Numbered from the stretch's first letter, positions 1 to 64,000 are shown. The stretch: 64,000 nt of DNA from Actinomycetes bacterium (GCA_029782335.1 JAKOVA010000053.1:1-64000), one strand, 5' to 3'. Notes: generated from the sequence alone by a model not told the origin. Translations and numbers: made by a program.

Positions 1-314
1 TACCAGGGCCGACCGCGGCGACACGCTCGACAGTTCCCGCACACCGCCCGCCAGTTGAGGATGACGAAGTCGCCGGGCGCAACATCGGTGACGCCACCGC
101 CCACCGTCTCGACGACACCGGCGGCCTCATGACCCAACAGGAAGGGGAACTCGTCGGAAATCCCACCTTCGCGGTAGTGGAGGTCGGTGTGACACACCCC
201 GCACGCCTGCACTGCGACGACGACTTCGCCTGGGCCGGGATCGGGGATCAGCACGGTCTCGATGGCGACGGGCGCACCCGGCTCCTTGGCGACGATTCCT
301 CTGACCTCTTGCAT
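1..314 (-). CDS. mscR: S-(hydroxymethyl)mycothiol dehydrogenase-like Zn-alcohol dehydrogenase (partial, C-term outside window)
   Basis: Reverse translation [69 protein letters not shown]...[18 protein letters not shown]; MscR-type Zn-ADH motifs. Confidence 0.8.
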
Positions 315-388
315 CGACCCATCATGCCGCCCGGAACCCGAGCGCGCTCGGACGCGTCGTCGGCCCGTCCGTCACCGAGTGCCGCGGA

Positions 389-1222
389 TCAGCCGAGCAG
401 ACTGGCTGCCTCCGCAGCGTCCTGCAGCGTCGTCCGCGCCAGTTCCGGCAGCGACTCCCGAGGAACTCCGAGCGCTTCGATTCGGTCGATTCGCTCCGCC
501 GACCATTCCGACTCGGGAAGTACGACGAGGTGCGCCACCGCATCACCCGCGAGGAGCACCCGGTCCAGGGGCGTCTCACCGACACCGGCATCGTGGTGGG
601 CGGCAACCGCAGCCACGAATGCGGAGGGAAAGTTCCAACCGGCGAGCACCCGCGCTGCCGCCTCCGCGTGGCTCATCCCGAACTCCGCAAGTTCCTGCGC
701 ACACAGCAGGGAGGTGTCGTCCTCCTCTTCGATCAACGCGGCGTGAGTTGCCGGGTCGACCGTGTGGAGGATGGCCGAGCCGATGTCGTGGAGCAGGCCG
801 AGCGAGAAGGCATCCCCGCGAACCACGCCGAAACGTCCCGCCATTACGGCGCACGCCGACGCGGTCACAGAGGCGTGCTGCCAGAAGCTCGGCGGAACCG
901 GAGTCTTGTGATTGCGCAGACCCGACGCCAACAGGACGGCGATCGAACGGATCGCGGAGAACCCGACGAGGCTCACCGCGACCTGCGTCGAGCTCACCCG
1001 CTCCGACATTCCGAACGCGGCAGAGTTCGCGAGCCGGAGCACCTGGGCTGTCAGCATGGGGTCGACGTCGATGGCCGTCGCGACCGCTCGGGCGTCGGAA
1101 TTCGGGTCGTCGGTCACCACCAGGACACGCGCCGCCGCCGGCCGCGACGCCCGGACCTCCTCGAGTGCCCGCTCCAGGTCTCGGGCGCGATTCGGGTTGG
1201 GGGTAGTCAAGACGAGAGACAT
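389..1222 (-). CDS. HDOD domain protein
   Basis: MTAQVLRLANSAAFG...LGLLHDIGSAIL HDOD motifs; ATG at 1222 preferred to the longer ORF. Confidence 0.75.
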   Translation of the reverse strand: MSLVLTTPNPNRARDLERALEEVRASRPAAARVLVVTDDPNSDARAVATAIDVDPMLTAQVLRLANSAAFGMSERVSSTQVAVSLVGFSAIRSIAVLLASGLRNHKTPVPPSFWQHASVTASACAVMAGRFGVVRGDAFSLGLLHDIGSAILHTVDPATHAALIEEEDDTSLLCAQELAEFGMSHAEAAARVLAGWNFPSAFVAAVAAHHDAGVGETPLDRVLLAGDAVAHLVVLPESEWSAERIDRIEALGVPRESLPELARTTLQDAAEAASLLG

Positions 1223-1320
1223 CGAACACTCCGATCCGCGGCGCGTCGGCCGCGTGACTCCATCGGTGCCGAAGCCACCGACCTTGAGTGCCTCGGCGAG
1301 CGCTTCGTACCATTCAGCCC

Positions 1321-2808
1321 ATGCGGGGACATCTGATTCGGTGGTTGGCGGCTGCAGCGGCGGCCACGTCGCTCGGTGCATGCAGTGCAGTGCCACAGCC
1401 TCTCGTGACGTTCCCGACCGGGTCCGGTGACACGGTGATCACATCGGAGCCCGACATCGTCGGACCACTCCGCCTCGAGGGCCGGCGACTCGTCGACGCG
1501 ACCGGCCGCGTCGTGATCATCCACGGCGTGAACTCGGTGCAGAAGTCGCCCCCCTACATTTCCCCGCTCGAGGACGGCTGGCTGGGCCCGAGTGATTTCG
1601 AGTCCTTCGATCGCGACGGGCTGACCGGCGTTCGTCTCGGCGTACGCCCCGAAGCGCTCATGCCCGAGCCCGGCGTGATCGACACGGCGTATCTCGAGCA
1701 GGTGGCGGCGGTGGTGGATCGCCTCGCCGAGAACAACATGTGGGTGCTGCTGGACCTCCACCAGGACGTCTTCACCGGGATGCCCTCGTGGGCAACGTTG
1801 CCGGCGGCGGCCCAGCTCTCCGACGAGGCGCCGGAGTTCCTGAAGCCGATCGGCTGGTCCGCCTCGTACTTCAGTCCGCGTTCGCTCCGACAGTGGGGCG
1901 ACTGGTGGTCGAACGGCCGCCTCGCCGGAGGCCGGGGCGTCGTTGATGCGTTCGGCGACGGCGTCGAAGCGGTTGCGGCACGTTTCGCGAACTCCCCCAA
2001 CGTCATCGGCCTGGATTTGCTGAACGAGCCGTTTCCCGATGAAGCGCACCTCGCCGCCTGCCTCGCCGGCGACTGTCCCGCGCTCGACAAGCTGATGTCG
2101 GCACGGTTCACCGAGCTGACGAACCGGGTGCGTGACGTGGCCCCGACGATGCCGGTCTGGTGGGAGCCGGTCACGCTGTCGGTGCTCTCCCCCGTTCCCC
2201 ACCTCGACATCTCCGGCGTCCACGAAGGGCCCAACGGCAAGCAGGTCGGCGTCTCGTTCCACACGTACTGCCTCGGAACCGACGCCGGTGAACCAGAGGC
2301 CCCCAGCGCGATCGAAGTCGGCCTGTGCAACCCGGCGTACCAGCGGGCGTTCGACCACGCGCGGGGCCTCTCGCGGAAGTGGGATGCGCCGGCGATGATG
2401 ACCGAGTTCGGGGCCTCAGCGAGTCCGTTGAACGTCACCGAACCGGCACGCCTCGCGGACTCCGACCTCGTGTCGTGGTTCCACTGGCACCACCCCTTCG
2501 GCGGCACGGTCGAGGCGCCCGAAGTCGTGCGCACCCAGCTCGTCCGCACCTATGCGCAGGCCACCGCCGGGGTCCCCCTCGAGGCTCGGTTCAGTCCCGC
2601 GACGGGGCGCTTCCGCTTCCGCTATCAGCCCGATCCGTCGATCGCGGCGCCGACGAGCATCGTCGTGCCCGAAGCGCAGTACCCGAACGGGTATCGCGTC
2701 AGCGTGGTGGGCGGAACGGTTACCTCGGTCCCCAACGCGGGACATCTCACCGTGGTCGCGGATCCCGCCGCCACCGAGGTGACCGTCGAGGTCACGCGAG
2801 CCTCCTGA
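1321..2808 (+). CDS. Glycoside hydrolase family 5 (endoglycoceramidase-like) lipoprotein
   Basis: Lipobox-like N-term (LGAC), DLLNEPFPDE and MMTEFGAS catalytic motifs. Confidence 0.8.
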   Translation: MRGHLIRWLAAAAAATSLGACSAVPQPLVTFPTGSGDTVITSEPDIVGPLRLEGRRLVDATGRVVIIHGVNSVQKSPPYISPLEDGWLGPSDFESFDRDGLTGVRLGVRPEALMPEPGVIDTAYLEQVAAVVDRLAENNMWVLLDLHQDVFTGMPSWATLPAAAQLSDEAPEFLKPIGWSASYFSPRSLRQWGDWWSNGRLAGGRGVVDAFGDGVEAVAARFANSPNVIGLDLLNEPFPDEAHLAACLAGDCPALDKLMSARFTELTNRVRDVAPTMPVWWEPVTLSVLSPVPHLDISGVHEGPNGKQVGVSFHTYCLGTDAGEPEAPSAIEVGLCNPAYQRAFDHARGLSRKWDAPAMMTEFGASASPLNVTEPARLADSDLVSWFHWHHPFGGTVEAPEVVRTQLVRTYAQATAGVPLEARFSPATGRFRFRYQPDPSIAAPTSIVVPEAQYPNGYRVSVVGGTVTSVPNAGHLTVVADPAATEVTVEVTRAS

Positions 2809-2902
2809 GGCCTCAACGACCGCGCCTCACTCGACCCGCCGTGTCGAGTCACAACCCCTGAAACGTGCACATCTCCGCTCGGATCGCGGCGAGAATCCTC
2901 CG

Positions 2903-3538
2903 ATGGCCACCAGACACGCCCAGGACGAACGCGCCGCACTGTGCGAGCTTTTCGACGAACTCGGCCCGGATGCACCAACCCTGTGCGAGGGCTGGACCAC
3001 CCGCGACCTCGCCGCCCACCTCGTCATCCGCGAGCGGCGACCCGACGCCGCCATCGGGATCCTCCTCCCATTCGCCGCTGCCTACAGCGAGCGCGTGCGC
3101 CACAAGGTGGCCGATAGTGATTGGCCAACGTTGGTCGGCGCCGTCCGCAACGGCCCGCCCGCCTACTTCCCGACGCGGATCGCTGCGATCGACGAACTCG
3201 CGAACACGAACGAGTTCTTCGTCCATCACGAAGACGTCCGCCGTGCTCAACCTGCGTGGCAGCCCCGGGATCTCGACGACGGGCTCAACGAGGCGCTGTG
3301 GTCGGCGTTGTGCCGGATCGGGCGACTGACGCTACGACGAGCGGGAGTCGGAGTGGTCCTCGACGACAGCAACGGCCGTCGCCGGAGGCTCATCGACCGC
3401 GAACCGGCCGTAGAGCTTCGTGGTCCCGTGGGAGAACTCGTGCTGTTCGCGAACGGGCGGCAGGCCCACGCACAGATCGACATCGACGGACCGGCGACGG
3501 CCGTCGAGCGAATCCGCAACGCTCACCTCGGGATCTGA
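2903..3538 (+). CDS. Mycothiol-dependent maleylpyruvate isomerase/TIGR03085-like metal-binding protein
   Basis: ALCELFDELGPDAPTLCEGWTTRDLAAHLVIRERRPDA... N-terminal domain signature. Confidence 0.75.
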   Translation: MATRHAQDERAALCELFDELGPDAPTLCEGWTTRDLAAHLVIRERRPDAAIGILLPFAAAYSERVRHKVADSDWPTLVGAVRNGPPAYFPTRIAAIDELANTNEFFVHHEDVRRAQPAWQPRDLDDGLNEALWSALCRIGRLTLRRAGVGVVLDDSNGRRRRLIDREPAVELRGPVGELVLFANGRQAHAQIDIDGPATAVERIRNAHLGI

Positions 3539-3565
3539 CCCGCCTCGACCGGCACCCGCGGTCGG

Positions 3566-4675
3566 CTACTTGTAGCGCAGCACGCCCCGGATGTTCTTGC
3601 CGTCGCGCATGTCGGCGTAGCCCTGGTTGATCTCGCTCAGTTCGTACTCGCGGGTCACCATCCCAGCGAGGTCGAGCTGGCCGGAGCGGTACAGCTGGGT
3701 GAGGCGCGGGATGTCCGACTGCGGGTTGGCGGAGCCGAAGATCGTGCCGACGAGCTGCTTTTCCATCAACGTGAGGTCGACGAGCGAGAGTGAGACCTCG
3801 GTCTCGTTCACCGAGTGGACGTTGGTCACCACGCAGCGACCGCGCTTCGCCAGCAGCGTCATGATCGCCGCGACCTGATCGCCCTGGCCGACGCCCATGC
3901 AGCAGATGATCTTGTCGCACATGCGCCCCCACGTGACCTGCTGGATGAGAGCGAACGCGTCGCCGATGCTCGAGGCAAAGTGGGTGGCGCCGAAGGACTG
4001 GGCGAGTTCCTCCTTTGCCGCCACCGGGTCGATCGCGAAGATGTTGCGGGCCCCGGCGAGGCGGGCGCCCTGAACCGCCGCCGCGCCGATACCGCCGATG
4101 CCGATCACCGCCACGTTGTCGCCGGGCCGCACATCGCCGGCGTACACCGACGACCCCCACCCGGTGGTCACCCCGCATCCCAGCAGGCAGGCGAGCTCCA
4201 GGGGGATGTCGTCCTCGATCTTCACACACGACATCTCGTTGACCACCGTGTGTTTGGCGAAGGTCCCGAGACACACCATCGTCCACAGGTCCTGACCGCG
4301 GGCGTGATGGCGCGTCGTGCCGTCGAGTTGTACGCCCACCAGCAGCGCCGCCCCGTTGTCGCACAGGTTCGAATGCCCGTCCGCGCACGACGGGCAGTGG
4401 CCGCATGCGGGAACGAAGCTGAACACCACGTGGTCGCCCGGCTTCACACGGGTGACGCCTTCACCGACCTCCATCACCACGCCGGCACCCTCGTGCCCAC
4501 CGACGAGCGGCGTCACGACGGGCAGGTCGCCGGTCACCCCGTGCTCGTCGGAATGGCACATCCCCGACGCCGTCAGCTCGACGAGCACTTCACCGGCCTT
4601 CGGTGGATCGAGTTCGATCTCCTCCACGCTCCACGGTTCGTGCGGTGCCCACAGGATTGCGGCTTCGGTCTTCAT
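3566..4675 (-). CDS. NDMA-dependent (Rxyl_3153-type) zinc alcohol dehydrogenase
   Basis: MKTEAAILWAPHEPWSVEEIELDPP...CHSDEHGVTGD...GHEGAGVV; GIGGIGAAAVQGA. Confidence 0.85.
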   Translation of the reverse strand: MKTEAAILWAPHEPWSVEEIELDPPKAGEVLVELTASGMCHSDEHGVTGDLPVVTPLVGGHEGAGVVMEVGEGVTRVKPGDHVVFSFVPACGHCPSCADGHSNLCDNGAALLVGVQLDGTTRHHARGQDLWTMVCLGTFAKHTVVNEMSCVKIEDDIPLELACLLGCGVTTGWGSSVYAGDVRPGDNVAVIGIGGIGAAAVQGARLAGARNIFAIDPVAAKEELAQSFGATHFASSIGDAFALIQQVTWGRMCDKIICCMGVGQGDQVAAIMTLLAKRGRCVVTNVHSVNETEVSLSLVDLTLMEKQLVGTIFGSANPQSDIPRLTQLYRSGQLDLAGMVTREYELSEINQGYADMRDGKNIRGVLRYK

Positions 4676-4776
4676 GGAGTGACTCCCCTTCCGTGTCACG
4701 TCGTCGTCCGACGTCGCGGCCGCGGGATGCTATCGACGCGCGCCCGGCACCGGAGAAACGGGTACCGTCCGGGGCC

Positions 4777-6318
4777 GTGGCAAGCATCTGGCAACTCATC
4801 GAAGCGCGCGCCGCCGATTCGGCTGACCGCACCCTGCTGATCGCCGAGGACGACTCGCGAATCACCTACGGCGAGTTCCGCGAGCGCGCCGAGCGCGTCG
4901 CCGCGGGCCTCGCGGGCCTCGGCGTGGGCGAGGGAACCCGCGTCACCTGGCAGCTTCCGTCGCGCATCGACAGCGTGGTCGCGTCCGCAGCACTGGCACG
5001 CCTCGGAGCCGTGCAGTGCCCGGTGTTGCACCTTTACCGGGAAAAGGAGCTCGGCTTCGTGATGCGTCACACCGCGGCGGAGTTCGTCATCACCCCTGGA
5101 GAGTGGAAGGGCTTCGACTTCCGCGCGATGACCGACGGTCTCGCGGCACAGATGGACCCGGCGCCGGTGGTTCTGTCGGTGGGCGAGTTGCCCGAGGGTG
5201 ACCCCGCGACCTTGCCGCCGCCCCCCTCCTATCCCGACGGCGACGAACCGATCCGCTGGATCTACTCCACTTCTGGCACCACGTCAGATCCCAAGGGCGT
5301 GCAGCACACCGACGGCACGTTGCTCGCCGGCGGCAGAGGCCTGGCCGATGCACTCGAGATGGGCCCCGACGACGTCGGCTCCATCGCCTTCCCCTTCGCC
5401 CACATCGCTGGGCCCGACTACCTGATCATGATGCTGTACACCGGCATGTCCGCATGCATCGTGGAGGCGTTCGTGCCCGACGCTGCGGTGGCCTTCTACG
5501 CCCGCAACGGCGTGACGATGGCTGGTGGGGCGACGGCCTTCTACCAGATGTTCCTCGCCGAGCAGCGCAAGCAGCCAGGCACCCCGATCATCCCCACGCT
5601 GCGGGCACTGTCGGGAGGCGGCGCCGCGCTGCCTCCCGAGCTGTACCGCGAGGTGCGAGACGAAATGGGCCTCAAGGCGTGCCACGGCTACGGCATGACC
5701 GAGATCCCGATGATCACCCAGGGTTCGCCGTCCGACACCGACGAGCAGCTCGCCCACACGACGGGCAAGCCGGTCACCGGTGCAGTCGTGCGAATCGTCG
5801 CTGAGGACGGTAGCGAGGCACCGCAGGGCACCGACGGCGAGGTGCGGGTGAAGGGCCCGATGGTCACCAAGGGCTACACCAACCCGGAGCTGACCGCGGA
5901 AGCGTTCGACGAGGACGGGTGGTTCCGCACCGGCGACGTGGGGCACATCCGCCCAGACGGCCACGTCGTCCTGACGGGCCGGCTCAAGGACATCATCATC
6001 CGCAAGGGCGAGAACATCTCGGCGAAGGAGATCGAGGATCTGCTCTACGCGCACCCGAAGGTGGCCGACGTGGCGGTGATCGGACTGGTCGACCGTGAAC
6101 GCGGCGAACGGGTCTGCGCCGTGGTGGAGCGCGTCGTCGGCAGCGACGACGACCTGACCTTCGACGAGATGGTCGTGTATCTCAGCGAGGCCGGACTCAC
6201 GAAGTTCAAGACGCCCGAGCAGCTCGAGGTCGTCGACGCACTGCCCCGCAACGAGACGCTGCGCAAGGTGCTCAAGTACAAGCTGCGCGAGACATTCGCC
6301 GACAAGCCCTGGCCGTGA
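4777..6318 (+). CDS. AMP-dependent acyl-CoA synthetase/ligase
   Basis: IYSTSGTTSDPKGV, GYGMTEIP, WFRTGDVG, GRLKDIIIRKGENIS; GTG start inferred. Confidence 0.85.
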   Translation: MASIWQLIEARAADSADRTLLIAEDDSRITYGEFRERAERVAAGLAGLGVGEGTRVTWQLPSRIDSVVASAALARLGAVQCPVLHLYREKELGFVMRHTAAEFVITPGEWKGFDFRAMTDGLAAQMDPAPVVLSVGELPEGDPATLPPPPSYPDGDEPIRWIYSTSGTTSDPKGVQHTDGTLLAGGRGLADALEMGPDDVGSIAFPFAHIAGPDYLIMMLYTGMSACIVEAFVPDAAVAFYARNGVTMAGGATAFYQMFLAEQRKQPGTPIIPTLRALSGGGAALPPELYREVRDEMGLKACHGYGMTEIPMITQGSPSDTDEQLAHTTGKPVTGAVVRIVAEDGSEAPQGTDGEVRVKGPMVTKGYTNPELTAEAFDEDGWFRTGDVGHIRPDGHVVLTGRLKDIIIRKGENISAKEIEDLLYAHPKVADVAVIGLVDRERGERVCAVVERVVGSDDDLTFDEMVVYLSEAGLTKFKTPEQLEVVDALPRNETLRKVLKYKLRETFADKPWP

Positions 6319-6351
6319 CCCCGACGGAGCCGACGCCCGCGGCGGGACCGA

Positions 6352-7959
6352 TCACACCGCGGGATGGCCGTCCGCGATGTCTCGCAGCTCCTTCTTCGAG
6401 ATCTTCCCCAACTCGGCGGTCGGGAACTCGTCGAGGAAATACACCGCTCGCGGCACCTTGAAGTCCGCGAGATTCGTGCGACACGCCTCGATGATCGCGG
6501 CGGCCATCTCATCCTCGGGTGCCGCCGCCGCGTTCCGGATCACGAACGCGACCGGCACCATGTCGAGCATCTCGTGTCGCTTCGCAACGACGGCGATGTC
6601 GTCGATCCCGGGAACGGTCCGGCACACGTCCTCGACCTCGCGTGCCGAGACGTTCTCGCCGCCGACCTTGAGCGCGTCCTTGTCGCGGTCGCAGTAGAAG
6701 AGGTTGCCGTCCGCCTCGAGGCGAACCACGTCACCGGTACGGCACCAGCCGTCCTCAGTGAACATCTTCTCGTTCGCCTCGGGGTTGTTCAGATACTCGA
6801 GGAAGACCTGGATGCCGCGGGTACCGCGGATCCACAGCTCGCCCATCTCCCCGACCTCTGCGAGACGCCCGGTTTCGTGGTTGACAACGAGGTACTCGTA
6901 GCCGGGTGCGACCTTGCCCATCGCCATCTCCGGGTAGGTCTCGTAGGGCGAGGACCGCACACAGTGGGTGACGAGTTCGGTCATCCCGTACGCCGCGATG
7001 ACCCGCATCCCCATCATCTGGTCCAGCACCGGCATGATCAGGCCGAACACGCCCACCTTGACGGTGTGGCCCTCGGGGATCCCCTGTTCGAAGGCCGCCT
7101 TGATCACGAACGGGATCAGCGAGATGTGGGTCACCGAGTGTTCCGCGATCGTCGGCCACATGCGGCTCGCCGAGAACTTCGGCTGCAACACGACCGTTCC
7201 GCCGGCCCCCAGCACCGTCCAGATCGCCCATCCCTGGGTGTTCACGTGGAAGAACGGGAGGAACGCCAGGTAGGTGTCATCGGGGCCGAAGTCGATGTTC
7301 GTGGGGTTCACCTTCGCCGCCCACAGCACGTTCCCATGGCTGTGCACGACCGCCTTCGGCTTCGATGTCGTCCCCGAGGTGAACAGGATGCCGACCGGCC
7401 GCAGCGGGTCCCGCTCGAGGGTGGGGAGATCATCGGGCGCTGCGTAGAGCGAGTCGAAACCGTCGCGGCCGTGGTTCTCCTCCTCGGCTGACGGCGCGTC
7501 GCCGGAGTTGTCAGCCGTGACGACGATGAACTCGAGTGCCGGGCCGGCTTCCGCCACCAGGGCCGCGTAGCGGGGTTGGGTGATGGCCGCCTTCGCCCTC
7601 GAGTGCTCGATGAAGTACGCGACCTCGGCGGCGACCGATCGGGTGTTGGTGGTGACGGTGATCCCACCGAGGCGAGCCACCGCGTACCAGGCGATGACGG
7701 CCTCAGGACAGTTGTCGGCATGAATGAGGACGGTGTCGCCCTCGCCGATCCCCCGGGAGTGCAGGCCCGCCGCGACGGCTCGGGTGGCATCCGCGAACTC
7801 CCGGTAGGTCCACGTGCGGCCCGCTCCGTCCCGAGGCGCCCAGACGAGGAACGGGTGGTCGCCGCGGTGCTCGGCCCGGTGGTCCAACAACCAGCCGACG
7901 TCTTGGCCGTGGAACTGGTAGCCGGCGGCCGCCGACGAGTCGAACAAGGTGGTCGTCAT
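6352..7959 (-). CDS. AMP-dependent acyl-CoA synthetase/ligase
   Basis: ILFTSGTTSKPKAVVHSHGN, AYGMTELV, GWCRTGDVV; ATG at 7959. Confidence 0.85.
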   Translation of the reverse strand: MTTTLFDSSAAAGYQFHGQDVGWLLDHRAEHRGDHPFLVWAPRDGAGRTWTYREFADATRAVAAGLHSRGIGEGDTVLIHADNCPEAVIAWYAVARLGGITVTTNTRSVAAEVAYFIEHSRAKAAITQPRYAALVAEAGPALEFIVVTADNSGDAPSAEEENHGRDGFDSLYAAPDDLPTLERDPLRPVGILFTSGTTSKPKAVVHSHGNVLWAAKVNPTNIDFGPDDTYLAFLPFFHVNTQGWAIWTVLGAGGTVVLQPKFSASRMWPTIAEHSVTHISLIPFVIKAAFEQGIPEGHTVKVGVFGLIMPVLDQMMGMRVIAAYGMTELVTHCVRSSPYETYPEMAMGKVAPGYEYLVVNHETGRLAEVGEMGELWIRGTRGIQVFLEYLNNPEANEKMFTEDGWCRTGDVVRLEADGNLFYCDRDKDALKVGGENVSAREVEDVCRTVPGIDDIAVVAKRHEMLDMVPVAFVIRNAAAAPEDEMAAAIIEACRTNLADFKVPRAVYFLDEFPTAELGKISKKELRDIADGHPAV

Positions 7960-8074
7960 CGTGGGAATGCCCCCTGGGTCTGCGGCCGCCGTCCCGAAGG
8001 CAGCCGGTCGTGGCTCCGGGGAGCGTACCGAGTGCCGAGCTGCCAGCCGACCCCCTCCCGAACTCTGGGCCCTC

Positions 8075-8092
8075 CGTCCCGAATCCGGGACG
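8075..8092. repeat. Inverted repeat CGTCCCG-AATC-CGGGACG
   Basis: Perfect 7-bp arms, 4-nt loop; no T-run. Confidence 0.6.
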
Positions 8093-8104
8093 CTCGACCC
8101 AAAG

Positions 8105-8149
8105 TTCCGGAGGGGGTGGTTCCGGAGGGGTTGGTTCCGGAGGGTCCTA
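8105..8149. repeat. Three tandem 15-bp units (ttccggagggggtgg / ttccggaggggttgg / ttccggagggtccta)
   Basis: Read directly; third copy diverges at its end. Confidence 0.8.
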
Positions 8150-8758
8150 CTTGGGCGCGTGTACCAGGACGCTGACGAGGAAGTCTGACGCTTCGGTGAA
8201 CGGCCGCAAGTCCCACGTTCCCAACTCGAGCTCCACCGCGAGGCCCGCCGCCGCGACGTCCGAGCGGAACTCGTCGAAGTCGTAGCCCCGACCTGCTCCG
8301 AACCCGATGGCCGCCCGGCCACCCGGCGCGAGGTGGGCGCGAATCGCGCTGAGCACCGCCTGCCGCGTGCTGGGCGCGAGGAATGTCATGACGTTGCCGC
8401 AACACACGATCGCGTCGAACGGCTCATCGATGCCGACACTCGACAGATCCATTTCCGCAAGGTCACCCACCAACCACGTCGGGCCGGGATGGTCTGCCTC
8501 AGCGGCGTCGATCAGCACCGGGTCGACATCAACGCCCACCACGACGTGGCCCCTCGCCGCCAGCTCGCCGCCGACTCGACCCGGCCCGCAACCGGCGTCG
8601 AGCACCCGAGAACCACGTGGCAGCATTGCATCGACGAAGCGGGCCTCCCCCGCGAGATCGTCGCCCGCCGCGGCCATCGAGCGGAACCGCTCGACATACC
8701 AGGTTGAGTGGTTCGGGTCGCGCTGGGTGATCTGCACCCACTGGCTCGTCTCTACCAT
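8147..8758 (-). CDS. Class I SAM-dependent methyltransferase
   Basis: SRVLDAGCGPGRVGGELAARGHVVVGVDVD. Confidence 0.85.
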   Translation of the reverse strand: MVETSQWVQITQRDPNHSTWYVERFRSMAAAGDDLAGEARFVDAMLPRGSRVLDAGCGPGRVGGELAARGHVVVGVDVDPVLIDAAEADHPGPTWLVGDLAEMDLSSVGIDEPFDAIVCCGNVMTFLAPSTRQAVLSAIRAHLAPGGRAAIGFGAGRGYDFDEFRSDVAAAGLAVELELGTWDLRPFTEASDFLVSVLVHAPK

Positions 8759-8795
8759 CGACTCCTCCGATTCGGTGCTCGGCGTTCCCTCAGGA

Positions 8796-9878
8796 TCATG
8801 ATCCCTCCGACGAGTTACCTGCTGCGGACAGCGTTGCGACCTGTGGCCCCGCCGCCGCGACCAGCTCGTCGAGGCGCTCTGAACCCGTCGGGTCGTCCTT
8901 GAGGTGGGCGTCGTAGAACGCGAGCGTCGCACGGGTGACGAGCTCGTCGAGCGGGGAGGTCATGCCGCCGAAGAAACCCGGATCGTGCGCGGAATCAAGG
9001 AGCGTCAAGAGCCGGTGCGAACCCGGGTACATGTCGTTGAGCGAGGTCGCCGAGGCGTATGGCACCACGGGGTCAGCGGAGCCGTGCACCAGCAGCGCGG
9101 GTGGCGCCTCCGCCGCGGCGACCGGGCCGGGGGCCCCGAAGGACGCCCATGCGCCGGCGAACTCGGTGATCGCCCCGACTCGACGGTCGGCGCAACACGG
9201 ATTGATCGCCGCTGCCACCGTCGTGATCGCGCCCATCGACTGACCGCCGAGGCCGATCTTTCCCGGATCGATCAGTTGCGCCCACGGGCGGGCGGCGTCT
9301 TCGGTTGCGTCGAGCACCTGGCTGATGACGAAACCGACGTCTCGCGCCTGCGACTCGATGTCGCCGTAGTCGGTGCCGCCCGGCGTGCCCGTCTTGGAAA
9401 GAGGGAAGTCGGGTCCAACGACGACGTAGCCCGCCGACGCCCACGACTCGAGGGTCGCTGCGTAGTCGACCGCACGGCGAGTACTGCCGTGGGAGAACAC
9501 GAGCAGCGGAAAGCGGCGACCGTCGGCACCTGCGGGATACCAGATGTCGATCGGGAGCGTCCGGTCACGGAGTTCGGGCTGCCCGCCGTGAGCCCGCGTC
9601 GGCCTCGACGGATCGACGAACGTCGTTGTCGCATGTTCGACGGTGTAGGTCCCGACGGCCGAAGCTCCCGCCCCGTCGGGCGTGATGGCGGTCGAGGTCG
9701 ATGCCGGCGCCGGAGTCGTCGAGTCGGCTGCCGGGCGATGCGAACCCTCCGAGGACCCACACGCGGCGACCGAGCACGCGAGCGCGATCGACGTGATCAC
9801 TCCGGCGATTCGCCGGCGGCCTCGGACCGAACGCGGCCGTAAGTGAATCACCCTTTGAGCACGGCGTTGGCGCGTCAT
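8796..9878 (-). CDS. Secreted alpha/beta hydrolase (dienelactone hydrolase/PAF-AH-like) lipoprotein
   Basis: Signal plus VAACGSS; LLVFSHGS, GLGGQSMGA nucleophile elbow. Confidence 0.75.
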   Translation of the reverse strand: MTRQRRAQRVIHLRPRSVRGRRRIAGVITSIALACSVAACGSSEGSHRPAADSTTPAPASTSTAITPDGAGASAVGTYTVEHATTTFVDPSRPTRAHGGQPELRDRTLPIDIWYPAGADGRRFPLLVFSHGSTRRAVDYAATLESWASAGYVVVGPDFPLSKTGTPGGTDYGDIESQARDVGFVISQVLDATEDAARPWAQLIDPGKIGLGGQSMGAITTVAAAINPCCADRRVGAITEFAGAWASFGAPGPVAAAEAPPALLVHGSADPVVPYASATSLNDMYPGSHRLLTLLDSAHDPGFFGGMTSPLDELVTRATLAFYDAHLKDDPTGSERLDELVAAAGPQVATLSAAGNSSEGS

Positions 9879-10004
9879 GATGCTCTCCGAACGACGAACC
9901 GTCCGGTCCGTCTCACGAGCCGAGCGTAGGGCGACTTTCCAGCCCTCGTTACACGCAGCGGCCCTACGATTCAGCGGCACGGCGCTGCGGAGGAGGTCGA
10001 GGCG

Positions 10005-10829
10005 ATGCCCGACGACGACACGAGCGAGCCGGCCGGCTCCGAACGCGACCCGGATTTCTTGCGGGTGGCGAGGCCGTTTCTCGATCTCTACGCCGCCTAC
10101 TTCCGATCCGAGGTCCGCGGTTTCGATCGTCTTCCCGAGACTGGCCCGATGCTCGTCGTCGGCAACCACTCCGGCGGCCAACTGCCGCCCGACATTCCGG
10201 TCCTGCTGAGCGCGTGGTGGCGTGAGCGCGGCGAGGACGACCCGATCTACGTGCTCATGCACTCGTTCTTCCTCGCCCTCCCCGGCATCGGCCCGGTGAT
10301 GGCCCGCGCCGGCGGCGTCGAAGCCAACCCGGCGTCCGCCGAGGCGATCCTCCGCGACGGCGGCGTGCTCATCGACTACCCCGGCGGCGACCACGAGGTC
10401 TTCCGTCCGTGGTCCGAGCGGAACCGCATCGATTTCGGTGGCCGGACGGGAGTCGTGAAGCTCGCGCTACGCACGGGGGTCCCCGTCGTGCCCGCCGTCT
10501 CGGTCGGCGCGCACGAAACGGTCGTGGTGCTCGCACGCGGCACCGCCCTCGCGCGCCGGCTGGGCCTCGACAAGCGGTTCCGCATCTCGGTGCTGCCGCT
10601 GGTCGCCGGGCCCCCCTTCGGCATCGTCCCCGGCGGAATCCCCACGCTGCCGCTTCCGGCGAAGATCACCGTCGAGTTGCTCGATCCGATCGACTGGTCC
10701 GAGCGGTATTCCACCGACGACGCGGACGATCCCGACGTCGTCCACGCCTGCTACGACGAGCTGACCTCGGTGATGCAGGAGGCGCTCGACCGGCTCGCCG
10801 GGGAGCGGCGTTATCCGATCATCGGCTGA
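10005..10829 (+). CDS. PlsC-like 1-acylglycerol-3-phosphate acyltransferase family
   Basis: PMLVVGNHSGGQLPPD (NHSGG variant of NHXXXXD), GVLIDYPGGDHE. Confidence 0.8.
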   Translation: MPDDDTSEPAGSERDPDFLRVARPFLDLYAAYFRSEVRGFDRLPETGPMLVVGNHSGGQLPPDIPVLLSAWWRERGEDDPIYVLMHSFFLALPGIGPVMARAGGVEANPASAEAILRDGGVLIDYPGGDHEVFRPWSERNRIDFGGRTGVVKLALRTGVPVVPAVSVGAHETVVVLARGTALARRLGLDKRFRISVLPLVAGPPFGIVPGGIPTLPLPAKITVELLDPIDWSERYSTDDADDPDVVHACYDELTSVMQEALDRLAGERRYPIIG

Positions 10830-10838
10830 ACCGACGGG

Positions 10839-12152
10839 TCAGCGGACCCCGACGTTGAACCCACGGCACTCGAGCACCCTGTCGACGAACTGCCACACCG
10901 GCTCCGACCACAGGTACCCGACGTGGTTGCCCGGGAACCAACACGTGTCGGGCTCCTCCCACAGCTCCCACAGGCGTCGCGCCTGATCGGTGGTGGCGAG
11001 ACGGTCACCGAGGCCGGCGAAGATCGCCCTCGCACGACGAGGCGCCAACACTGGGAAGGCGAACGGTGAGACGACCCGATGCACGTCTCGGGCGACGTCG
11101 TCGAGGATGTTGTGTTCGATCCCGCGCATGAGCAGGTGCCGCGGCGCGTGGTGGCGGACCATGTCGGGGAAGTCGACGATCGGGATGCCCGCGATCACCG
11201 CGTCGAGTTGTGAGTCGAAGGCGGCGACGAGCGAGCTGACGAGCGCCCCCAGCGAGACACCGAACACACCGACGAGCGTCGGATCCTGGGCGCGCACCCA
11301 GCTCAACAGGCTGCGCGCGTCCCACAGCGCCTGGCTCAGGCCGTGGATGACGTTCATCAACTCGAAACCGAGAAACTCCTCGCCGCTGAAGCGGCTCGGA
11401 CGGCGAGCGCCGTGCACCGGCAATACCAGCGCCGCGATGTTCACGCCGAGGTCGTGGTGGAGGTGCGGGGCCCGGAACGTGATGAGGTCCATGAACGTGG
11501 AGCCCGTGCCGAGACCGTGGATGCACACCAACCACGGTCGTGGCCCGTCGCGATGGCGCAGCACCCACGCGGATGCGGTTCGGTTCGCCTCGAAGGCCAA
11601 CCACCGATCGGTGCCCGGCACGCCGAGACGCGGCTCGAAGCCGCTCGGCCACCACAGCCGCTCGTACCGCGTCCCCAGCGCCCACCCGCGGGTGACCGCC
11701 GGCTCCTCGAGCGGTGGCGGTGCGCGGTGAAACGACGCCGGGTCCTCGATCCAACCTCGCTTGTCAAAGAGGCGGTGGGCTCGACGGATCTCGTCGCCGA
11801 CGCGCTCGTAGTCGGCGCGCCGCGGGAAGCGGTTAGGCCCGACGGCGAGCGCCATGATCGACTCGTCCATCACCACCTGGCCGACGAGCGACGGCGTGAG
11901 CGGCGCGGGGGGAACACCGCTCGGCGACGGATCAAGACGACGGACGATCTCACCGCCCATGAACCGGGCCGCTCGTGGAGCGGCGAGACTCAGCCGAGCG
12001 AGCGGCTGAGCGGCCAGGCGTCGCTCGACCGTGCGGACACTCCGCTGCGTTCGTTCGATCGCGGCACCGGGATGCCACCACGCAGCGCCGCCCTGTTCCG
12101 GTGGTGACGGGTCGGCACCAGGTCCAGCCAGTTGGTGCGAGGCCTCAGCCAT
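10839..12152 (-). CDS. Alpha/beta hydrolase
   Basis: PWLVCIHGLGTGS, GVFGVSLGALVSSL. Confidence 0.75.
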   Translation of the reverse strand: MAEASHQLAGPGADPSPPEQGGAAWWHPGAAIERTQRSVRTVERRLAAQPLARLSLAAPRAARFMGGEIVRRLDPSPSGVPPAPLTPSLVGQVVMDESIMALAVGPNRFPRRADYERVGDEIRRAHRLFDKRGWIEDPASFHRAPPPLEEPAVTRGWALGTRYERLWWPSGFEPRLGVPGTDRWLAFEANRTASAWVLRHRDGPRPWLVCIHGLGTGSTFMDLITFRAPHLHHDLGVNIAALVLPVHGARRPSRFSGEEFLGFELMNVIHGLSQALWDARSLLSWVRAQDPTLVGVFGVSLGALVSSLVAAFDSQLDAVIAGIPIVDFPDMVRHHAPRHLLMRGIEHNILDDVARDVHRVVSPFAFPVLAPRRARAIFAGLGDRLATTDQARRLWELWEEPDTCWFPGNHVGYLWSEPVWQFVDRVLECRGFNVGVR

Positions 12153-12194
12153 ATTGCACCTCCGTTCAGAAGAACACCTTCACCCTAACGTCGC

Positions 12195-13574
12195 TCATTG
12201 CGTCGCAGCCCAGTCGGCAAGTTCGGCCGCGAGGTCCTCGGTGAGCACGCGTGGCTCCGGGAGTGACGCCGCACACCCGAGGACCGACACCTGCATCACG
12301 TCCCCGTAGCTCCAGGCGGTGATGTTGAGCCCGATGCCCTCGAGAATGGGCCCGACCGAAATCAGCGACGCCACGTAGCTGCCGTCGGCGAGTTCGAAAC
12401 GACGCCGCGGACCGCGAACGCACGAGGCGATCAGATTCAATGGCGGCCGCAGCCGGTTCGCGAGCCGTGTCGCTGCCCACAGTCGTGGGAGTGCCCCGTG
12501 TGCTGCCGCAGGGACCAACCCGGAGCGGGCTTCGAACAGCTCCGGACCGAACGCGGTGCGGATCCGTCGGGCGGCGACGGCAGCGTCGTGAATCGCGGCG
12601 ACCCGTTCGGTTGGATCTGCCAGGTCGGTGCGCAACGGCAGGAACAGGTTGTCGACGTGGTTGCCCGAGAGTCGATGCCGGTCGGTTCGAGTCGCCATCG
12701 GCACTGATGCCACGAGGCCCCGCTCCGGCAGGGTCCCAAGGCGGGCCAAGTAGCGACGGATGCCGCCACCGGCAACGGACAGGAACACGTCGTTGAGCGT
12801 CGCGCCGGTCGCGCTCTTCACGTCGAGCAGCTTCGCCATCGGCAACGGGACGGACGCGAAGGTCCGGTCCGCGCTGAGCGCAACGTTGAACGACGAGCGC
12901 GGACCGCTGAAGGGTCCGGGCACCGCGGCTGCCTCGTCGCTGCGCAGCGCGTGGGCCTCGCGGCGACCGACGCGAGTCCGACGAACCACCTCCGGCAGCG
13001 TTCGCAACGCTCGGCCGGCGCTCCTCGAAGATGCTCGCAGCAACTGCCGACGGGTGGGGACGGCCTCTGGGACGAACGGCTCGACCACGGCGTCGGCGTC
13101 CTCGAGCACGAAGGCGTTCTCGAGCAGGGCGACCGACGCCATCCCGTCCGCGAGTGCGTGGTGCAACTTCATGATGAACGCCACTCGGCCGGCTTCGAGG
13201 CCGTCGACAACGGTCAGCTCCCACAGCGGACGGTCCCGGGGAAGTGGCGTGCTGGCCACCTCGGCGATCACGGCGTCGAGCTCGGCGGGGCCCCCCGGTT
13301 CGGGTGCGCTGCGATGCCGAAGGTGGCGCGCAATGTCGAAGTCGGGGTCGTCGATGATCGCCGGGTTGCCGAGCCCGAAGGGCATCGGGACGACCCGTCG
13401 CCGTAGCACCGGCATGAGCGGAATCCGCTGGTCGATCAACGCAGGGAGGTCCTCGAGACGAAGCGCTGCGTCACGATTCGCGATGTCCAGCACGACGACT
13501 TTCATCGTATGCATGTGGGCGGTCGCCGTTTCTGAGGCCAGAAAGCGGGCGTCGAGCCCCGACATGATCTTCAC
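12195..13574 (-). CDS. WS/DGAT wax ester synthase/diacylglycerol O-acyltransferase
   Basis: HHALADG (HHXXXDG) active-site motif; GATLNDVFL; alternative ATG at 13565. Confidence 0.88.
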   Translation of the reverse strand: MKIMSGLDARFLASETATAHMHTMKVVVLDIANRDAALRLEDLPALIDQRIPLMPVLRRRVVPMPFGLGNPAIIDDPDFDIARHLRHRSAPEPGGPAELDAVIAEVASTPLPRDRPLWELTVVDGLEAGRVAFIMKLHHALADGMASVALLENAFVLEDADAVVEPFVPEAVPTRRQLLRASSRSAGRALRTLPEVVRRTRVGRREAHALRSDEAAAVPGPFSGPRSSFNVALSADRTFASVPLPMAKLLDVKSATGATLNDVFLSVAGGGIRRYLARLGTLPERGLVASVPMATRTDRHRLSGNHVDNLFLPLRTDLADPTERVAAIHDAAVAARRIRTAFGPELFEARSGLVPAAAHGALPRLWAATRLANRLRPPLNLIASCVRGPRRRFELADGSYVASLISVGPILEGIGLNITAWSYGDVMQVSVLGCAASLPEPRVLTEDLAAELADWAATQ

Positions 13575-14734
13575 GACCCCACCCCCTCGAGCGACGCCAC
13601 AACAGCATCGAGGAGCGCGGCGCTGCGCGCATCACCGGTGATGCCGAGCTGCATCTGGTTTGCCACGTACGCGAACGACCACTCCCCTGCCGGATCCGCG
13701 AGGGCCACGGAACCGCCCGCGCCGACGTGACCGAACGACCCGGGCGGCCCGCCGGGAGGCGGTGTCATGAAGCCGAGGCCGAAGGGGATGGCGACGCCGA
13801 GCACACAGTCTGGGCCGTCGACCTGCGACTCGGTCGCCCGCGCAACCGTGTCCGGACGCAACAGCCGCTTGCCGTCGACCTCGCCGATCAGCGCCGCGTA
13901 CATCCGGGCCAGCGATCGAGCCGTCGCGACGCCGTTGGAGGAGGGCATCTCGGCGCGCAATAGGTCTGGTCGGTTCCACATGTCGTCGTAACCGAAGAGA
14001 TTCGACGGACCCGACAGCACCTGGCCGAGGGTGGTGTCGGGCCCCATGAACGCGTCGATCGCGTCCTGGACGTCGGCTGCGATGACCGGCGGGTACGTGT
14101 GGGCGACACGCGGCAGTTCCGACGCCGGGAGTCCGACGAACAGATCGAGGTCGAACGGCGCCGCGACCTCGGCTGCGAGGAACTGGCCGAGGCGCTTGCC
14201 CGTTGCGCGTCGAACCACCTCGCCGAGGATCCACCCGAACGACCGGGCGTGGTAGCCGTGCCGGGTTCCCGGCTCCCAGATCGGCGCCTGTGCGGCAATG
14301 GCGTCGACCACGCCGTGCCACCCCAGGATGTCGTCCATCGTGACGTCGCCGGTGACCGCGGCGAGGCCTGCCCGATGCGACAGCACCCAGCGGAGGGGGA
14401 TCGCGTCTTTGCCCTCCGCGGCGAACTCGGGCCAGACGCTCGCGACCGGAGCGTCGAGATCCAACACACCGCGTTCGACGAGCAGGTGCACGCACGTTGC
14501 CGTGACGCCCTTCGTTGCCGAGAACACGATCTGCAACGTGTCGCGGCCCCAGGGGCGAGCGCTGTCGCGATCCGCGAAGCCGCCCCACAGGTCGACCACC
14601 GGGACACCGCGGTGATACACGGAGACGGCGGCGCCGACCTCACCGTGTGCGGTGAAGTTCTCCGCGAACGCGTCGGCGACCGCGGAGAAGCGAGGAGCGG
14701 TCGATCCGTCGATCGGCGCGGCGTTCGGTGCCAC
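13571..14734 (-). CDS. Serine hydrolase, beta-lactamase/esterase (class C-like) family
   Basis: FSATKGVTATCVH (SxxK), YHARSFGWILGEVV; 4-nt overlap with the WS/DGAT gene. Confidence 0.8.
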   Translation of the reverse strand: MAPNAAPIDGSTAPRFSAVADAFAENFTAHGEVGAAVSVYHRGVPVVDLWGGFADRDSARPWGRDTLQIVFSATKGVTATCVHLLVERGVLDLDAPVASVWPEFAAEGKDAIPLRWVLSHRAGLAAVTGDVTMDDILGWHGVVDAIAAQAPIWEPGTRHGYHARSFGWILGEVVRRATGKRLGQFLAAEVAAPFDLDLFVGLPASELPRVAHTYPPVIAADVQDAIDAFMGPDTTLGQVLSGPSNLFGYDDMWNRPDLLRAEMPSSNGVATARSLARMYAALIGEVDGKRLLRPDTVARATESQVDGPDCVLGVAIPFGLGFMTPPPGGPPGSFGHVGAGGSVALADPAGEWSFAYVANQMQLGITGDARSAALLDAVVASLEGVGS

Positions 14735-14919
14735 GCGAGCGACGCTACCGAAGCGCCGCCGACGCTGCGCTCTGCTCGTTTCGGTTGACCGTCGTTCGCC
14801 CGATGAAACATGTCACAGCGGCCCTGGGACCTTTGGCCCGGTTCGCTGTCGGGGCATGGGTCGATGATGAATCCACCACCTTGGCGGTGGCGCCAGGGGG
14901 CGATGATCCGGGGGTTCCG

Positions 14920-15816
14920 ATGGTCGATTTCCTGTCCCAGTACTCGATCCAACGCTGGCTCGAGATGTGCCCGCAGGGCTATCTCGACGGCACGGTCTAC
15001 GGGCACGACCCGGGTGAGACCGAAGCCCCGGAGATTCTCGAAGTGGACTCGCTCCGAGAAGCCTCGATCGCCGTGACCGTGCAGTTGATCGCGGGTGAGC
15101 GGTGCGCGCTCGCTGCGTCGTCGGGGCTCATCAACTGTGCGCCCGACGACGCGAGCAAGACGTTCCTCGCGACCCAGACGCTCGACGAGGCGCGCCACGT
15201 CGAGATCTTCACGCAGCGCTTGATGGACCTCGGCGTCAAGAAGGAGAACGTGAACTCGACCGTCGCGGACCTTGCCAACCCGCATCTCGTGAAGTTCGCG
15301 GAGACGCTGCTGGAGAAGGTGTCCGACGGCGATTTCGTCGCCGGCGTCGTCGGTCAGAACATCATTCTCGAGGGGATGGCGTTCTCGGTGTTCGAACTGC
15401 TCCAGGCCTCCGCTGCCGGGAACCCGAAGTTCGCGAAGACCCTCGCTGGGACCATCGCGGACGAGCGGCGCCATGTGGGGTTCGGGGAGAACCGCATCGG
15501 GTCGTTGATCCGGGAGCACCCCGAGAAGAAGGCCGAGGTGCAGGCGATGCAGGCCGAGATGTCGTACCACATGCTTGCGACCTTCACCGACATGTTCAGC
15601 GACGCCGGCCAACGCATGGAGGAGGCGAAACAACTCGTCGCCGACAAGGAGGACAACCCGCTCGAGGGCGTCACCTGGCACGGCGCCGATCTCATGAGCG
15701 CAACTCCCGACGTGATGGAGGCCGTGTTGGCCGACACGGTGCTCAACGAGTTCCGGACACGTCTGGACCGGATCGGCATCGAGTACCAGTCCCCCAAGGT
15801 GCCGGCCAGGGCATGA
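14920..15816 (+). CDS. Ferritin-like diiron (R2-like) protein, paralog 1
   Basis: GERCALAASSGL, DEARHVE, LEGMAFSVFE, DERRHVGFGE supply two E and two ExxH ligand sets; ATG 14920 chosen by alignment with paralog 2. Confidence 0.7.
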   Translation: MVDFLSQYSIQRWLEMCPQGYLDGTVYGHDPGETEAPEILEVDSLREASIAVTVQLIAGERCALAASSGLINCAPDDASKTFLATQTLDEARHVEIFTQRLMDLGVKKENVNSTVADLANPHLVKFAETLLEKVSDGDFVAGVVGQNIILEGMAFSVFELLQASAAGNPKFAKTLAGTIADERRHVGFGENRIGSLIREHPEKKAEVQAMQAEMSYHMLATFTDMFSDAGQRMEEAKQLVADKEDNPLEGVTWHGADLMSATPDVMEAVLADTVLNEFRTRLDRIGIEYQSPKVPARA

Positions 15817-16598
15817 CCAACGTCGATGACTCCTGGGAGCCGCACCTGCTCGACGAGGACGAGTTCATCCGCGAGGTGCAGTCGTTCACGTTCTGGTTCG
15901 AGGCGGTCGAGGGGTACCTCGGCGACCGTCCCTACGGGCACGACCCGGATCTCCCCGAGGCGGCGCTCGGGGAGATCGAACGGGACCAGCTCGTCACGAT
16001 CCTGTGCAACTACTGCGTTGGAGAGACGGCGGCGCTCGAAGCTTCGAGCGGGCTGGTGCGGCTCGCAGCGACCAACCCGTCGCAGATCTTCATGGCCACG
16101 CAGGTGGCTGATGAGGCACGACACGTTGAGGTGTTCCGGCGGCGCCTCGAAGATCTCGGTGTCGCCGACGTCGACGGGGAAATCGCCCGGAGGGCGAACC
16201 CCGAGCTGTCCGAGTTCCGTCGTCAGCTGCTCGAGTTCGTCGACGCCGGCCAGTGGGAGCTCGCGGTGTTCGCACAGAACGTGCTGCTCGAAACGATGGA
16301 GGACACGGTCTTCCGCTACCACGCGACGGTTGCGGACCCCGTCACTGCGCAGGTGCTCGACGGGGTGATCGCGGACGAGCGCCGCCACCTCGGTTTCGGC
16401 GAGAACGACCTCGGGCGGCGACTGGCACGCTACCCGATGCGACGTGCCGAACTCGCCGAGGTCCGGGCGCGGCTCGACCCGCTCATCCTGGCGTCGTTCG
16501 AAGCCACCTATCGCGACCTCGGCCTCAGCCGGGCCGAGGCGCCCGAGCTCGGACGCTCGTACCTCGAAGCAGTCGAACGCCTGGGGTTGGCCGGATGA
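15813..16598 (+). CDS. Ferritin-like diiron (R2-like) protein, paralog 2
   Basis: GETAALEASSGL, DEARHVE, LLETMEDTVF, DERRHLGFGE; ATGA overlap with the preceding gene. Confidence 0.7.
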   Translation: MTNVDDSWEPHLLDEDEFIREVQSFTFWFEAVEGYLGDRPYGHDPDLPEAALGEIERDQLVTILCNYCVGETAALEASSGLVRLAATNPSQIFMATQVADEARHVEVFRRRLEDLGVADVDGEIARRANPELSEFRRQLLEFVDAGQWELAVFAQNVLLETMEDTVFRYHATVADPVTAQVLDGVIADERRHLGFGENDLGRRLARYPMRRAELAEVRARLDPLILASFEATYRDLGLSRAEAPELGRSYLEAVERLGLAG

Positions 16599-16909
16599 AC
16601 GACGATCTCGACACGGTGACAGCACCCGCTACTGCGACCGCCACCGACGAGCCGCCGCGTCGCACCTACGAACTGGAGGAGACGGGGTTCCGGGAGGTTC
16701 CGAAGCGGTGGCGGCGCTTCTACCGGATCTGGCAGGGCGAAGGAGACACCCTCGCTCCGAACGAGGTGATCTGCCCGGTGTGCAAGGTGGTCATCCGATC
16801 GCGGCGCGAACTCCGACCGGGCGATCGCGTCTACTGCATGCCGTGCATGTCGCGGCTCGTCGTCGTGCGAAACGCCGACGGCGGCCTCGAGGCCGAGGTC
16901 GTCTACTGA
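16595..16909 (+). CDS. Small zinc-ribbon protein (104 aa)
   Basis: CPVCKVVIRSRRELRPGDRVYCMPC; ATGA overlap with the upstream gene. Confidence 0.65.
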   Translation: MNDDLDTVTAPATATATDEPPRRTYELEETGFREVPKRWRRFYRIWQGEGDTLAPNEVICPVCKVVIRSRRELRPGDRVYCMPCMSRLVVVRNADGGLEAEVVY

Positions 16910-16980
16910 GGCTGCCCGTCGCCTGACGCCGTCGGCTCGCGGGCCTCACCCCGCGCCCACAGGTAGAGGTCGGCCTCGGG

Positions 16981-17448
16981 TCACGGTTCGGCGAGGAGGC
17001 GTCCAATGGCGGTGCCGAGCGCGAGATCCTCGACCATCCCGAAGCGGCTCGATCGAACCCGCCCGGAGCGGTCGAGCAGGATCTGGGACGGAGTGCCCTG
17101 CAACGAATAGGCGCGCATCGTCGCCGGGAGCGACGAGTCGGTGTCGTGGAGGTCGACGCCGACGGGGTACGTGATGCGGTTCTCCGCGAGGAACACCTTG
17201 AGGGCGGCCGGGCTCATGACGTCGTGATGCTCGAAGACGGTGTGCAACCCGATGACGGCGACCTCGTCGGCCGGATAGAGCCGCCGGACTCGCAGGGACT
17301 GTGGGATGGAGTGGCTGACACACGCTGGGCACAGCATCTGGAACGCTTCGAGCAACACCACCTTGCCCCGGAGCGCTGCGAGGTCGAGGGGGTCAGAATT
17401 GAACCACTGCGAGACTTGGAGTTCGGGAGCGGGCGCCGGTTGATCCAC
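16981..17448 (-). CDS. Redoxin/thioredoxin-fold protein (TlpA/AhpC-like)
   Basis: LRGKVVLLEAFQMLCPACVSHSIPQ; CPAC active site. Confidence 0.7.
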   Translation of the reverse strand: MDQPAPAPELQVSQWFNSDPLDLAALRGKVVLLEAFQMLCPACVSHSIPQSLRVRRLYPADEVAVIGLHTVFEHHDVMSPAALKVFLAENRITYPVGVDLHDTDSSLPATMRAYSLQGTPSQILLDRSGRVRSSRFGMVEDLALGTAIGRLLAEP

Positions 17449-17613
17449 TGCGGCAGCCTACGACCCGACCTCCCGCGGCCGTCCGGCGACGTCGAGGTCT
17501 TTGCGTCACTGCCGGGTCGAAACTACGACCCGAACCGCCACCAGCCTGAACACCATCCGCTTTGTTGGTCAGGCGATAGCTGGGTCGAGCGGCCCGAATA
17601 CGGCACGCTCACG

Positions 17614-17659
17614 TTCTCAGCAGCCTCGAACCGAGAATCCGGCCTCAGGCTGCTGAGAA
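17614..17659. repeat. Perfect 13-bp inverted repeat with 20-nt spacer (ttctcagcagcct...aggctgctgagaa)
   Basis: Read directly; in a ~1 kb stretch without a convincing CDS. Confidence 0.8.
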
Positions 17660-18213
17660 TCGGATCGGCCCCTCTAGGCGACCCGCGGGCTGCCGCAGCC
17701 GAGTCCCGACCCTGTTCGGGCGCCTCGAACGTTCCGGTGTTCTGCTTGCGGATCGAACGTCTGTCCGCTCGGGTCAGTGCCGACGGTGGTGACATCAGCA
17801 GCCCGCGTCGTCACCCCAACCAACGAAACACGAGTCGCCGAAGTGGTCCGAGCGTGCACCCCCAGCCAAGCACAACGAGTACTCGCCGCCTAGCGAGAAA
17901 CCCGCCCCACCGGGCACAAGGGCAAGGAGGATTCCGACCCCGCTGATGATCCTGTGTTGGATCACTGGTGGCGAAACTGGATCGACGACCACCACCTCCT
18001 CGCCGCCGCCTGAGCGGGCACACGGGCCAGCGACCTCTCTGCGATCACGTCAACGACGATGGTGTCCTCCTGACGCTCGCCATCCAACGCTCGGCCTGCA
18101 ACGTGGGTACATCGAACTGCAGTCCGTGATTCGAGCTCCCCGTCGCGGGCACGGCGGGCCCGAACGACCAGCCGGCCCTGCACAGCTCCTGGGACGGCCC
18201 CGCGCCATCACCA

Positions 18214-18276
18214 TGGTGCCCGGGGCGGGGTTCGAACCCGCACGCCCCCTCAGGGACCGAGGGGTTTAAGCCTTCG
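18214..18276 (-). tRNA. 3'-half fragment of a tRNA-Leu(TAA), 3' CCA encoded; putative displaced att site
   Basis: Reverse complement ...GGCTTAAACCCC...GCGGGTTCGAACCCCGCCCCGGGCACCA with no 5' half upstream. Confidence 0.75.
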
Positions 18277-18285
18277 GTCCACGAT

Positions 18286-18418
18286 GACAGCTGGTGACGG
18301 CCAGGCCGAGCTCGTGCTGCCCAGTAGGCCGTTTCGGGCCTCCAAGCTGGCGTTCGTGACGTCTCGTGCCGCCGAGTGCGAGAGATTCCGAGTAGTTCGC
18401 GACTACTTCCGCGACTAC
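18286..18418. repeat. Conserved noncoding island-end module, copy A
   Basis: Ungapped ~77% identity (hand count 103/133) to 41705-41837; same distance from the tRNA fragment. Confidence 0.7.
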
Positions 18419-18491
18419 TCGGACCGGCAGCGCCTCAAATATTCGGAGCTGTTCGTCGAGTCGCTGCCTCGACCGCTTCCGGAGCCCGGCG

Positions 18492-18965
18492 TCAGCGTGG
18501 CCGTTCCTTGACCTCGGCTTTGAGCAGCGAGACGACCTCGGCGATCCGGGCCGCTCGCTCGTCCGGCCGGCGTGACGCCCCGTCGATCCAGCGCAGATAG
18601 GCGCGACGGTAGAACTGGGCGAGACCGTCGAAGAAGGCGCCGGCGAGCGGTTCGGCGTCGAGCGCTTCGGCCAGATCCTCGGGGAGGTCGTGGCGTTGTG
18701 GTCCTTCTGGCCAGAGGACCACGTCGACCTGGTCTCCCGGTGCGATGCCGCAGTCGCGTCGCCATGCCGGTCCGAGCAGGATGGCCCATCCATCATCGAG
18801 GGGCTCGACAACTGCGCGCACTGCCATTCCGTTCACGGTCCCGGCCACGGGGTGCGCCGGTTTGCGGCCCCAAGCCTCATCCGGAGCGAACGGGAGCGGG
18901 ACGAGCACCCGCCGCTTCGGGCCCTGGACGACGGTCGTGGTGTAGGACCTCTGCGAATCGCTCAT
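18492..18965 (-). CDS. YdeI/DUF1905-type protein
   Basis: FAPDEAWGRK...VNGMAVRAVVEPLDDGWAILLG..LDAEPLAGAFFDGLAQFYRRAYLRWI. Confidence 0.65.
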   Translation of the reverse strand: MSDSQRSYTTTVVQGPKRRVLVPLPFAPDEAWGRKPAHPVAGTVNGMAVRAVVEPLDDGWAILLGPAWRRDCGIAPGDQVDVVLWPEGPQRHDLPEDLAEALDAEPLAGAFFDGLAQFYRRAYLRWIDGASRRPDERAARIAEVVSLLKAEVKERPR

Positions 18966-19023
18966 CGCCGGCCATTCTCGCGGGAGCCCAAATTCGATGC
19001 CGGACCGGTCGGCGGCTCGTAGT

Positions 19024-20376
19024 TCAGAGCATGGAGCCGAGATCGGAGCCGACGGTCGGGTAGGCGGCGGTCATCGACTTGAGTTGGCGGGTCGTGATCC
19101 CGAGTTTGATCGCGAGCCCGCACAGGTTGATGAGTTCGGCGTAGTCGGGGCCGAGCATGTGGGCGCCGACGATGGTGTCGGTGGTGGGGTCGACGAGGAT
19201 CTTGGTGGCTGCGGTCGTCTCGCCGGTCCGATAGCTGGAGTACCAGCCGCTGGTGTCGGTGAATCGGACATCGATGTCCAGCCCGCGGTCGCGGGCCTCG
19301 TGCTCGAGCAGCCCGACCCGGGCGAGCTCGGGGATGGTGAACACTGCGGTGGGCACCCCCCGGTAGTCCGGCACGGTCCGGCGACCGTTGACCATGTTGG
19401 ACACGGCGACCTTGCCTTCGAACACCGCGACCGGGGTGAGCGCCATCGCGTCGGTGTCCGCAGCATCACCGGCAGCCCACACCGCCGGGTTGGTCGTGCT
19501 CTGCAGATGCGCTTCGACGGTGACGCCGCGGTCGGTATGCGCCACGCCGGCGTGGTCGAGGCCGAGGGCGCCGAGCTGCGGGACACGTCCGGCGCCGTGC
19601 ACGACGAGGTCGGCATCGATGTTCGCTTCGCCCTCGGGGGTGTCGAGCCGGACACGTTGGCCAGAGGCGAGCTCGTCGATGCTCACGGTCGTGGATCGGG
19701 TTCGGACGTCGATGCCGACCGTGGCGCTCCTGGCGATGAGCAGGTCGACGAGGTCCGGGTCGAAGCGCTTCAACGGACGCTCGCCGCGGTCGAGGATCGT
19801 GACCGCGGAGCCGGCTCGGGCGGCGATGTGGGCGAACTCGAAGGAGATGAACCCGCCGCCGACGAACACGATGCGGGGTGGGAGCGAGTCGAGGCGCAGG
19901 AACTCGGTGCTGTCGATCATCAGCTCGGCGCCGGGGAATCCGAGGGGTCGGGGGCGGGCGCCGGTGGCGACTAGCGCGTGTCGGCACTCGTGGAGCGTGC
20001 CGGCGACGTCGATCGTCGACGGCGACGTAAACGTGGCAGCACCGTGGAGGGTATCGACACCGTTCGAGGCGAGTTCGCGTTCTGCGTTGCCGGGGGCCGG
20101 GTCGATGAAGCCGCGAGTGTGGCGCATCAGATCGGCCCAGTTGATCGACAGACCGTTCGGGTCGATGCCAATGTCACGCATCAGGTTGGCGGCGTCGATG
20201 ACCTCGGCTCCTCGGCGCAGGATCTTCTTCGGGTCACAGCCGCGAAGGGCGCATGTGCCGCCGTAGGGCAACTCGTCGACGATCGCGGTCCTCCAGCCCG
20301 CCGCGGCCGCCTTGTTCGCCGCCGAGATGCCAGCCATGCCTGCGCCGATGACGAACAGGTCATAACGAGCGGTCAT
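19024..20376 (-). CDS. FAD-dependent pyridine nucleotide-disulfide oxidoreductase (MerA/glutathione reductase-like, without C-terminal vicinal Cys pair)
   Basis: DLFVIGAGMAGISAANKAA, GGTCALRGCDPKKIL, VFVGGGFISFEFAHI. Confidence 0.8.
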   Translation of the reverse strand: MTARYDLFVIGAGMAGISAANKAAAAGWRTAIVDELPYGGTCALRGCDPKKILRRGAEVIDAANLMRDIGIDPNGLSINWADLMRHTRGFIDPAPGNAERELASNGVDTLHGAATFTSPSTIDVAGTLHECRHALVATGARPRPLGFPGAELMIDSTEFLRLDSLPPRIVFVGGGFISFEFAHIAARAGSAVTILDRGERPLKRFDPDLVDLLIARSATVGIDVRTRSTTVSIDELASGQRVRLDTPEGEANIDADLVVHGAGRVPQLGALGLDHAGVAHTDRGVTVEAHLQSTTNPAVWAAGDAADTDAMALTPVAVFEGKVAVSNMVNGRRTVPDYRGVPTAVFTIPELARVGLLEHEARDRGLDIDVRFTDTSGWYSSYRTGETTAATKILVDPTTDTIVGAHMLGPDYAELINLCGLAIKLGITTRQLKSMTAAYPTVGSDLGSML

Positions 20377-20666
20377 CGGCTGAACACCTCGATGAGCGAG
20401 TCGAGCGACGGCGCGCCCTCGACCTCGTCGCCGCTGCGGTAGAGGCGACACGCCAACGACGGACCCGCTCCACCGAACGGGTCGACGCCACCGACCAGGA
20501 TCGTCGGGGATCCGCTCATCGCCGAACGCTCTGCTTCGTCGGCAGTGGCGACCTCGTGCTCGCGGACCGTCGCCGCTGCACCGGTCCGTTCGAGAGCGAT
20601 GGCGATGCGTTCACGAGCGACGGCGAGGTTGGGACAGTCCGCGACGTGGAGCAGGTCGATGCGCAT
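20373..20666 (-). CDS. Small thioredoxin-fold-like protein of the 'alkylmercury lyase-like' annotation group
   Basis: MRIDLLHVADCPNLAVARERI...GSPTILVGGVDPFGGAGPSLACRLY; ATGA overlap with the oxidoreductase gene. Confidence 0.6.
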   Translation of the reverse strand: MRIDLLHVADCPNLAVARERIAIALERTGAAATVREHEVATADEAERSAMSGSPTILVGGVDPFGGAGPSLACRLYRSGDEVEGAPSLDSLIEVFSR

Positions 20667-20672
20667 ACGCTG

Positions 20673-20704
20673 ACCGTAGAGGTTCCAGTGCACAGGAAGG
20701 TCAA
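20673..20704 (-). promoter_or_regulatory. MerR-type promoter/operator
   Basis: Minus strand TTGACCTTCCTGTGCACTGGAACCTCTACGGT: -35 TTGACC, 20-nt spacer with TTCC-N8-GGAA dyad, -10 TACGGT, between divergent genes. Confidence 0.75.
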
Positions 20705-20708
20705 GCAG

Positions 20709-21107
20709 ATGTTGATCGGCGAGCTCGCCCAACGGTCAGGGGTCCCAGCCAAGACGCTGCGCTACTACGAAGACATCGGGCTGCTCGACCCACCACGCCG
20801 CACCGAGTCCGGCTACCGCGACTACGACTCCGATGTCGTCGAACGGCTCATCTTCATCACGTCGTCGAGCGCGTTGGGGCTCACCCTCGGGGAGATCCGC
20901 AGCATCATCGCCCTACGAGACGACGGACAAGTCCCCTGCGGCCACGTCCTGGCCCTGCTCGAACAACACTCGCGTGACATCGACCGCAGGATCTGCGAAC
21001 TCCGCTCGCTGAAAGTCGAGCTCGCCGCGATCGTCGAACGGGGAGCACGACTCGACCCAGCCGACTGTGACCCCGACCGCATCTGCCATCTCATCGGGCC
21101 CAGCTAA
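20709..21107 (+). CDS. MerR family transcriptional regulator
   Basis: MLIGELAQRSGVPAKTLRYYEDIGLLDPPRRTESGYRDY. Confidence 0.9.
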   Translation: MLIGELAQRSGVPAKTLRYYEDIGLLDPPRRTESGYRDYDSDVVERLIFITSSSALGLTLGEIRSIIALRDDGQVPCGHVLALLEQHSRDIDRRICELRSLKVELAAIVERGARLDPADCDPDRICHLIGPS

Positions 21108-21239
21108 TTCGACACCGTCGAGGTCTTGATCAAGTCGTCAATGAGAGCACCCCCCGCCGGCCCAGTCGTTCCGATCGCAGCATGGAGCGGAGCGATGCGG
21201 CTTGGAGTTCGTCGGGCCCGCGATGGGCCCGCTCCTTGT

Positions 21240-21899
21240 TCAGTGTTCGCTCGGGCTCGAACGGTCGAAGGTGGCGGCACACTCCGGTGAGCAAAACAGG
21301 TGCTCGATACCGGCGGCGGTGCGGGTAGCCGCAGCGTGGGAGCGGGTGACCGCCATCTGGCAGATGGGGTCGACGGCACGGTCCGGTAGCGCAGGGCACG
21401 AGGTGATGGCGTAGAGATCGATCGGTTCGGGGAAGCTGCGAAGCGATGTTGGTCCGAGCGCAGCGACGGCCATGCCGGCGTGCTCTGCGGCGTCGGCGAC
21501 CACAGCGGTGGCGACCACTTGGTCGGGTTGCGCGAGGGCGGCGATCCGGGCAGCGACGTTGACGGTGGCACCGAACCAGTCTCCGCCGCGTTCCACGACG
21601 GGTCCGTGGTGGAGTCCGATGCGCAGGAGTGGGAAGGCGGCTTCGTGATCGGCGAGGTGGCAGATCCGCCCGGCGAGAGCGAGCGCGTCGTGCGAGCTGG
21701 TCGAGACCAGCATGACGGCGTCGCCGAGGCCCTTGACCAGCTGGTCACCGTCTCCGAGAGAGATGGTGGTGAGATCGCAGAGCCGTTCAGCGAGGTCGGC
21801 GGCAGTCTCGTCGCCGTGGGTGGCGGTGGCAACGGTGAAGCCGGCGAGGTCGATGAACACGACGGTTCGCTCGAGGGCGGTCGGGGCAGTGTCGGTCAC
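21240..21899 (-). CDS. Class III adenylate/guanylate cyclase-like domain fused to C-terminal YHS domain
   Basis: VVFIDLAGFTVATATHGDE...KGLGDAVMLV..GATVNVAARIAALA plus DPICQMAVTRSHAAATRTAAGIEHLFCSPECAATF. Confidence 0.8.
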   Translation of the reverse strand: MTDTAPTALERTVVFIDLAGFTVATATHGDETAADLAERLCDLTTISLGDGDQLVKGLGDAVMLVSTSSHDALALAGRICHLADHEAAFPLLRIGLHHGPVVERGGDWFGATVNVAARIAALAQPDQVVATAVVADAAEHAGMAVAALGPTSLRSFPEPIDLYAITSCPALPDRAVDPICQMAVTRSHAAATRTAAGIEHLFCSPECAATFDRSSPSEH

Positions 21900-22378
21900 G
21901 GTTCAGCCGCTGACTCGTGGGGCGCGGCGCGCCAGCTGGTGACGGCGAGGACGATGCCTCCGCAGACGATGGCGACATCGGCGAGGTTGAAGGTCGGCCA
22001 CCAGCCTGTGTAGAGCATGTCGACGACAGTGCCGGCTTGTGACCGGTCGATGACGTTCGCCAGTGCGCCGCCGATGACGACGCCCGCTGCGATGTAGCTG
22101 GCGAACATGCCGCGCCACGCTGCCACGGCGATTCCGACGGCGACGGCGCCGGTGAGGGTGAGGACCAGCCACGTTGGGGTGCTGGTGCCCATGCCGAACG
22201 CAACACCGGGGTTGTAGGAAAGGCGGAGATCGAGCGGGCCCGGAAGGTCGATGTCTCGGTCGGCGAGCGCTGCGCTCGCCGCGATCTTGGTGGCGAGGTC
22301 GATGGCGATCACGGCAGCCGCAGTGGCCATGAGGATGGTGTGCTTGCGTCGAGACGGGCCGGAGAGGTCGGTGGTCAT
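21896..22378 (-). CDS. lspA: Lipoprotein signal peptidase II
   Basis: LSYNPGVAFGM, GGALANVIDR, FNLADVAI motifs. Confidence 0.88.
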   Translation of the reverse strand: MTTDLSGPSRRKHTILMATAAAVIAIDLATKIAASAALADRDIDLPGPLDLRLSYNPGVAFGMGTSTPTWLVLTLTGAVAVGIAVAAWRGMFASYIAAGVVIGGALANVIDRSQAGTVVDMLYTGWWPTFNLADVAIVCGGIVLAVTSWRAAPHESAAEP

Positions 22379-24315
22379 TTGCGGGCGAGCCGGAGCCCGT
22401 TGGCGATCACGGCGAGCTCGGACAGCTCGTGTGCGAGCACTGCGACCGGGAGGGCGAACACACCGAAGAGAGCGCCCGGGACCAGGACTGCGAGGATGAC
22501 GAGGCTGAGCGCTATGTTCTGTGCGACGACGCGATGGGTTCGGCGACCGATGCGCAGCGCTTCGGTGAGCTTGGACAGGTCGTCGGCCATGAGTGCGACG
22601 TCGGCGGTTTCGAGGGCGACGTCGCTGCCGGCGGTCCCCATCGCGATCCCGACCGAGGCTGCGGCGAGGGCGGGCGCGTCGTTGACGCCGTCGCCAACCA
22701 TGCCGACGTGCCCGCTGCGGGCGAGTTCGGTGATGAGCCGGGACTTGTCGTCGGGTTTGAGGTGGGCGTGGACCTCGTCGATGCCGACCTGGTTTGCGAC
22801 TGCGGCGCCGGTGCGGGCGTTGTCGCCGGTGAGCATGACGATCCGTTCGACCCCCTCACGGCGGAGTTCGGCGATGGCGTCGGCTGCTTGTGGACGGAGG
22901 ACATCGGCGATGCCGATCACGCCGACGATCCGGTCATCCACTGCGGCGGCGATGGCGGTTTGGCCGGAGGTCTCGAGTTGCTCGATGCGGTCGCGAAGTG
23001 CGGTGAGGGCGAGCCCCCGGTCCTCCATGAGGGCGGGCGACCCGACAAGGTACTGATGACCGTCCGCGGCGGCTTGGGCGCCGGCGCCGATGAGGGCCTC
23101 GAAGGTGTCACTGGCCGATGGGGTGGCGATGTCGAGCTCGCGAGCCCGGATCATCACGGCTTTGGCGAGGGGATGCTCGGAACGCTGCTCGACCACCGCC
23201 GCAGCCGACAGCACTGTCTGCTCGGTCTCACCGGTGGCTGGGAGGGTCTCGACGACTCGAGGCTGACCCTGGGTAAGGGTGCCGGTCTTGTCGAGCGCCA
23301 ACACGGTGAGCCGGGCGAGCTCTTCGAGGTAGATGCCGCCCTTGATCAGGATCCCCTTGCGGCTGGCGTTGCCGATGGCGGCCACGTAGCTCACCGGGAT
23401 CGAGATCACCAGCGCGCACGGTGCCGCAGCGACGATCACCGTCGCTGCTCGGGCCACCCATTCGGAGAAGTCACCAGTGAGCAACCCGCCGCCCAGTCCG
23501 ACAGCGAACCCGACGGCGAGCACGGTCGGTGAGTACCGGCGGGCAAAGCGGTCCATGAACTTCTCGCCTCGACCCTTCTGCTCCTGGGCTTCGCTGACGA
23601 GGTGCACGATCTTGGCCAGTGTGTTGTCGGCCGAGGTCGCCGTTGCCTCCACCACGAGCGCTCCGGTGGTGTTGAGTGTCCCGGCGAAAACCTTGTCGCC
23701 GGCCTGCTTGTCGACCGGCGCCGATTCGCCGGTGATCGCAGCCTCGTTGAGCGCGGAGCGGCCCTCGACGATGGCGCCGTCGGTGCCGACTCCTTCGCCG
23801 GGTCGGACGACGAACCGGTCGCCCACCGCAAGCGCATCCAGGGCGACCTCTTCTTCGACACCGTCACGGACCCGCATCACTCGTTTCGGGGCGAGGTCCA
23901 TCAGCGCCCGGATGGCGTTGCGGGTGCGGTCCTCGGTGAACTCTTCGAGCGCTTCGGAGATCGAGTACAAGAACGCCAGCGTGGCCGCCTCGCCCCACTC
24001 GCCCAGCCCAGCTGCAGCGAGGGTGCCCACCGTCATCAACAGTTCGATGCCGATCACCCGTTCGCGTACCAGCTCGTTGACCGCTTCGAGAGCGAAGAAC
24101 CGCAGCCCTGCCAGCGTCGCGACCACATACAGCCCGGTGACCGCGACGTCGGGGGCGTCGAAGCGGCCGGCAACGAACCCGACGACCAGCAGCAGCCCGG
24201 CGAGCGCCGACCAGCGCACTTCTCGGCTCTGCCACACGTGCGCTACGCCGTCACCATCGTCGTCTGCGTCGTCGCGATCACCGACGACGGACCGAACGGG
24301 AGGTGTGGCGCTCAT
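22375..24315 (-). CDS. Heavy-metal P1B-type ATPase (APC variant of CPC motif)
   Basis: LALDKTGTLTQG, MVGDGVNDAPALAAA, AAAPCALVISIPVS; no N-terminal CxxC domain. Confidence 0.9.
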   Translation of the reverse strand: MSATPPVRSVVGDRDDADDDGDGVAHVWQSREVRWSALAGLLLVVGFVAGRFDAPDVAVTGLYVVATLAGLRFFALEAVNELVRERVIGIELLMTVGTLAAAGLGEWGEAATLAFLYSISEALEEFTEDRTRNAIRALMDLAPKRVMRVRDGVEEEVALDALAVGDRFVVRPGEGVGTDGAIVEGRSALNEAAITGESAPVDKQAGDKVFAGTLNTTGALVVEATATSADNTLAKIVHLVSEAQEQKGRGEKFMDRFARRYSPTVLAVGFAVGLGGGLLTGDFSEWVARAATVIVAAAPCALVISIPVSYVAAIGNASRKGILIKGGIYLEELARLTVLALDKTGTLTQGQPRVVETLPATGETEQTVLSAAAVVEQRSEHPLAKAVMIRARELDIATPSASDTFEALIGAGAQAAADGHQYLVGSPALMEDRGLALTALRDRIEQLETSGQTAIAAAVDDRIVGVIGIADVLRPQAADAIAELRREGVERIVMLTGDNARTGAAVANQVGIDEVHAHLKPDDKSRLITELARSGHVGMVGDGVNDAPALAAASVGIAMGTAGSDVALETADVALMADDLSKLTEALRIGRRTHRVVAQNIALSLVILAVLVPGALFGVFALPVAVLAHELSELAVIANGLRLARK

Positions 24316-24725
24316 CGTGTCGCTCGGTAGTTCGGGCACAGCGAGATCTCCACGCCCTCAGACGCCAACAGTTCGGCGCCGGAACGCAACACCGCGACGA
24401 CCTCAGGCCGGGCGATCCGGTAGAAGACCTGACGGCCCTCAGGCCGGTCAGCCACCAACCCGCACGCCTTCAAGCACTGCAGGTGTCCCGAGATGTTGCT
24501 CTGAGAACCCTGCAAGCGTTCCACCAGGTCCGTGACCCGCATCTCGCCTTCGCTCAGCTCGTCGAGAATCGCCAGCCGCACGGGATCGCCGAACCCCCGG
24601 AACAGCTGCGCAGCGAGCTGGACATCGGACGACATCAGCTCGCCCGACGCACCCCGGACCGCCGTGGCCGTCGCTCGACCGCCTTTCGCAGCTTGCACAC
24701 TCTCGGACGAACGAAGCAACGGCAT
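24312..24725 (-). CDS. ArsR/SmtB family metalloregulator
   Basis: LAAQLFRGFGDPVRLAILDELSEGEMRVTDLVERLQGSQSNISGHLQCLKACGLV; ATGA overlap with the ATPase gene. Confidence 0.88.
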   Translation of the reverse strand: MPLLRSSESVQAAKGGRATATAVRGASGELMSSDVQLAAQLFRGFGDPVRLAILDELSEGEMRVTDLVERLQGSQSNISGHLQCLKACGLVADRPEGRQVFYRIARPEVVAVLRSGAELLASEGVEISLCPNYRATR

Positions 24726-24731
24726 ACAGCG

Positions 24732-24759
24732 ATGATAACGGCGAATACCGTAGAGTCAA
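24732..24759 (-). promoter_or_regulatory. Putative promoter TTGACT-N16-TATCAT for a leaderless arsR transcript
   Basis: -10 ends 7 nt before the ATG. Confidence 0.5.
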
Positions 24760-24869
24760 TTATTCCAGCCTCTACCGGTTCTGACCGGTGCGACGGCCAT
24801 CGTCTTCTGCTAAGAGCGCTGCACCGGCTGGGGTGGCCGCATCGCAGTCGGGCCGCAGTGTTCGGTCGT

Positions 24870-25580
24870 TCAGCCGAGACCGGTCGACACGAGCGCGAAG
24901 AGGGCGAAACCGCCGAGCAGCGCCACGCTGGAGGCTCGTGTGTCCTCGCTCGCTTCGTGGGCTTCGGCGATCATGTCCTCGAACACCGCAACGGTGAACA
25001 AGCCCGCGGCGGCCACCAGCGCCGCACGTTGCGCCGATTCACTCGCTTCGCGCAGCATCAGGTAGGACAGCACCGATCCTGCGACGACGGGGAGCACCAG
25101 GGTCGCTGCCCGCAGGAGCCTTCTGCGTCGGGGGACGCCGTTGGCTTCGAAGGTGCTCGTCGTCGCCAAGCCCTCAGGAACATCGGCGAGGACCTGTCCA
25201 ACCGCCAACGCCAGACCCAGACTGGCCGTGACGGCCGAACCTGAGCCGATCAGGAGGCCGTCCGCGAAGAGGTCGGTGGCGACCGCGAGGTAGATCATCC
25301 ACATCTGTGTCCCGCCACCGACTCGACGCTCGATCGCTGCTTGCGCGAGGAGGTACACGATTCCGCCAGCGAGGAACGACGCTGCGATCTGCACACCCGA
25401 CAGCACCTGGAGCGCTTCGGGCATGATCTCGATCGCCACGACCGCGACCACGATGCCGGCGGCCGCATGCAACGCTCGGTTCCGCCACCTGTCCGATGGC
25501 GAGAACAGCTCGGCGGTGAGCGAGCCGGCGAAGTTCCCGACGAACGGAAGGAGCGACAGCAGGACGACGTTCAGAAACAC
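24870..25580 (-). CDS. ZIP-family metal transporter
   Basis: Multi-TM; AAGIVVAVVAIEIMPEAL, LALAVGQVLADVPEGLATT. Confidence 0.75.
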   Translation of the reverse strand: MFLNVVLLSLLPFVGNFAGSLTAELFSPSDRWRNRALHAAAGIVVAVVAIEIMPEALQVLSGVQIAASFLAGGIVYLLAQAAIERRVGGGTQMWMIYLAVATDLFADGLLIGSGSAVTASLGLALAVGQVLADVPEGLATTSTFEANGVPRRRRLLRAATLVLPVVAGSVLSYLMLREASESAQRAALVAAAGLFTVAVFEDMIAEAHEASEDTRASSVALLGGFALFALVSTGLG

Positions 25581-25676
25581 AGCAAGCCTGTCTGTCGTTT
25601 CCCCGGTAAGACCGCCCGTCCGATTCCGAGAGGTTTGAGGCCATCAGGTGTAAAGGCAGGCACAGCCACAGCCGAG

Positions 25677-25913
25677 TCAGCCGGGGCGGTCGCGCATGCT
25701 GTGGCTCCACCACATCGCAAGGCCGGCCTCGCCTAGACCCACCGCGCGCGTTGCTGCCGGATGGTCCACGAGTGGCCGCATCGCCCGCTGGTACCAGTCA
25801 GGCCCGTCATACCAGCGCAGCATGTGGCGACGAGGCATCACTGCGGCCACGACACCGTCTCCGATGAGGATGAGCGCTACGACCCAGAGAACACGACGCA
25901 TCGTGGGTGCCAT
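25677..25913 (-). CDS. Small hypothetical membrane protein
   Basis: 78-aa ORF with N-terminal TM segment. Confidence 0.45.
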   Translation of the reverse strand: MAPTMRRVLWVVALILIGDGVVAAVMPRRHMLRWYDGPDWYQRAMRPLVDHPAATRAVGLGEAGLAMWWSHSMRDRPG

Positions 25914-26138
25914 ACCCCGAGCGGATCCGTCCTATTCCTGCGTCTCCAGAGGGTCATGGCAGGATTCGGCCCGTGGTCGCTGCGCGTTGGTGCCACGACT
26001 GGGCTGAGGTCGACACAGCCGTCTCGAGGGTTCCGTCCGTCGTGTGAGCCGCGAGTCAGAGCGCGCGGGCGAGCATCGGCGAGCCGGACGAGCGACCGCT
26101 TGCCGACGGGTACATGCCGCTAGCCGCTGCTGCAAGGA

Positions 26139-26831
26139 CTACTCCGCGGGGTCGTTGCGGCGGCGATCGCCGATCGCGGCTGGTGCCACCAGACGCGGGC
26201 CCTCTCGGTTGCTCGGGCGCGAGGTACGAGACACAGGACGACACAGGATCCATAGGAGCACGACGCTGAACAGCTCCGGGATGTGAACTGCTTCACCGAC
26301 GAGTGGGGCGCGTCCCTGGAGCACGTCGACGACACCGGTGATCACCAACGCACCGACGAGCACCACGGCGACATGGAGCATCGTGCGAGCACGAGCGGGG
26401 CGTGCGACGACGACGAGCAGACCGACCGCGTAGGCGAGCGTGAACGCGCCAAGGTGCCGCGCCGCGTGTGCGACGTCGCGGTGCACGTCGGTCGCGAACA
26501 GGTCAGGCGTGGACAGCAGAACGATCTGAGCCGCGACGAGTGCGAGCAGCCACCGGGCGATGGATGGGCTGGTGCGGCGATCCTCCGCAGCGGCTGCGTC
26601 CGAAATGGATCGGCCGAGACCAGGGATCGTCGGTGCAGCGCTAATGCGGGCGCGACGCCGGAGATCGTCGACCTCTGATTCAAAGACGGTGCAGTCATCG
26701 CAGTGAGCCAGATGGGCGTCGACGAGCGACGGTTCGATCTCCTCGGGCTCGCCGTCAGCTCGTGCGGACAGCGCTGCTTGAACTGCGTCACATGTCGAGC
26801 TCACTGGTTGCTCCGCGTGGTGCTTTGTCAC
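26139..26831 (-). CDS. Zinc-finger (zf-HC2) anti-sigma factor-like membrane protein
   Basis: HLAHCDDCTVFESEVDDLRRR plus C-terminal TM segments; divergent to an ECF sigma gene; start uncertain (26831 or 26804). Confidence 0.65.
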   Translation of the reverse strand: MTKHHAEQPVSSTCDAVQAALSARADGEPEEIEPSLVDAHLAHCDDCTVFESEVDDLRRRARISAAPTIPGLGRSISDAAAAEDRRTSPSIARWLLALVAAQIVLLSTPDLFATDVHRDVAHAARHLGAFTLAYAVGLLVVVARPARARTMLHVAVVLVGALVITGVVDVLQGRAPLVGEAVHIPELFSVVLLWILCRPVSRTSRPSNREGPRLVAPAAIGDRRRNDPAE

Positions 26832-27388
26832 CCGAGGGGGTCGTCTGGGACCATTCACTGGTGCGGTCCGACTGGGTTCTCCGCGAGGTGGTGTCCCGGG
26901 CGGTCGAGGGTGATGATACGGCGATGGCGGAGTTCGTCGCCCTCACCGAGCCTGAGGTCTGGAAGCTGTGCCACGCGTTGGGCTCTGACGGTGAGGTCGA
27001 GGATCTGGTGCAGGAGACCTATCTGCGAGCGATCCGATCGATCGGCTCGTTCCGAGGCGATTCCCCTGTGATGGCATGGCTGTTGCGGATCGGCCGCAAC
27101 GTGTGCGCCGACCACGTCCGCCTTCGACAGCGAGACCGTGGTCTCGTGGAACGGGTCGGTCTCCAGCTCCGCGAGCAAGACTGGATCGAGCCGAGCTTCG
27201 CGTCGATGCTCCTCGCAGGGCTGGCCCGCCCTCAGCTCGAGGCGTTCGTGCTCACCCAGCTGTTCGACATGACCTACGAGGCGGCGGCGGAGGTGCTCGA
27301 CTGCCCGGTCGGCACCGTGCGGTCCCGCCTGTTCCGCGCGCGACAGGAGCTGGCACGCCGACATCACCGGAGCTCCGACACCGGTTGA
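26792..27388 (+). CDS. ECF RNA polymerase sigma factor
   Basis: EVEDLVQETYLRAIRSIGSFRGDSPVMAWLLRIGRNVCADHVRLRQRD; sigma-4 YEAAAEVLDCPVGTVRSRLFRARQEL. Confidence 0.85.
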   Translation: MSSSLVAPRGALSPEGVVWDHSLVRSDWVLREVVSRAVEGDDTAMAEFVALTEPEVWKLCHALGSDGEVEDLVQETYLRAIRSIGSFRGDSPVMAWLLRIGRNVCADHVRLRQRDRGLVERVGLQLREQDWIEPSFASMLLAGLARPQLEAFVLTQLFDMTYEAAAEVLDCPVGTVRSRLFRARQELARRHHRSSDTG

Positions 27389-27683
27389 GCAGAGCTGTCC
27401 GCCGTTGCCCTCGGCCGGCAGCAGCACTGCATTGTGGACCATCGGTCCTCCTCGAGTGTGGTGGCGGCAGCCCGGCAGCCAACCAATCGACCATGGACAA
27501 ACCACGCCGACGGGCAGCCGACAGTCCACGGTCGGCGCAGCCACTCGAAGGGTTCCGAATCCCTCGCAGTTCGTGAGTGACACGGATCGTGGAACTCCGT
27601 GGCGGTCTGCGCCGACTGTGAGACGTGCGCTCTCTCCGTCGGCCTTCATCCGAGGTGCTGACGATTCCGGAGTCGACCGACCG

Positions 27684-28238
27684 GTGCTGCTCGTGAGGCG
27701 CACGAACCAGCGAGGTCAGGTTCGACGCGCCCCTCTCATCGCAGCGGTGGTCGGCCTCGCGGCACTCGGCCTGGTAGCAGTCTTCGCCACCGGTCCTATC
27801 GGCGGTCGGGTGCCGGACTCGAGCCCGCTCGTCGGGCAGATCGCTCCCACGCTCGCAGGGCGAACGCTCGCCGGTGATCGTTTCGACATCGACCAGGAAC
27901 GCGGTCGTTGGGTCGTCGTGAACTTCTTCGCGACGTGGTGTCCGCCCTGTGTTCAGGAACACCCCGAGCTCGTCGAGTTCTCCCAACGAGTTGGCGACTC
28001 CGCGACGGTCGTCAGCGTCGCCTATGACCAGAACGAGCTGGACGACGTCGAACGGTTCTTCGCCGAACGAGGCGGCGACTGGCCAGTGATCATCGATGGC
28101 GGCGACGGCGCAGCGCTGGACTACGGCGTCAAGAAGCTGCCGGAGTCCTTCGTCGTCGCACCGAACGGCACCGTCGTCGCCAAGATCAACGGAGGCGTGA
28201 CCGCCGACGAGCTCGAGCGAATCATCATCCAGTCTTGA
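27684..28238 (+). CDS. TlpA/ResA-like membrane-anchored thioredoxin
   Basis: TM then WVVVNFFATWCPPCVQEHPELVEFSQ. Confidence 0.82.
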   Translation: MLLVRRTNQRGQVRRAPLIAAVVGLAALGLVAVFATGPIGGRVPDSSPLVGQIAPTLAGRTLAGDRFDIDQERGRWVVVNFFATWCPPCVQEHPELVEFSQRVGDSATVVSVAYDQNELDDVERFFAERGGDWPVIIDGGDGAALDYGVKKLPESFVVAPNGTVVAKINGGVTADELERIIIQS

Positions 28239-28263
28239 CCGACGGGGATCGTGCCCGGGACCG

Positions 28264-28629
28264 TCACTCGTCGCCGCAGCGCTGCTGTATCGCCGCGATG
28301 TTGGATGGCACCGAGATGTCGGTTCCCGGCTCCGCTGCGGCCTGGGCTTCGTCGAACGCCTTCGCCTCGGCGAACGGCACCGTCTCCTTCATTCCGTCGT
28401 ACACGCAGCGACAGAACGGCTGGGACTCCAGGGTGGTGTCTCGGTACTCACCGTCGACGGGCGTGACGCCGGTGCAGCCGAACATGAAGTTTCCGTAGAA
28501 GCCGTCGCCGTCGGGATTCGCCGAGCCGTAGCTATCCGGCTGGCTGGCTTGGCCACCGCAGCCGGCGAGGGCGAGTGCGCCGATGACGAGCGCGACGACG
28601 ATCGGGGACGTGGAGGAGTTGATGGTCAT
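28264..28629 (-). CDS. Hypothetical lipoprotein
   Basis: Lipobox ALAGCGG; four further Cys. Confidence 0.55.
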   Translation of the reverse strand: MTINSSTSPIVVALVIGALALAGCGGQASQPDSYGSANPDGDGFYGNFMFGCTGVTPVDGEYRDTTLESQPFCRCVYDGMKETVPFAEAKAFDEAQAAAEPGTDISVPSNIAAIQQRCGDE

Positions 28630-28665
28630 GGGCCTGGCGGCCTTTCTGGGCGGGTTCGGGTCGGG

Positions 28666-29409
28666 TCATGGGGCGACGACGGGGTCGCAGGCTCCCGGGC
28701 GATTGTCGAGGGAGTCCAGCTGAGCTGCGTCGACACGACGGGTCGGTCGGGGTCCGAAGCGGTCGTGGTTGGCGCCGTCTCGGTAACGGGCTGTGTAGCC
28801 GACCTGGGTGGCGTCGCGTTGCCCTTGTTGCTGTGGATCCTCTCCTGCGACGACGAGCTGTTCGAGGTGGTCATGGGCGTCGAGCGTCACGTCGAGCACG
28901 GTCGGTTCGACGCTGCGGTCGATGATGCGGAACCGGTTGTCGTCGAGCCGTTCGACGCTGTCAGCGGTCGTGAGGAGCTGGCCGAGCTGGCGGTTCGGCC
29001 GCTCCGCCTCGCCGGTCAGCGCCAGCTCCGCCACGATCGGGCCGACCAAGCGGCCCACCGATTCGAGTGCCGCTGGCCCCTTGATGGCCCACCAAGCGTC
29101 GGGACCACGGGCGAACGCGGACGGGCGCAGCACGAGCTCGTCGCCCTGTGCGACGAGCACGGGATCGGCCATCGGGTCGTCGAACACTGCAATCGATTCG
29201 TCGTCGATGACGCTGATGGCGAGCGTCCCCCCGTCGGGGAAGCAGCTGACGATGCTCGACGGGTCCGACACCGTGACGCTCACCTGGTAGCCATCCGGAG
29301 GAGATGTGCTCCGGAGCCTTCGGGCGAGCTCGGATGCGGGCGACGAACTGCACCCGACGAGGACGGCCAGGGTCAGCAGGGCCACCGCTGAGCCGGCGAT
29401 CCGGGTCAC
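28666..29409 (-). CDS. Hypothetical lipoprotein (LppX/LprG-like?)
   Basis: Lipobox VLVGCSS; 4-nt overlap with the CDF gene. Confidence 0.55.
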   Translation of the reverse strand: MTRIAGSAVALLTLAVLVGCSSSPASELARRLRSTSPPDGYQVSVTVSDPSSIVSCFPDGGTLAISVIDDESIAVFDDPMADPVLVAQGDELVLRPSAFARGPDAWWAIKGPAALESVGRLVGPIVAELALTGEAERPNRQLGQLLTTADSVERLDDNRFRIIDRSVEPTVLDVTLDAHDHLEQLVVAGEDPQQQGQRDATQVGYTARYRDGANHDRFGPRPTRRVDAAQLDSLDNRPGACDPVVAP

Positions 29410-30407
29410 GTGTGGTGCTCTGGGGTGTCACAGCCGTGGCACTCGGGTTCGAGTGTGGAGTGGTTGATGTCGAATCGCTCGACGAGCATGGCCTTGGCAT
29501 TCGACGTCACGGTCTGGGCGTCGTGCAGGTCGACGCCGTCGACCAGGTCCAGGTGTGCGGTGAGGGCGACGGTCTGGGAGTCGACCGACCAGACGTGCAC
29601 ATGGTGTGCCGAGCGAACACTGTCGATGTCGGCGAGGGCCGATGTGACCTCGTCGACGTCGAGGCCGGCGGGTGTGGACTCGAGCAGGACGCCGACCGTG
29701 TCACGCAGCAGCCTCCAGACGCCGATCAACACCAGTAGGGAGATGAGGATCGAGACCGCTGGGTCGACCCAGCCGGCGTCGAAGAAGTAGACGCCCGCCG
29801 CAGCGACGACGACACCGAAGGACCCCAGCGCATCGGCGATCAGGTGCCAGAACGCGGCACGGATGTTCAGGTTGTCGCCGCCGGCCCGGCTGAGGATCCA
29901 CGCACTGCCGCCGTTCACTGCCAGGCCGATCACACCGATGAGCGCGAGCGGGCCAGCGTCCAGCGCCACCGGCTCGGAGAAGCGGCGTATCGCCTCGACC
30001 ACGACCCATCCGGTCAACGCGATCAGGACGGTGCCGTTGACCAGGGCAGCGAGGATCTCGGCTCGCGCGAGGCCGTAGGTCCGACGCGCGGTCGCTGGAC
30101 GAGCCGCCAGCGCCTGGCCGACCAGGGCGATGACGAGAGCGACGACGTCGCTCGCGTTGTGCAACGAATCCGCCAGCAACGCCAACGAACCGATGACCAG
30201 GCCGACCACGACCTGAACCGCAAGGAGGATCGAGTTCGCGCCGACGGAGAACCACAGCGCGAACCGCTGACTCGACGCCGCTGCGGCGCGCGCGTGGCTG
30301 TGCCCGCCACCATGGGTGTGGCTGCCTTCGCTGCGGCCGGCGGTCATGGGTGCCCCCTGGTGGCCCGCGACAGGTTCGGTCGCCGCATCCCGGCGTTCAT
30401 CACTCAT
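29406..30407 (-). CDS. Cation diffusion facilitator (CzcD-like)
   Basis: His-rich HTHGGGHSHA N-term, LLADSLHNASDVVALVIAL, C-terminal domain with HVHVWS. Confidence 0.88.
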   Translation of the reverse strand: MSDERRDAATEPVAGHQGAPMTAGRSEGSHTHGGGHSHARAAAASSQRFALWFSVGANSILLAVQVVVGLVIGSLALLADSLHNASDVVALVIALVGQALAARPATARRTYGLARAEILAALVNGTVLIALTGWVVVEAIRRFSEPVALDAGPLALIGVIGLAVNGGSAWILSRAGGDNLNIRAAFWHLIADALGSFGVVVAAAGVYFFDAGWVDPAVSILISLLVLIGVWRLLRDTVGVLLESTPAGLDVDEVTSALADIDSVRSAHHVHVWSVDSQTVALTAHLDLVDGVDLHDAQTVTSNAKAMLVERFDINHSTLEPECHGCDTPEHHT

Positions 30408-30757
30408 CGCGAGTCGCTCAGGATCCGTTGGAGATCCGACGGGATCGGCATCGGGGCGAACATCGAGACTCGCGATCGTCCGCTGTTCCCCTCGGGGAAA
30501 CGCCCGCTGAGCGAACCCGGGCCTGCGACGACCAGGCGCACGACCTGCCCGAACGTCTCGCGGACGTCGCGACCCTCGACCGCCGTGCTCAACATCACCG
30601 CGTGGACCCGCACATGCGCGAGTGCCCAGGGTTGACTCAGGATGTGCGCCCGCTCCAGGTGGTGCCACGCCGACTCGATGTCGCCGTCGCGTCGCGCCGA
30701 GCGTGCAGCGTCGAGCGCGAGGCGCAGCTCTGATCGGGCTGGTTCTGCCACCGTCAT
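30404..30757 (-). CDS. DUF3703 family protein
   Basis: AWHHLERAHILSQPWALAHVRVHAVML; ATGA overlap with the CDF gene. Confidence 0.75.
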   Translation of the reverse strand: MTVAEPARSELRLALDAARSARRDGDIESAWHHLERAHILSQPWALAHVRVHAVMLSTAVEGRDVRETFGQVVRLVVAGPGSLSGRFPEGNSGRSRVSMFAPMPIPSDLQRILSDSR

Positions 30758-31134
30758 CGCTCGACCTCGTGATCACATTCGGCTGCGGGAGCGAGCGCGA
30801 GCCCGCACAGGTCCGAAAGGGCGTGGGCCAGCTTCGGGTCGCTCAGGCGGTATCGCTGCCGGCGCCCCTCTGCCTCGGCCACCACGAGTCCACATCCCCG
30901 CAGGCATGCCAGGTGGTTGGACACGTTGGGTCTCGAGAGACCGAGGTCTCGGGCGAGGTCCGAGGGGTAGGCCGCTCCTTCCAGCAGGGCCATGAGCATG
31001 CGCCGTCGTGTGTCGTCGGCCAACGCGGTACCGACCCTCGCCAAGGCGGAGAGATCGACCGTCGCAGGACGCGATGGAACCAAACGGGCCCGTTCTCCGA
31101 CTGTGGATTGATCGGGCGCGATTTGCGACGACAT
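30754..31134 (-). CDS. cmtR: CmtR-like ArsR family Cd/Pb-type metalloregulator
   Basis: LARVGTALADDTRRRMLMALLEGAAYPSDLARDLGLSRPNVSNHLACLRGCGLVVAEAEGRRQRYRL; ATG 31134 preferred (promoter geometry), GTG 31149 possible. Confidence 0.8.
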   Translation of the reverse strand: MSSQIAPDQSTVGERARLVPSRPATVDLSALARVGTALADDTRRRMLMALLEGAAYPSDLARDLGLSRPNVSNHLACLRGCGLVVAEAEGRRQRYRLSDPKLAHALSDLCGLALAPAAECDHEVER

Positions 31135-31142
31135 GTCAGCAT

Positions 31143-31178
31143 GATTCACTCTTGGCTGAATTCAGTCAAGAGTGAATC
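31143..31178. promoter_or_regulatory. 36-bp near-perfect palindromic operator (gattcactcttg-gctgaattcagt-caagagtgaatc)
   Basis: Perfect 12-bp arms, inner palindrome ctgaattcag; lies on the minus-strand promoter TTGACT-N17-AATCAT. Confidence 0.75.
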
Positions 31179-31258
31179 TTCCGTTCGGGGTGATCGACCC
31201 GAGCCCGTGACACGTGCGCACGAACCTGCCCGACGACGACACACCCAGGAGGAACGAC

Positions 31259-31921
31259 GTGACCGATGACGGACTGCCGCCAGATGTCGCCGGCTCGCCA
31301 AAGCCGGACAAGGAGCGGATCCCGACGACCGGTTCGTCGTCATCGACCCCGTGGATCGTCGGTGGGGTCGTTGCGGTGCTCCTCGTCGCCGGACTCGTCG
31401 CCGTCGTCAGCGGCTCCGGCGATCAGGAGGTCGACGGTGCGACGCCGATGGAGCTGACTCCGGTCGACCCGGAGGAGTCGGCGCAGCCCCCCGACGGCGT
31501 CGAGCAGATCGACGTCACGACGCGGAGCCACGTCGAGGGCGATGTCGAGTACGAGTCGGTGCCCGGCGTCGGCGGCGACCATGCCGACGTGTGGGTCAAC
31601 TGCGGCTTCTATCCCGAGCCGCAGTCCGAGGAGCAAGCGGTGCACAGCCTGGAGCACGGAGCGGTCTGGATCGCCTACCGACCCGGCCTCCCTGATGAGC
31701 AGATGAGCGAGCTGCAGGCGCTCGCGGCTCAGCCGTTCACCCTGGTCACACCTGTCGAGGGCCTGCCGGCAGACGTCGTCGCAAGTGCCTGGGGTGCGCG
31801 CCTCGAGCTCGACGGCGTGGACGACCCGCGCCTTCTCGAGTTCCTCGAGTTCTTCCGACAAGGTCCCCAGACCCCCGAACCCGGCGCACCCTGCACCAGC
31901 GGTGTCGGCACACCTGCGTGA
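31259..31921 (+). CDS. DUF3105 family membrane-anchored protein
   Basis: VWVNCGFYPEPQSEEQAVHSLEHGAVWIAYRP; AGGAGG upstream of GTG. Confidence 0.8.
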   Translation: MTDDGLPPDVAGSPKPDKERIPTTGSSSSTPWIVGGVVAVLLVAGLVAVVSGSGDQEVDGATPMELTPVDPEESAQPPDGVEQIDVTTRSHVEGDVEYESVPGVGGDHADVWVNCGFYPEPQSEEQAVHSLEHGAVWIAYRPGLPDEQMSELQALAAQPFTLVTPVEGLPADVVASAWGARLELDGVDDPRLLEFLEFFRQGPQTPEPGAPCTSGVGTPA

Positions 31922-32577
31922 GCACTAGGAACAGACCGCCGATCGTCGCCGTCGTCGCGGTGGCCGTGATCGCTGTCGCCCTCGTCGGGGTGATCGGATG
32001 CACCACGTCCGACCCCGAGACGGCGGAGCCAGCCGCGGCGCCGGGCGAGGCCGACATCGGGTTCGCGCGCGACATGGCGGCCCACCACGCACAGGCGGTC
32101 GACATGGCTGAGCGGATCCGTTCCCGGACCGCCGACCCCCGACTCCGCAGCCTCGCCACGGACATCGTGCTGACCCAGCAGGCGCAGATCGGGCGGATGC
32201 AGGGCTGGCTCGAGCTGTGGGGTGAACCACTGACGTCGACGGCCCGACCGATGGAGTGGGCCGCTCCGGACGGGGACGACACGGACCACGAATCGGGGGA
32301 GAACGGCGAGATGGCCTCCATGACAGGGATGCCAGGTATGGCGGGCCCGGCCGACCTGGCGGAGCTCGACTCTCTCGAGCTGCCTGCGGCGGAGCGGCGG
32401 TTCCTCGAGCTGATGATCGAGCACCACCGCGGCGGCGTGGAGATGGCCGACTCGGTCCTCGCCACGGAGCCGACCGACGTCGTCGCGACCCTCGCAAGGT
32501 CGATCGTCACCGGACAGGCCGCGGAGATCGAGCTGATGGAGACGATGCTCGCGGACCGGACCGAAGCGGGCAGCTGA
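31918..32577 (+). CDS. DUF305 family protein
   Basis: DIGFARDMAAHHAQAVDMAERI ... ERRFLELMIEHHRGGVEMAD. Confidence 0.85.
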   Translation: MSTRNRPPIVAVVAVAVIAVALVGVIGCTTSDPETAEPAAAPGEADIGFARDMAAHHAQAVDMAERIRSRTADPRLRSLATDIVLTQQAQIGRMQGWLELWGEPLTSTARPMEWAAPDGDDTDHESGENGEMASMTGMPGMAGPADLAELDSLELPAAERRFLELMIEHHRGGVEMADSVLATEPTDVVATLARSIVTGQAAEIELMETMLADRTEAGS

Positions 32578-32993
32578 TGAACCACCAGCGTCGCGATCGG
32601 AGTCACACCCGGCTCCGGCGATCCGTCGTCGGCGCGCTCGTCATCGCCGGCGGCATCGCCCTGATCGGCTGCAGCGACGACCCGGCGGACCAGCTGAGCG
32701 GTCCCGCCGCAGTCGGGGCGGATCTGGCGGAGTCCTACAACTGTGCGTCGTGTCACAGCGTCGACGGCGCCCGGAGCACGGGACCGACGTGGGACGGCAT
32801 CTGGGGGGAGCAGGTCGAGCTGGCCGACGGCACCCGCGTCGAGGTCGACGACGAGTACGTTCGACGCTCGATCACCGACCCGGCCGCCCAGGTCGTCGAC
32901 GGGTTCAGCCCCATCATGCCGGCGTTCGACCTGCCCGACGACGAGCTCGCAGCGCTCAGCGCCTACATCCGCTCTTTGGGTGAGGACCGATGA
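32577..32993 (+). CDS. Membrane/lipid-anchored cytochrome c
   Basis: CASCHSVDGARSTGPTWDGIWG (CXXCH), distal IMPAFDLPDDELAALSAYIRSL. Confidence 0.88.
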   Translation: MNHQRRDRSHTRLRRSVVGALVIAGGIALIGCSDDPADQLSGPAAVGADLAESYNCASCHSVDGARSTGPTWDGIWGEQVELADGTRVEVDDEYVRRSITDPAAQVVDGFSPIMPAFDLPDDELAALSAYIRSLGEDR

Positions 32994-34573
32994 GTCGTAG
33001 AGGGTTCGCGGTTCGTCTGGCGGTCGCGTCTGCGGTCGGGGTCGTCACGTTGTTGGGTGTCGCGTCGCCCGCCGGCGCCCACGCCTCGTTGGTGTCGACG
33101 AGCCCGAGCACCGACAGCGTCGTCGACACCGTCCCGGATCAGGCCAGGATGACCTTCACCGAGGCGGTCACCGCCCTGCCAGGCTCGGTCGAGGTGTACG
33201 GACCCGACGGCGACCGGGTCGACAGCGGGACGCCGAGCATCTCGTCGGACTCGACGACTGTGGACGTCGGGATCGACCCAGGTGGGCAGGGGACCTACAC
33301 GGTGTCGTGGCGGGTCACCTCCGACGACGGACACACGATCTCGGGGTCGTGGGTGTTCCACGTCGGGCAACAAAGCGGCGCTGTCACCCTCGACGACGAT
33401 GCCGGGGACCGTGCCGCCGACGTGGTCGCATGGTTCGCGCGTGTGCTCTTCAGCGCCGGCATCATCGGGGTCGTCGGCGTCGGCGCTGTCGCCGGAACAG
33501 GTCTCGCGGGCTGGCGCTCCATCACCGTGCCGAGAGCCGAGGCGCGGCGCGTGTGGATCGCCGCAGGACTTGCCGCGGTCACAGGTGCCGCGCTGGGGCT
33601 CATCGCCGAGGTCGCCGACGCCACCGGCTCGAACCTCCTCGCCGCGCTCGGGGACGTCGTCGACGTCGTCGCGGGATCGCGGTCGGGAGCGCTCGATGCG
33701 CTCAAGCTCGCAGCCTGCGTGGTGATCCTGTTGCTGGTGAGCGTCGTGCGTCACCGGCTGGTCGTCCCGGTCGCGCTGTCCTGGGCACTCGCGGCGATCA
33801 CGATCTCCGCGCTCTCGGGCCACGCTGCGGTCACCGCAGCGCCCCTCCTGTCCGTGCCGCTCGACGTGGCGCACTTCGCCGCCGCTGGCGTCTGGCTGGG
33901 CGGGCTCGCCGTCCTCGTGAGCACCGCCGGGCGGTCCGTCCCCATCGAACGGTGGTCCACCGTCGCAGTAGTTGCCGTCGGCGTCATCGCCGTGACCGGG
34001 ATCGGCTCCTCGCTGTTCCAGCTCGGAGCGCCCCGCGGACTCTGGGAGACCGACTACGGCCGACTCCTGATCGCGAAAGTCACCGTTGTAGCGCTCATGG
34101 TCGCGCTCGGGTGGCTGAACCGCCGCCACCTCGCCGAACTCACCGCCCGGGCCGGCAGCGCACTGCGGCGGGTGCGCGGCGAGACCGTCGCCGGCGTCGC
34201 GGTCCTCGCCATCACGGGAGTGCTCGTCTCGACCGTTCCCGCCACCGACGCCCTGGCACGGCCGTTCTCGGGCTCGACGAGCATCGGGTCCGTCGACGCC
34301 ACGTTCACCGTCGATCCCGCACGGGTCGGCACCAACTCGATCCACATCATCTTCACCGACTCGAACGGCGGAGCCGCCGAGGTCGACGCAGCCGAGCTCA
34401 CCGTGTCCGGACCGGGCGTCGAACCAGCGCGCGTCCGGCTCACACCCATCACCACGAGCCACTACACGACCGCCGATGCATCGTTCGGACGGCCAGGCAC
34501 CTGGACGCTGGACCTCGTCGCCGTCACCGACGGTGAACCTGCGAACGGCAGCATCTCCGTCCCGGTCCGATGA
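32990..34573 (+). CDS. CopC-CopD fusion copper transport/resistance protein
   Basis: HASLVSTSPSTDSVVDTVPDQARMTFTEAV...WRVTSDDGHTISGSWVFHV plus CopD-like membrane domain. Confidence 0.87.
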   Translation: MSRRGFAVRLAVASAVGVVTLLGVASPAGAHASLVSTSPSTDSVVDTVPDQARMTFTEAVTALPGSVEVYGPDGDRVDSGTPSISSDSTTVDVGIDPGGQGTYTVSWRVTSDDGHTISGSWVFHVGQQSGAVTLDDDAGDRAADVVAWFARVLFSAGIIGVVGVGAVAGTGLAGWRSITVPRAEARRVWIAAGLAAVTGAALGLIAEVADATGSNLLAALGDVVDVVAGSRSGALDALKLAACVVILLLVSVVRHRLVVPVALSWALAAITISALSGHAAVTAAPLLSVPLDVAHFAAAGVWLGGLAVLVSTAGRSVPIERWSTVAVVAVGVIAVTGIGSSLFQLGAPRGLWETDYGRLLIAKVTVVALMVALGWLNRRHLAELTARAGSALRRVRGETVAGVAVLAITGVLVSTVPATDALARPFSGSTSIGSVDATFTVDPARVGTNSIHIIFTDSNGGAAEVDAAELTVSGPGVEPARVRLTPITTSHYTTADASFGRPGTWTLDLVAVTDGEPANGSISVPVR

Positions 34574-35430
34574 TCGACCCCGACCCGGATCTCTCCCACC
34601 GCCCTCACCGAACCTGGAGCCACCCCATGCACCGCCCGCCCCGCCGATCCGTGCTCACTCGAGTCGCCGCAGCCGTCGCAGCGAGCTCGCTCCTCGCGGT
34701 CGCCATCATCTCGTCGCCCGCAGGCGCACACGAGGGCACCGCCATCATCACCGTCGAGTCACAGACCGTCGAGGGCACGTCGGTCGAGTACGTCGTTCGA
34801 GCGGTGTGGGACAACGATGGCCACGCCGCAGCAGACGCCACCGCCACGGTCGTCGCCGACAGCCCCACCGGGGAACGCCTTGGCCCGGTGCCGATGGAAC
34901 CCACCGACGACGACGGCCGCTACACCGCCACGCTCGACTTCCCCGGCCCCGGCGACTGGAACGTTCGCTTCACCGTCGTCACACCTCCCGGCACCCTCGA
35001 GATCACACAGACGGTGCCGTCCACCGACGCACCGGTCGCGACCACCGAGACCACGGCGGATCCCGAACAGAGCGCCACCTCGGCGGCCGCCGACGTCGAG
35101 ACGACCGACTCGACTGCGCCGCTCGATGCTGAGCCCGCATCAGCGAGCGCCGCCGAGGAGCGACCGACATCCAACGCCGGCGCAGCACTCTTCTTCTTCA
35201 TCGTCGCAGCGATCATCTTGGGTGCGTGCCTGCTCGCCTATCGCTCCCGGGGGACACGACAGGCACAGCAGCAAGCCTCCAGGACTACGACCACAGACGA
35301 GACCACCGACCCGGGCGACACAACGGACGGCGCCACATCCCAGTCGGACAGCAGCATCGGAGAGGACGGCGCGGACACCGCCGGCGCCGGTGACTCCACC
35401 GTCGACACGGGAGGCGGCACCACTGACTAG
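34570..35430 (+). CDS. Secreted/membrane YtkA/FixH-like protein with T/S/D-rich tail
   Basis: PAGAHEGTAIITVESQ...GRYTATLDFPGPGDWNVRFTVV; one TM. Confidence 0.6.
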   Translation: MIDPDPDLSHRPHRTWSHPMHRPPRRSVLTRVAAAVAASSLLAVAIISSPAGAHEGTAIITVESQTVEGTSVEYVVRAVWDNDGHAAADATATVVADSPTGERLGPVPMEPTDDDGRYTATLDFPGPGDWNVRFTVVTPPGTLEITQTVPSTDAPVATTETTADPEQSATSAAADVETTDSTAPLDAEPASASAAEERPTSNAGAALFFFIVAAIILGACLLAYRSRGTRQAQQQASRTTTTDETTDPGDTTDGATSQSDSSIGEDGADTAGAGDSTVDTGGGTTD

Positions 35431-36979
35431 GTCTCGGCGGTTCGTCCGCCGGGTCGGCGCCGCAGCGGCGATCGCCGCTGCCGTCGTCACACTCGGCGCG
35501 CCACCCGCGGCTGCTCACGGCGCCGCGAGCGACGACGCGCCCGCGTCCAACTACCGGTCCGTCGTCACCGACACCCCCGAGGTCGCAGGCGTGACGGTCC
35601 GTACTGTCGAAGCAGGCTCCCAGCTCGAGGTGATCAACACCGGCGACGACGAGATCGTGGTGTTCGACTACGACGGTCGCCCGTACTTGCGCATCGGGCC
35701 CGATGGCGTGCTCGAGAACCAGAACTCCCCCGCGGTCTACCTCAACCAGTCCAGCGACGCATCGGCACTGGTACCCGACGGTGTCGGCGAGGGTCCACCG
35801 GAGTGGCAGCGCGTGTCGGGCGAGCCGTCCTACCGCTGGCACGACCACCGCGCACACTGGATGGGCGGCGATCCACCCCTCGTCACCGCGCGCCCCGACC
35901 AGCGCCAGACCGTCGCCGAGTGGACCGTGCCGCTGGGAATCGGCGACCGACGGGTCGAAGTCGAGGGCATCACCGAATGGGTGCCCGCCCCATCGCCGCT
36001 GCCCTGGGTCGCGCTCGCCACCGCGACCGCTGCGGTTGTCATCGCGTTGGCGCTGCGACGCCGGGTCGCTGCCGCGCTCCTCGTGGCGTCGATCGCCATC
36101 ACCCTGGCATCGGTAGCGATCGTCGCGGGTTCCTGGAACGCGACCGCAGAAGCGGCGATCGGCAAGCTGCCGATGCTCGCGATGCCCTTCTTCGTGGTCA
36201 CCATGCTCATCGGCGCCGTGTCGCTCGCCCGCTCCCGTCCGAATGACGCGTTGATCCTGGGTGCAGGAGCGGGCGGCATCACCGCGCTGCTCACGTTGCT
36301 CACCAGCGGCGACTGGTTCACACGCTCACAGCTCCCCACCGAGCTCCCGTCGGCCTTGGCGCGGACGGTCGTCGCAGTGACCGTCGGCGCGGGAACCGGC
36401 CTCGCCGTCGCCGCCACCTGGCTGATCGCCCGCCCGTTGCTGTCCCGTCCGGCTGCCGAACCCGCAGCGACAGACCCTGCACCGGGATCCGAAGTTGGCG
36501 GCCCGGCCGCCGATGGCGTCGACGGGGCCAGCCGAGCCGGCGATGAGGCCGACGACCGCACACCTGCAGTGCCTGGGGTGGCGCGGATGCGGCGCACCCT
36601 GCTCGTCGGCTTCGCCGTGACCATGATCGCGGTCGGCCTGACCGCCCAACTCGCGATCGGCGGCTCCGACACCGACCAGTCAGGCGTCGCAGCGATCTGC
36701 CGGGCGGTCGCGTCCGCTCCCGACGACCGCGGCGACGCGTTGCGCGATGCGTTCGCCGGCCCGGCACATGACGCGCTCCATGACCTCGCCGCTCAGGTCC
36801 AGGAGCGCGACCGCAGCGTCGCGGGCGAGCTGCTGCGCGCCAAGCAACAGATCGAGGCAGCCCTCACCGACCCCGACGGGGACCTCGACCCCGGACCGAC
36901 GCTCCCCGCCGCGATCCGGCGAGCCAGCGCCACGATGGACATCGCCGCCCCCCCAGTCTGCACACTGGAGCCCTCATGA
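35422..36979 (+). CDS. Multi-TM membrane protein with N-terminal extracytoplasmic domain (start uncertain)
   Basis: RRVGAAAAIAAAVVTLGAPPAAAHG signal, several TMs; no ATG/GTG near the predicted N-terminus. Confidence 0.6.
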
Positions 36980-37941
36980 ACCTCTCCCCCGCCGCCCGCA
37001 TCGGAACCTCCGCGGCCATCACGATCCTGCTCCTGGCGGGATGCGGCACCAACGACTCCGGCGACGACGCGGCCTCGCCCGCAACCGACATCGCCGCGGA
37101 GACCGCCAGCTTCGACCTCGCCGCCGGTGTCGACCAGCGCTACCTGCTGGGGTTGTTCGCAACCGAGGGCGGCTCGATCGTCGACGGCTCCATCACGCTC
37201 GACTTCGAGACGGTCGACGCAGGTCCAGCGACGACGATCGAGGACGTCGAGGCGACCTATGTGCCCGTCGCCGGGTTCGACTCCCGAGAACCCGCCGACG
37301 CTCCCCACATCGCCGAGCCCGGTGATGGCACCGGCGCCTACCAGGCCGACTCGGTGGTGTTCCCTCGCGCCGGCAACTGGGAGGTCACCGCCACCATCGA
37401 GCTCGACGGCGTGGCGACCCGCGCGACCGACGCATTCGACGTCCTCCCCGAACGCATCGTGCCCGCACCAGGGGGCCCCGCCCCCCGATCGACGAACCGG
37501 CTCCCGGGCGAACCCGGCGTCGAACCGACCGCGATCGACAGCCGGGCCGCTGACGGCGAGGTCCCCGACCCCCAGTTGCACGCGATGACGGTCGCGGATG
37601 CGATCGACAGCGGACGACCCACGATGGTCGTCGTGTCGACCCCCACCTACTGCGTCAGCAGGTTCTGCGGCCCGATCACCGAATCGATCGAAGAGCTCAG
37701 CGAGAGCTACTCCGATCGCGTCAACTTCGTGCACCTGGAGGTCTGGGACGACTACGAGGAATCCGTGGTGACCAGAGCCGCGGCCGAGTGGATCTTCCCG
37801 AACGGCCCCGACGGCGGTGGCGGCAACGAACCCTGGGTGTTCCTCATCGACGGGGACGGCGTCGTCGCCCAACGCTGGGACAACGTCACCAACCAAACGC
37901 AGCTTCGCCAGGCGCTCGACGAGCTCGAGGCACCGACCTGA
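36976..37941 (+). CDS. Lipoprotein with C-terminal thioredoxin-like domain (CX4C)
   Basis: Lipobox LLAGCGT; TMVVVSTPTYCVSRFCGPITESIEEL; ATGA overlap. Confidence 0.65.
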   Translation: MNLSPAARIGTSAAITILLLAGCGTNDSGDDAASPATDIAAETASFDLAAGVDQRYLLGLFATEGGSIVDGSITLDFETVDAGPATTIEDVEATYVPVAGFDSREPADAPHIAEPGDGTGAYQADSVVFPRAGNWEVTATIELDGVATRATDAFDVLPERIVPAPGGPAPRSTNRLPGEPGVEPTAIDSRAADGEVPDPQLHAMTVADAIDSGRPTMVVVSTPTYCVSRFCGPITESIEELSESYSDRVNFVHLEVWDDYEESVVTRAAAEWIFPNGPDGGGGNEPWVFLIDGDGVVAQRWDNVTNQTQLRQALDELEAPT

Positions 37942-37948
37942 GCGTCGG

Positions 37949-38638
37949 TCACGCCAGGTACAGCACCGACACCGTCGACAGGTTGAACGCCATGTGGCTC
38001 ACCACGGCCGGGCCCAACCGACCCGACCGCTGTGCCAACAGCGCCCAGACGAGACCGGCCACGAACAAGCCGACGAACTGCACCAACTGGAAGTGCGTCG
38101 CAGCGAACAGGGCGCTGCTCCCGACCACTCCCACGGTGGGGCCCCCACGACTGCCCAGCGTGTCACGCAGCAACCCGCGGAAGAACAGCTCCTCGGCGAC
38201 CGGCGCCCCCACCCCGACGACCACGGCGAACAACGCCCAGCCCGCCGGACCACCCGCACGATCAGCCAGCTCCGTCGCAGGACCTTCCACATCCAGGGGA
38301 CCCGTGGCCAGCTGCACCAACCAGTAGAGCGCCGGCAGGGCCACGAGCTGAAGGCCGACACCGGAGAGCACACCGACCGGCACATCCACCCAGCGCACGT
38401 GTGCGGCGAAGTCCGCTCGGACATCGCCCGATCCTTCGACACGACTGGCCCACCACGGCACACCCACGAACCCGACCCACAACCCGATCGAGCCGATCAG
38501 CACCGCGGCGATGCCAGCATCGCCGAATGCGCCGACCCAAAGCGTCACGGCGACCGCAGCCGACACGTTGGCGACCACGTACCCGCCGATCACCCACCAC
38601 GGGGACCAACGGTTCGGCACCACAGCGAGCGACGTCAA
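37949..38638 (-). CDS. CPBP family intramembrane metalloprotease
   Basis: APVAEELFFRGLLRDTLG, SALFAATHF motifs; TTG start. Confidence 0.82.
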   Translation of the reverse strand: MTSLAVVPNRWSPWWVIGGYVVANVSAAVAVTLWVGAFGDAGIAAVLIGSIGLWVGFVGVPWWASRVEGSGDVRADFAAHVRWVDVPVGVLSGVGLQLVALPALYWLVQLATGPLDVEGPATELADRAGGPAGWALFAVVVGVGAPVAEELFFRGLLRDTLGSRGGPTVGVVGSSALFAATHFQLVQFVGLFVAGLVWALLAQRSGRLGPAVVSHMAFNLSTVSVLYLA

Positions 38639-38748
38639 CGGTCAGCACGCGCGGCGAGGTGGCGGCGGATCGCCCGGCCGAGGCCGACGACCATCGGCAC
38701 GACGATCACGACCAACAACCCGAAACCGATCACATCGGCCAGATGCAT
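38635..38748 (-). CDS. Small ORF, 37-aa single-TM peptide
   Basis: MHLADVIGFGLLVVIVVPMVVGLGRAIRRHLAARADR; stop overlaps the start of the CPBP gene. Confidence 0.4.
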   Translation of the reverse strand: MHLADVIGFGLLVVIVVPMVVGLGRAIRRHLAARADR

Positions 38749-38930
38749 GCCGTGAGTCTGCAGGCAGTCCGCCGACCCGGCGAATCCGCAGCGACCGCCA
38801 CGGGCCCGGTGGTGTCACCCTGGAACTGACTCAACTGCTGGTCGGAGGCATCGGGTCACGAACTGCTCAGCGAACCGCTGGCGGTTCCCGGCGGGTACTC
38901 ACCTAGCCAGATGCAAGCGACGCGGTGTGG

Positions 38931-39428
38931 TCATCGTGGTCCGTTCCTCATCCAGCTGTCCCAGTCCCCCATGTTCTGTGCCATCCAGTCGGTCATCTGC
39001 TGGCACCATGCCGAGGTGTCGACCCCGCCGGGCACAGAGTCGGGTGTGCCAGCCATCCACTGCTCGCACGTGGCGCGCATGTTGGAGGGGTTCTGCCACA
39101 TCATCGGTCCCATCATCTGGCCGCGGTCCATCATCGAAGCGTCGCCCGTCCGGCCGTTCATCCAGCCGGCCATCGAGTTGCACCAGTCGTCGTCGGGCCC
39201 GCCGGCGCCCTGGTAGCCGTCGGCCCACTGCTGACAGCCGTCCTGCATCCAGCCGATCTGCGCCGCAGCGTCGTCGGAGGAGTCGTCGCTGTTGACGAGC
39301 AGGACGGCCCCGATGATGCCTGCGACCGCCAGGACGGCGATGACCGCACCGATGACGATCCAACGGTTCGTCGAGCTGGCCCGTTCCGGTTCCTCGGGTG
39401 CGGCCGCGGTATGAGCCGTGTCGTCCAT
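38931..39428 (-). CDS. Membrane-anchored Cys/Met/Trp-rich protein
   Basis: N-terminal TM; four C-x-x-[WM] blocks (GCQQWADG, WCNSMAGWM, TCEQWMAG, WCQQMTDWM). Confidence 0.6.
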   Translation of the reverse strand: MDDTAHTAAAPEEPERASSTNRWIVIGAVIAVLAVAGIIGAVLLVNSDDSSDDAAAQIGWMQDGCQQWADGYQGAGGPDDDWCNSMAGWMNGRTGDASMMDRGQMMGPMMWQNPSNMRATCEQWMAGTPDSVPGGVDTSAWCQQMTDWMAQNMGDWDSWMRNGPR

Positions 39429-39568
39429 CTCTCCATCGTGCGCCCCGTTCGAGGGTGAGGGAAGTGCCCTTCGGCCCAGGTACGGGAAAGCGTCCAGGAC
39501 GCCCAGCGTGCGAAGACAACGTGAAGCCTGCGACGCAAGATGCCCCTTGACCAGGGGAGTGATCGCGC

Positions 39569-39592
39569 ATATCTGTATAGCTATGCAGATAT
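39569..39592. promoter_or_regulatory. 24-bp near-perfect palindrome ATATCTGTATAGCTATGCAGATAT, ArsR operator overlapping the start codon
   Basis: Read directly; one mismatched pair; TTGACC-N17-TATCTG overlaps it. Confidence 0.7.
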
Positions 39593-39972
39593 CGAATAGT
39601 ACGGCGCCGCTCGACGAGTGCGAGATCAAGCAGGTCGATGTCGACAAGGTCGCCGTCGTTCGCGGACTCATCGACGCCGCGGAGGCGTCCCGCCTGGCCG
39701 ACCTGTTCAAGCTGTTGGGCGACCCGACCCGCGCACGGATCCTCTACGCGTTGTTGGAGGCCGGCGAGATGTGCGTCTGCGACATCAGCGAAACCGTCGA
39801 GATCCCCGAGTCGACCGCGTCCCACGCCCTCCGGCTGCTGCGCACCGCCGGGGTCGTCCGAAACCGCCGTGACGGTCGCATGGTGCACTACTCCCTCGAC
39901 GACGCCCACGTCCGCATGCTGTTGGACCTGTCGCTCCAGCACCTCCGCCACGACCAGGACTGCGCATCGTGA
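39583..39972 (+). CDS. ArsR/CadC family metalloregulator
   Basis: LADLFKLLGDPTRARILYALLEAGEMCVCDISETVEIPESTASHALRLLRTAGVV; ECIxxC-type motifs. Confidence 0.88.
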   Translation: MQISNSTAPLDECEIKQVDVDKVAVVRGLIDAAEASRLADLFKLLGDPTRARILYALLEAGEMCVCDISETVEIPESTASHALRLLRTAGVVRNRRDGRMVHYSLDDAHVRMLLDLSLQHLRHDQDCAS

Positions 39973-40586
39973 ATCGGGCAACGGTCGCGCTCCTGCTGGA
40001 AGTGGTGTTCTTCGCATTGGCGTTCGGTTGGCGGTCCTGGGTCCAGTGGCGTCGCACCGGTTCGACTGGGTTCATCCGGCCACGGCGCGGGGCGAGCACA
40101 GCGGAGCTCCTCGGGTCGATCGGGTTCGTGCTCGCCCTCGTCCTGCTGGTCGCCGCCCCGCTCGCCGACCTCGCCGGAATGGCGCGCGTCACGCTCCTCG
40201 ACACCACCTGGGCAGCCGCAGCCGGGTTCACGCTCGGAGTCGGCGGAGTGGCCTTGACACTGGTCGCCCAGCTGGCCATGGGCGACTCGTGGCGCATCGG
40301 CGTCGACCTGTCCACCCGCACCGACCTCGTCACCGACGGCGTGTTCGGTTCGGTCCGCAACCCCATCTTCACTGCGATGGTCGTCGCGACCGTCGGGCTC
40401 GTGCTCCTGGTCCCCAACCCGGTCAGCGCAGCTGCGCTCCTCGTGCTCGTCGCTGCGCTCGAGGTCCAGGTCCGCATGGTCGAGGAGCCCTACCTGCGCA
40501 CCATCCACGGACCCGCCTACGACACGTACCTCACATCCGCTGGCCGGTTCGTCCCCGGCGTCGGTCTCGAATCCGCGACGCGATGA
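39969..40586 (+). CDS. Isoprenylcysteine carboxyl methyltransferase (ICMT)-family membrane protein
   Basis: LVTDGVFGSVRNPIFTAMV, EEPYLRTIHGPAYDTYLTSAGRFVPGV. Confidence 0.82.
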   Translation: MNRATVALLLEVVFFALAFGWRSWVQWRRTGSTGFIRPRRGASTAELLGSIGFVLALVLLVAAPLADLAGMARVTLLDTTWAAAAGFTLGVGGVALTLVAQLAMGDSWRIGVDLSTRTDLVTDGVFGSVRNPIFTAMVVATVGLVLLVPNPVSAAALLVLVAALEVQVRMVEEPYLRTIHGPAYDTYLTSAGRFVPGVGLESATR

Positions 40587-41203
40587 CGCCCCTCGATCGT
40601 GACCGCCTGGTCAAGCGCGGGCTCTGGCTCGCCGCACTCACCATCACCTGGAACGTCATCGAGGCCGTCGTCGCGATCAGCGCCGGCATCGCCGCCGGCT
40701 CACTCGCCCTCGTCGCGTTCGGATTCGACTCGATCATCGAGGTGCTCTCCGCCTGGGTCGTCGTCTGGCAGTTCCGCGGCGAACTGCGCGGCGGCTACGA
40801 CGAGGAACGAGAACGCAAGGCACTCAAGGCCATCGCCGTCACGTTCTTCGTGCTCGCCGCGTACGTCGTGTTCGAAGCCGGGCGCGACCTGTTGTTCACC
40901 GACGGCCAGGCCGATGAATCGACTATTGGGATCGTCCTCGCCGCCCTGTCCCTCGCCGTCATGCCCACCCTCGCCTGGGCCAAGCGCCGCACCGCCATCG
41001 ACCTCGGATCCCCCACCCTCCGAGCCGACGCACAAGAGACGTTCCTGTGCGCATGGCTGTCCGCCGCGCTGCTCGCCGGGCTCGTCCTCAACGCCACACT
41101 CGGATGGTGGTGGGCCGACTCGCTCGCCGCACTCGCCATCGCAGGCCTCGCCGTCAAAGAAGGCCGCGAAGCCTGGGAAGGCGACCACTGCGACGACGAC
41201 TGA
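40583..41203 (+). CDS. Cation (CDF-like) transporter
   Basis: NVIEAVVAISAGIAAGSLALVAFGFDSIIEVLSAWVVVW. Confidence 0.82.
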   Translation: MTPLDRDRLVKRGLWLAALTITWNVIEAVVAISAGIAAGSLALVAFGFDSIIEVLSAWVVVWQFRGELRGGYDEERERKALKAIAVTFFVLAAYVVFEAGRDLLFTDGQADESTIGIVLAALSLAVMPTLAWAKRRTAIDLGSPTLRADAQETFLCAWLSAALLAGLVLNATLGWWWADSLAALAIAGLAVKEGREAWEGDHCDDD

Positions 41204-41576
41204 CGTGCTCGTTCACGTACCGGACAAGCGATCTGTCGAGGATCGCACTACCATCGCGACTACCTGCCGAGCCGAGCCACCCACCGTGGCGAAGACCCTC
41301 GAGCACGCACGACGCGGCGGTACAGGCGCAGAGAGGTTCCGGCGTGGCCGGCCCGAGCCGCCGCACGAATAATTCGGACGAATCTTCGCGCTTGCATCTT
41401 CTCGACGCGCTTAGGTCGGGCATGCAGCATGTTGCAGATCTGATTCGCCCGATGACCGAGGCCTCGGCAACCGGCCCGGGGCTTGCGTCGGAGCCAGCTG
41501 GGCGAACCATCCGGGCACTCCTGCCTGCGTTCCGCTCGATGGCAGCACCCCCGCGCCGGCTGCGCCCGCCACGTGC

Positions 41577-41635
41577 CACGATCCGTGAGAAACCCCTCTG
41601 ACGTTCGTGACGTCCAGTCCGGTCTGCTGTCATCG
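41577..41635. repeat. Conserved right-end module of the left island
   Basis: Ungapped ~71% identity (42/59) to 53635-53693. Confidence 0.6.
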
Positions 41636-41691
41636 TGCCCGGGGAGAGATTCGAACTCTCACGGAGCGTGAGCTCCCGAGGGGTTTAAGCC
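41628..41691. repeat. 64-bp direct repeat (1 mismatch) with 53686-53749; att-site candidate
   Basis: tgtcatcgtgcccggggagagattcgaactctcacggagcgtgagctccc[g/a]aggggtttaagcc. Confidence 0.9.
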
Positions 41692-41696
41692 TTCGA
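41636..41696 (-). tRNA. 3'-half fragment of tRNA-Leu(TAA); island junction
   Basis: Near-identical to the 3' half of the tRNA at 53694-53779; no 5' half. Confidence 0.85.
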
Positions 41697-41704
41697 CTCA
41701 CGGT

Positions 41705-41837
41705 GACGGTTTGTGTCGCTGGGACAGAGCTGGTGCTGTCCACTTGGCCGTTCCGGGCGTCGACGGCGGGATTCGTGACGCCTCGTGCGGCCAAGTTCGG
41801 GGGATTCCGGGTAGTTCGCGACTATTTCCGCGACTAC
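41705..41837. repeat. Conserved noncoding island-end module, copy B
   Basis: ~77% identity to 18286-18418; both end in gtagttcgcgacta[c/t]ttccgcgactac. Confidence 0.7.
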
Positions 41838-41874
41838 GCGCCGACGCCGAAGCGTCTCCCTCATCCCTCGGCGG

Positions 41875-41891
41875 GGGGTCGATTCGACCCC
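41875..41891 (-). terminator. Hairpin GGGGTCGA-T-TCGACCCC downstream of tetR; possible terminator
   Basis: Perfect 8-bp arms; no clear U-tract. Confidence 0.35.
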
Positions 41892-41962
41892 TCCCCCCCG
41901 ACCCGTCACTGCGGCGCTCGGACCTGAGCGTCGCCTGTGCCGCTGACCGGCAACGTCGGGGC

Positions 41963-42550
41963 CTACGGCCTTACGTCGGGCCGGATCCCGCTCCAGAAGA
42001 GCGGCAGGATCTGCCCACTGACCTCGTCGGCATCGAGGTGGTTGTCGATGACGAGGCTTCGGAGACCGATGACCGTTACGGCCCCGTAGAGCGCCGTCGC
42101 GGCGATCTCGGGGTCGACCGGACGGAGCGTGCCGTTCGCCGCGCCGAGCGCTAGGAGTCGGCGGACCGGTTCGTGGAAGGCGGCGTTGATCCCGGCGGCG
42201 AGATCGGGAAGCTTGCCCGCTTTGCCGAGGTTGGCCGTGAGTAGCTGGGCGGTGGCGGGGAACTCGCCGAGGTGTGCGAGTTGGGCTCGCACGACGGCGG
42301 CGAGCCGGTCGGGGATGGCAGCGTCTGGATCCTCCGCAGCGGCGACGGCGTCGGTGAGCCGCTCGAGCATTCGAGTCAGGAGGAACTGGAGGATCTCGTC
42401 CTTGGATGAGAAGTAGTAGTAGAGCGTTGCGCGTGGGATGCCGCTGGCCTCGGCGATGTCCTCGGTGCGAACCTCGTCCCAGGAGAGCGCCAGCTCCCCG
42501 GCGGTGGCCAGGAGCTTGTCGGCCATCGGCGCGGGGACTGATCGGCTCAT
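41963..42550 (-). CDS. TetR family transcriptional regulator
   Basis: TAGELALSWDEVRTEDIAEASGIPRATLYYYFSSKDEILQFLL. Confidence 0.88.
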   Translation of the reverse strand: MSRSVPAPMADKLLATAGELALSWDEVRTEDIAEASGIPRATLYYYFSSKDEILQFLLTRMLERLTDAVAAAEDPDAAIPDRLAAVVRAQLAHLGEFPATAQLLTANLGKAGKLPDLAAGINAAFHEPVRRLLALGAANGTLRPVDPEIAATALYGAVTVIGLRSLVIDNHLDADEVSGQILPLFWSGIRPDVRP

Positions 42551-42602
42551 CGGTTGCGGTCCTTCACTTGTGCCTCGGGCCGGAACCTCGGGCGCCGCCC
42601 GG

Positions 42603-42619
42603 TTGGACGACGCGTCCAA
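42603..42619. promoter_or_regulatory. 17-bp palindromic operator TTGGACG-ACG-CGTCCAA
   Basis: Perfect arms, upstream of tetR; resembles 46508-46524. Confidence 0.65.
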
Positions 42620-42621
42620 GC

Positions 42622-43119
42622 CTACGAGTCGTGGTGGGGCTGGTCGAACGCCGCGGCCCTCGTGTCGCGAAGCGGCACGACCAGGACCGGACGATCGCTG
42701 GTTTCCGCGAGGCGGATCGCCGTGCAGCGGAACCTGCCGATGGACGTCTTGTGGTCGTGTCGGCCGACGACGACACAGGCTGCCCGGTGGCGGTGCGCGG
42801 CGTCGGCGAGCGCGGTCGCTGCGTCGCCGGCGCGGATCTCGAAGCTCCAGTCCAGGTCGGCACCGGCGAGGGCGAGCTGGCAGTCGAGGTGACAGCGATC
42901 TGCCAGCTCTTCGCGGGTGAGCGCGACCGCCCCCGCAGCGGTCGGGACGGCGATGGCGAAGCCGGATGTCGCGGGGATGACGTGCACGACCACGAGATGG
43001 GTGTGGCGCTGCGTGGCGAGCTCCAACGCTCGCTCGAGCGCGGGGAGCTCGTCGGAGCCGCTGCGCATCCCGACGATCACGGGATTGAGCGCGGATGGGT
43101 GCCGGACCGGGCGGCTCAC
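42622..43119 (-). CDS. Universal stress protein (UspA) family
   Basis: VIVGMRSGSDELPALERALELA...ACVVVGRHDHK...RPVLVVPL. Confidence 0.8.
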   Translation of the reverse strand: MSRPVRHPSALNPVIVGMRSGSDELPALERALELATQRHTHLVVVHVIPATSGFAIAVPTAAGAVALTREELADRCHLDCQLALAGADLDWSFEIRAGDAATALADAAHRHRAACVVVGRHDHKTSIGRFRCTAIRLAETSDRPVLVVPLRDTRAAAFDQPHHDS

Positions 43120-44738
43120 CGGATGACTGGCTCGTCCTCGGGAGCGTGCCGGTGGAGCCGTGGCTCCGCTTCCGCAGCGGTCTTGGGCCCGCGCAGCGCG
43201 GTGAAGCCAGCGGCGGCCAGGCAGACGCCGGCGCCGAGCAGCAGCGCCGGGGGCATCCCGTCGACGAACGCAGACCTCGCGCCCGCTGCAAGGGCAGCGC
43301 CGTTCTCGCCGAGTTGCCCTGCGACCGCGAGAGCGCCGCCGATGCCTTCGCTGACCGGTTCGACGATCTCACCGGGCAGCCCGGCGAGATCAGGCTCGAT
43401 GTTGGAGCGGTACGCGGCGTTCAACACGGATCCGATGAGCGCGATGCCCACCGCCCCTCCCATCTCCCGGACGGTGTCGTTCAGCGCCGATGCCACCCCT
43501 TGCTTCTCCTCGGGCAGCGATGAGGTGATCGCCGCGGTCGACGGGCTCATCGCGAGGCCGACGCCTGCGCCGAGGATGAGCACACCTGGCAAGACGCTGA
43601 GGTACCCGCCGGTGGGATCTGCCATGACGGCGAAGAGACCCAAGCCCGCCGCCATGGCCAGCATTCCGGTGACGAGCGTCCTGCGGAATCCGATTCGTTC
43701 GGCGATCGTCGGCGCAATGGTCGACAGCGGCATCATGACTGCTGCCATCGGGAGCAGACCGGTCGCGGCTCGCAGCGCCGAGTAGCCCAGCACCGCCTGG
43801 AGGTACTGCACGAGCACGAGGAACATCGAGAACATCACGGCGAACACGACGAAGAGGTTCACCGACCCTGCGGCGAGGCCACGGATCGCGAAGATCCGGA
43901 CGTCCAGCAGCGGATGCTCTCTCCGCAGCTCGACCACGATGAACGCAGCGGCACCGAGTAGTCCGGCAGCGGCTGCGACGATGGTGATCGGCGCAGTCCA
44001 GCCCTGTTCCGGTCCTTCGTGGATGGCGAGCACCAGGCCGCCGACGGCGACGATGGACAGCAGCGAGCCTGCGATGTCGAAGCCGGTGTCGACGTGCTCG
44101 ACCGAGTGCGGCACGACGACGACGGTGAGCACGAACGACACCGCCGCGAGCGCGACGGGCAGCGCGAAGACCCACGGCCAGGTGGCGTTGTCGATGATCG
44201 CTGCGGAGACGAACAACCCGATGATCCCACCTGCGCCAGCGAAACCGGCCCAGGTTCCGATCGCCTTGGCCTGCTGCGCGGCGGGGAAGCTGGTGGTGAT
44301 GACCGACAACGTGACGGGCATGACCATGGCTGCAGCGAATCCGGCGGCGACTCGAAGCGCGATCAGTGTGGTCGGGTCCGTCGCGAAGGCAGCGGCGATG
44401 TTCGTCGCGGCAAATGCGACCAGGCCGATGAGCAGCACCGGCTTGCGGCCCCACCGGTCGCCGATGGCTCCGACGGGCATGAGGAGCGCTGCGAGTGCCA
44501 GCGTGTACCCGTTGATGATCCAGAGCAGTTGGCTCTGCGACGCGCCGAGGTCCTCGGCCAAGGCCTGCTGGGCGACGTTGAGCCCGGAGACGGATGCGAC
44601 GACGGCGACGAGCGCCACGCACATCGCCGCGAGGATCAGCCGCCGGCGAACGGGGTCGACGATGACGACGTCATGGAGGTCGCTGGGGTCCTGGTCCACG
44701 TTCGCTGCGGGAGCGGGGTCTGGATGGGCGGCGGGCAT
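43116..44738 (-). CDS. MFS transporter (DHA2, 14-TM-like)
   Basis: SQLLWIINGYTLALAALLMPVGAIGDRWGRKPVLLIGL; 4-nt overlap with the usp gene. Confidence 0.88.
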   Translation of the reverse strand: MPAAHPDPAPAANVDQDPSDLHDVVIVDPVRRRLILAAMCVALVAVVASVSGLNVAQQALAEDLGASQSQLLWIINGYTLALAALLMPVGAIGDRWGRKPVLLIGLVAFAATNIAAAFATDPTTLIALRVAAGFAAAMVMPVTLSVITTSFPAAQQAKAIGTWAGFAGAGGIIGLFVSAAIIDNATWPWVFALPVALAAVSFVLTVVVVPHSVEHVDTGFDIAGSLLSIVAVGGLVLAIHEGPEQGWTAPITIVAAAAGLLGAAAFIVVELRREHPLLDVRIFAIRGLAAGSVNLFVVFAVMFSMFLVLVQYLQAVLGYSALRAATGLLPMAAVMMPLSTIAPTIAERIGFRRTLVTGMLAMAAGLGLFAVMADPTGGYLSVLPGVLILGAGVGLAMSPSTAAITSSLPEEKQGVASALNDTVREMGGAVGIALIGSVLNAAYRSNIEPDLAGLPGEIVEPVSEGIGGALAVAGQLGENGAALAAGARSAFVDGMPPALLLGAGVCLAAAGFTALRGPKTAAEAEPRLHRHAPEDEPVIR

Positions 44739-44864
44739 TGTGCGCTCCTGCAGGGGTGGGCCATTCGATCCCGGCTGGATCAATCGGCAGACGAACAATA
44801 TGACACGACGCCATCTATACGACACTCTGTTGCACTTCGAGCACGCTTCGCTACGATCCCGGGT

Positions 44865-45464
44865 GTGACGACGACTGAGGTTCTCCACATCGACCCTCGG
44901 GTGATCCGGACCCGAGTGGCGGTGCTCACCGCCGCCCGCGAGGTGCTCGTCGACGAAGGTTGGGAGGGGGTGACGGTGGCTCGGGTTGCTGAGCGCAGCG
45001 GTTACGCACGGACGACGCTGTACCGGCACTGGCCCCAGCGACTCGACCTGCTGCGCGACCTGATCCGCGAAGAGGCCGCCGTCGCACACTCTGTGCCGGG
45101 AGGCGAGCTGCGTGCGGACCTCGTCGCCGAGGTAGAGGCGTTCCGCTCAGCGATGACCGCTGCCGGGCTGGGACGGGCGATGATCGCGATCGGCCAGCAC
45201 GCACGGGAGGATCCCGAGGTGGCCGAGCTCAACAGCGCGTTGCGGGTCGAAGGCTCCCGGGTGCTCGACGAGATCATCGAGCACGGGATCACACGAGGGT
45301 TGCTTCGCCCCGATGCGGGTGCCGGCGCGGCGGTGTCCATGCTGGTGGGGCCCGTGCTGTTCCGGTACCTGTTCGAGCCCGAGGGCCTCACCGCGAGCTT
45401 CGTCGAAGGTGTCGTCGATCGTTTCATCGAGGCGTTCGCAATCGACGTCGAGGGCGAACAGTGA
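44865..45464 (+). CDS. TetR family transcriptional regulator
   Basis: AAREVLVDEGWEGVTVARVAERSGYARTTLYRHWPQRLDLL. Confidence 0.87.
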   Translation: MTTTEVLHIDPRVIRTRVAVLTAAREVLVDEGWEGVTVARVAERSGYARTTLYRHWPQRLDLLRDLIREEAAVAHSVPGGELRADLVAEVEAFRSAMTAAGLGRAMIAIGQHAREDPEVAELNSALRVEGSRVLDEIIEHGITRGLLRPDAGAGAAVSMLVGPVLFRYLFEPEGLTASFVEGVVDRFIEAFAIDVEGEQ

Positions 45465-46483
45465 AGCTGGACCTGATGACCGCAGGAATGCCGCTGCGCG
45501 CAGTGCAGCAGCTCGCTCGTCATGCCACCGAGGCCGGGTTCGCTGGGCTCGTCATCACCGAAGCCGGGCGAACCCCCTATCTGTCGGCGGCCGCCGCTGC
45601 CCTCGCGGCGGATCTCGACATCCTGACCGGGATCGCAGTGGCGTTCCCGAGGAGCCCGATGGTCACCGCCCAGGTCGCGTGGGAGTTGGCCGAGGCCAGC
45701 GACGGTCGATTCCGGCTCGGGCTCGGGACCCAGGTGCGCGCCCACATCGAACGGCGCTACGGGGTGGACTTCGATCCGCCGGGCCCGCGGATGCTCGACT
45801 ATCTACTCGCAGTCCGGGACTGCTTCGCGGCGTTCCGGACCGGCGAGTTGTCCCACCACGGCGAGTTCTACGACCTGTCGCTGTTGCCACCGATGTGGTC
45901 GCCGGGCCCGATCAGCGCCCCTGACCCGCCGATCGACCTCGCAGCGGTGAACCCGTGGATGCTGCGCGTCGCAGGCGCCCACGCTGACGGCGTCCACGTG
46001 CACCCGCTCAACACGTCGACGTACCTACGCCAGACCGTGCTGGCGAATCTCGCCACCGGGGCAGCCACAGCGGGGCGCTCCGTCGCGGACCTCGAGGTCA
46101 TCGTGCCGGCCTTCATCGTCGCGGGTGACTCAGACGACGACCGGTCACGTTGGCGCGAGTTGGCCCGGATGCAGATCGCCTTCTACGGGTCGACGCCGAA
46201 CTACTCGTTCATCTTCGACCAGATCGACCGGCCCGGAACGACCGCGGCGTTGCGTGAGCGACAGCGGCAGGGCGACCTCGCCGGGATGGCAGCACTGATC
46301 GACGACGACATGCTGGCCGAGTTCGTCATCGAGGGCTCCTGGTCCGGCATCGCAGACGCAATCGCGGACCGCTACGACGGCATCGCGACGCGCGTCGTCA
46401 ACTACTTCGGCGCGATCGCCTGGGCCGACGAACCGGTGTCGATGCGCCCATGGCGCGACATCACCCGAGCGCTCGCCACCTGA
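45461..46483 (+). CDS. LLM-class F420-dependent oxidoreductase (TIGR03617-like)
   Basis: FAGLVITEAGRTPYLSAAAAALAADLDILTGIAVAFPRSPMVTAQVAWELAEASDGRFRLGLGTQ. Confidence 0.88.
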   Translation: MKLDLMTAGMPLRAVQQLARHATEAGFAGLVITEAGRTPYLSAAAAALAADLDILTGIAVAFPRSPMVTAQVAWELAEASDGRFRLGLGTQVRAHIERRYGVDFDPPGPRMLDYLLAVRDCFAAFRTGELSHHGEFYDLSLLPPMWSPGPISAPDPPIDLAAVNPWMLRVAGAHADGVHVHPLNTSTYLRQTVLANLATGAATAGRSVADLEVIVPAFIVAGDSDDDRSRWRELARMQIAFYGSTPNYSFIFDQIDRPGTTAALRERQRQGDLAGMAALIDDDMLAEFVIEGSWSGIADAIADRYDGIATRVVNYFGAIAWADEPVSMRPWRDITRALAT

Positions 46484-46507
46484 GGTCGCCGCACCCACGG
46501 CTTTTGG

Positions 46508-46524
46508 TTAGACGCTGTGTCTAA
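46508..46524. promoter_or_regulatory. 17-bp palindromic operator TTAGAC-GCTGT-GTCTAA upstream of the MMPL gene
   Basis: Perfect 6-bp arms; 12/17 positions match 42603-42619. Confidence 0.65.
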
Positions 46525-46534
46525 ACTCTGCGTC

Positions 46535-48763
46535 ATGTCACCCCCGGGCCTGTCGCAGAAGTCGACGCTGTACCGACTCGGCGGATTCGCGGCCGGCAAT
46601 CCGTGGCGTGTCCTGGCGGGGTGGGCGGTCGTGATCGCGCTGGTCGTGGGGCTGTGGGCGGCGTTCGGCGAGGGCACCTCGGATGACATCACGATCCCCG
46701 GCATGCCGTCGCAACAGGCGCTCGATCTGCTCGAGGAGCGGTTCCCGGAGCAGGCGGGTGGTCGGGCGGTCGCGGTGTTCGCCACGAGCGACGGCACAAT
46801 GTCGGACCCGCCCAACGCGGAGGCGGTCAGGGCGACACTCGATCGAATCGGCCGACTCGACGGGGTCGCGCAGGTGATCGAGCCGTTCGGACCAGCGGCG
46901 TCGCTGCTGCAGTCACCGGACGGCACCGTGGCGTACGCACAGATCCTCTATGACCGGGGAGCCAGAGAGGTCACACCGGAGCAGATCGACGATCTGTTCG
47001 CCACCGGTGATCCCGCCCGCGAGGCTGGCCTCGAGGTCGGCTTCGGCGGGCAGGTCGTGGAGCGGACAGAGCCCGAACAAGCTCGAACTGCCGAGCTCGT
47101 GGGTCTCGCCGTCGCCGTCGCCGTGCTACTGATCGCGTTCGGGTCGGTCATCGCCATGGGCGCACCGCTGCTCGGCGCGCTGTTGGGTGTGGGCGTCGGC
47201 ATGCTGTTGATAGGACTACTTGCGTCGGTCATGGACGTCATGTCGGTCGCGCCCACGATGGCGACGATGATCGGCATCGCCGTCGGCATCGACTACGCCC
47301 TGTTCGTCGTCACCCGCCATCGCCAACACCTGGCGTTCGGTCATTCAGTCGTCGAGTCGGTCGCGCTCGCGACCCATTCGGCGGGGCGGTCGGTGATCTT
47401 CGCCGGGGTCACGGTGGTGATCTCGATGCTCGGCCTCACGCTGGTGGGCATCCCGCTGATCGCCAGCATGGGTGTTGCGGTGGCGATCACCGTGTCGGTG
47501 GCGGTGCTCGTCGCCATCACGTTCCTTCCCGCACTGCTCGGCCTCATCGGAACGAACATCGACCGCCTCCGCACACCCGGGATCAAGGTCCGCGCTGAGA
47601 TCGACCCGGATTCCCCGACGGCATGGAGTGCCCGCTGGGCGCGGAGCGTGACCCGACACCCGTGGCGAGCGCTCGCGATCGGGGTCCCGCTACTCCTCGT
47701 GCTCGCCATTCCCGCGGCCAGCCTGCGTACCGGGTGGCCCGACGCACGCAACCGCCCACAGGACTCCCCACCGCGCGTCGCGTTCGACCTGCTCACCAGA
47801 GGGTTCGGGATCGGAGCCAACGCCCCGCTGCTGGCCGTCATCGACCTCGACGACGCAGAGCCGGATGCGGCCGCCACGATCTCGGGAGCGCTCGCGGAGC
47901 TCCCAGGTGTCAGTCAGACGACGCCGCCGCTGCCCAACGAGGAGGGCACTGCGGCCATCGTGCAGGTGACGCCCAACAGCGGCCCTGAGGATGAAGCCAC
48001 AGAGGACCTGGTCCGGGCCATCCGGGACCAAGGCGCCCTCGAGGAGAGCACCGGCGCTCGCATCGACGTCACGGGTGCCACCGCGTTCTACATCGACATC
48101 TCCCAGCGGCTCAACGATCGCCTGCCGATCTTCATCGCCGCCGTGGTGTCGCTCAGCTTCCTGCTGCTCACCGCAGTGTTCCGAGCGCCGGTCGTCGCGG
48201 CCAAGGCTGCGGTCATGAACCTGCTCGGCATCGGCGCCGCCTACGGCGTCGTCGTGGCTGTCTTCCAATGGGGATGGGCCAAAGATCTCATCGGGCTGGA
48301 ACAGACCGTGCCCATCATCTCGTTTCTTCCGATGGGACTCTTCGCAGTGCTGTTCGGCCTCTCGATGGACTACGAGGTGTTCATCCTGTCGCGCATCCGT
48401 GAGGCGTGGATCGTCGACCACGACAACGAGTCGGCCATCGTCCACGGACTGTCAGCCAGCGCGCGCGTCATCACCGCGGCTGCAGCGATCATGTTCGCGG
48501 TGTTCGCCAGCTTCGTCGCCGGCGACAGCGCCGAGATCAAGATGTTCGGGCTCGGCCTCGCCGTGGCGGTCCTGCTCGATGCCACCGTCATTCGCATGCT
48601 CGTCGTGCCGGCGTCGATGAAGGTCCTCGGTAACGCGAACTGGTGGATCCCGAACTGGCTCGACCGGCTGCTGCCCAACCTGGACATCGAGGGCTCCGAA
48701 GCCGACGAAGAGCTCGACCCCCCGCCACCGACACCTCACCCTACGGAGACAGCATCAGCGTGA
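46535..48763 (+). CDS. MMPL/RND family transporter
   Basis: GTSDDITIPGMPSQQALDLLEERFPEQ...IGIAVGIDYALFVVTRHR...FGLSMDYEVFILSRIREAW. Confidence 0.9.
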   Translation: MSPPGLSQKSTLYRLGGFAAGNPWRVLAGWAVVIALVVGLWAAFGEGTSDDITIPGMPSQQALDLLEERFPEQAGGRAVAVFATSDGTMSDPPNAEAVRATLDRIGRLDGVAQVIEPFGPAASLLQSPDGTVAYAQILYDRGAREVTPEQIDDLFATGDPAREAGLEVGFGGQVVERTEPEQARTAELVGLAVAVAVLLIAFGSVIAMGAPLLGALLGVGVGMLLIGLLASVMDVMSVAPTMATMIGIAVGIDYALFVVTRHRQHLAFGHSVVESVALATHSAGRSVIFAGVTVVISMLGLTLVGIPLIASMGVAVAITVSVAVLVAITFLPALLGLIGTNIDRLRTPGIKVRAEIDPDSPTAWSARWARSVTRHPWRALAIGVPLLLVLAIPAASLRTGWPDARNRPQDSPPRVAFDLLTRGFGIGANAPLLAVIDLDDAEPDAAATISGALAELPGVSQTTPPLPNEEGTAAIVQVTPNSGPEDEATEDLVRAIRDQGALEESTGARIDVTGATAFYIDISQRLNDRLPIFIAAVVSLSFLLLTAVFRAPVVAAKAAVMNLLGIGAAYGVVVAVFQWGWAKDLIGLEQTVPIISFLPMGLFAVLFGLSMDYEVFILSRIREAWIVDHDNESAIVHGLSASARVITAAAAIMFAVFASFVAGDSAEIKMFGLGLAVAVLLDATVIRMLVVPASMKVLGNANWWIPNWLDRLLPNLDIEGSEADEELDPPPPTPHPTETASA

Positions 48764-49473
48764 ACCTCGACGAACCACCAGCACAACTCGCCGCCCGCAC
48801 AGCGCTCGCGTCCGCAATGCAGCGATTGGGCCACTCGCTCGTCGCCCGCCAGGTCGACACCGACCTGGCGGTCGAGCTCGCAGAGGTCGCCGAGCGCTAC
48901 ACCTCCACCGTGCAGCGTGGTGCACCGCGGGACCGGGCCACCGAGATGCTCTCCAGTCCTCGCGTCACCGCAGCGCTCAACGGGAAGCGAGCCATCATCG
49001 ACGACGGTGCGGAGATCGACCTGTTCAGGGACTCGTTCGTCTCCGGGCGGACCAACCCCATGGGCATCGGGGTCCGGGTCGTTCGCGACGGCGACACCGC
49101 CGTGGCCACCACCACCCTCGGACCGGCGTTCGAGGGGGCGCCCGGCCGAGCCCACGGCGGCGCCGTCGGCGCCATCCTCGACGAGACCATGGGGTACCTG
49201 TTGCCGATCATCGGCGAGATGGCCTACACCGCCAACTTGTCCATCGACTACATCGCACCAGCACCGCTGGGTGTCGAAGTGTCCTTCACCGCGCGGCTTC
49301 GCGACCGGGCGGACCGCAAGCTGTGGATCGAAGCCGTCGGCGAATCCGCCGATGGCGTGTTCGTGCGAGCTGAAGCGCTGTTCCTCACCGTCGACCTGTC
49401 GCGCTTCACCAATGCGTCCGCCGAAGGCGACAGCGTCAACGCGGCGGACGCCCAGGCGGTGGAGCTTCCATGA
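48760..49473 (+). CDS. PaaI-like (hotdog) thioesterase
   Basis: AHGGAVGAILDETMGYLLPIIGEMAYTANLSIDYIAPAPLG; GTGA overlap. Confidence 0.82.
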   Translation: MNLDEPPAQLAARTALASAMQRLGHSLVARQVDTDLAVELAEVAERYTSTVQRGAPRDRATEMLSSPRVTAALNGKRAIIDDGAEIDLFRDSFVSGRTNPMGIGVRVVRDGDTAVATTTLGPAFEGAPGRAHGGAVGAILDETMGYLLPIIGEMAYTANLSIDYIAPAPLGVEVSFTARLRDRADRKLWIEAVGESADGVFVRAEALFLTVDLSRFTNASAEGDSVNAADAQAVELP

Positions 49474-50366
49474 CCGTCGCTGCGCGCCCCGAGCGGTTCG
49501 ACCTCCCGGGCGCCGACCTGCGATTGGCCGCGGACCGCTGGGGTCCCCGCACCGACGATGTTGTGGTGTTCCTGCACGGTGCGGGCCAGAGTCGCCGGGC
49601 ATGGGACGACGCCGCAGAAGCGGTTGCAGCGATCGGCTGGCACGCCATCACCGTCGACCACAGGGGCCATGGTGACAGCGAATGGCCGATCGAGGCCGAC
49701 TACGACTGGGACCGCTTCGCCGACGACGTGATCGCCATCGTCGAGCACCTCGGCACGCCACCCGTCCTCGTCGGCGCGTCACTGGGCGGGATGTCGGCGC
49801 TGTTGGCGCAGGCTCGAACTGACGAACAGCTCTTCCGAGCGGTGGTTCTGGTCGATGTCACCCCGCGGATGGAACTCGGGGGCGTACAACGCATCGTCGG
49901 TTTCATGGCAGCGCACCCTGACGGCTTCGACTCCCTCGACGCCGCGTCAGCGATCATCGCTGAGTACACCGGGCGACCTCGGCCGCCGACACCGGACGGT
50001 CTGCGCCAGGTCCTCGCTCATGGCTCCGACGGCCGCTGGCGGTGGCGCTGGGACGTCCGCTTCCTCGAAGGACGCGCCGACATGATCATCGGCGGCGACA
50101 TCGAAGCGTTGCGGGAGATCCAGGTGCGCGAACGGCTCCACGAAGGTGCTCGCCGCATCAAGGTTCCCGCGCTCGTCGTGCGCGGCGCCGAGAGCGACCT
50201 CGTCTCCACCGAAGGCGTCCGAGAGTTCGTCGACGCGGTACCGGGCGCCCAGTACGTCGACGTGGCCGACGCCGGTCACATGGTCGCCGGGGACCAGAAC
50301 GACACCTTCACCGCAGCGGTCCTCACGTTCCTGTCCGAAGTGCGCACGGGCACGACCAGACGATGA
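49470..50366 (+). CDS. Alpha/beta hydrolase
   Basis: VVVFLHGAGQSRRAWDDAA, DHRGHGDSEW, VGASLGGMSALL. Confidence 0.87.
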   Translation: MTVAARPERFDLPGADLRLAADRWGPRTDDVVVFLHGAGQSRRAWDDAAEAVAAIGWHAITVDHRGHGDSEWPIEADYDWDRFADDVIAIVEHLGTPPVLVGASLGGMSALLAQARTDEQLFRAVVLVDVTPRMELGGVQRIVGFMAAHPDGFDSLDAASAIIAEYTGRPRPPTPDGLRQVLAHGSDGRWRWRWDVRFLEGRADMIIGGDIEALREIQVRERLHEGARRIKVPALVVRGAESDLVSTEGVREFVDAVPGAQYVDVADAGHMVAGDQNDTFTAAVLTFLSEVRTGTTRR

Positions 50367-51256
50367 CGACGGACCCCGCTGCGCCGACCGTGCACCGGAT
50401 CCCCACACGCAACGGCGACGAGCTGCGCGTGCTCGACTGGGGCGGCAGCGGACCACCTGTGGTGCTACTGCACCCGAACGGGTTCTGCGGAGGACTCTAC
50501 GAACCGGTCGCCGCAACGCTGCTCGGGACCGCCCGAGCGGTCGCGATTGACCTGGTCGGCCACGGGGGCAGCACGACGCCGACAGACCCGACGCGCTACC
50601 GGTTCGCGTCGATGGCCAACGACGTGCTCGACGTGCTCGACCACCTCGACCTCTGCGGCATCGCCGGCGTCGGCGGATCACTCGGGGGAGCAGTTGCGGT
50701 CCTCGTCGACCAGCTCGACCAAGGGCGGTGGTCACAGCTCCTGCTCGCCGAACCAGTCGCGTTTCCCCCAACACTGTTCAGAACCACGACGCCCAACCCG
50801 ATGGCGGTCGCTGCTCGTCGCCGCCGCCGGCTATTCGCCACCCGAGCCGAGATGCACGACCAGTACTGCGACAAGGCGCCCCTGTCCCAACTCAGCGACG
50901 ATGCGCTCGACGCCTACCTGCGATGGGGGACCGTCGATTGCGGCGACGGTGTGCATCTCGCGTGTGACCCCGACACCGAAGCGCGCATCTTCGAGATGTC
51001 TGCCACTTCGTACGGCGCCCCCGCCGCCTGGGAACACCTCGAGCACCTCGCATGCCCCGCTGTGATCGTCGCCGGAGAGGACACCTTCCTGCCCGCCATC
51101 TTCGACCAGCAGGCCGAACGGGCCAACGCCACATTGCTCACCCTTCCCGGCGGGCACTTCGTGCTGCACGAGGACACCCGCCGTACCGAAGCACTCATCA
51201 GAGAGCACGTGCTCACCCAACCAGCCCCATCCCCAGCAATCGGAGGATCCCGATGA
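50363..51256 (+). CDS. Alpha/beta hydrolase
   Basis: VVLLHPNGFCGGLYEPVA, DLVGHGGS, GVGGSLGGAVAVL (GGSLGG elbow). Confidence 0.87.
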   Translation: MTTDPAAPTVHRIPTRNGDELRVLDWGGSGPPVVLLHPNGFCGGLYEPVAATLLGTARAVAIDLVGHGGSTTPTDPTRYRFASMANDVLDVLDHLDLCGIAGVGGSLGGAVAVLVDQLDQGRWSQLLLAEPVAFPPTLFRTTTPNPMAVAARRRRRLFATRAEMHDQYCDKAPLSQLSDDALDAYLRWGTVDCGDGVHLACDPDTEARIFEMSATSYGAPAAWEHLEHLACPAVIVAGEDTFLPAIFDQQAERANATLLTLPGGHFVLHEDTRRTEALIREHVLTQPAPSPAIGGSR

Positions 51257-52335
51257 ACGCACCACTTCGCTACACGCGCGAGGAGCTCATGAGCGACCCT
51301 CCCTACGCCGAACGCATCGAGCGCAACGGAGTCCGCTTCCACGGCGGCTACGACACCGACGGCACCTACCTGCCACCCAGGTCGCTGCACCGAGCAGCAG
51401 CCATCGACGCATGGACACGCCAGCTCGAGGCCGCAGGACACCCGACCAGCGTCGTCGACACCGACGCGGTCAAACGGTCGTTCGTCCCCAACGCCACCCA
51501 GGCGAAAATGCTGCTGAGTAACGACGCGACCGGCGCCATGACCCGGATCCTGACCCTGGTCGGCGTCGTCGAGGGGTTCGGCAACGACGGCATCAAACTC
51601 ATCCCCGTCGTCGACCTCGCCGAGCACATCGTCGAACCAACCGACGACACCTGCCTCGGTCACCTGTTCAACGGCCTGCTCGAAGCACACGGCAACGACG
51701 AAGCAGGAACCGACGGAGAAGTAGGACACGACCAGATGTGGTTCGCCGTGCGCGACGCAGCGCTCGCCGACCCGCCCGTCACGCTCGACATGTTCCAGGA
51801 GCTCCCGATCGCCCCGCCTCCCGGCTACAGCGGCCCCGCAAGCCCAGCCGCAGAAGCGATCAGCGTCGGATCGATGATCGGCGGAATGCGCGACGACGTC
51901 TCCCCCGAGCTGCAGTTGCTGGTGAGAGCCATGGTGCAGATCCTCGTGATCGAGCTGCTCGCCTATCACACCTTCGCCTGGGCCTCGGATGTGCTCGGCG
52001 ACCCGTCGTGCAGCCATGACACCGCGTTCGCACGCACGACCATCGACCACATCCGCGCCGACGAGGACCTCCACGTCGGCTACCTGCAATGCGCCCTAGC
52101 GGAACTTGCCACCATGACCGTACGTCGCACCGACGGCGGAACCGTCCGTGGTGCCGATCTCGTGGTCGCCGCATCTCGCGCCGCGTTGGAGAACCAGACA
52201 GGCGACCGGTTCGACCGCGTCCTCGCGTACCGGCTCGCGCAGGTGCGCACCGAGCTCGAGGACCACCCCGATGGCGCCCGCCTCACCGCCGAGTTCGACG
52301 CACTGGCCGACAGCCCCGCAGAAGCTCTCGCATGA
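51253..52335 (+). CDS. Uncharacterised protein, possibly all-alpha diiron-type (LLEAH, VIELLAYH, RADEDLH motifs)
   Basis: 360 aa, RBS ggagga, ATGA overlap with the upstream hydrolase gene; no confident family. Confidence 0.55.
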   Translation: MNAPLRYTREELMSDPPYAERIERNGVRFHGGYDTDGTYLPPRSLHRAAAIDAWTRQLEAAGHPTSVVDTDAVKRSFVPNATQAKMLLSNDATGAMTRILTLVGVVEGFGNDGIKLIPVVDLAEHIVEPTDDTCLGHLFNGLLEAHGNDEAGTDGEVGHDQMWFAVRDAALADPPVTLDMFQELPIAPPPGYSGPASPAAEAISVGSMIGGMRDDVSPELQLLVRAMVQILVIELLAYHTFAWASDVLGDPSCSHDTAFARTTIDHIRADEDLHVGYLQCALAELATMTVRRTDGGTVRGADLVVAASRAALENQTGDRFDRVLAYRLAQVRTELEDHPDGARLTAEFDALADSPAEALA

Positions 52336-52363
52336 ACGACCTGCCTCACGGATGGAGCGAACG

Positions 52364-53566
52364 ATGAGCCGACCGCCAGTGACGGACTGGGAGACCGACT
52401 TCGATCACCTCGACCCCGCCTTCGTCGCCGACCCGTACCCGATCTATGACCACCTTCGCGAGCAGTGTCCGATCGCGCACACCGACCGCTATCACGGCGT
52501 CTGGATCCCGACCCGATACGACGACCTCGCAGCGATCGCCCATGACCATCAGCGATTCTCGTCGCGCACGATCCTCATCACCGACCGTGCCGAGTCACCA
52601 ACCGACCTCGGATTCCACGCTCCCCCGATCACCGAGGCGCCGCCCTATCACACCGACATCCGGCGCATCCTCCTGCCCCTGTTCTCCCCGGCCGTTGTCG
52701 CCGAGTACGAACCGATCACCAGGACGATCGCGTCGGACCTGATCGACGCCTTCGTCGACGATTCCGGCTGCGACGCTGCTGCGGCGTACGCCCAACACGT
52801 ACCCATCAAGGTGATCACCCGGCTGCTCGGCATCCCCGACAGCGACCACGCGCAGTTCCGCGACTGGATCCACCGTCTGGTTGAACAGAGCCCGCTCGCG
52901 AGCGACAGCACCTACGACGCGATCATCGAGATCGGCGGCTACCTCAGCAGTCACATCGAACAGCACCGGACGCACCCGGCCCACGACGTCATCACCCACC
53001 TCCTCGACGCCCGACTTCCCGATGACCGGCTACTGACCCGAGACGAGATCCTCGGCGTGTGCATCCTGTTGCTCCTCGCCGGGATCGACACCACCTGGTC
53101 TGCGATCGGCTCGTCGCTACTCCACCTCGCCACCCACCCCGACGACCGGCACCGGCTGCGCACCGAGCCCGACCTCATCCACACCGCCACCGAGGAGTTC
53201 CTACGCGCGTTCGCGCCCGTCACGATGGCCCGAGAGGTGATCGAAGACACCGAGATCGGCGGCTGCCCGATGCGCAAAGGCGACCGGGTCCTGCTGCCGT
53301 TCCCCTCCGGCAACCGGGACCCCAACGCGTTTGATCGACCCGACGATGTCGTCCTGGATCGGCAGGCGAACCGCCACTTCGCCTTCGGCGTCGGGATCCA
53401 CCGATGCCTCGGCTCCAACCTCGCCAGAATGGAACTCCGGGTAGCGATCGAGACCTGGCTCGAACGCATCCCCGAGTTCGAACTCACCGACCCCGACGCC
53501 GTCACCTGGTCCGCAGGCCAGGTGAGAGGACCGCGCCACCTGCCACTCACGTTCACCTACCGGTGA
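52364..53566 (+). CDS. Cytochrome P450
   Basis: LLLLAGIDTTWSAIGSSLLHLATHPD (I-helix), EEFLRAFAPVTMARE, FAFGVGIHRCLGSNLARMEL heme loop. Confidence 0.93.
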   Translation: MSRPPVTDWETDFDHLDPAFVADPYPIYDHLREQCPIAHTDRYHGVWIPTRYDDLAAIAHDHQRFSSRTILITDRAESPTDLGFHAPPITEAPPYHTDIRRILLPLFSPAVVAEYEPITRTIASDLIDAFVDDSGCDAAAAYAQHVPIKVITRLLGIPDSDHAQFRDWIHRLVEQSPLASDSTYDAIIEIGGYLSSHIEQHRTHPAHDVITHLLDARLPDDRLLTRDEILGVCILLLLAGIDTTWSAIGSSLLHLATHPDDRHRLRTEPDLIHTATEEFLRAFAPVTMAREVIEDTEIGGCPMRKGDRVLLPFPSGNRDPNAFDRPDDVVLDRQANRHFAFGVGIHRCLGSNLARMELRVAIETWLERIPEFELTDPDAVTWSAGQVRGPRHLPLTFTYR

Positions 53567-53634
53567 ACTTGTCGCCCTCTACAGTCCTGGGTCCTGGCGA
53601 GTTGACGAACGACCCGACGCCCAAGCGAATGGGG

Positions 53635-53693
53635 CACCGTCCGTGACAATCCCCTCTGCGGACAGTGCCGCCTGGTGTGGTTTGGTGTCATCG
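53635..53693. repeat. Conserved right-end module of the right island
   Basis: ~71% identity to 41577-41635. Confidence 0.6.
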
Positions 53694-53749
53694 TGCCCGG
53701 GGAGAGATTCGAACTCTCACGGAGCGTGAGCTCCCAAGGGGTTTAAGCC
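53686..53749. repeat. 64-bp direct repeat with 41628-41691; att-site candidate at the intact tRNA
   Basis: One mismatch over 64 bp. Confidence 0.9.
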
Positions 53750-53779
53750 CTCTGCGTCTGCCAGTTTCGCCACCCGGGC
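53694..53779 (-). tRNA. tRNA-Leu(TAA)
   Basis: GCCCGGGTGGCGAAACTGGCAGACGCAGAGGGCTTAAACCCCTTGGGAGCTCACGCTCCGTGAGAGTTCGAATCTCTCCCCGGGCA; 7-bp acceptor stem, long variable arm, TAA anticodon. Confidence 0.93.
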
Positions 53780-53869
53780 CGCAGCCCACACGGTAGAGGG
53801 CGAGGAGGCCTGTGACCCACCACTCGGTCGCCGCGTACGTCCATCCACCACGCGGGTTGCCGTCGCCGT

Positions 53870-54020
53870 CACGCGAGTGGTGGGATAGCCCCGACAACTC
53901 ACCACACCGTCGGAGGGAAGCCGGTGCGATTCCGGCGCTGTCCCGCAACCGTGAGCACGGCTCCCGCCCGGAGACGTGTCAGCCGGAGCGCTCCGTGGCG
54001 TGATCGCTTCGCAACCGTCC
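53870..54020 (+). promoter_or_regulatory. Cobalamin riboswitch
   Basis: gggaagccggtgcgattccggcgctgtcccgcaaccgtgagcacggctcccgcccggagacgtgtcagccgg matches the B12 riboswitch core; upstream of ECF transporter genes; bounds approximate. Confidence 0.85.
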
Positions 54021-54094
54021 GTCGTGGAATGCGGATGCCGAAGCCTGGCGTCCGTCGGGAACGGACCTCCGGGCCGTCGGCCGGGAGGAAACCA

Positions 54095-55093
54095 ATGTCG
54101 AATCCCACCAGACCGACACCGAGGCGGCTGGTCGCGGTACTCGTCGCCGCCACGATCATCACACCGCTCGCCATCCTCGGCGGACCCACCCGCCCGGCCG
54201 CTGCCGCCGTGGACGGGCCGTGTCCTGGAGTGGCCGGGGTCACCGTCGTCATCGATTTCCAGGAACTCGGCGGCGGCGTCGTGGTGCGCTGCGCGCCGGG
54301 CGCGTCGCCAACCGGCCTCGCGGCACTCGAAGCCGCGGGTATCACCTATCGGACGGCTGTCCGCTCCCCCGGCTTCGTCTGTCGGATCTCCGACAAGCCT
54401 GCGACCGATCCGTGCATCAACACCTCGCCCACCTCCGCCTACTGGTCGTACTGGGTGGCGAGCCGCGGCGGGCCCTGGTGCTACAGCAGCCTCGGCGCCG
54501 GCAACCGCCGACCCCCTGAAGGGACGGTTGAGGGATGGTCGTTCTCGATGAATCGTTCCGCCGCGACCGCGCCGCCACCGTCGGTCACCATCCCCGGCGG
54601 CAACGGCGGCGGCCCGTCGGTGAGCACCGGCGACTGCACCTCGACCCCACCACCCCCGACAACCCTGCCCACCCCTCCGACGACTGCACCGCCCCGGCCT
54701 CCGGGCGACGGCTCCCCCGCGGCGACCGCCAGACCCGCCGCTGGAGCATCCGCCGGCTCACCCGTCGCACCAGGCCGTCGCCCGTCCCCCCAATCCCCCG
54801 CCTCCTCCCCGGGTGTCTCGTCGCCGTCCGAACCGGCGGCTTCACCGGGCGCAACATCGCCAGACACGACCGCACCGGTCGACCCTGAGGCACCGGTTGC
54901 GGTGGCCGGGGCGTCTGCCGTCGCCCCCACCACGACAGCGGCCAACTCACCGCGACGCGACGAGGTCGCCGCCGGAGCGGCTCACGCGGCCTCGACGGGC
55001 GGATCGCCAGCAGGTCTCGTCGCAGGTGGCGTGTTGGTCGTCGCGCTCGCCGGTGCCGCCATCGTCGTCCGTCGTCGTGCACGCAGCGCCTGA
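54095..55093 (+). CDS. Secreted DUF4430-like (transcobalamin-like) protein with P/T-rich linker and C-terminal TM
   Basis: Signal peptide; GVTVVIDFQELGGGVVVRCAPGASPTGLAALEAAGITYRT...YWSYWVASRGGPWCYSSLG...GWSFSMN; GGVLVVALAGAAIVVRRRARSA. Confidence 0.65.
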   Translation: MSNPTRPTPRRLVAVLVAATIITPLAILGGPTRPAAAAVDGPCPGVAGVTVVIDFQELGGGVVVRCAPGASPTGLAALEAAGITYRTAVRSPGFVCRISDKPATDPCINTSPTSAYWSYWVASRGGPWCYSSLGAGNRRPPEGTVEGWSFSMNRSAATAPPPSVTIPGGNGGGPSVSTGDCTSTPPPPTTLPTPPTTAPPRPPGDGSPAATARPAAGASAGSPVAPGRRPSPQSPASSPGVSSPSEPAASPGATSPDTTAPVDPEAPVAVAGASAVAPTTTAANSPRRDEVAAGAAHAASTGGSPAGLVAGGVLVVALAGAAIVVRRRARSA

Positions 55094-56198
55094 TACCGGC
55101 CGCCAGCCCGTTCGGCTGCCTCGCGACCTCCACCCCGCGGCGTGGTGGTTGTGGGCGCTGTCGATGGGAGTCGCCGCGAGCCGCACCACCAACCCGATCC
55201 TGTTGTGTCTCCTCGTCACGGTCGTCGGGATGGTGGTCGCCGCACGCCGCACCGACGCCCCGTGGGCCCACGGCTTCCGGCTGTATCTCACCTTCGGCCT
55301 CGTGATCATCACGTTCCGGGTGGTCTTCCGGATGTTCCTCGAAGGCCAGTACGGCACACACGTCCTGTTCCGACTCCCCGAACTCCCCCTCCCCGACGCG
55401 GCGGCCGGGATCCGCATCGGCGGACCGGTCACCCTGGAGGGCCTGCTCGCCGCCGTCTACGACGGGCTCCGCCTCGCGGCCCTGGTGATCTGCGTGGGCG
55501 CCGCGAACGTGCTCGCAGACCCGAAACGGCTGCTCCGCTCGATGCCCGGCGCCCTCTACGAGGTCGGCACCGCCATCACCGTTGCGCTCTCGCTGGCGCC
55601 GCAGCTCGTGGAAAGCGGGCGTCGGGTCACCCGTGCTCGACGACTCCGCGGCGAGGTCGGTCGCCGAACCCAGTGGTTCCGCCACATCGCGATCCCGGTC
55701 ATGACCGACGCGCTCGACCGGTCGCTGCTGCTCGCCGCCGCAATGGACTCGCGTGGCTACGGCCGCACCGTCGGGTTGAGCGCCGCGACCCGACGTCTCA
55801 CCGCGGCCCTGGTGCTCGGCGGCCTCGGCGGTGTGTGCGTGGGCGTCTACGGGACGCTCGATACGACCACCCCACGCGCGCTCGGGTTGCCGATGCTTGC
55901 GGCCGGGGTCGCTGCGGCGATCGGTGGACTCGCCCTCGGCGGGCGACGAATTCGCCGGAGCCGCTACCGTCCGCCCCGGTGGCAGTGGCCCGACGTGGCG
56001 GTCGCCTGCTGCGGCGCCGTGACAGCCGTTGGCCTCGGGGTGGCCGCCTCGGTGGATCCGGATGCGCTCAACCCGTCGGTGCAACCGCTCGTCTGGCCGT
56101 CCCTGCCGACCCTGCCGACGCTGGCGATCCTCGTCGGTGCCCTCGCCGCCGTCATCGCGCCGCCGCCACGACGCTCGAGCGGGAGCAGCGCCGCGTGA
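55077..56198 (+). CDS. cbrV: ECF transporter transmembrane protein EcfT (CbrV-like)
   Basis: EcfT motifs SLAPQLVESGRRVTRARRLRG and MDSRGYGRT; GTG start. Confidence 0.8.
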   Translation: MHAAPDTGRQPVRLPRDLHPAAWWLWALSMGVAASRTTNPILLCLLVTVVGMVVAARRTDAPWAHGFRLYLTFGLVIITFRVVFRMFLEGQYGTHVLFRLPELPLPDAAAGIRIGGPVTLEGLLAAVYDGLRLAALVICVGAANVLADPKRLLRSMPGALYEVGTAITVALSLAPQLVESGRRVTRARRLRGEVGRRTQWFRHIAIPVMTDALDRSLLLAAAMDSRGYGRTVGLSAATRRLTAALVLGGLGGVCVGVYGTLDTTTPRALGLPMLAAGVAAAIGGLALGGRRIRRSRYRPPRWQWPDVAVACCGAVTAVGLGVAASVDPDALNPSVQPLVWPSLPTLPTLAILVGALAAVIAPPPRRSSGSSAA

Positions 56199-57856
56199 TC
56201 CGTTTCGAACAGGTCGCCGTCACCTACCCCGAGGCCTCCGCACCGACCCTCCAGGATGTGACCTTCACCGTGCCCGAGGGTGAGCTGTGCCTTGTCGTCG
56301 GAACGACCGGCGCCGGAAAGTCCACCCTGCTGGGTTGCATCAACGGGCTGGTACCCCATTTCAGCGGTGGGCGGCTCAGCGGACGGGTGAGCGTCGACGG
56401 ACTCGACACCGCCACCCATCCGCCCCGGGAACTCGCGGACGTCGTTGGTGTCGTTGGCCAGGATCCGCTCGCCGGATTCGTCACCGACGTGGTGGAGGAC
56501 GAGCTCGCCTACGGGATGGAACAGCTCGGCGTTCCGCCCGCCGTGATGCGCACCCGCGTCGAGGAGACCCTCGATCTGTTGGGCATCGCGGATCTCCGGC
56601 GACGCCCCCTGCGGGAGCTTTCAGGCGGACAGCAGCAGCGTGTGGCGATCGGCTCGGTGCTCACCGCCCACCCTCGGGTGCTGGTGCTCGACGAACCGAC
56701 CTCGGCGCTCGACCCCACAGCGGCGGAGGAAGTGCTGGCCGCAGTCACGCGCCTCGTGCACGACCTCGGCGTCACGGTGGTCGTGGCCGAACACCGCCTG
56801 GAGCGCGTCGCGCAATTCGCGGACCTCGTCGCGGTCGTCGAGGAGGGACGGGTCCGCGTCGGGCCGCCTGCCGCCACGCTCGCCGACAGTCCGGTCGCCC
56901 CGCCGATCGTCGAGCTCGCGCGACTCGCCGGTTGGGATCCGCCGCCGCTGTCGGTGCGCGACGGGCGTCGCCTGGCTCAGCCGCTGCGCGATCGCCTCGA
57001 GCCTCGCCTTCCCCGTCCCCCCTCCGCGCCTCCCGCCGACCGCCGCCCCCAGCCAACCCCGCTGCCCCCGGTGCTGGATGCTCGAGGGGTCGGGGTGACC
57101 TATGGCCCCACGGTCGCGGTCCACGACGTCGACCTGACGCTTCGCTGCGGTGAGGTGGTGGCGCTCATGGGTCGCAACGGATCCGGCAAGTCGTCGTTGA
57201 TGTGGGCGCTTCAGGGCTCCGGCCCCCGATCCCACGGACGGGTGCTGCTCCGCGACCCCGCGCGCGGCCCGGACGCGGCACCCGTCGATCCGTCGACGCT
57301 GAAACCCGCCGAGGCCCGAGGGTGGGTCGGCCTGGTCCCCCAGACCCCGACCGACCTGTTGTATCTCACGACGGTCCGCGACGAGTGCGCCCAGGCCGAC
57401 CGCGACGCACATGCGCCGGCGGGCACCTGTCACGACCTGCTCGAGACGTTGAGCGTCGGCATCGACCGCGACGCACACCCCCGCGACCTGTCCGAGGGCC
57501 AGCGGCTGGCGCTCGTCGTCGCCATCCAGCTCACCGCGGCGCCCCGGGTTGTGCTGCTGGACGAACCCACCCGTGGCCTCGACTACCGCGCCAAGGCCGC
57601 GCTCAGCGCCCTCCTGCGGCAACTCGCCGATGAGGGCCGCAGCGTCATGGTCTCCACTCACGACGTGGAGTTCGTCGCAACGTGCGCGGATCGGGTCGTG
57701 GTGATGGCCGAGGGCGAGATCGTCGCCGACGGCCCCACAGCGGAAGTGATTGCTGCATCGCCCGCCTTCGCGCCCCAGGTCGCCAAGGTGCTCGCACCTC
57801 AGGCGTGGCTGACCGTCGAGCAGGTCCGCGCCGCGCTCGACGAGGGGGACCGGTGA
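56195..57856 (+). CDS. cbrU: ECF transporter duplicated ABC ATPase (CbrU-like)
   Basis: Two Walker A (GTTGAGKST, GRNGSGKSS), LSGGQQQRVAIG and LSEGQRLALVVA, two Walker B. Confidence 0.87.
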   Translation: MIRFEQVAVTYPEASAPTLQDVTFTVPEGELCLVVGTTGAGKSTLLGCINGLVPHFSGGRLSGRVSVDGLDTATHPPRELADVVGVVGQDPLAGFVTDVVEDELAYGMEQLGVPPAVMRTRVEETLDLLGIADLRRRPLRELSGGQQQRVAIGSVLTAHPRVLVLDEPTSALDPTAAEEVLAAVTRLVHDLGVTVVVAEHRLERVAQFADLVAVVEEGRVRVGPPAATLADSPVAPPIVELARLAGWDPPPLSVRDGRRLAQPLRDRLEPRLPRPPSAPPADRRPQPTPLPPVLDARGVGVTYGPTVAVHDVDLTLRCGEVVALMGRNGSGKSSLMWALQGSGPRSHGRVLLRDPARGPDAAPVDPSTLKPAEARGWVGLVPQTPTDLLYLTTVRDECAQADRDAHAPAGTCHDLLETLSVGIDRDAHPRDLSEGQRLALVVAIQLTAAPRVVLLDEPTRGLDYRAKAALSALLRQLADEGRSVMVSTHDVEFVATCADRVVVMAEGEIVADGPTAEVIAASPAFAPQVAKVLAPQAWLTVEQVRAALDEGDR

Positions 57857-58776
57857 GCGCGGATCGACGCGACCGGTCCGCGCTCCGTCTCGGCGTCCGA
57901 CCTGCCGCCGTGCTGAGCGTCGCGTCGATCGCGGGCCTCGCGATGTTCCTGTGGCCGCTGTTCGTCCGCGCTCCCGCCGAGGCCGGCCATCGCAGCGACG
58001 CGCCGTTCGTGTTCATCGTGATCCTCCCGATCCTGTTGGCGGTCGTCGTCGCCGAACTGCACTCGGGCGGCATCGACACGAAGGCGCTCGCGATGTTGGG
58101 GGTGTTGTCCGCGATCGGCGCGGCGCTGCGCCCAATGGGAGCGGGGGTCGCCGGAATCGAAACGGTCTTCTTCGTGATGATCCTCGCGGGGCGGGTCTAC
58201 GGGCCGGGGTTCGGATTCGTGTTGGGAAACACGACGTTGTTCGCCTCCGCGATCCTCACCGGCGGGATCGGCCCGTGGCTGCCGTTCCAAATGCTGGGTG
58301 CCGGATGGGTCGGTTTGGGCGCGGGGCTGCTCCCACGAGTGCGTGGACGGTGGGAACTCGCCATGTTGGCGACCTACGGCGCGCTCAGCGCCTACCTGTT
58401 CGGTTTCCTCATCAACATGTGGTTCTGGCCCTACACCGTCGGCGCCGACACGCAGTTGTCGTTCGTCGCCGGCGATTCAGTGGTGGCGAACCTCCGTCGC
58501 TTCTTCTTCTTCACGTTGGCAACGTCGACGATCGGTTGGGACACTGGCCGCGCCATCACCAACGTTGTCGCGATCGCCCTGATCGGCTCACCGGCGTTGT
58601 TGATGTTGCGTCGTGCCTCCCGTCGCGCCTCGTTCGACGCACCCGTCGACTTCGACCCCGGCGAACTCACCGAAACCCCCCGACCGTTCGACGTCCACGG
58701 CCTCGACGCCCACCCCGGCGAACTCGCAACGCCGGAGGGCGATGTTCCGCTGCGGGCCTCCAGTCGACGAAACTGA
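57853..58776 (+). CDS. cbrT: ECF transporter S component (CbrT-like)
   Basis: Multi-TM; LSAIGAALRPMGAGVAGIETVFFVMILAGRVYGPGFGFVLG; GTGA overlap. Confidence 0.8.
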   Translation: MSADRRDRSALRLGVRPAAVLSVASIAGLAMFLWPLFVRAPAEAGHRSDAPFVFIVILPILLAVVVAELHSGGIDTKALAMLGVLSAIGAALRPMGAGVAGIETVFFVMILAGRVYGPGFGFVLGNTTLFASAILTGGIGPWLPFQMLGAGWVGLGAGLLPRVRGRWELAMLATYGALSAYLFGFLINMWFWPYTVGADTQLSFVAGDSVVANLRRFFFFTLATSTIGWDTGRAITNVVAIALIGSPALLMLRRASRRASFDAPVDFDPGELTETPRPFDVHGLDAHPGELATPEGDVPLRASSRRN

Positions 58777-58780
58777 GTCG

Positions 58781-59344
58781 GTGAGCACCGCACAGGTCGC
58801 CCGGTTCGTCGCTGTCTTGAGCCTGCTTTGTTGGGCCGGCGCGGCGGCTGCGCTGGCAGCGACGCTGCTGCGTCGGCGCGCCCGCTGGGCATCACAGGCT
58901 GTGGACGCGCTCGCTCCCGCCGCCCTGTGGTTGGGATGCCTGGTCGCAACCGTGACGACCGTCGGAAGCCTGTACTTCTCCGAGGTCGCCCACTACGAGC
59001 CGTGCGAGCTGTGCTGGTATCAACGGATCTGCATCTATCCCCTCTCGGCGACGCTCGCCGTGGCGGCGATCCGACGCGACAGGAACGTGTGGCGCTATGT
59101 CGCCATCCCCGCCGGCGTCGGTCTCGTGATCGCCGCCTACCACACGCAGCTCCAGGCGTTCCCCGAGCAGTCGACGTTCTGTCCCACCGACGTGCCCTGC
59201 ACGATCCGCTATGTGTGGGAGTTCGGATTCGTGTCGCTGCCGTTCATGGCGCTCGCCGCGTTCAGTTTCGTTCTCGTCATGGTGCGCATCGCCGCCCTCG
59301 CCCCCAAGGAGCTCAACCATGGGCAATCCCCCACCCCGGCCTGA
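58781..59344 (+). CDS. DsbB-like disulfide bond formation protein
   Basis: PCELCWYQRICIYPL, STFCPTDVPCTIRYVWEFGFVSLPFMALAAF. Confidence 0.87.
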   Translation: MSTAQVARFVAVLSLLCWAGAAAALAATLLRRRARWASQAVDALAPAALWLGCLVATVTTVGSLYFSEVAHYEPCELCWYQRICIYPLSATLAVAAIRRDRNVWRYVAIPAGVGLVIAAYHTQLQAFPEQSTFCPTDVPCTIRYVWEFGFVSLPFMALAAFSFVLVMVRIAALAPKELNHGQSPTPA

Positions 59345-60191
59345 GAAGCGGACCAAGCGGTCCGGTGCCCGACCGGCGCCGACGCCACCGCCGGCGCCGA
59401 ACCGGACGCCGCTGATCATCGGTGTCGTCGTGTTGGTGGTCGCCGTGGTCGCGATCATCGTGGGGCTCACCTCGGGCAATGACGACAAGCCCAAAGTCGC
59501 TACGTCCAGCTCGTCGTCGGTGCTGCGCGCCCTCGGGGAGATCCCGAGTTCGGTCTTTGAGAAGGTGGGCACGGGCACCTCGAACAATCCCCCCAAGGCC
59601 ATTACCGACGATCCCCTCATGAAGGACGGAAAGCCCCACATCGCGTACGTCGGCGCCGAATTCTGCCCCTATTGCGCAGCGGAGCGGTGGGCGATGGTGG
59701 TCGCGCTCGGTCGATTCGGGTCCTTCACCAAGCTGCCCCTCAGTCACTCAGCAGTCGAGGACGTGCACTCGAACACCCAGACGGTGACGTTCCGTGGCGC
59801 CGAGTATCACTCTGACGTCTTGGCGTTCAGCGGAACCGAGACCGCCGGCAACGAGTTGGTCGGAGGCCAGTACGAGCGGCTCGACACGCCTCCCGCCGAC
59901 GTCGAGGCCGCTGCCACCAAACACGGCATCGAGTCGATTCCCTTCGTGGACTTTGGTGGCAAGTTCCTGCTGTCGGGAGCGACCTACGACCCGGGGATCC
60001 TCGCCGGCAAGACGTCTCAGCAGATCGCAGACGCTCTTTCCGATCCCAACTCCGAGATCGCCAAGGGCATCGTCGGTTCTGCCAACGTGTTGACGGCCGC
60101 AATCTGCGCCGCGACCGACAACCAGCCAGCAGAGGTCTGCAAGACGCCGGTGATCGAGGCGGCAGGCAAGCAACTCGAACGGCAACGCTGA
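59319..60191 (+). CDS. DUF929-family thioredoxin-fold protein
   Basis: TM; HIAYVGAEFCPYCAAERWAMVVALGRFGSF. Confidence 0.85.
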   Translation: MGNPPPRPEKRTKRSGARPAPTPPPAPNRTPLIIGVVVLVVAVVAIIVGLTSGNDDKPKVATSSSSSVLRALGEIPSSVFEKVGTGTSNNPPKAITDDPLMKDGKPHIAYVGAEFCPYCAAERWAMVVALGRFGSFTKLPLSHSAVEDVHSNTQTVTFRGAEYHSDVLAFSGTETAGNELVGGQYERLDTPPADVEAAATKHGIESIPFVDFGGKFLLSGATYDPGILAGKTSQQIADALSDPNSEIAKGIVGSANVLTAAICAATDNQPAEVCKTPVIEAAGKQLERQR

Positions 60192-60208
60192 GCCCACCCA
60201 CCGATCGA

Positions 60209-61744
60209 TCAGCTCATCGCGGCGATCGGCTGCTTCGGCGGGTAGGCGCCGAAAGTCATGAAGTGGTCTCGGATGCCGCTCGTGAAGCTATCGATGTAGG
60301 CGAGCTTGCGGATCATGTAGGAGTGCTGCTCCTTGGGATCCAGGTAGAGGTTGTACAGACGGCCATGTGAGTACTTCTGGGTGACCCCGGTGAAGCCGCC
60401 GAGGTTGAAGCAGTCGCGGTCGTCGTCTGAGGAGGAGGCGACCATGAACTTCCACTCCCCGACTCGCAACGCCGAAAACACGTTGGTGAGCCAGTAGTAG
60501 AGGTATTTGCGGTTCGACGAGCCGTCCTCAGCAAGCAGGAACGACGTCTGGTCAACCCCGTCGATGTAGCGATCGGTGGGCACCGACTCGCTGGCGTCGG
60601 CGAGATGAAGGATCGTGTTGAACAGATCCATCTGGGAGAACAGACCATCTGATACGCGATCGGCCGCGACCATCCCGGGCCAGGTGAGGATGGCGGGTAC
60701 CCGCTGGCCGCCCTCCCACGTCGAGCCTTTCGCTGAGCGGAACGGCGAGTAGGCGGCATCGGGCCACGTTTCCATTTCGGGGCCGTTGTCGGAGCTGATG
60801 AATACGAGCGTGTCATCCATCTGCCCGGTGGCCTCGAGCTCCGCGACGAGGCGGCCGACGATGTCGTCGAGCTCGAGGATCGTGTCTTTGTAGGGATGCT
60901 TCGCAGGTGACGCTCCAAGGAACCGCTCGTGGGGGTAGTTGTCGAAATGCGCACCCCGGGTGCAGTGGTAGAGGAACCACGGTCGACGCGAGTGCTGAGC
61001 CTCGGCACCCATCCGGCGGATGAAGTCGAGCGAGTAGTTCGTCCACTTCTCGTCGAGCAACGAGAGGACCGGGATGGTGACCTCTTCGACCGGCTCGACT
61101 TCTTCGCCGCGACGGGCGTGCACGAAGCACTTGTTGAACGGCAGATTCTCGACCCAGCGAGTGCGCTCTTCGCTGTAGACGATCTCGGGAAAGAAGTACG
61201 GGTCGCGCCACTCGGTGTACATGTCCGAGACCGACAGGAATCCGTAGAAGTCGTCGAAACCGACGTGCTGTGGCTGCGACTCGATGTTCTCTCCGATGTG
61301 CCACTTACCGACCGCCTGGGTGACGTAGCCGGCAGCGGAGAGGAGCTGCGCGAGCGTGACCTCACCCGCAAGGCCGCCGGGTTGGCCGTACATCGGCGGT
61401 CGCAACAGGCCATGGCGCATCGGGAGGCGCCCGGTCATGAGCGACGCCCGAGAGGGCGTGCATGAGGGTTCGGAGTAACACGACGTGAGCAGGAGCCCAC
61501 GACGGGCGAGACGATCGATGTTCGGCGTTGGGGCCCCCACCGCGACGCCGCCGCCGTAGCAGCCGAAATCGCCCCAGCCGACATCGTCGAACAGGATGAT
61601 CAGCACGTTCGGTCGCCGCCCCGTGTCGCCGCGGTACGCGGCGAGCGCAGCGGACGCCGCTGACTCCTGAGCTTCGATCACGAATCTCGGCTCGAGCGAG
61701 TCGCGTTCGCGAACCACCTCGGCGACCACTGGGTCGTGTGCCAT
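60209..61744 (-). CDS. Sulfatase (arylsulfatase family)
   Basis: NVLIILFDDVGWGDFGCYGG; CTPSRASLMTGR formylglycine motif; GKWHIG. Confidence 0.92.
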   Translation of the reverse strand: MAHDPVVAEVVRERDSLEPRFVIEAQESAASAALAAYRGDTGRRPNVLIILFDDVGWGDFGCYGGGVAVGAPTPNIDRLARRGLLLTSCYSEPSCTPSRASLMTGRLPMRHGLLRPPMYGQPGGLAGEVTLAQLLSAAGYVTQAVGKWHIGENIESQPQHVGFDDFYGFLSVSDMYTEWRDPYFFPEIVYSEERTRWVENLPFNKCFVHARRGEEVEPVEEVTIPVLSLLDEKWTNYSLDFIRRMGAEAQHSRRPWFLYHCTRGAHFDNYPHERFLGASPAKHPYKDTILELDDIVGRLVAELEATGQMDDTLVFISSDNGPEMETWPDAAYSPFRSAKGSTWEGGQRVPAILTWPGMVAADRVSDGLFSQMDLFNTILHLADASESVPTDRYIDGVDQTSFLLAEDGSSNRKYLYYWLTNVFSALRVGEWKFMVASSSDDDRDCFNLGGFTGVTQKYSHGRLYNLYLDPKEQHSYMIRKLAYIDSFTSGIRDHFMTFGAYPPKQPIAAMS

Positions 61745-61804
61745 CTCGTCCCCCTGTCGGTTCGACACTGCTTCGTACGCGCATGGACGCTACCGATCGA
61801 CCGC

Positions 61805-62188
61805 TCATGCCGCCGCACCCACCTCGCTGCTGTCGCCTTCCCCAGCGACCGCCGTCCACAGCAACCGGCGAGCGGCGTCTGCCTCCGGCCCGTTGAGCTG
61901 ATTGGCGGCGACGATCCCGTCGACCATGTCGGCGACGACCGCCACGAACGGACGGCCGACGAGACGGACGGCGATGGTGACCGACCCATCCGGGCGGCGA
62001 CGCAGCGACCGATCACGACCTAAGATGCGCGGCGGGCTGCGGAACGTTGGCGCCGACAACCCGCCGCGACGGGCCGCCATCGCAAGCTGTCGAGCCGTTT
62101 CGGCGAAGCGAAGAGATCGGGATCCCACAGCCACCATGGTGCCGACGGCCTGTGACAACGAAGCCATCATGTGGCACGAGTCGCTCAC
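61805..62188 (-). CDS. Hypothetical protein
   Basis: ORF with plausible composition; no family recognised. Confidence 0.4.
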   Translation of the reverse strand: MSDSCHMMASLSQAVGTMVAVGSRSLRFAETARQLAMAARRGGLSAPTFRSPPRILGRDRSLRRRPDGSVTIAVRLVGRPFVAVVADMVDGIVAANQLNGPEADAARRLLWTAVAGEGDSSEVGAAA

Positions 62189-62220
62189 GCGCGCGACCGC
62201 AACGGGCAGAGGAGACAGCG

Positions 62221-62634
62221 ATGAACCAGATCTACGACAGACCGTTGTTCCCGCTGCAGGAGCATCTCGGCTTCACGATCGAGGCGACGCCGGGACGAGG
62301 GGTCGCGTCCCTGACCCTCGATGAACGTCACATGAACCCCAACGGCGTCGGCCACGGCGCCGTTGCCTTCACCATGATGGACACGGCGATGGGCGCAGCG
62401 GTGATGTCGGTCCTCGACGAGGGCTGCGTCTGCGCCACGATCGAGATCCACACGCGGTTCCATCGTTCCGCCGCGGCCGGGCGTCTCAGCGCCGAGGCGA
62501 GCATCCTCCAGGCGGGTCGCCGCATCATCCACCTCCAGGCCGCCACCATCGACGAGGGCGGTCGACTCATCGCGAGCGCGACGGCCAGTTTCGCCGTCAT
62601 CCGGCCGGAGAGCCCAGGCGCGCCGGCGGCCTGA
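62221..62634 (+). CDS. PaaI-family hotdog thioesterase
   Basis: MNPNGVGHGAVAFTMMDTAMGAAVMS...ATIEIHTRFHRSAAAGRLSAEA. Confidence 0.82.
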   Translation: MNQIYDRPLFPLQEHLGFTIEATPGRGVASLTLDERHMNPNGVGHGAVAFTMMDTAMGAAVMSVLDEGCVCATIEIHTRFHRSAAAGRLSAEASILQAGRRIIHLQAATIDEGGRLIASATASFAVIRPESPGAPAA

Positions 62635-62827
62635 TCGGTCCGCCGTCTCCACGGTCACGGGGTGGACGATTCCGTTGGCTGATTCCCGAATTCAGCCAGG
62701 AGATCGTCGCTGAATACCCCCATCACAACGAATCGCCCTTGTTTCGACGAGTTTCTCAACCGACAATGGGAGCCCATCCGCCCCGGTAGGGCGGGCGCGA
62801 TCGACGACCCGAAAGCCACTTCCCTCA

Positions 62828-64000
62828 TGAGCGACGAACAGATCACCCGCAATGCAGCCGCCATCGCCCAACGTGAACTCGCCGAGCTGGTGAGCCGGAC
62901 CTCCGGCTCCAAGGCGCTGTTCGAGCGAGCCATCCGCTCGATGCCCGGCGGGGTTGCGTCGTCCTTCCAGCTCGGCGATCCCTATCCGATCTATCTGGAG
63001 CGAGGTGTCGGCCCGCGGGTCTGGGATGTCGACGGCCATGAGTACTTCGACTTCCACAACGGCTTCGGCACGATGGCTGCCGGCCACGCGCATCCCGTCG
63101 TCGCCGAGGCCATCGAGACCGCGGCGCGCAACGGCGTGCACTTCGCTGTCACCGTGGAGCGCACCGTCGCGCTGGCGGAGGAGATGTGCCGGCGTTTCAA
63201 GGTCGACCAGGTTCGTTTCACCAACTCGGGCACCGAGTCGAACATGACCGCGATCCGCGTCGCCCGAGCCGCGACCGGCCGGGACGTCATCGCCAAGATT
63301 GAGGGCTCCTACCACGGCCACGTCGACCAGTTGATGTATTCGGTGCTGCCCGGCGCCGACGTGATGGGCGGCCGTGACGCCCCGGCAGCAACGCCAAAGT
63401 CGAAGGGCGTCCCGGCTGCGATGGCCGACTGGATCCGGGTCGTTCCGTTCAACGACGCGGCGGCGGTCCAGCGGCTCTTCGAGGTCGAGGGAGACAAGAT
63501 CGCGGCGCTCATCATGGAACCGGTGATGATGAACATCGGCATCGTCTTGCCCCAGCCCGGCTACCTCGAGGCGGTGCGCGAGCTGTGCACGAAGCACGGT
63601 GTGGTGCTGATCTTCGATGAGGTGAAGTGCGGCGGCACGATCGCGGCGGGCGGCGCCGCGGAACGATTCGGGGTGCAGCCAGACCTGTCCTCGTGGGCGA
63701 AGTCGATCGGCGGCGGCACGGCGATCGGCGCGTTCGGCGGCAAGGCCGAGATCATGGATCAGATCAACCAGGGCGCCGCCCATCAGGGCACCTACAACGG
63801 CAACCCGCTGTCGGTGGCTGCCGCGTACGCGACGCTCACCAAGGTGCTCACCGCCGACGCGTACGAGCACCTCGGCCACCTCGGCGCACGCCTCGCGGCC
63901 GGCCTCGGCAAGGCGATCGAGGAATACGGGATTCCCGCGAACGTGGTCGACCTGGGGTGCAAGGGGTGCGTGACGTATCGCCGCGAGCCGCTCACCAACT
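62828..64000 (+). CDS. HemL-like class III aminotransferase (partial at right edge)
   Basis: MPGGVASSFQLGDPYPIYLERGVGPRVWDVDGHEYFDF...FTNSGTESNMTAIRVARAATGR...FDEVKCGG...WAKSIGGG; not in the ORF track because it runs off the end. Confidence 0.85.

Follow-up and report, generated by a model that had tools for sequence, protein, structure and literature searches.

The breakdown of camphor and cineole follows a known order, in which a P450, a dehydrogenase, a Baeyer-Villiger monooxygenase and lactone opening come one after another (PMC4097962). The camphor and 1,8-cineole clusters, with P450cam, P450cin and the LLM-class diketocamphane monooxygenases (PMC4097962, PMC6352141), resemble the locus described here in combining a P450 with an LLM-class flavoenzyme and lactone-type hydrolases. 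In contrast to these clusters, our locus has no dehydrogenase, ferredoxin or flavin reductase, its LLM enzyme falls in TIGR03617, and an MMPL transporter, a thioesterase and an unannotated protein, called P0007, are present in addition. Islands that target tRNA genes and carry catabolic genes have also been reviewed (PMC9960961), and the present block is likewise bracketed by repeats of a tRNA 3' end, holds cargo of the degradation type and appears to have been transferred horizontally. It differs from them in having neither integrase nor conjugation genes, in lying in tandem with a probable second island, and in residing in a host class that is hardly studied. The cassette MMPL has the MMPL domains and both Asp-Tyr pairs of MmpL3-type RND transporters (PDB 7k7m, 8qkk), yet it is 748 aa long, reaches 226 bits against the MmpL3 (trehalose monomycolate exporter) model NF052608 with its cut-off of 1400, and is encoded among oxygenase genes. 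P0007 resembles the diiron helical-bundle oxygenases (ferritin-like AurF, CmlI and R2lox; haem-oxygenase-like CADD, PolF and UndA; PMC13108848) in its helices and in invariant Glu/His residues spaced E / E..H / E / ExxH, but it has no sequence match or significant fold match to them, and its N-terminal part is unique.

The window, which is the whole 64-kb stretch of DNA that was analysed, contains a 12.06-kb island (41.6-53.7 kb) at the 3' end of a tRNA-Leu(UAA) gene (53693..53779, minus strand), the integration target. The island is bracketed by a 50-bp exact direct repeat at 41,628-41,677 and 53,686-53,735, the sole long direct repeat in the window, and 63 of 64 nt are identical when the repeat is extended (left copy to 41691). 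The right copy takes in the 3' part of the tRNA-Leu gene and the 7 nt that follow it, while the left copy is an att-like, displaced 3' end. DNA homology to G243, a genome of another order (MAG FR_1), runs from 41,974 to 53,555, just inside both repeats, so that on either side the repeat lies no more than about 0.3 kb from the end of the homologous block. Because this homology spans the region between the repeats, the unit is about 12 kb long and includes three minus-strand genes to the left of the cassette: a second TetR-type regulator (41963..42526; Pfam TetR_N), a universal stress protein (42622..43080; Pfam Usp) and a DHA2/EmrB-type MFS efflux permease (43116..44738; TIGR00711 above cut-off). 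The permease gene is divergent from the cassette TetR and stands beside TetR also in loci L046, L105, L047 and L052. An earlier, preliminary description had placed the island at 44865-53566; an island with its own regulators was indeed found there, and its true extent is larger.

No integrase gene was found in the island and no tyrosine integrase on the window contig; the eight tyrosine-recombinase matches in the window's genome are all on other contigs. The island no longer has an integrase of its own, or never did, and presumably depends on a recombinase acting in trans. In G014, a genome of the same genus that is 75% complete and lacks P0007, the right flank adjoins tRNA-Leu, and the left flank was not found there; in the relatives searched, left-flank DNA was not found beside tRNA-Leu, and this flank gave no information on an empty site. 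The G+C content of the island is close to that of its surroundings, making composition uninformative on foreignness, and no att copies of the tRNA-Leu type were found at the G243 and G140 cassettes. Further to the left, at 18,212-18,275, a weaker fragment that resembles tRNA-Leu suggests a probable second island in tandem, from this fragment to the left repeat (18212-41691), where a P-type ATPase, two cation-efflux genes, CopC-CopD and a MerA-like flavoprotein (metal resistance) are encoded. Directly to the right of the tRNA-Leu gene, a cobalamin riboswitch (53916-53975) precedes energising-module transporter genes. In G006 (L162), a tRNA-Leu(UAA) gene at 384-468 is accompanied, 1.7 kb off, by a 29-nt exact repeat of its 3' end (2138-2166), which hints at a possible family-wide hotspot at this site. 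Within L154 4814-7169 of G014, a second tRNA-Leu(UAA) gene adjoins an MMPL gene that is distantly related to the cassette MMPL.

The eight cassette genes, all on the plus strand, were found by sequence check at the positions given before, and their families were assigned by Pfam/NCBIfam profile search. A TetR regulator (44865..45464; Pfam TetR_N and TetR_C_11), probably with a leaderless GTG start, is followed by an LLM-class flavin/F420 oxidoreductase (45461..46483), an MmpL3-like MMPL/RND transporter (46535..48763; Pfam MMPL), a hotdog thioesterase (48760..49473), an enol-lactonase/esterase-like alpha/beta hydrolase with the nucleophile motif GASLG (hydrolase 1, 49470..50366), another alpha/beta hydrolase with the motif GGSLG (hydrolase 2, 50363..51256), P0007 (51253..52335) and a cytochrome P450 (52364..53566). 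For the MMPL gene, the frame first given was 46517-48763, and the ATG at 46535 is a better start. The five 4-nt overlaps (GTGA at 45461 and 48760; ATGA at 49470, 50363 and 51253) and the gap of 28 nt between P0007 and the P450 were borne out by the sequence. Chance does not account for these overlaps: each G243 copy (L046, L105) retains the overlap sequence of TetR/LLM as well as that of MMPL/thioesterase, and G140 (L047) also retains the latter.

The preliminary description had regarded these genes as one tightly coupled cassette. The LLM-MMPL gap, however, holds a palindrome, TTAGACgctgtGTCTAA (TTAGAC-N5-GTCTAA), at 46508..46524, which overlaps a -10-like TAAACT (46521..46526, plus strand) located 8 nt ahead of the ATG at 46,535, a probable leaderless start. 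The same layout of palindrome and -10-like element is conserved ahead of MMPL in L046, L105 and L052, and in L047 the motif lies upstream of the first gene in a P0007-MMPL-thioesterase run. A scan of the 877 kb of fetched loci for the shorter form TAGAC-N5-GTCTA gave three occurrences, all of them at cassette promoters. Since the conserved palindrome overlaps a leaderless promoter ahead of MMPL, there are probably two transcription units, TetR-LLM and MMPL-to-P450. The palindrome is a candidate operator to which, we infer, the cassette TetR binds. A literature search for a TTAGAC/GTCTAA operator found no precedent; Rv3160c (PMC7810876) is a known case of a TetR repressor blocking a -10 region next to the gene of an oxygenase.

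The order TetR-LLM-MMPL-thioesterase-hydrolase-hydrolase-P0007-P450 is identical in G243, where the cassette shows numerous frameshifts of the kind that error-prone reads produce, and the P450 gene carries an IS3-like insertion. The insertion spans L046 11880-13140 and L105 12610-13890. As it falls at the P450 I-helix motif, an intein was considered and rejected; stops interrupt the insertion, and its reverse strand resembles, by eye, an IS3-type transposase. The two G243 copies were also rejected as independent and were counted once, as they align over 18.9 kb with 86% DNA identity and share the P450 insertion; this is the pattern expected of a single locus that was assembled twice, or of two strains. 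Outside G243 the exact eight-gene order is not repeated, and the gene set, whole or partial, is reshuffled at four further loci. A second G243 locus (L052) has all eight families in a different order, plus an integrase; G025 and G369 have P0007, the P450, LLM, both hydrolases and an integrase adjoining tRNA-Met; and G140 has TetR, P0007, MMPL, the thioesterase and a related P450, with genes for an acyl-CoA dehydrogenase and a Baeyer-Villiger-like flavin monooxygenase next to them. Genes for an FAD-type Baeyer-Villiger-like monooxygenase and an acyl-CoA dehydrogenase also adjoin a hydrolase-2 homologue in G369. The preliminary description had staked its proposal on neighbouring genes being co-conserved, and this check, when run, spoke for co-conservation, with the order kept in G243 and the set recurring in reshuffled form elsewhere.

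Protein identity between the window and G243 is 79% for TetR (61-79% across the G243 and G140 loci), 83-93% for MMPL, 89% for the thioesterase, 80-85% for hydrolase 1 and 67-87% for P0007. Hydrolase 2 (60%) and LLM (49-81%, a value affected by frameshifts) are not clearly above rpoB. The rpoB proteins of the two genomes are about 75% identical, compared with 79-93% for most cassette proteins, and this closeness of most cassette proteins relative to rpoB supports horizontal transfer of the cassette, as does the lack of P0007 in the same-genus genome G014. A separate 9.7-kb stretch (L013 1-9726 and L052 9232-18954) is 99.7% identical between G025 and G243, which belong to different orders, and ends in an integrase gene; it may reflect recent transfer or misbinning and was kept out of the main evidence.

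The LLM protein scores 314 bits against TIGR03617 (cut-off 278), and enzymes of that family carry annotation as F420-dependent. The label F420-redox, used in the preliminary description, stands as a family name only; the sole CofD-type match in the window's genome, an assembly that is 75% complete, is YvcK-like. CofD or CofE was found in the relatives G243 and G369. In a PDB search the nearest solved structures to LLM were Mer reductases, and no diketocamphane monooxygenase was among the matches. The LLM class includes type II Baeyer-Villiger monooxygenases (PMC5395668). For the cassette enzyme, the role of an F420 dehydrogenase or reductase is just as possible. The name PaaI given earlier to the thioesterase does not hold, as the protein is closer to thioesterases of the THEM4/THEM5 type (phmmer 6e-11) and matches the PaaI (hydroxyphenylacetyl-CoA thioesterase) model TIGR02286 weakly, with 21 bits against a cut-off of 119. 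The P450 has the hallmarks of its family, namely the haem-Cys motif (FGVGIHRCLG), ExxR and the I-helix AGxDTT (here AGIDTT), and its nearest solved structures are an ancestral CYP125 and P450cin. For the MMPL transporter, the closest solved structure is that of MmpL3.

P0007 has no relative by sequence in Pfam, NCBIfam or the PDB. Of 395 Acidimicrobiia genomes sampled, 46, or about one in nine, have a homologue; outside the class, a sample of 347 genomes from the phylum gave only two matches, with E about 1e-4, and plasmids gave none. P0007 thus founds an unannotated, previously undescribed family that is common in Acidimicrobiia. At some ten loci the gene immediately after P0007 encodes another LLM-class protein, about 450 aa long. 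In 34 P0007 sequences, down to ~31% identity, E107, E150, H159, E234, E271 and H274 are invariant, and all six map to predicted helices or their margins. AlphaFold models of two subfamilies are both helical bundles, with pLDDT of 91 and 90. Foldseek searches with these models gave no significant match (best E about 0.4), but diiron proteins (CADD, PolF, CmlI, HrmI, AurF, R2lox and bacterioferritin) are over-represented among the upper matches. Because of the six invariant Glu/His residues and the two confident models, our best guess, as yet unproven, is a diiron enzyme, with metal binding predicted only. The reshuffled cassette in G025 and G243 includes an AurF-like diiron gene (L013 5959-7065). 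It is a tentative and rather doubtful suggestion that P0007 is a new O2-activating diiron family confined to Acidimicrobiia and an obligate partner of LLM flavin/F420 oxidoreductases or P450s, with the island as the mobile form of a two-enzyme oxidation system.

The reading that we favour, at a probability of about 0.45, is that the island at tRNA-Leu is an inducible oxidation-and-export module that opens an alicyclic ring. TetR, seated on the palindrome over the MMPL promoter, would block RNA polymerase until a ligand, either the substrate or an acyl intermediate, releases it. The P450 would hydroxylate a hydrophobic alicyclic or terpenoid-like compound, and LLM, perhaps with the putative diiron enzyme P0007, would oxidise it further by dehydrogenation or a Baeyer-Villiger-type oxygen insertion. 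The two hydrolases would then open a lactone or ester, the thioesterase would trim acyl-CoA by-products, and MMPL and MFS would carry the toxic substrate or the acyl product across the membrane, with the direction of transport predicted as well. Ring opening is supported by the presence of P450cin among the nearest solved P450s and by the Baeyer-Villiger-like and acyl-CoA dehydrogenase neighbours; the likeness of LLM to Mer reductases rather than to Baeyer-Villiger enzymes, and the annotation of its family as F420-dependent, argue against it. Lacking a dehydrogenase, a ferredoxin and a CoA ligase, the island is not a complete pathway. The preliminary description had suggested a xenobiotic, a terpenoid or steroid-like compound or an acyl compound as possible substrates; alicyclic or terpenoid oxidation is the best-fitting role, and the module probably breaks down or disarms a ring-shaped compound.

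Acyl-lipid export is at least as good a fit for the thioesterase and the MmpL3-like transporter. This would suit a biosynthetic island whose product is an acyl or polyketide-like lipid, with the P450, LLM and P0007 as tailoring enzymes, the hydrolases and thioesterase acting in its release and MMPL as its exporter; MmpL3 is a lipid exporter, and the thioesterase is of the acyl-CoA type. In G237 (L108), a hydrolase-2 homologue with a P450 and another two thioesterase genes as neighbours points the same way. Such a role is a real rival, though a less likely one, as the island has no synthase, ligase, acyltransferase or carrier protein and the neighbours at related loci are catabolic (acyl-CoA dehydrogenase, flavin monooxygenase, MaoC, SDR). 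We regard as a rival of similar strength a detoxification and efflux island, in which the oxygenases and esterases inactivate a xenobiotic or antibiotic and MFS and MMPL pump it out, with no pathway for a carbon source. Its two exporters, one of them passing the EmrB-type drug-efflux model, its three regulators or stress genes and the metal-resistance genes of the neighbouring island agree with that role, but a P450, an LLM, two hydrolases, a thioesterase and P0007 exceed the needs of a simple resistance unit, and known resistance enzymes are absent from the island. An ordinary chromosomal operon, with the 50-bp repeat as a piece of tRNA that some unconnected rearrangement had left behind, would suit the missing internal integrase, the unremarkable G+C and the lack of an observed empty tRNA-Leu site, but is improbable given the match of repeat and homology ends, protein identity to another order above that of rpoB, and the further tRNA-Leu-like fragment at 18.2 kb.

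The unit itself is real: a bounded, mobile and co-conserved module in an Acidimicrobiia bacterium, whose structure goes beyond what had been claimed for it and whose chemistry is less certain. It is a horizontally transferred island next to a leucine tRNA gene, in which oxidation, hydrolysis and export genes are co-conserved. A gene list has been turned into a bounded mobile unit with a predicted operator, and the substrate, the regulator and the mobility of the cassette thereby become testable. Acidimicrobiia are known largely from metagenomes and have hardly been studied, and P0007 adds to this class an undescribed protein family that is found repeatedly beside LLM oxidoreductases or P450s.
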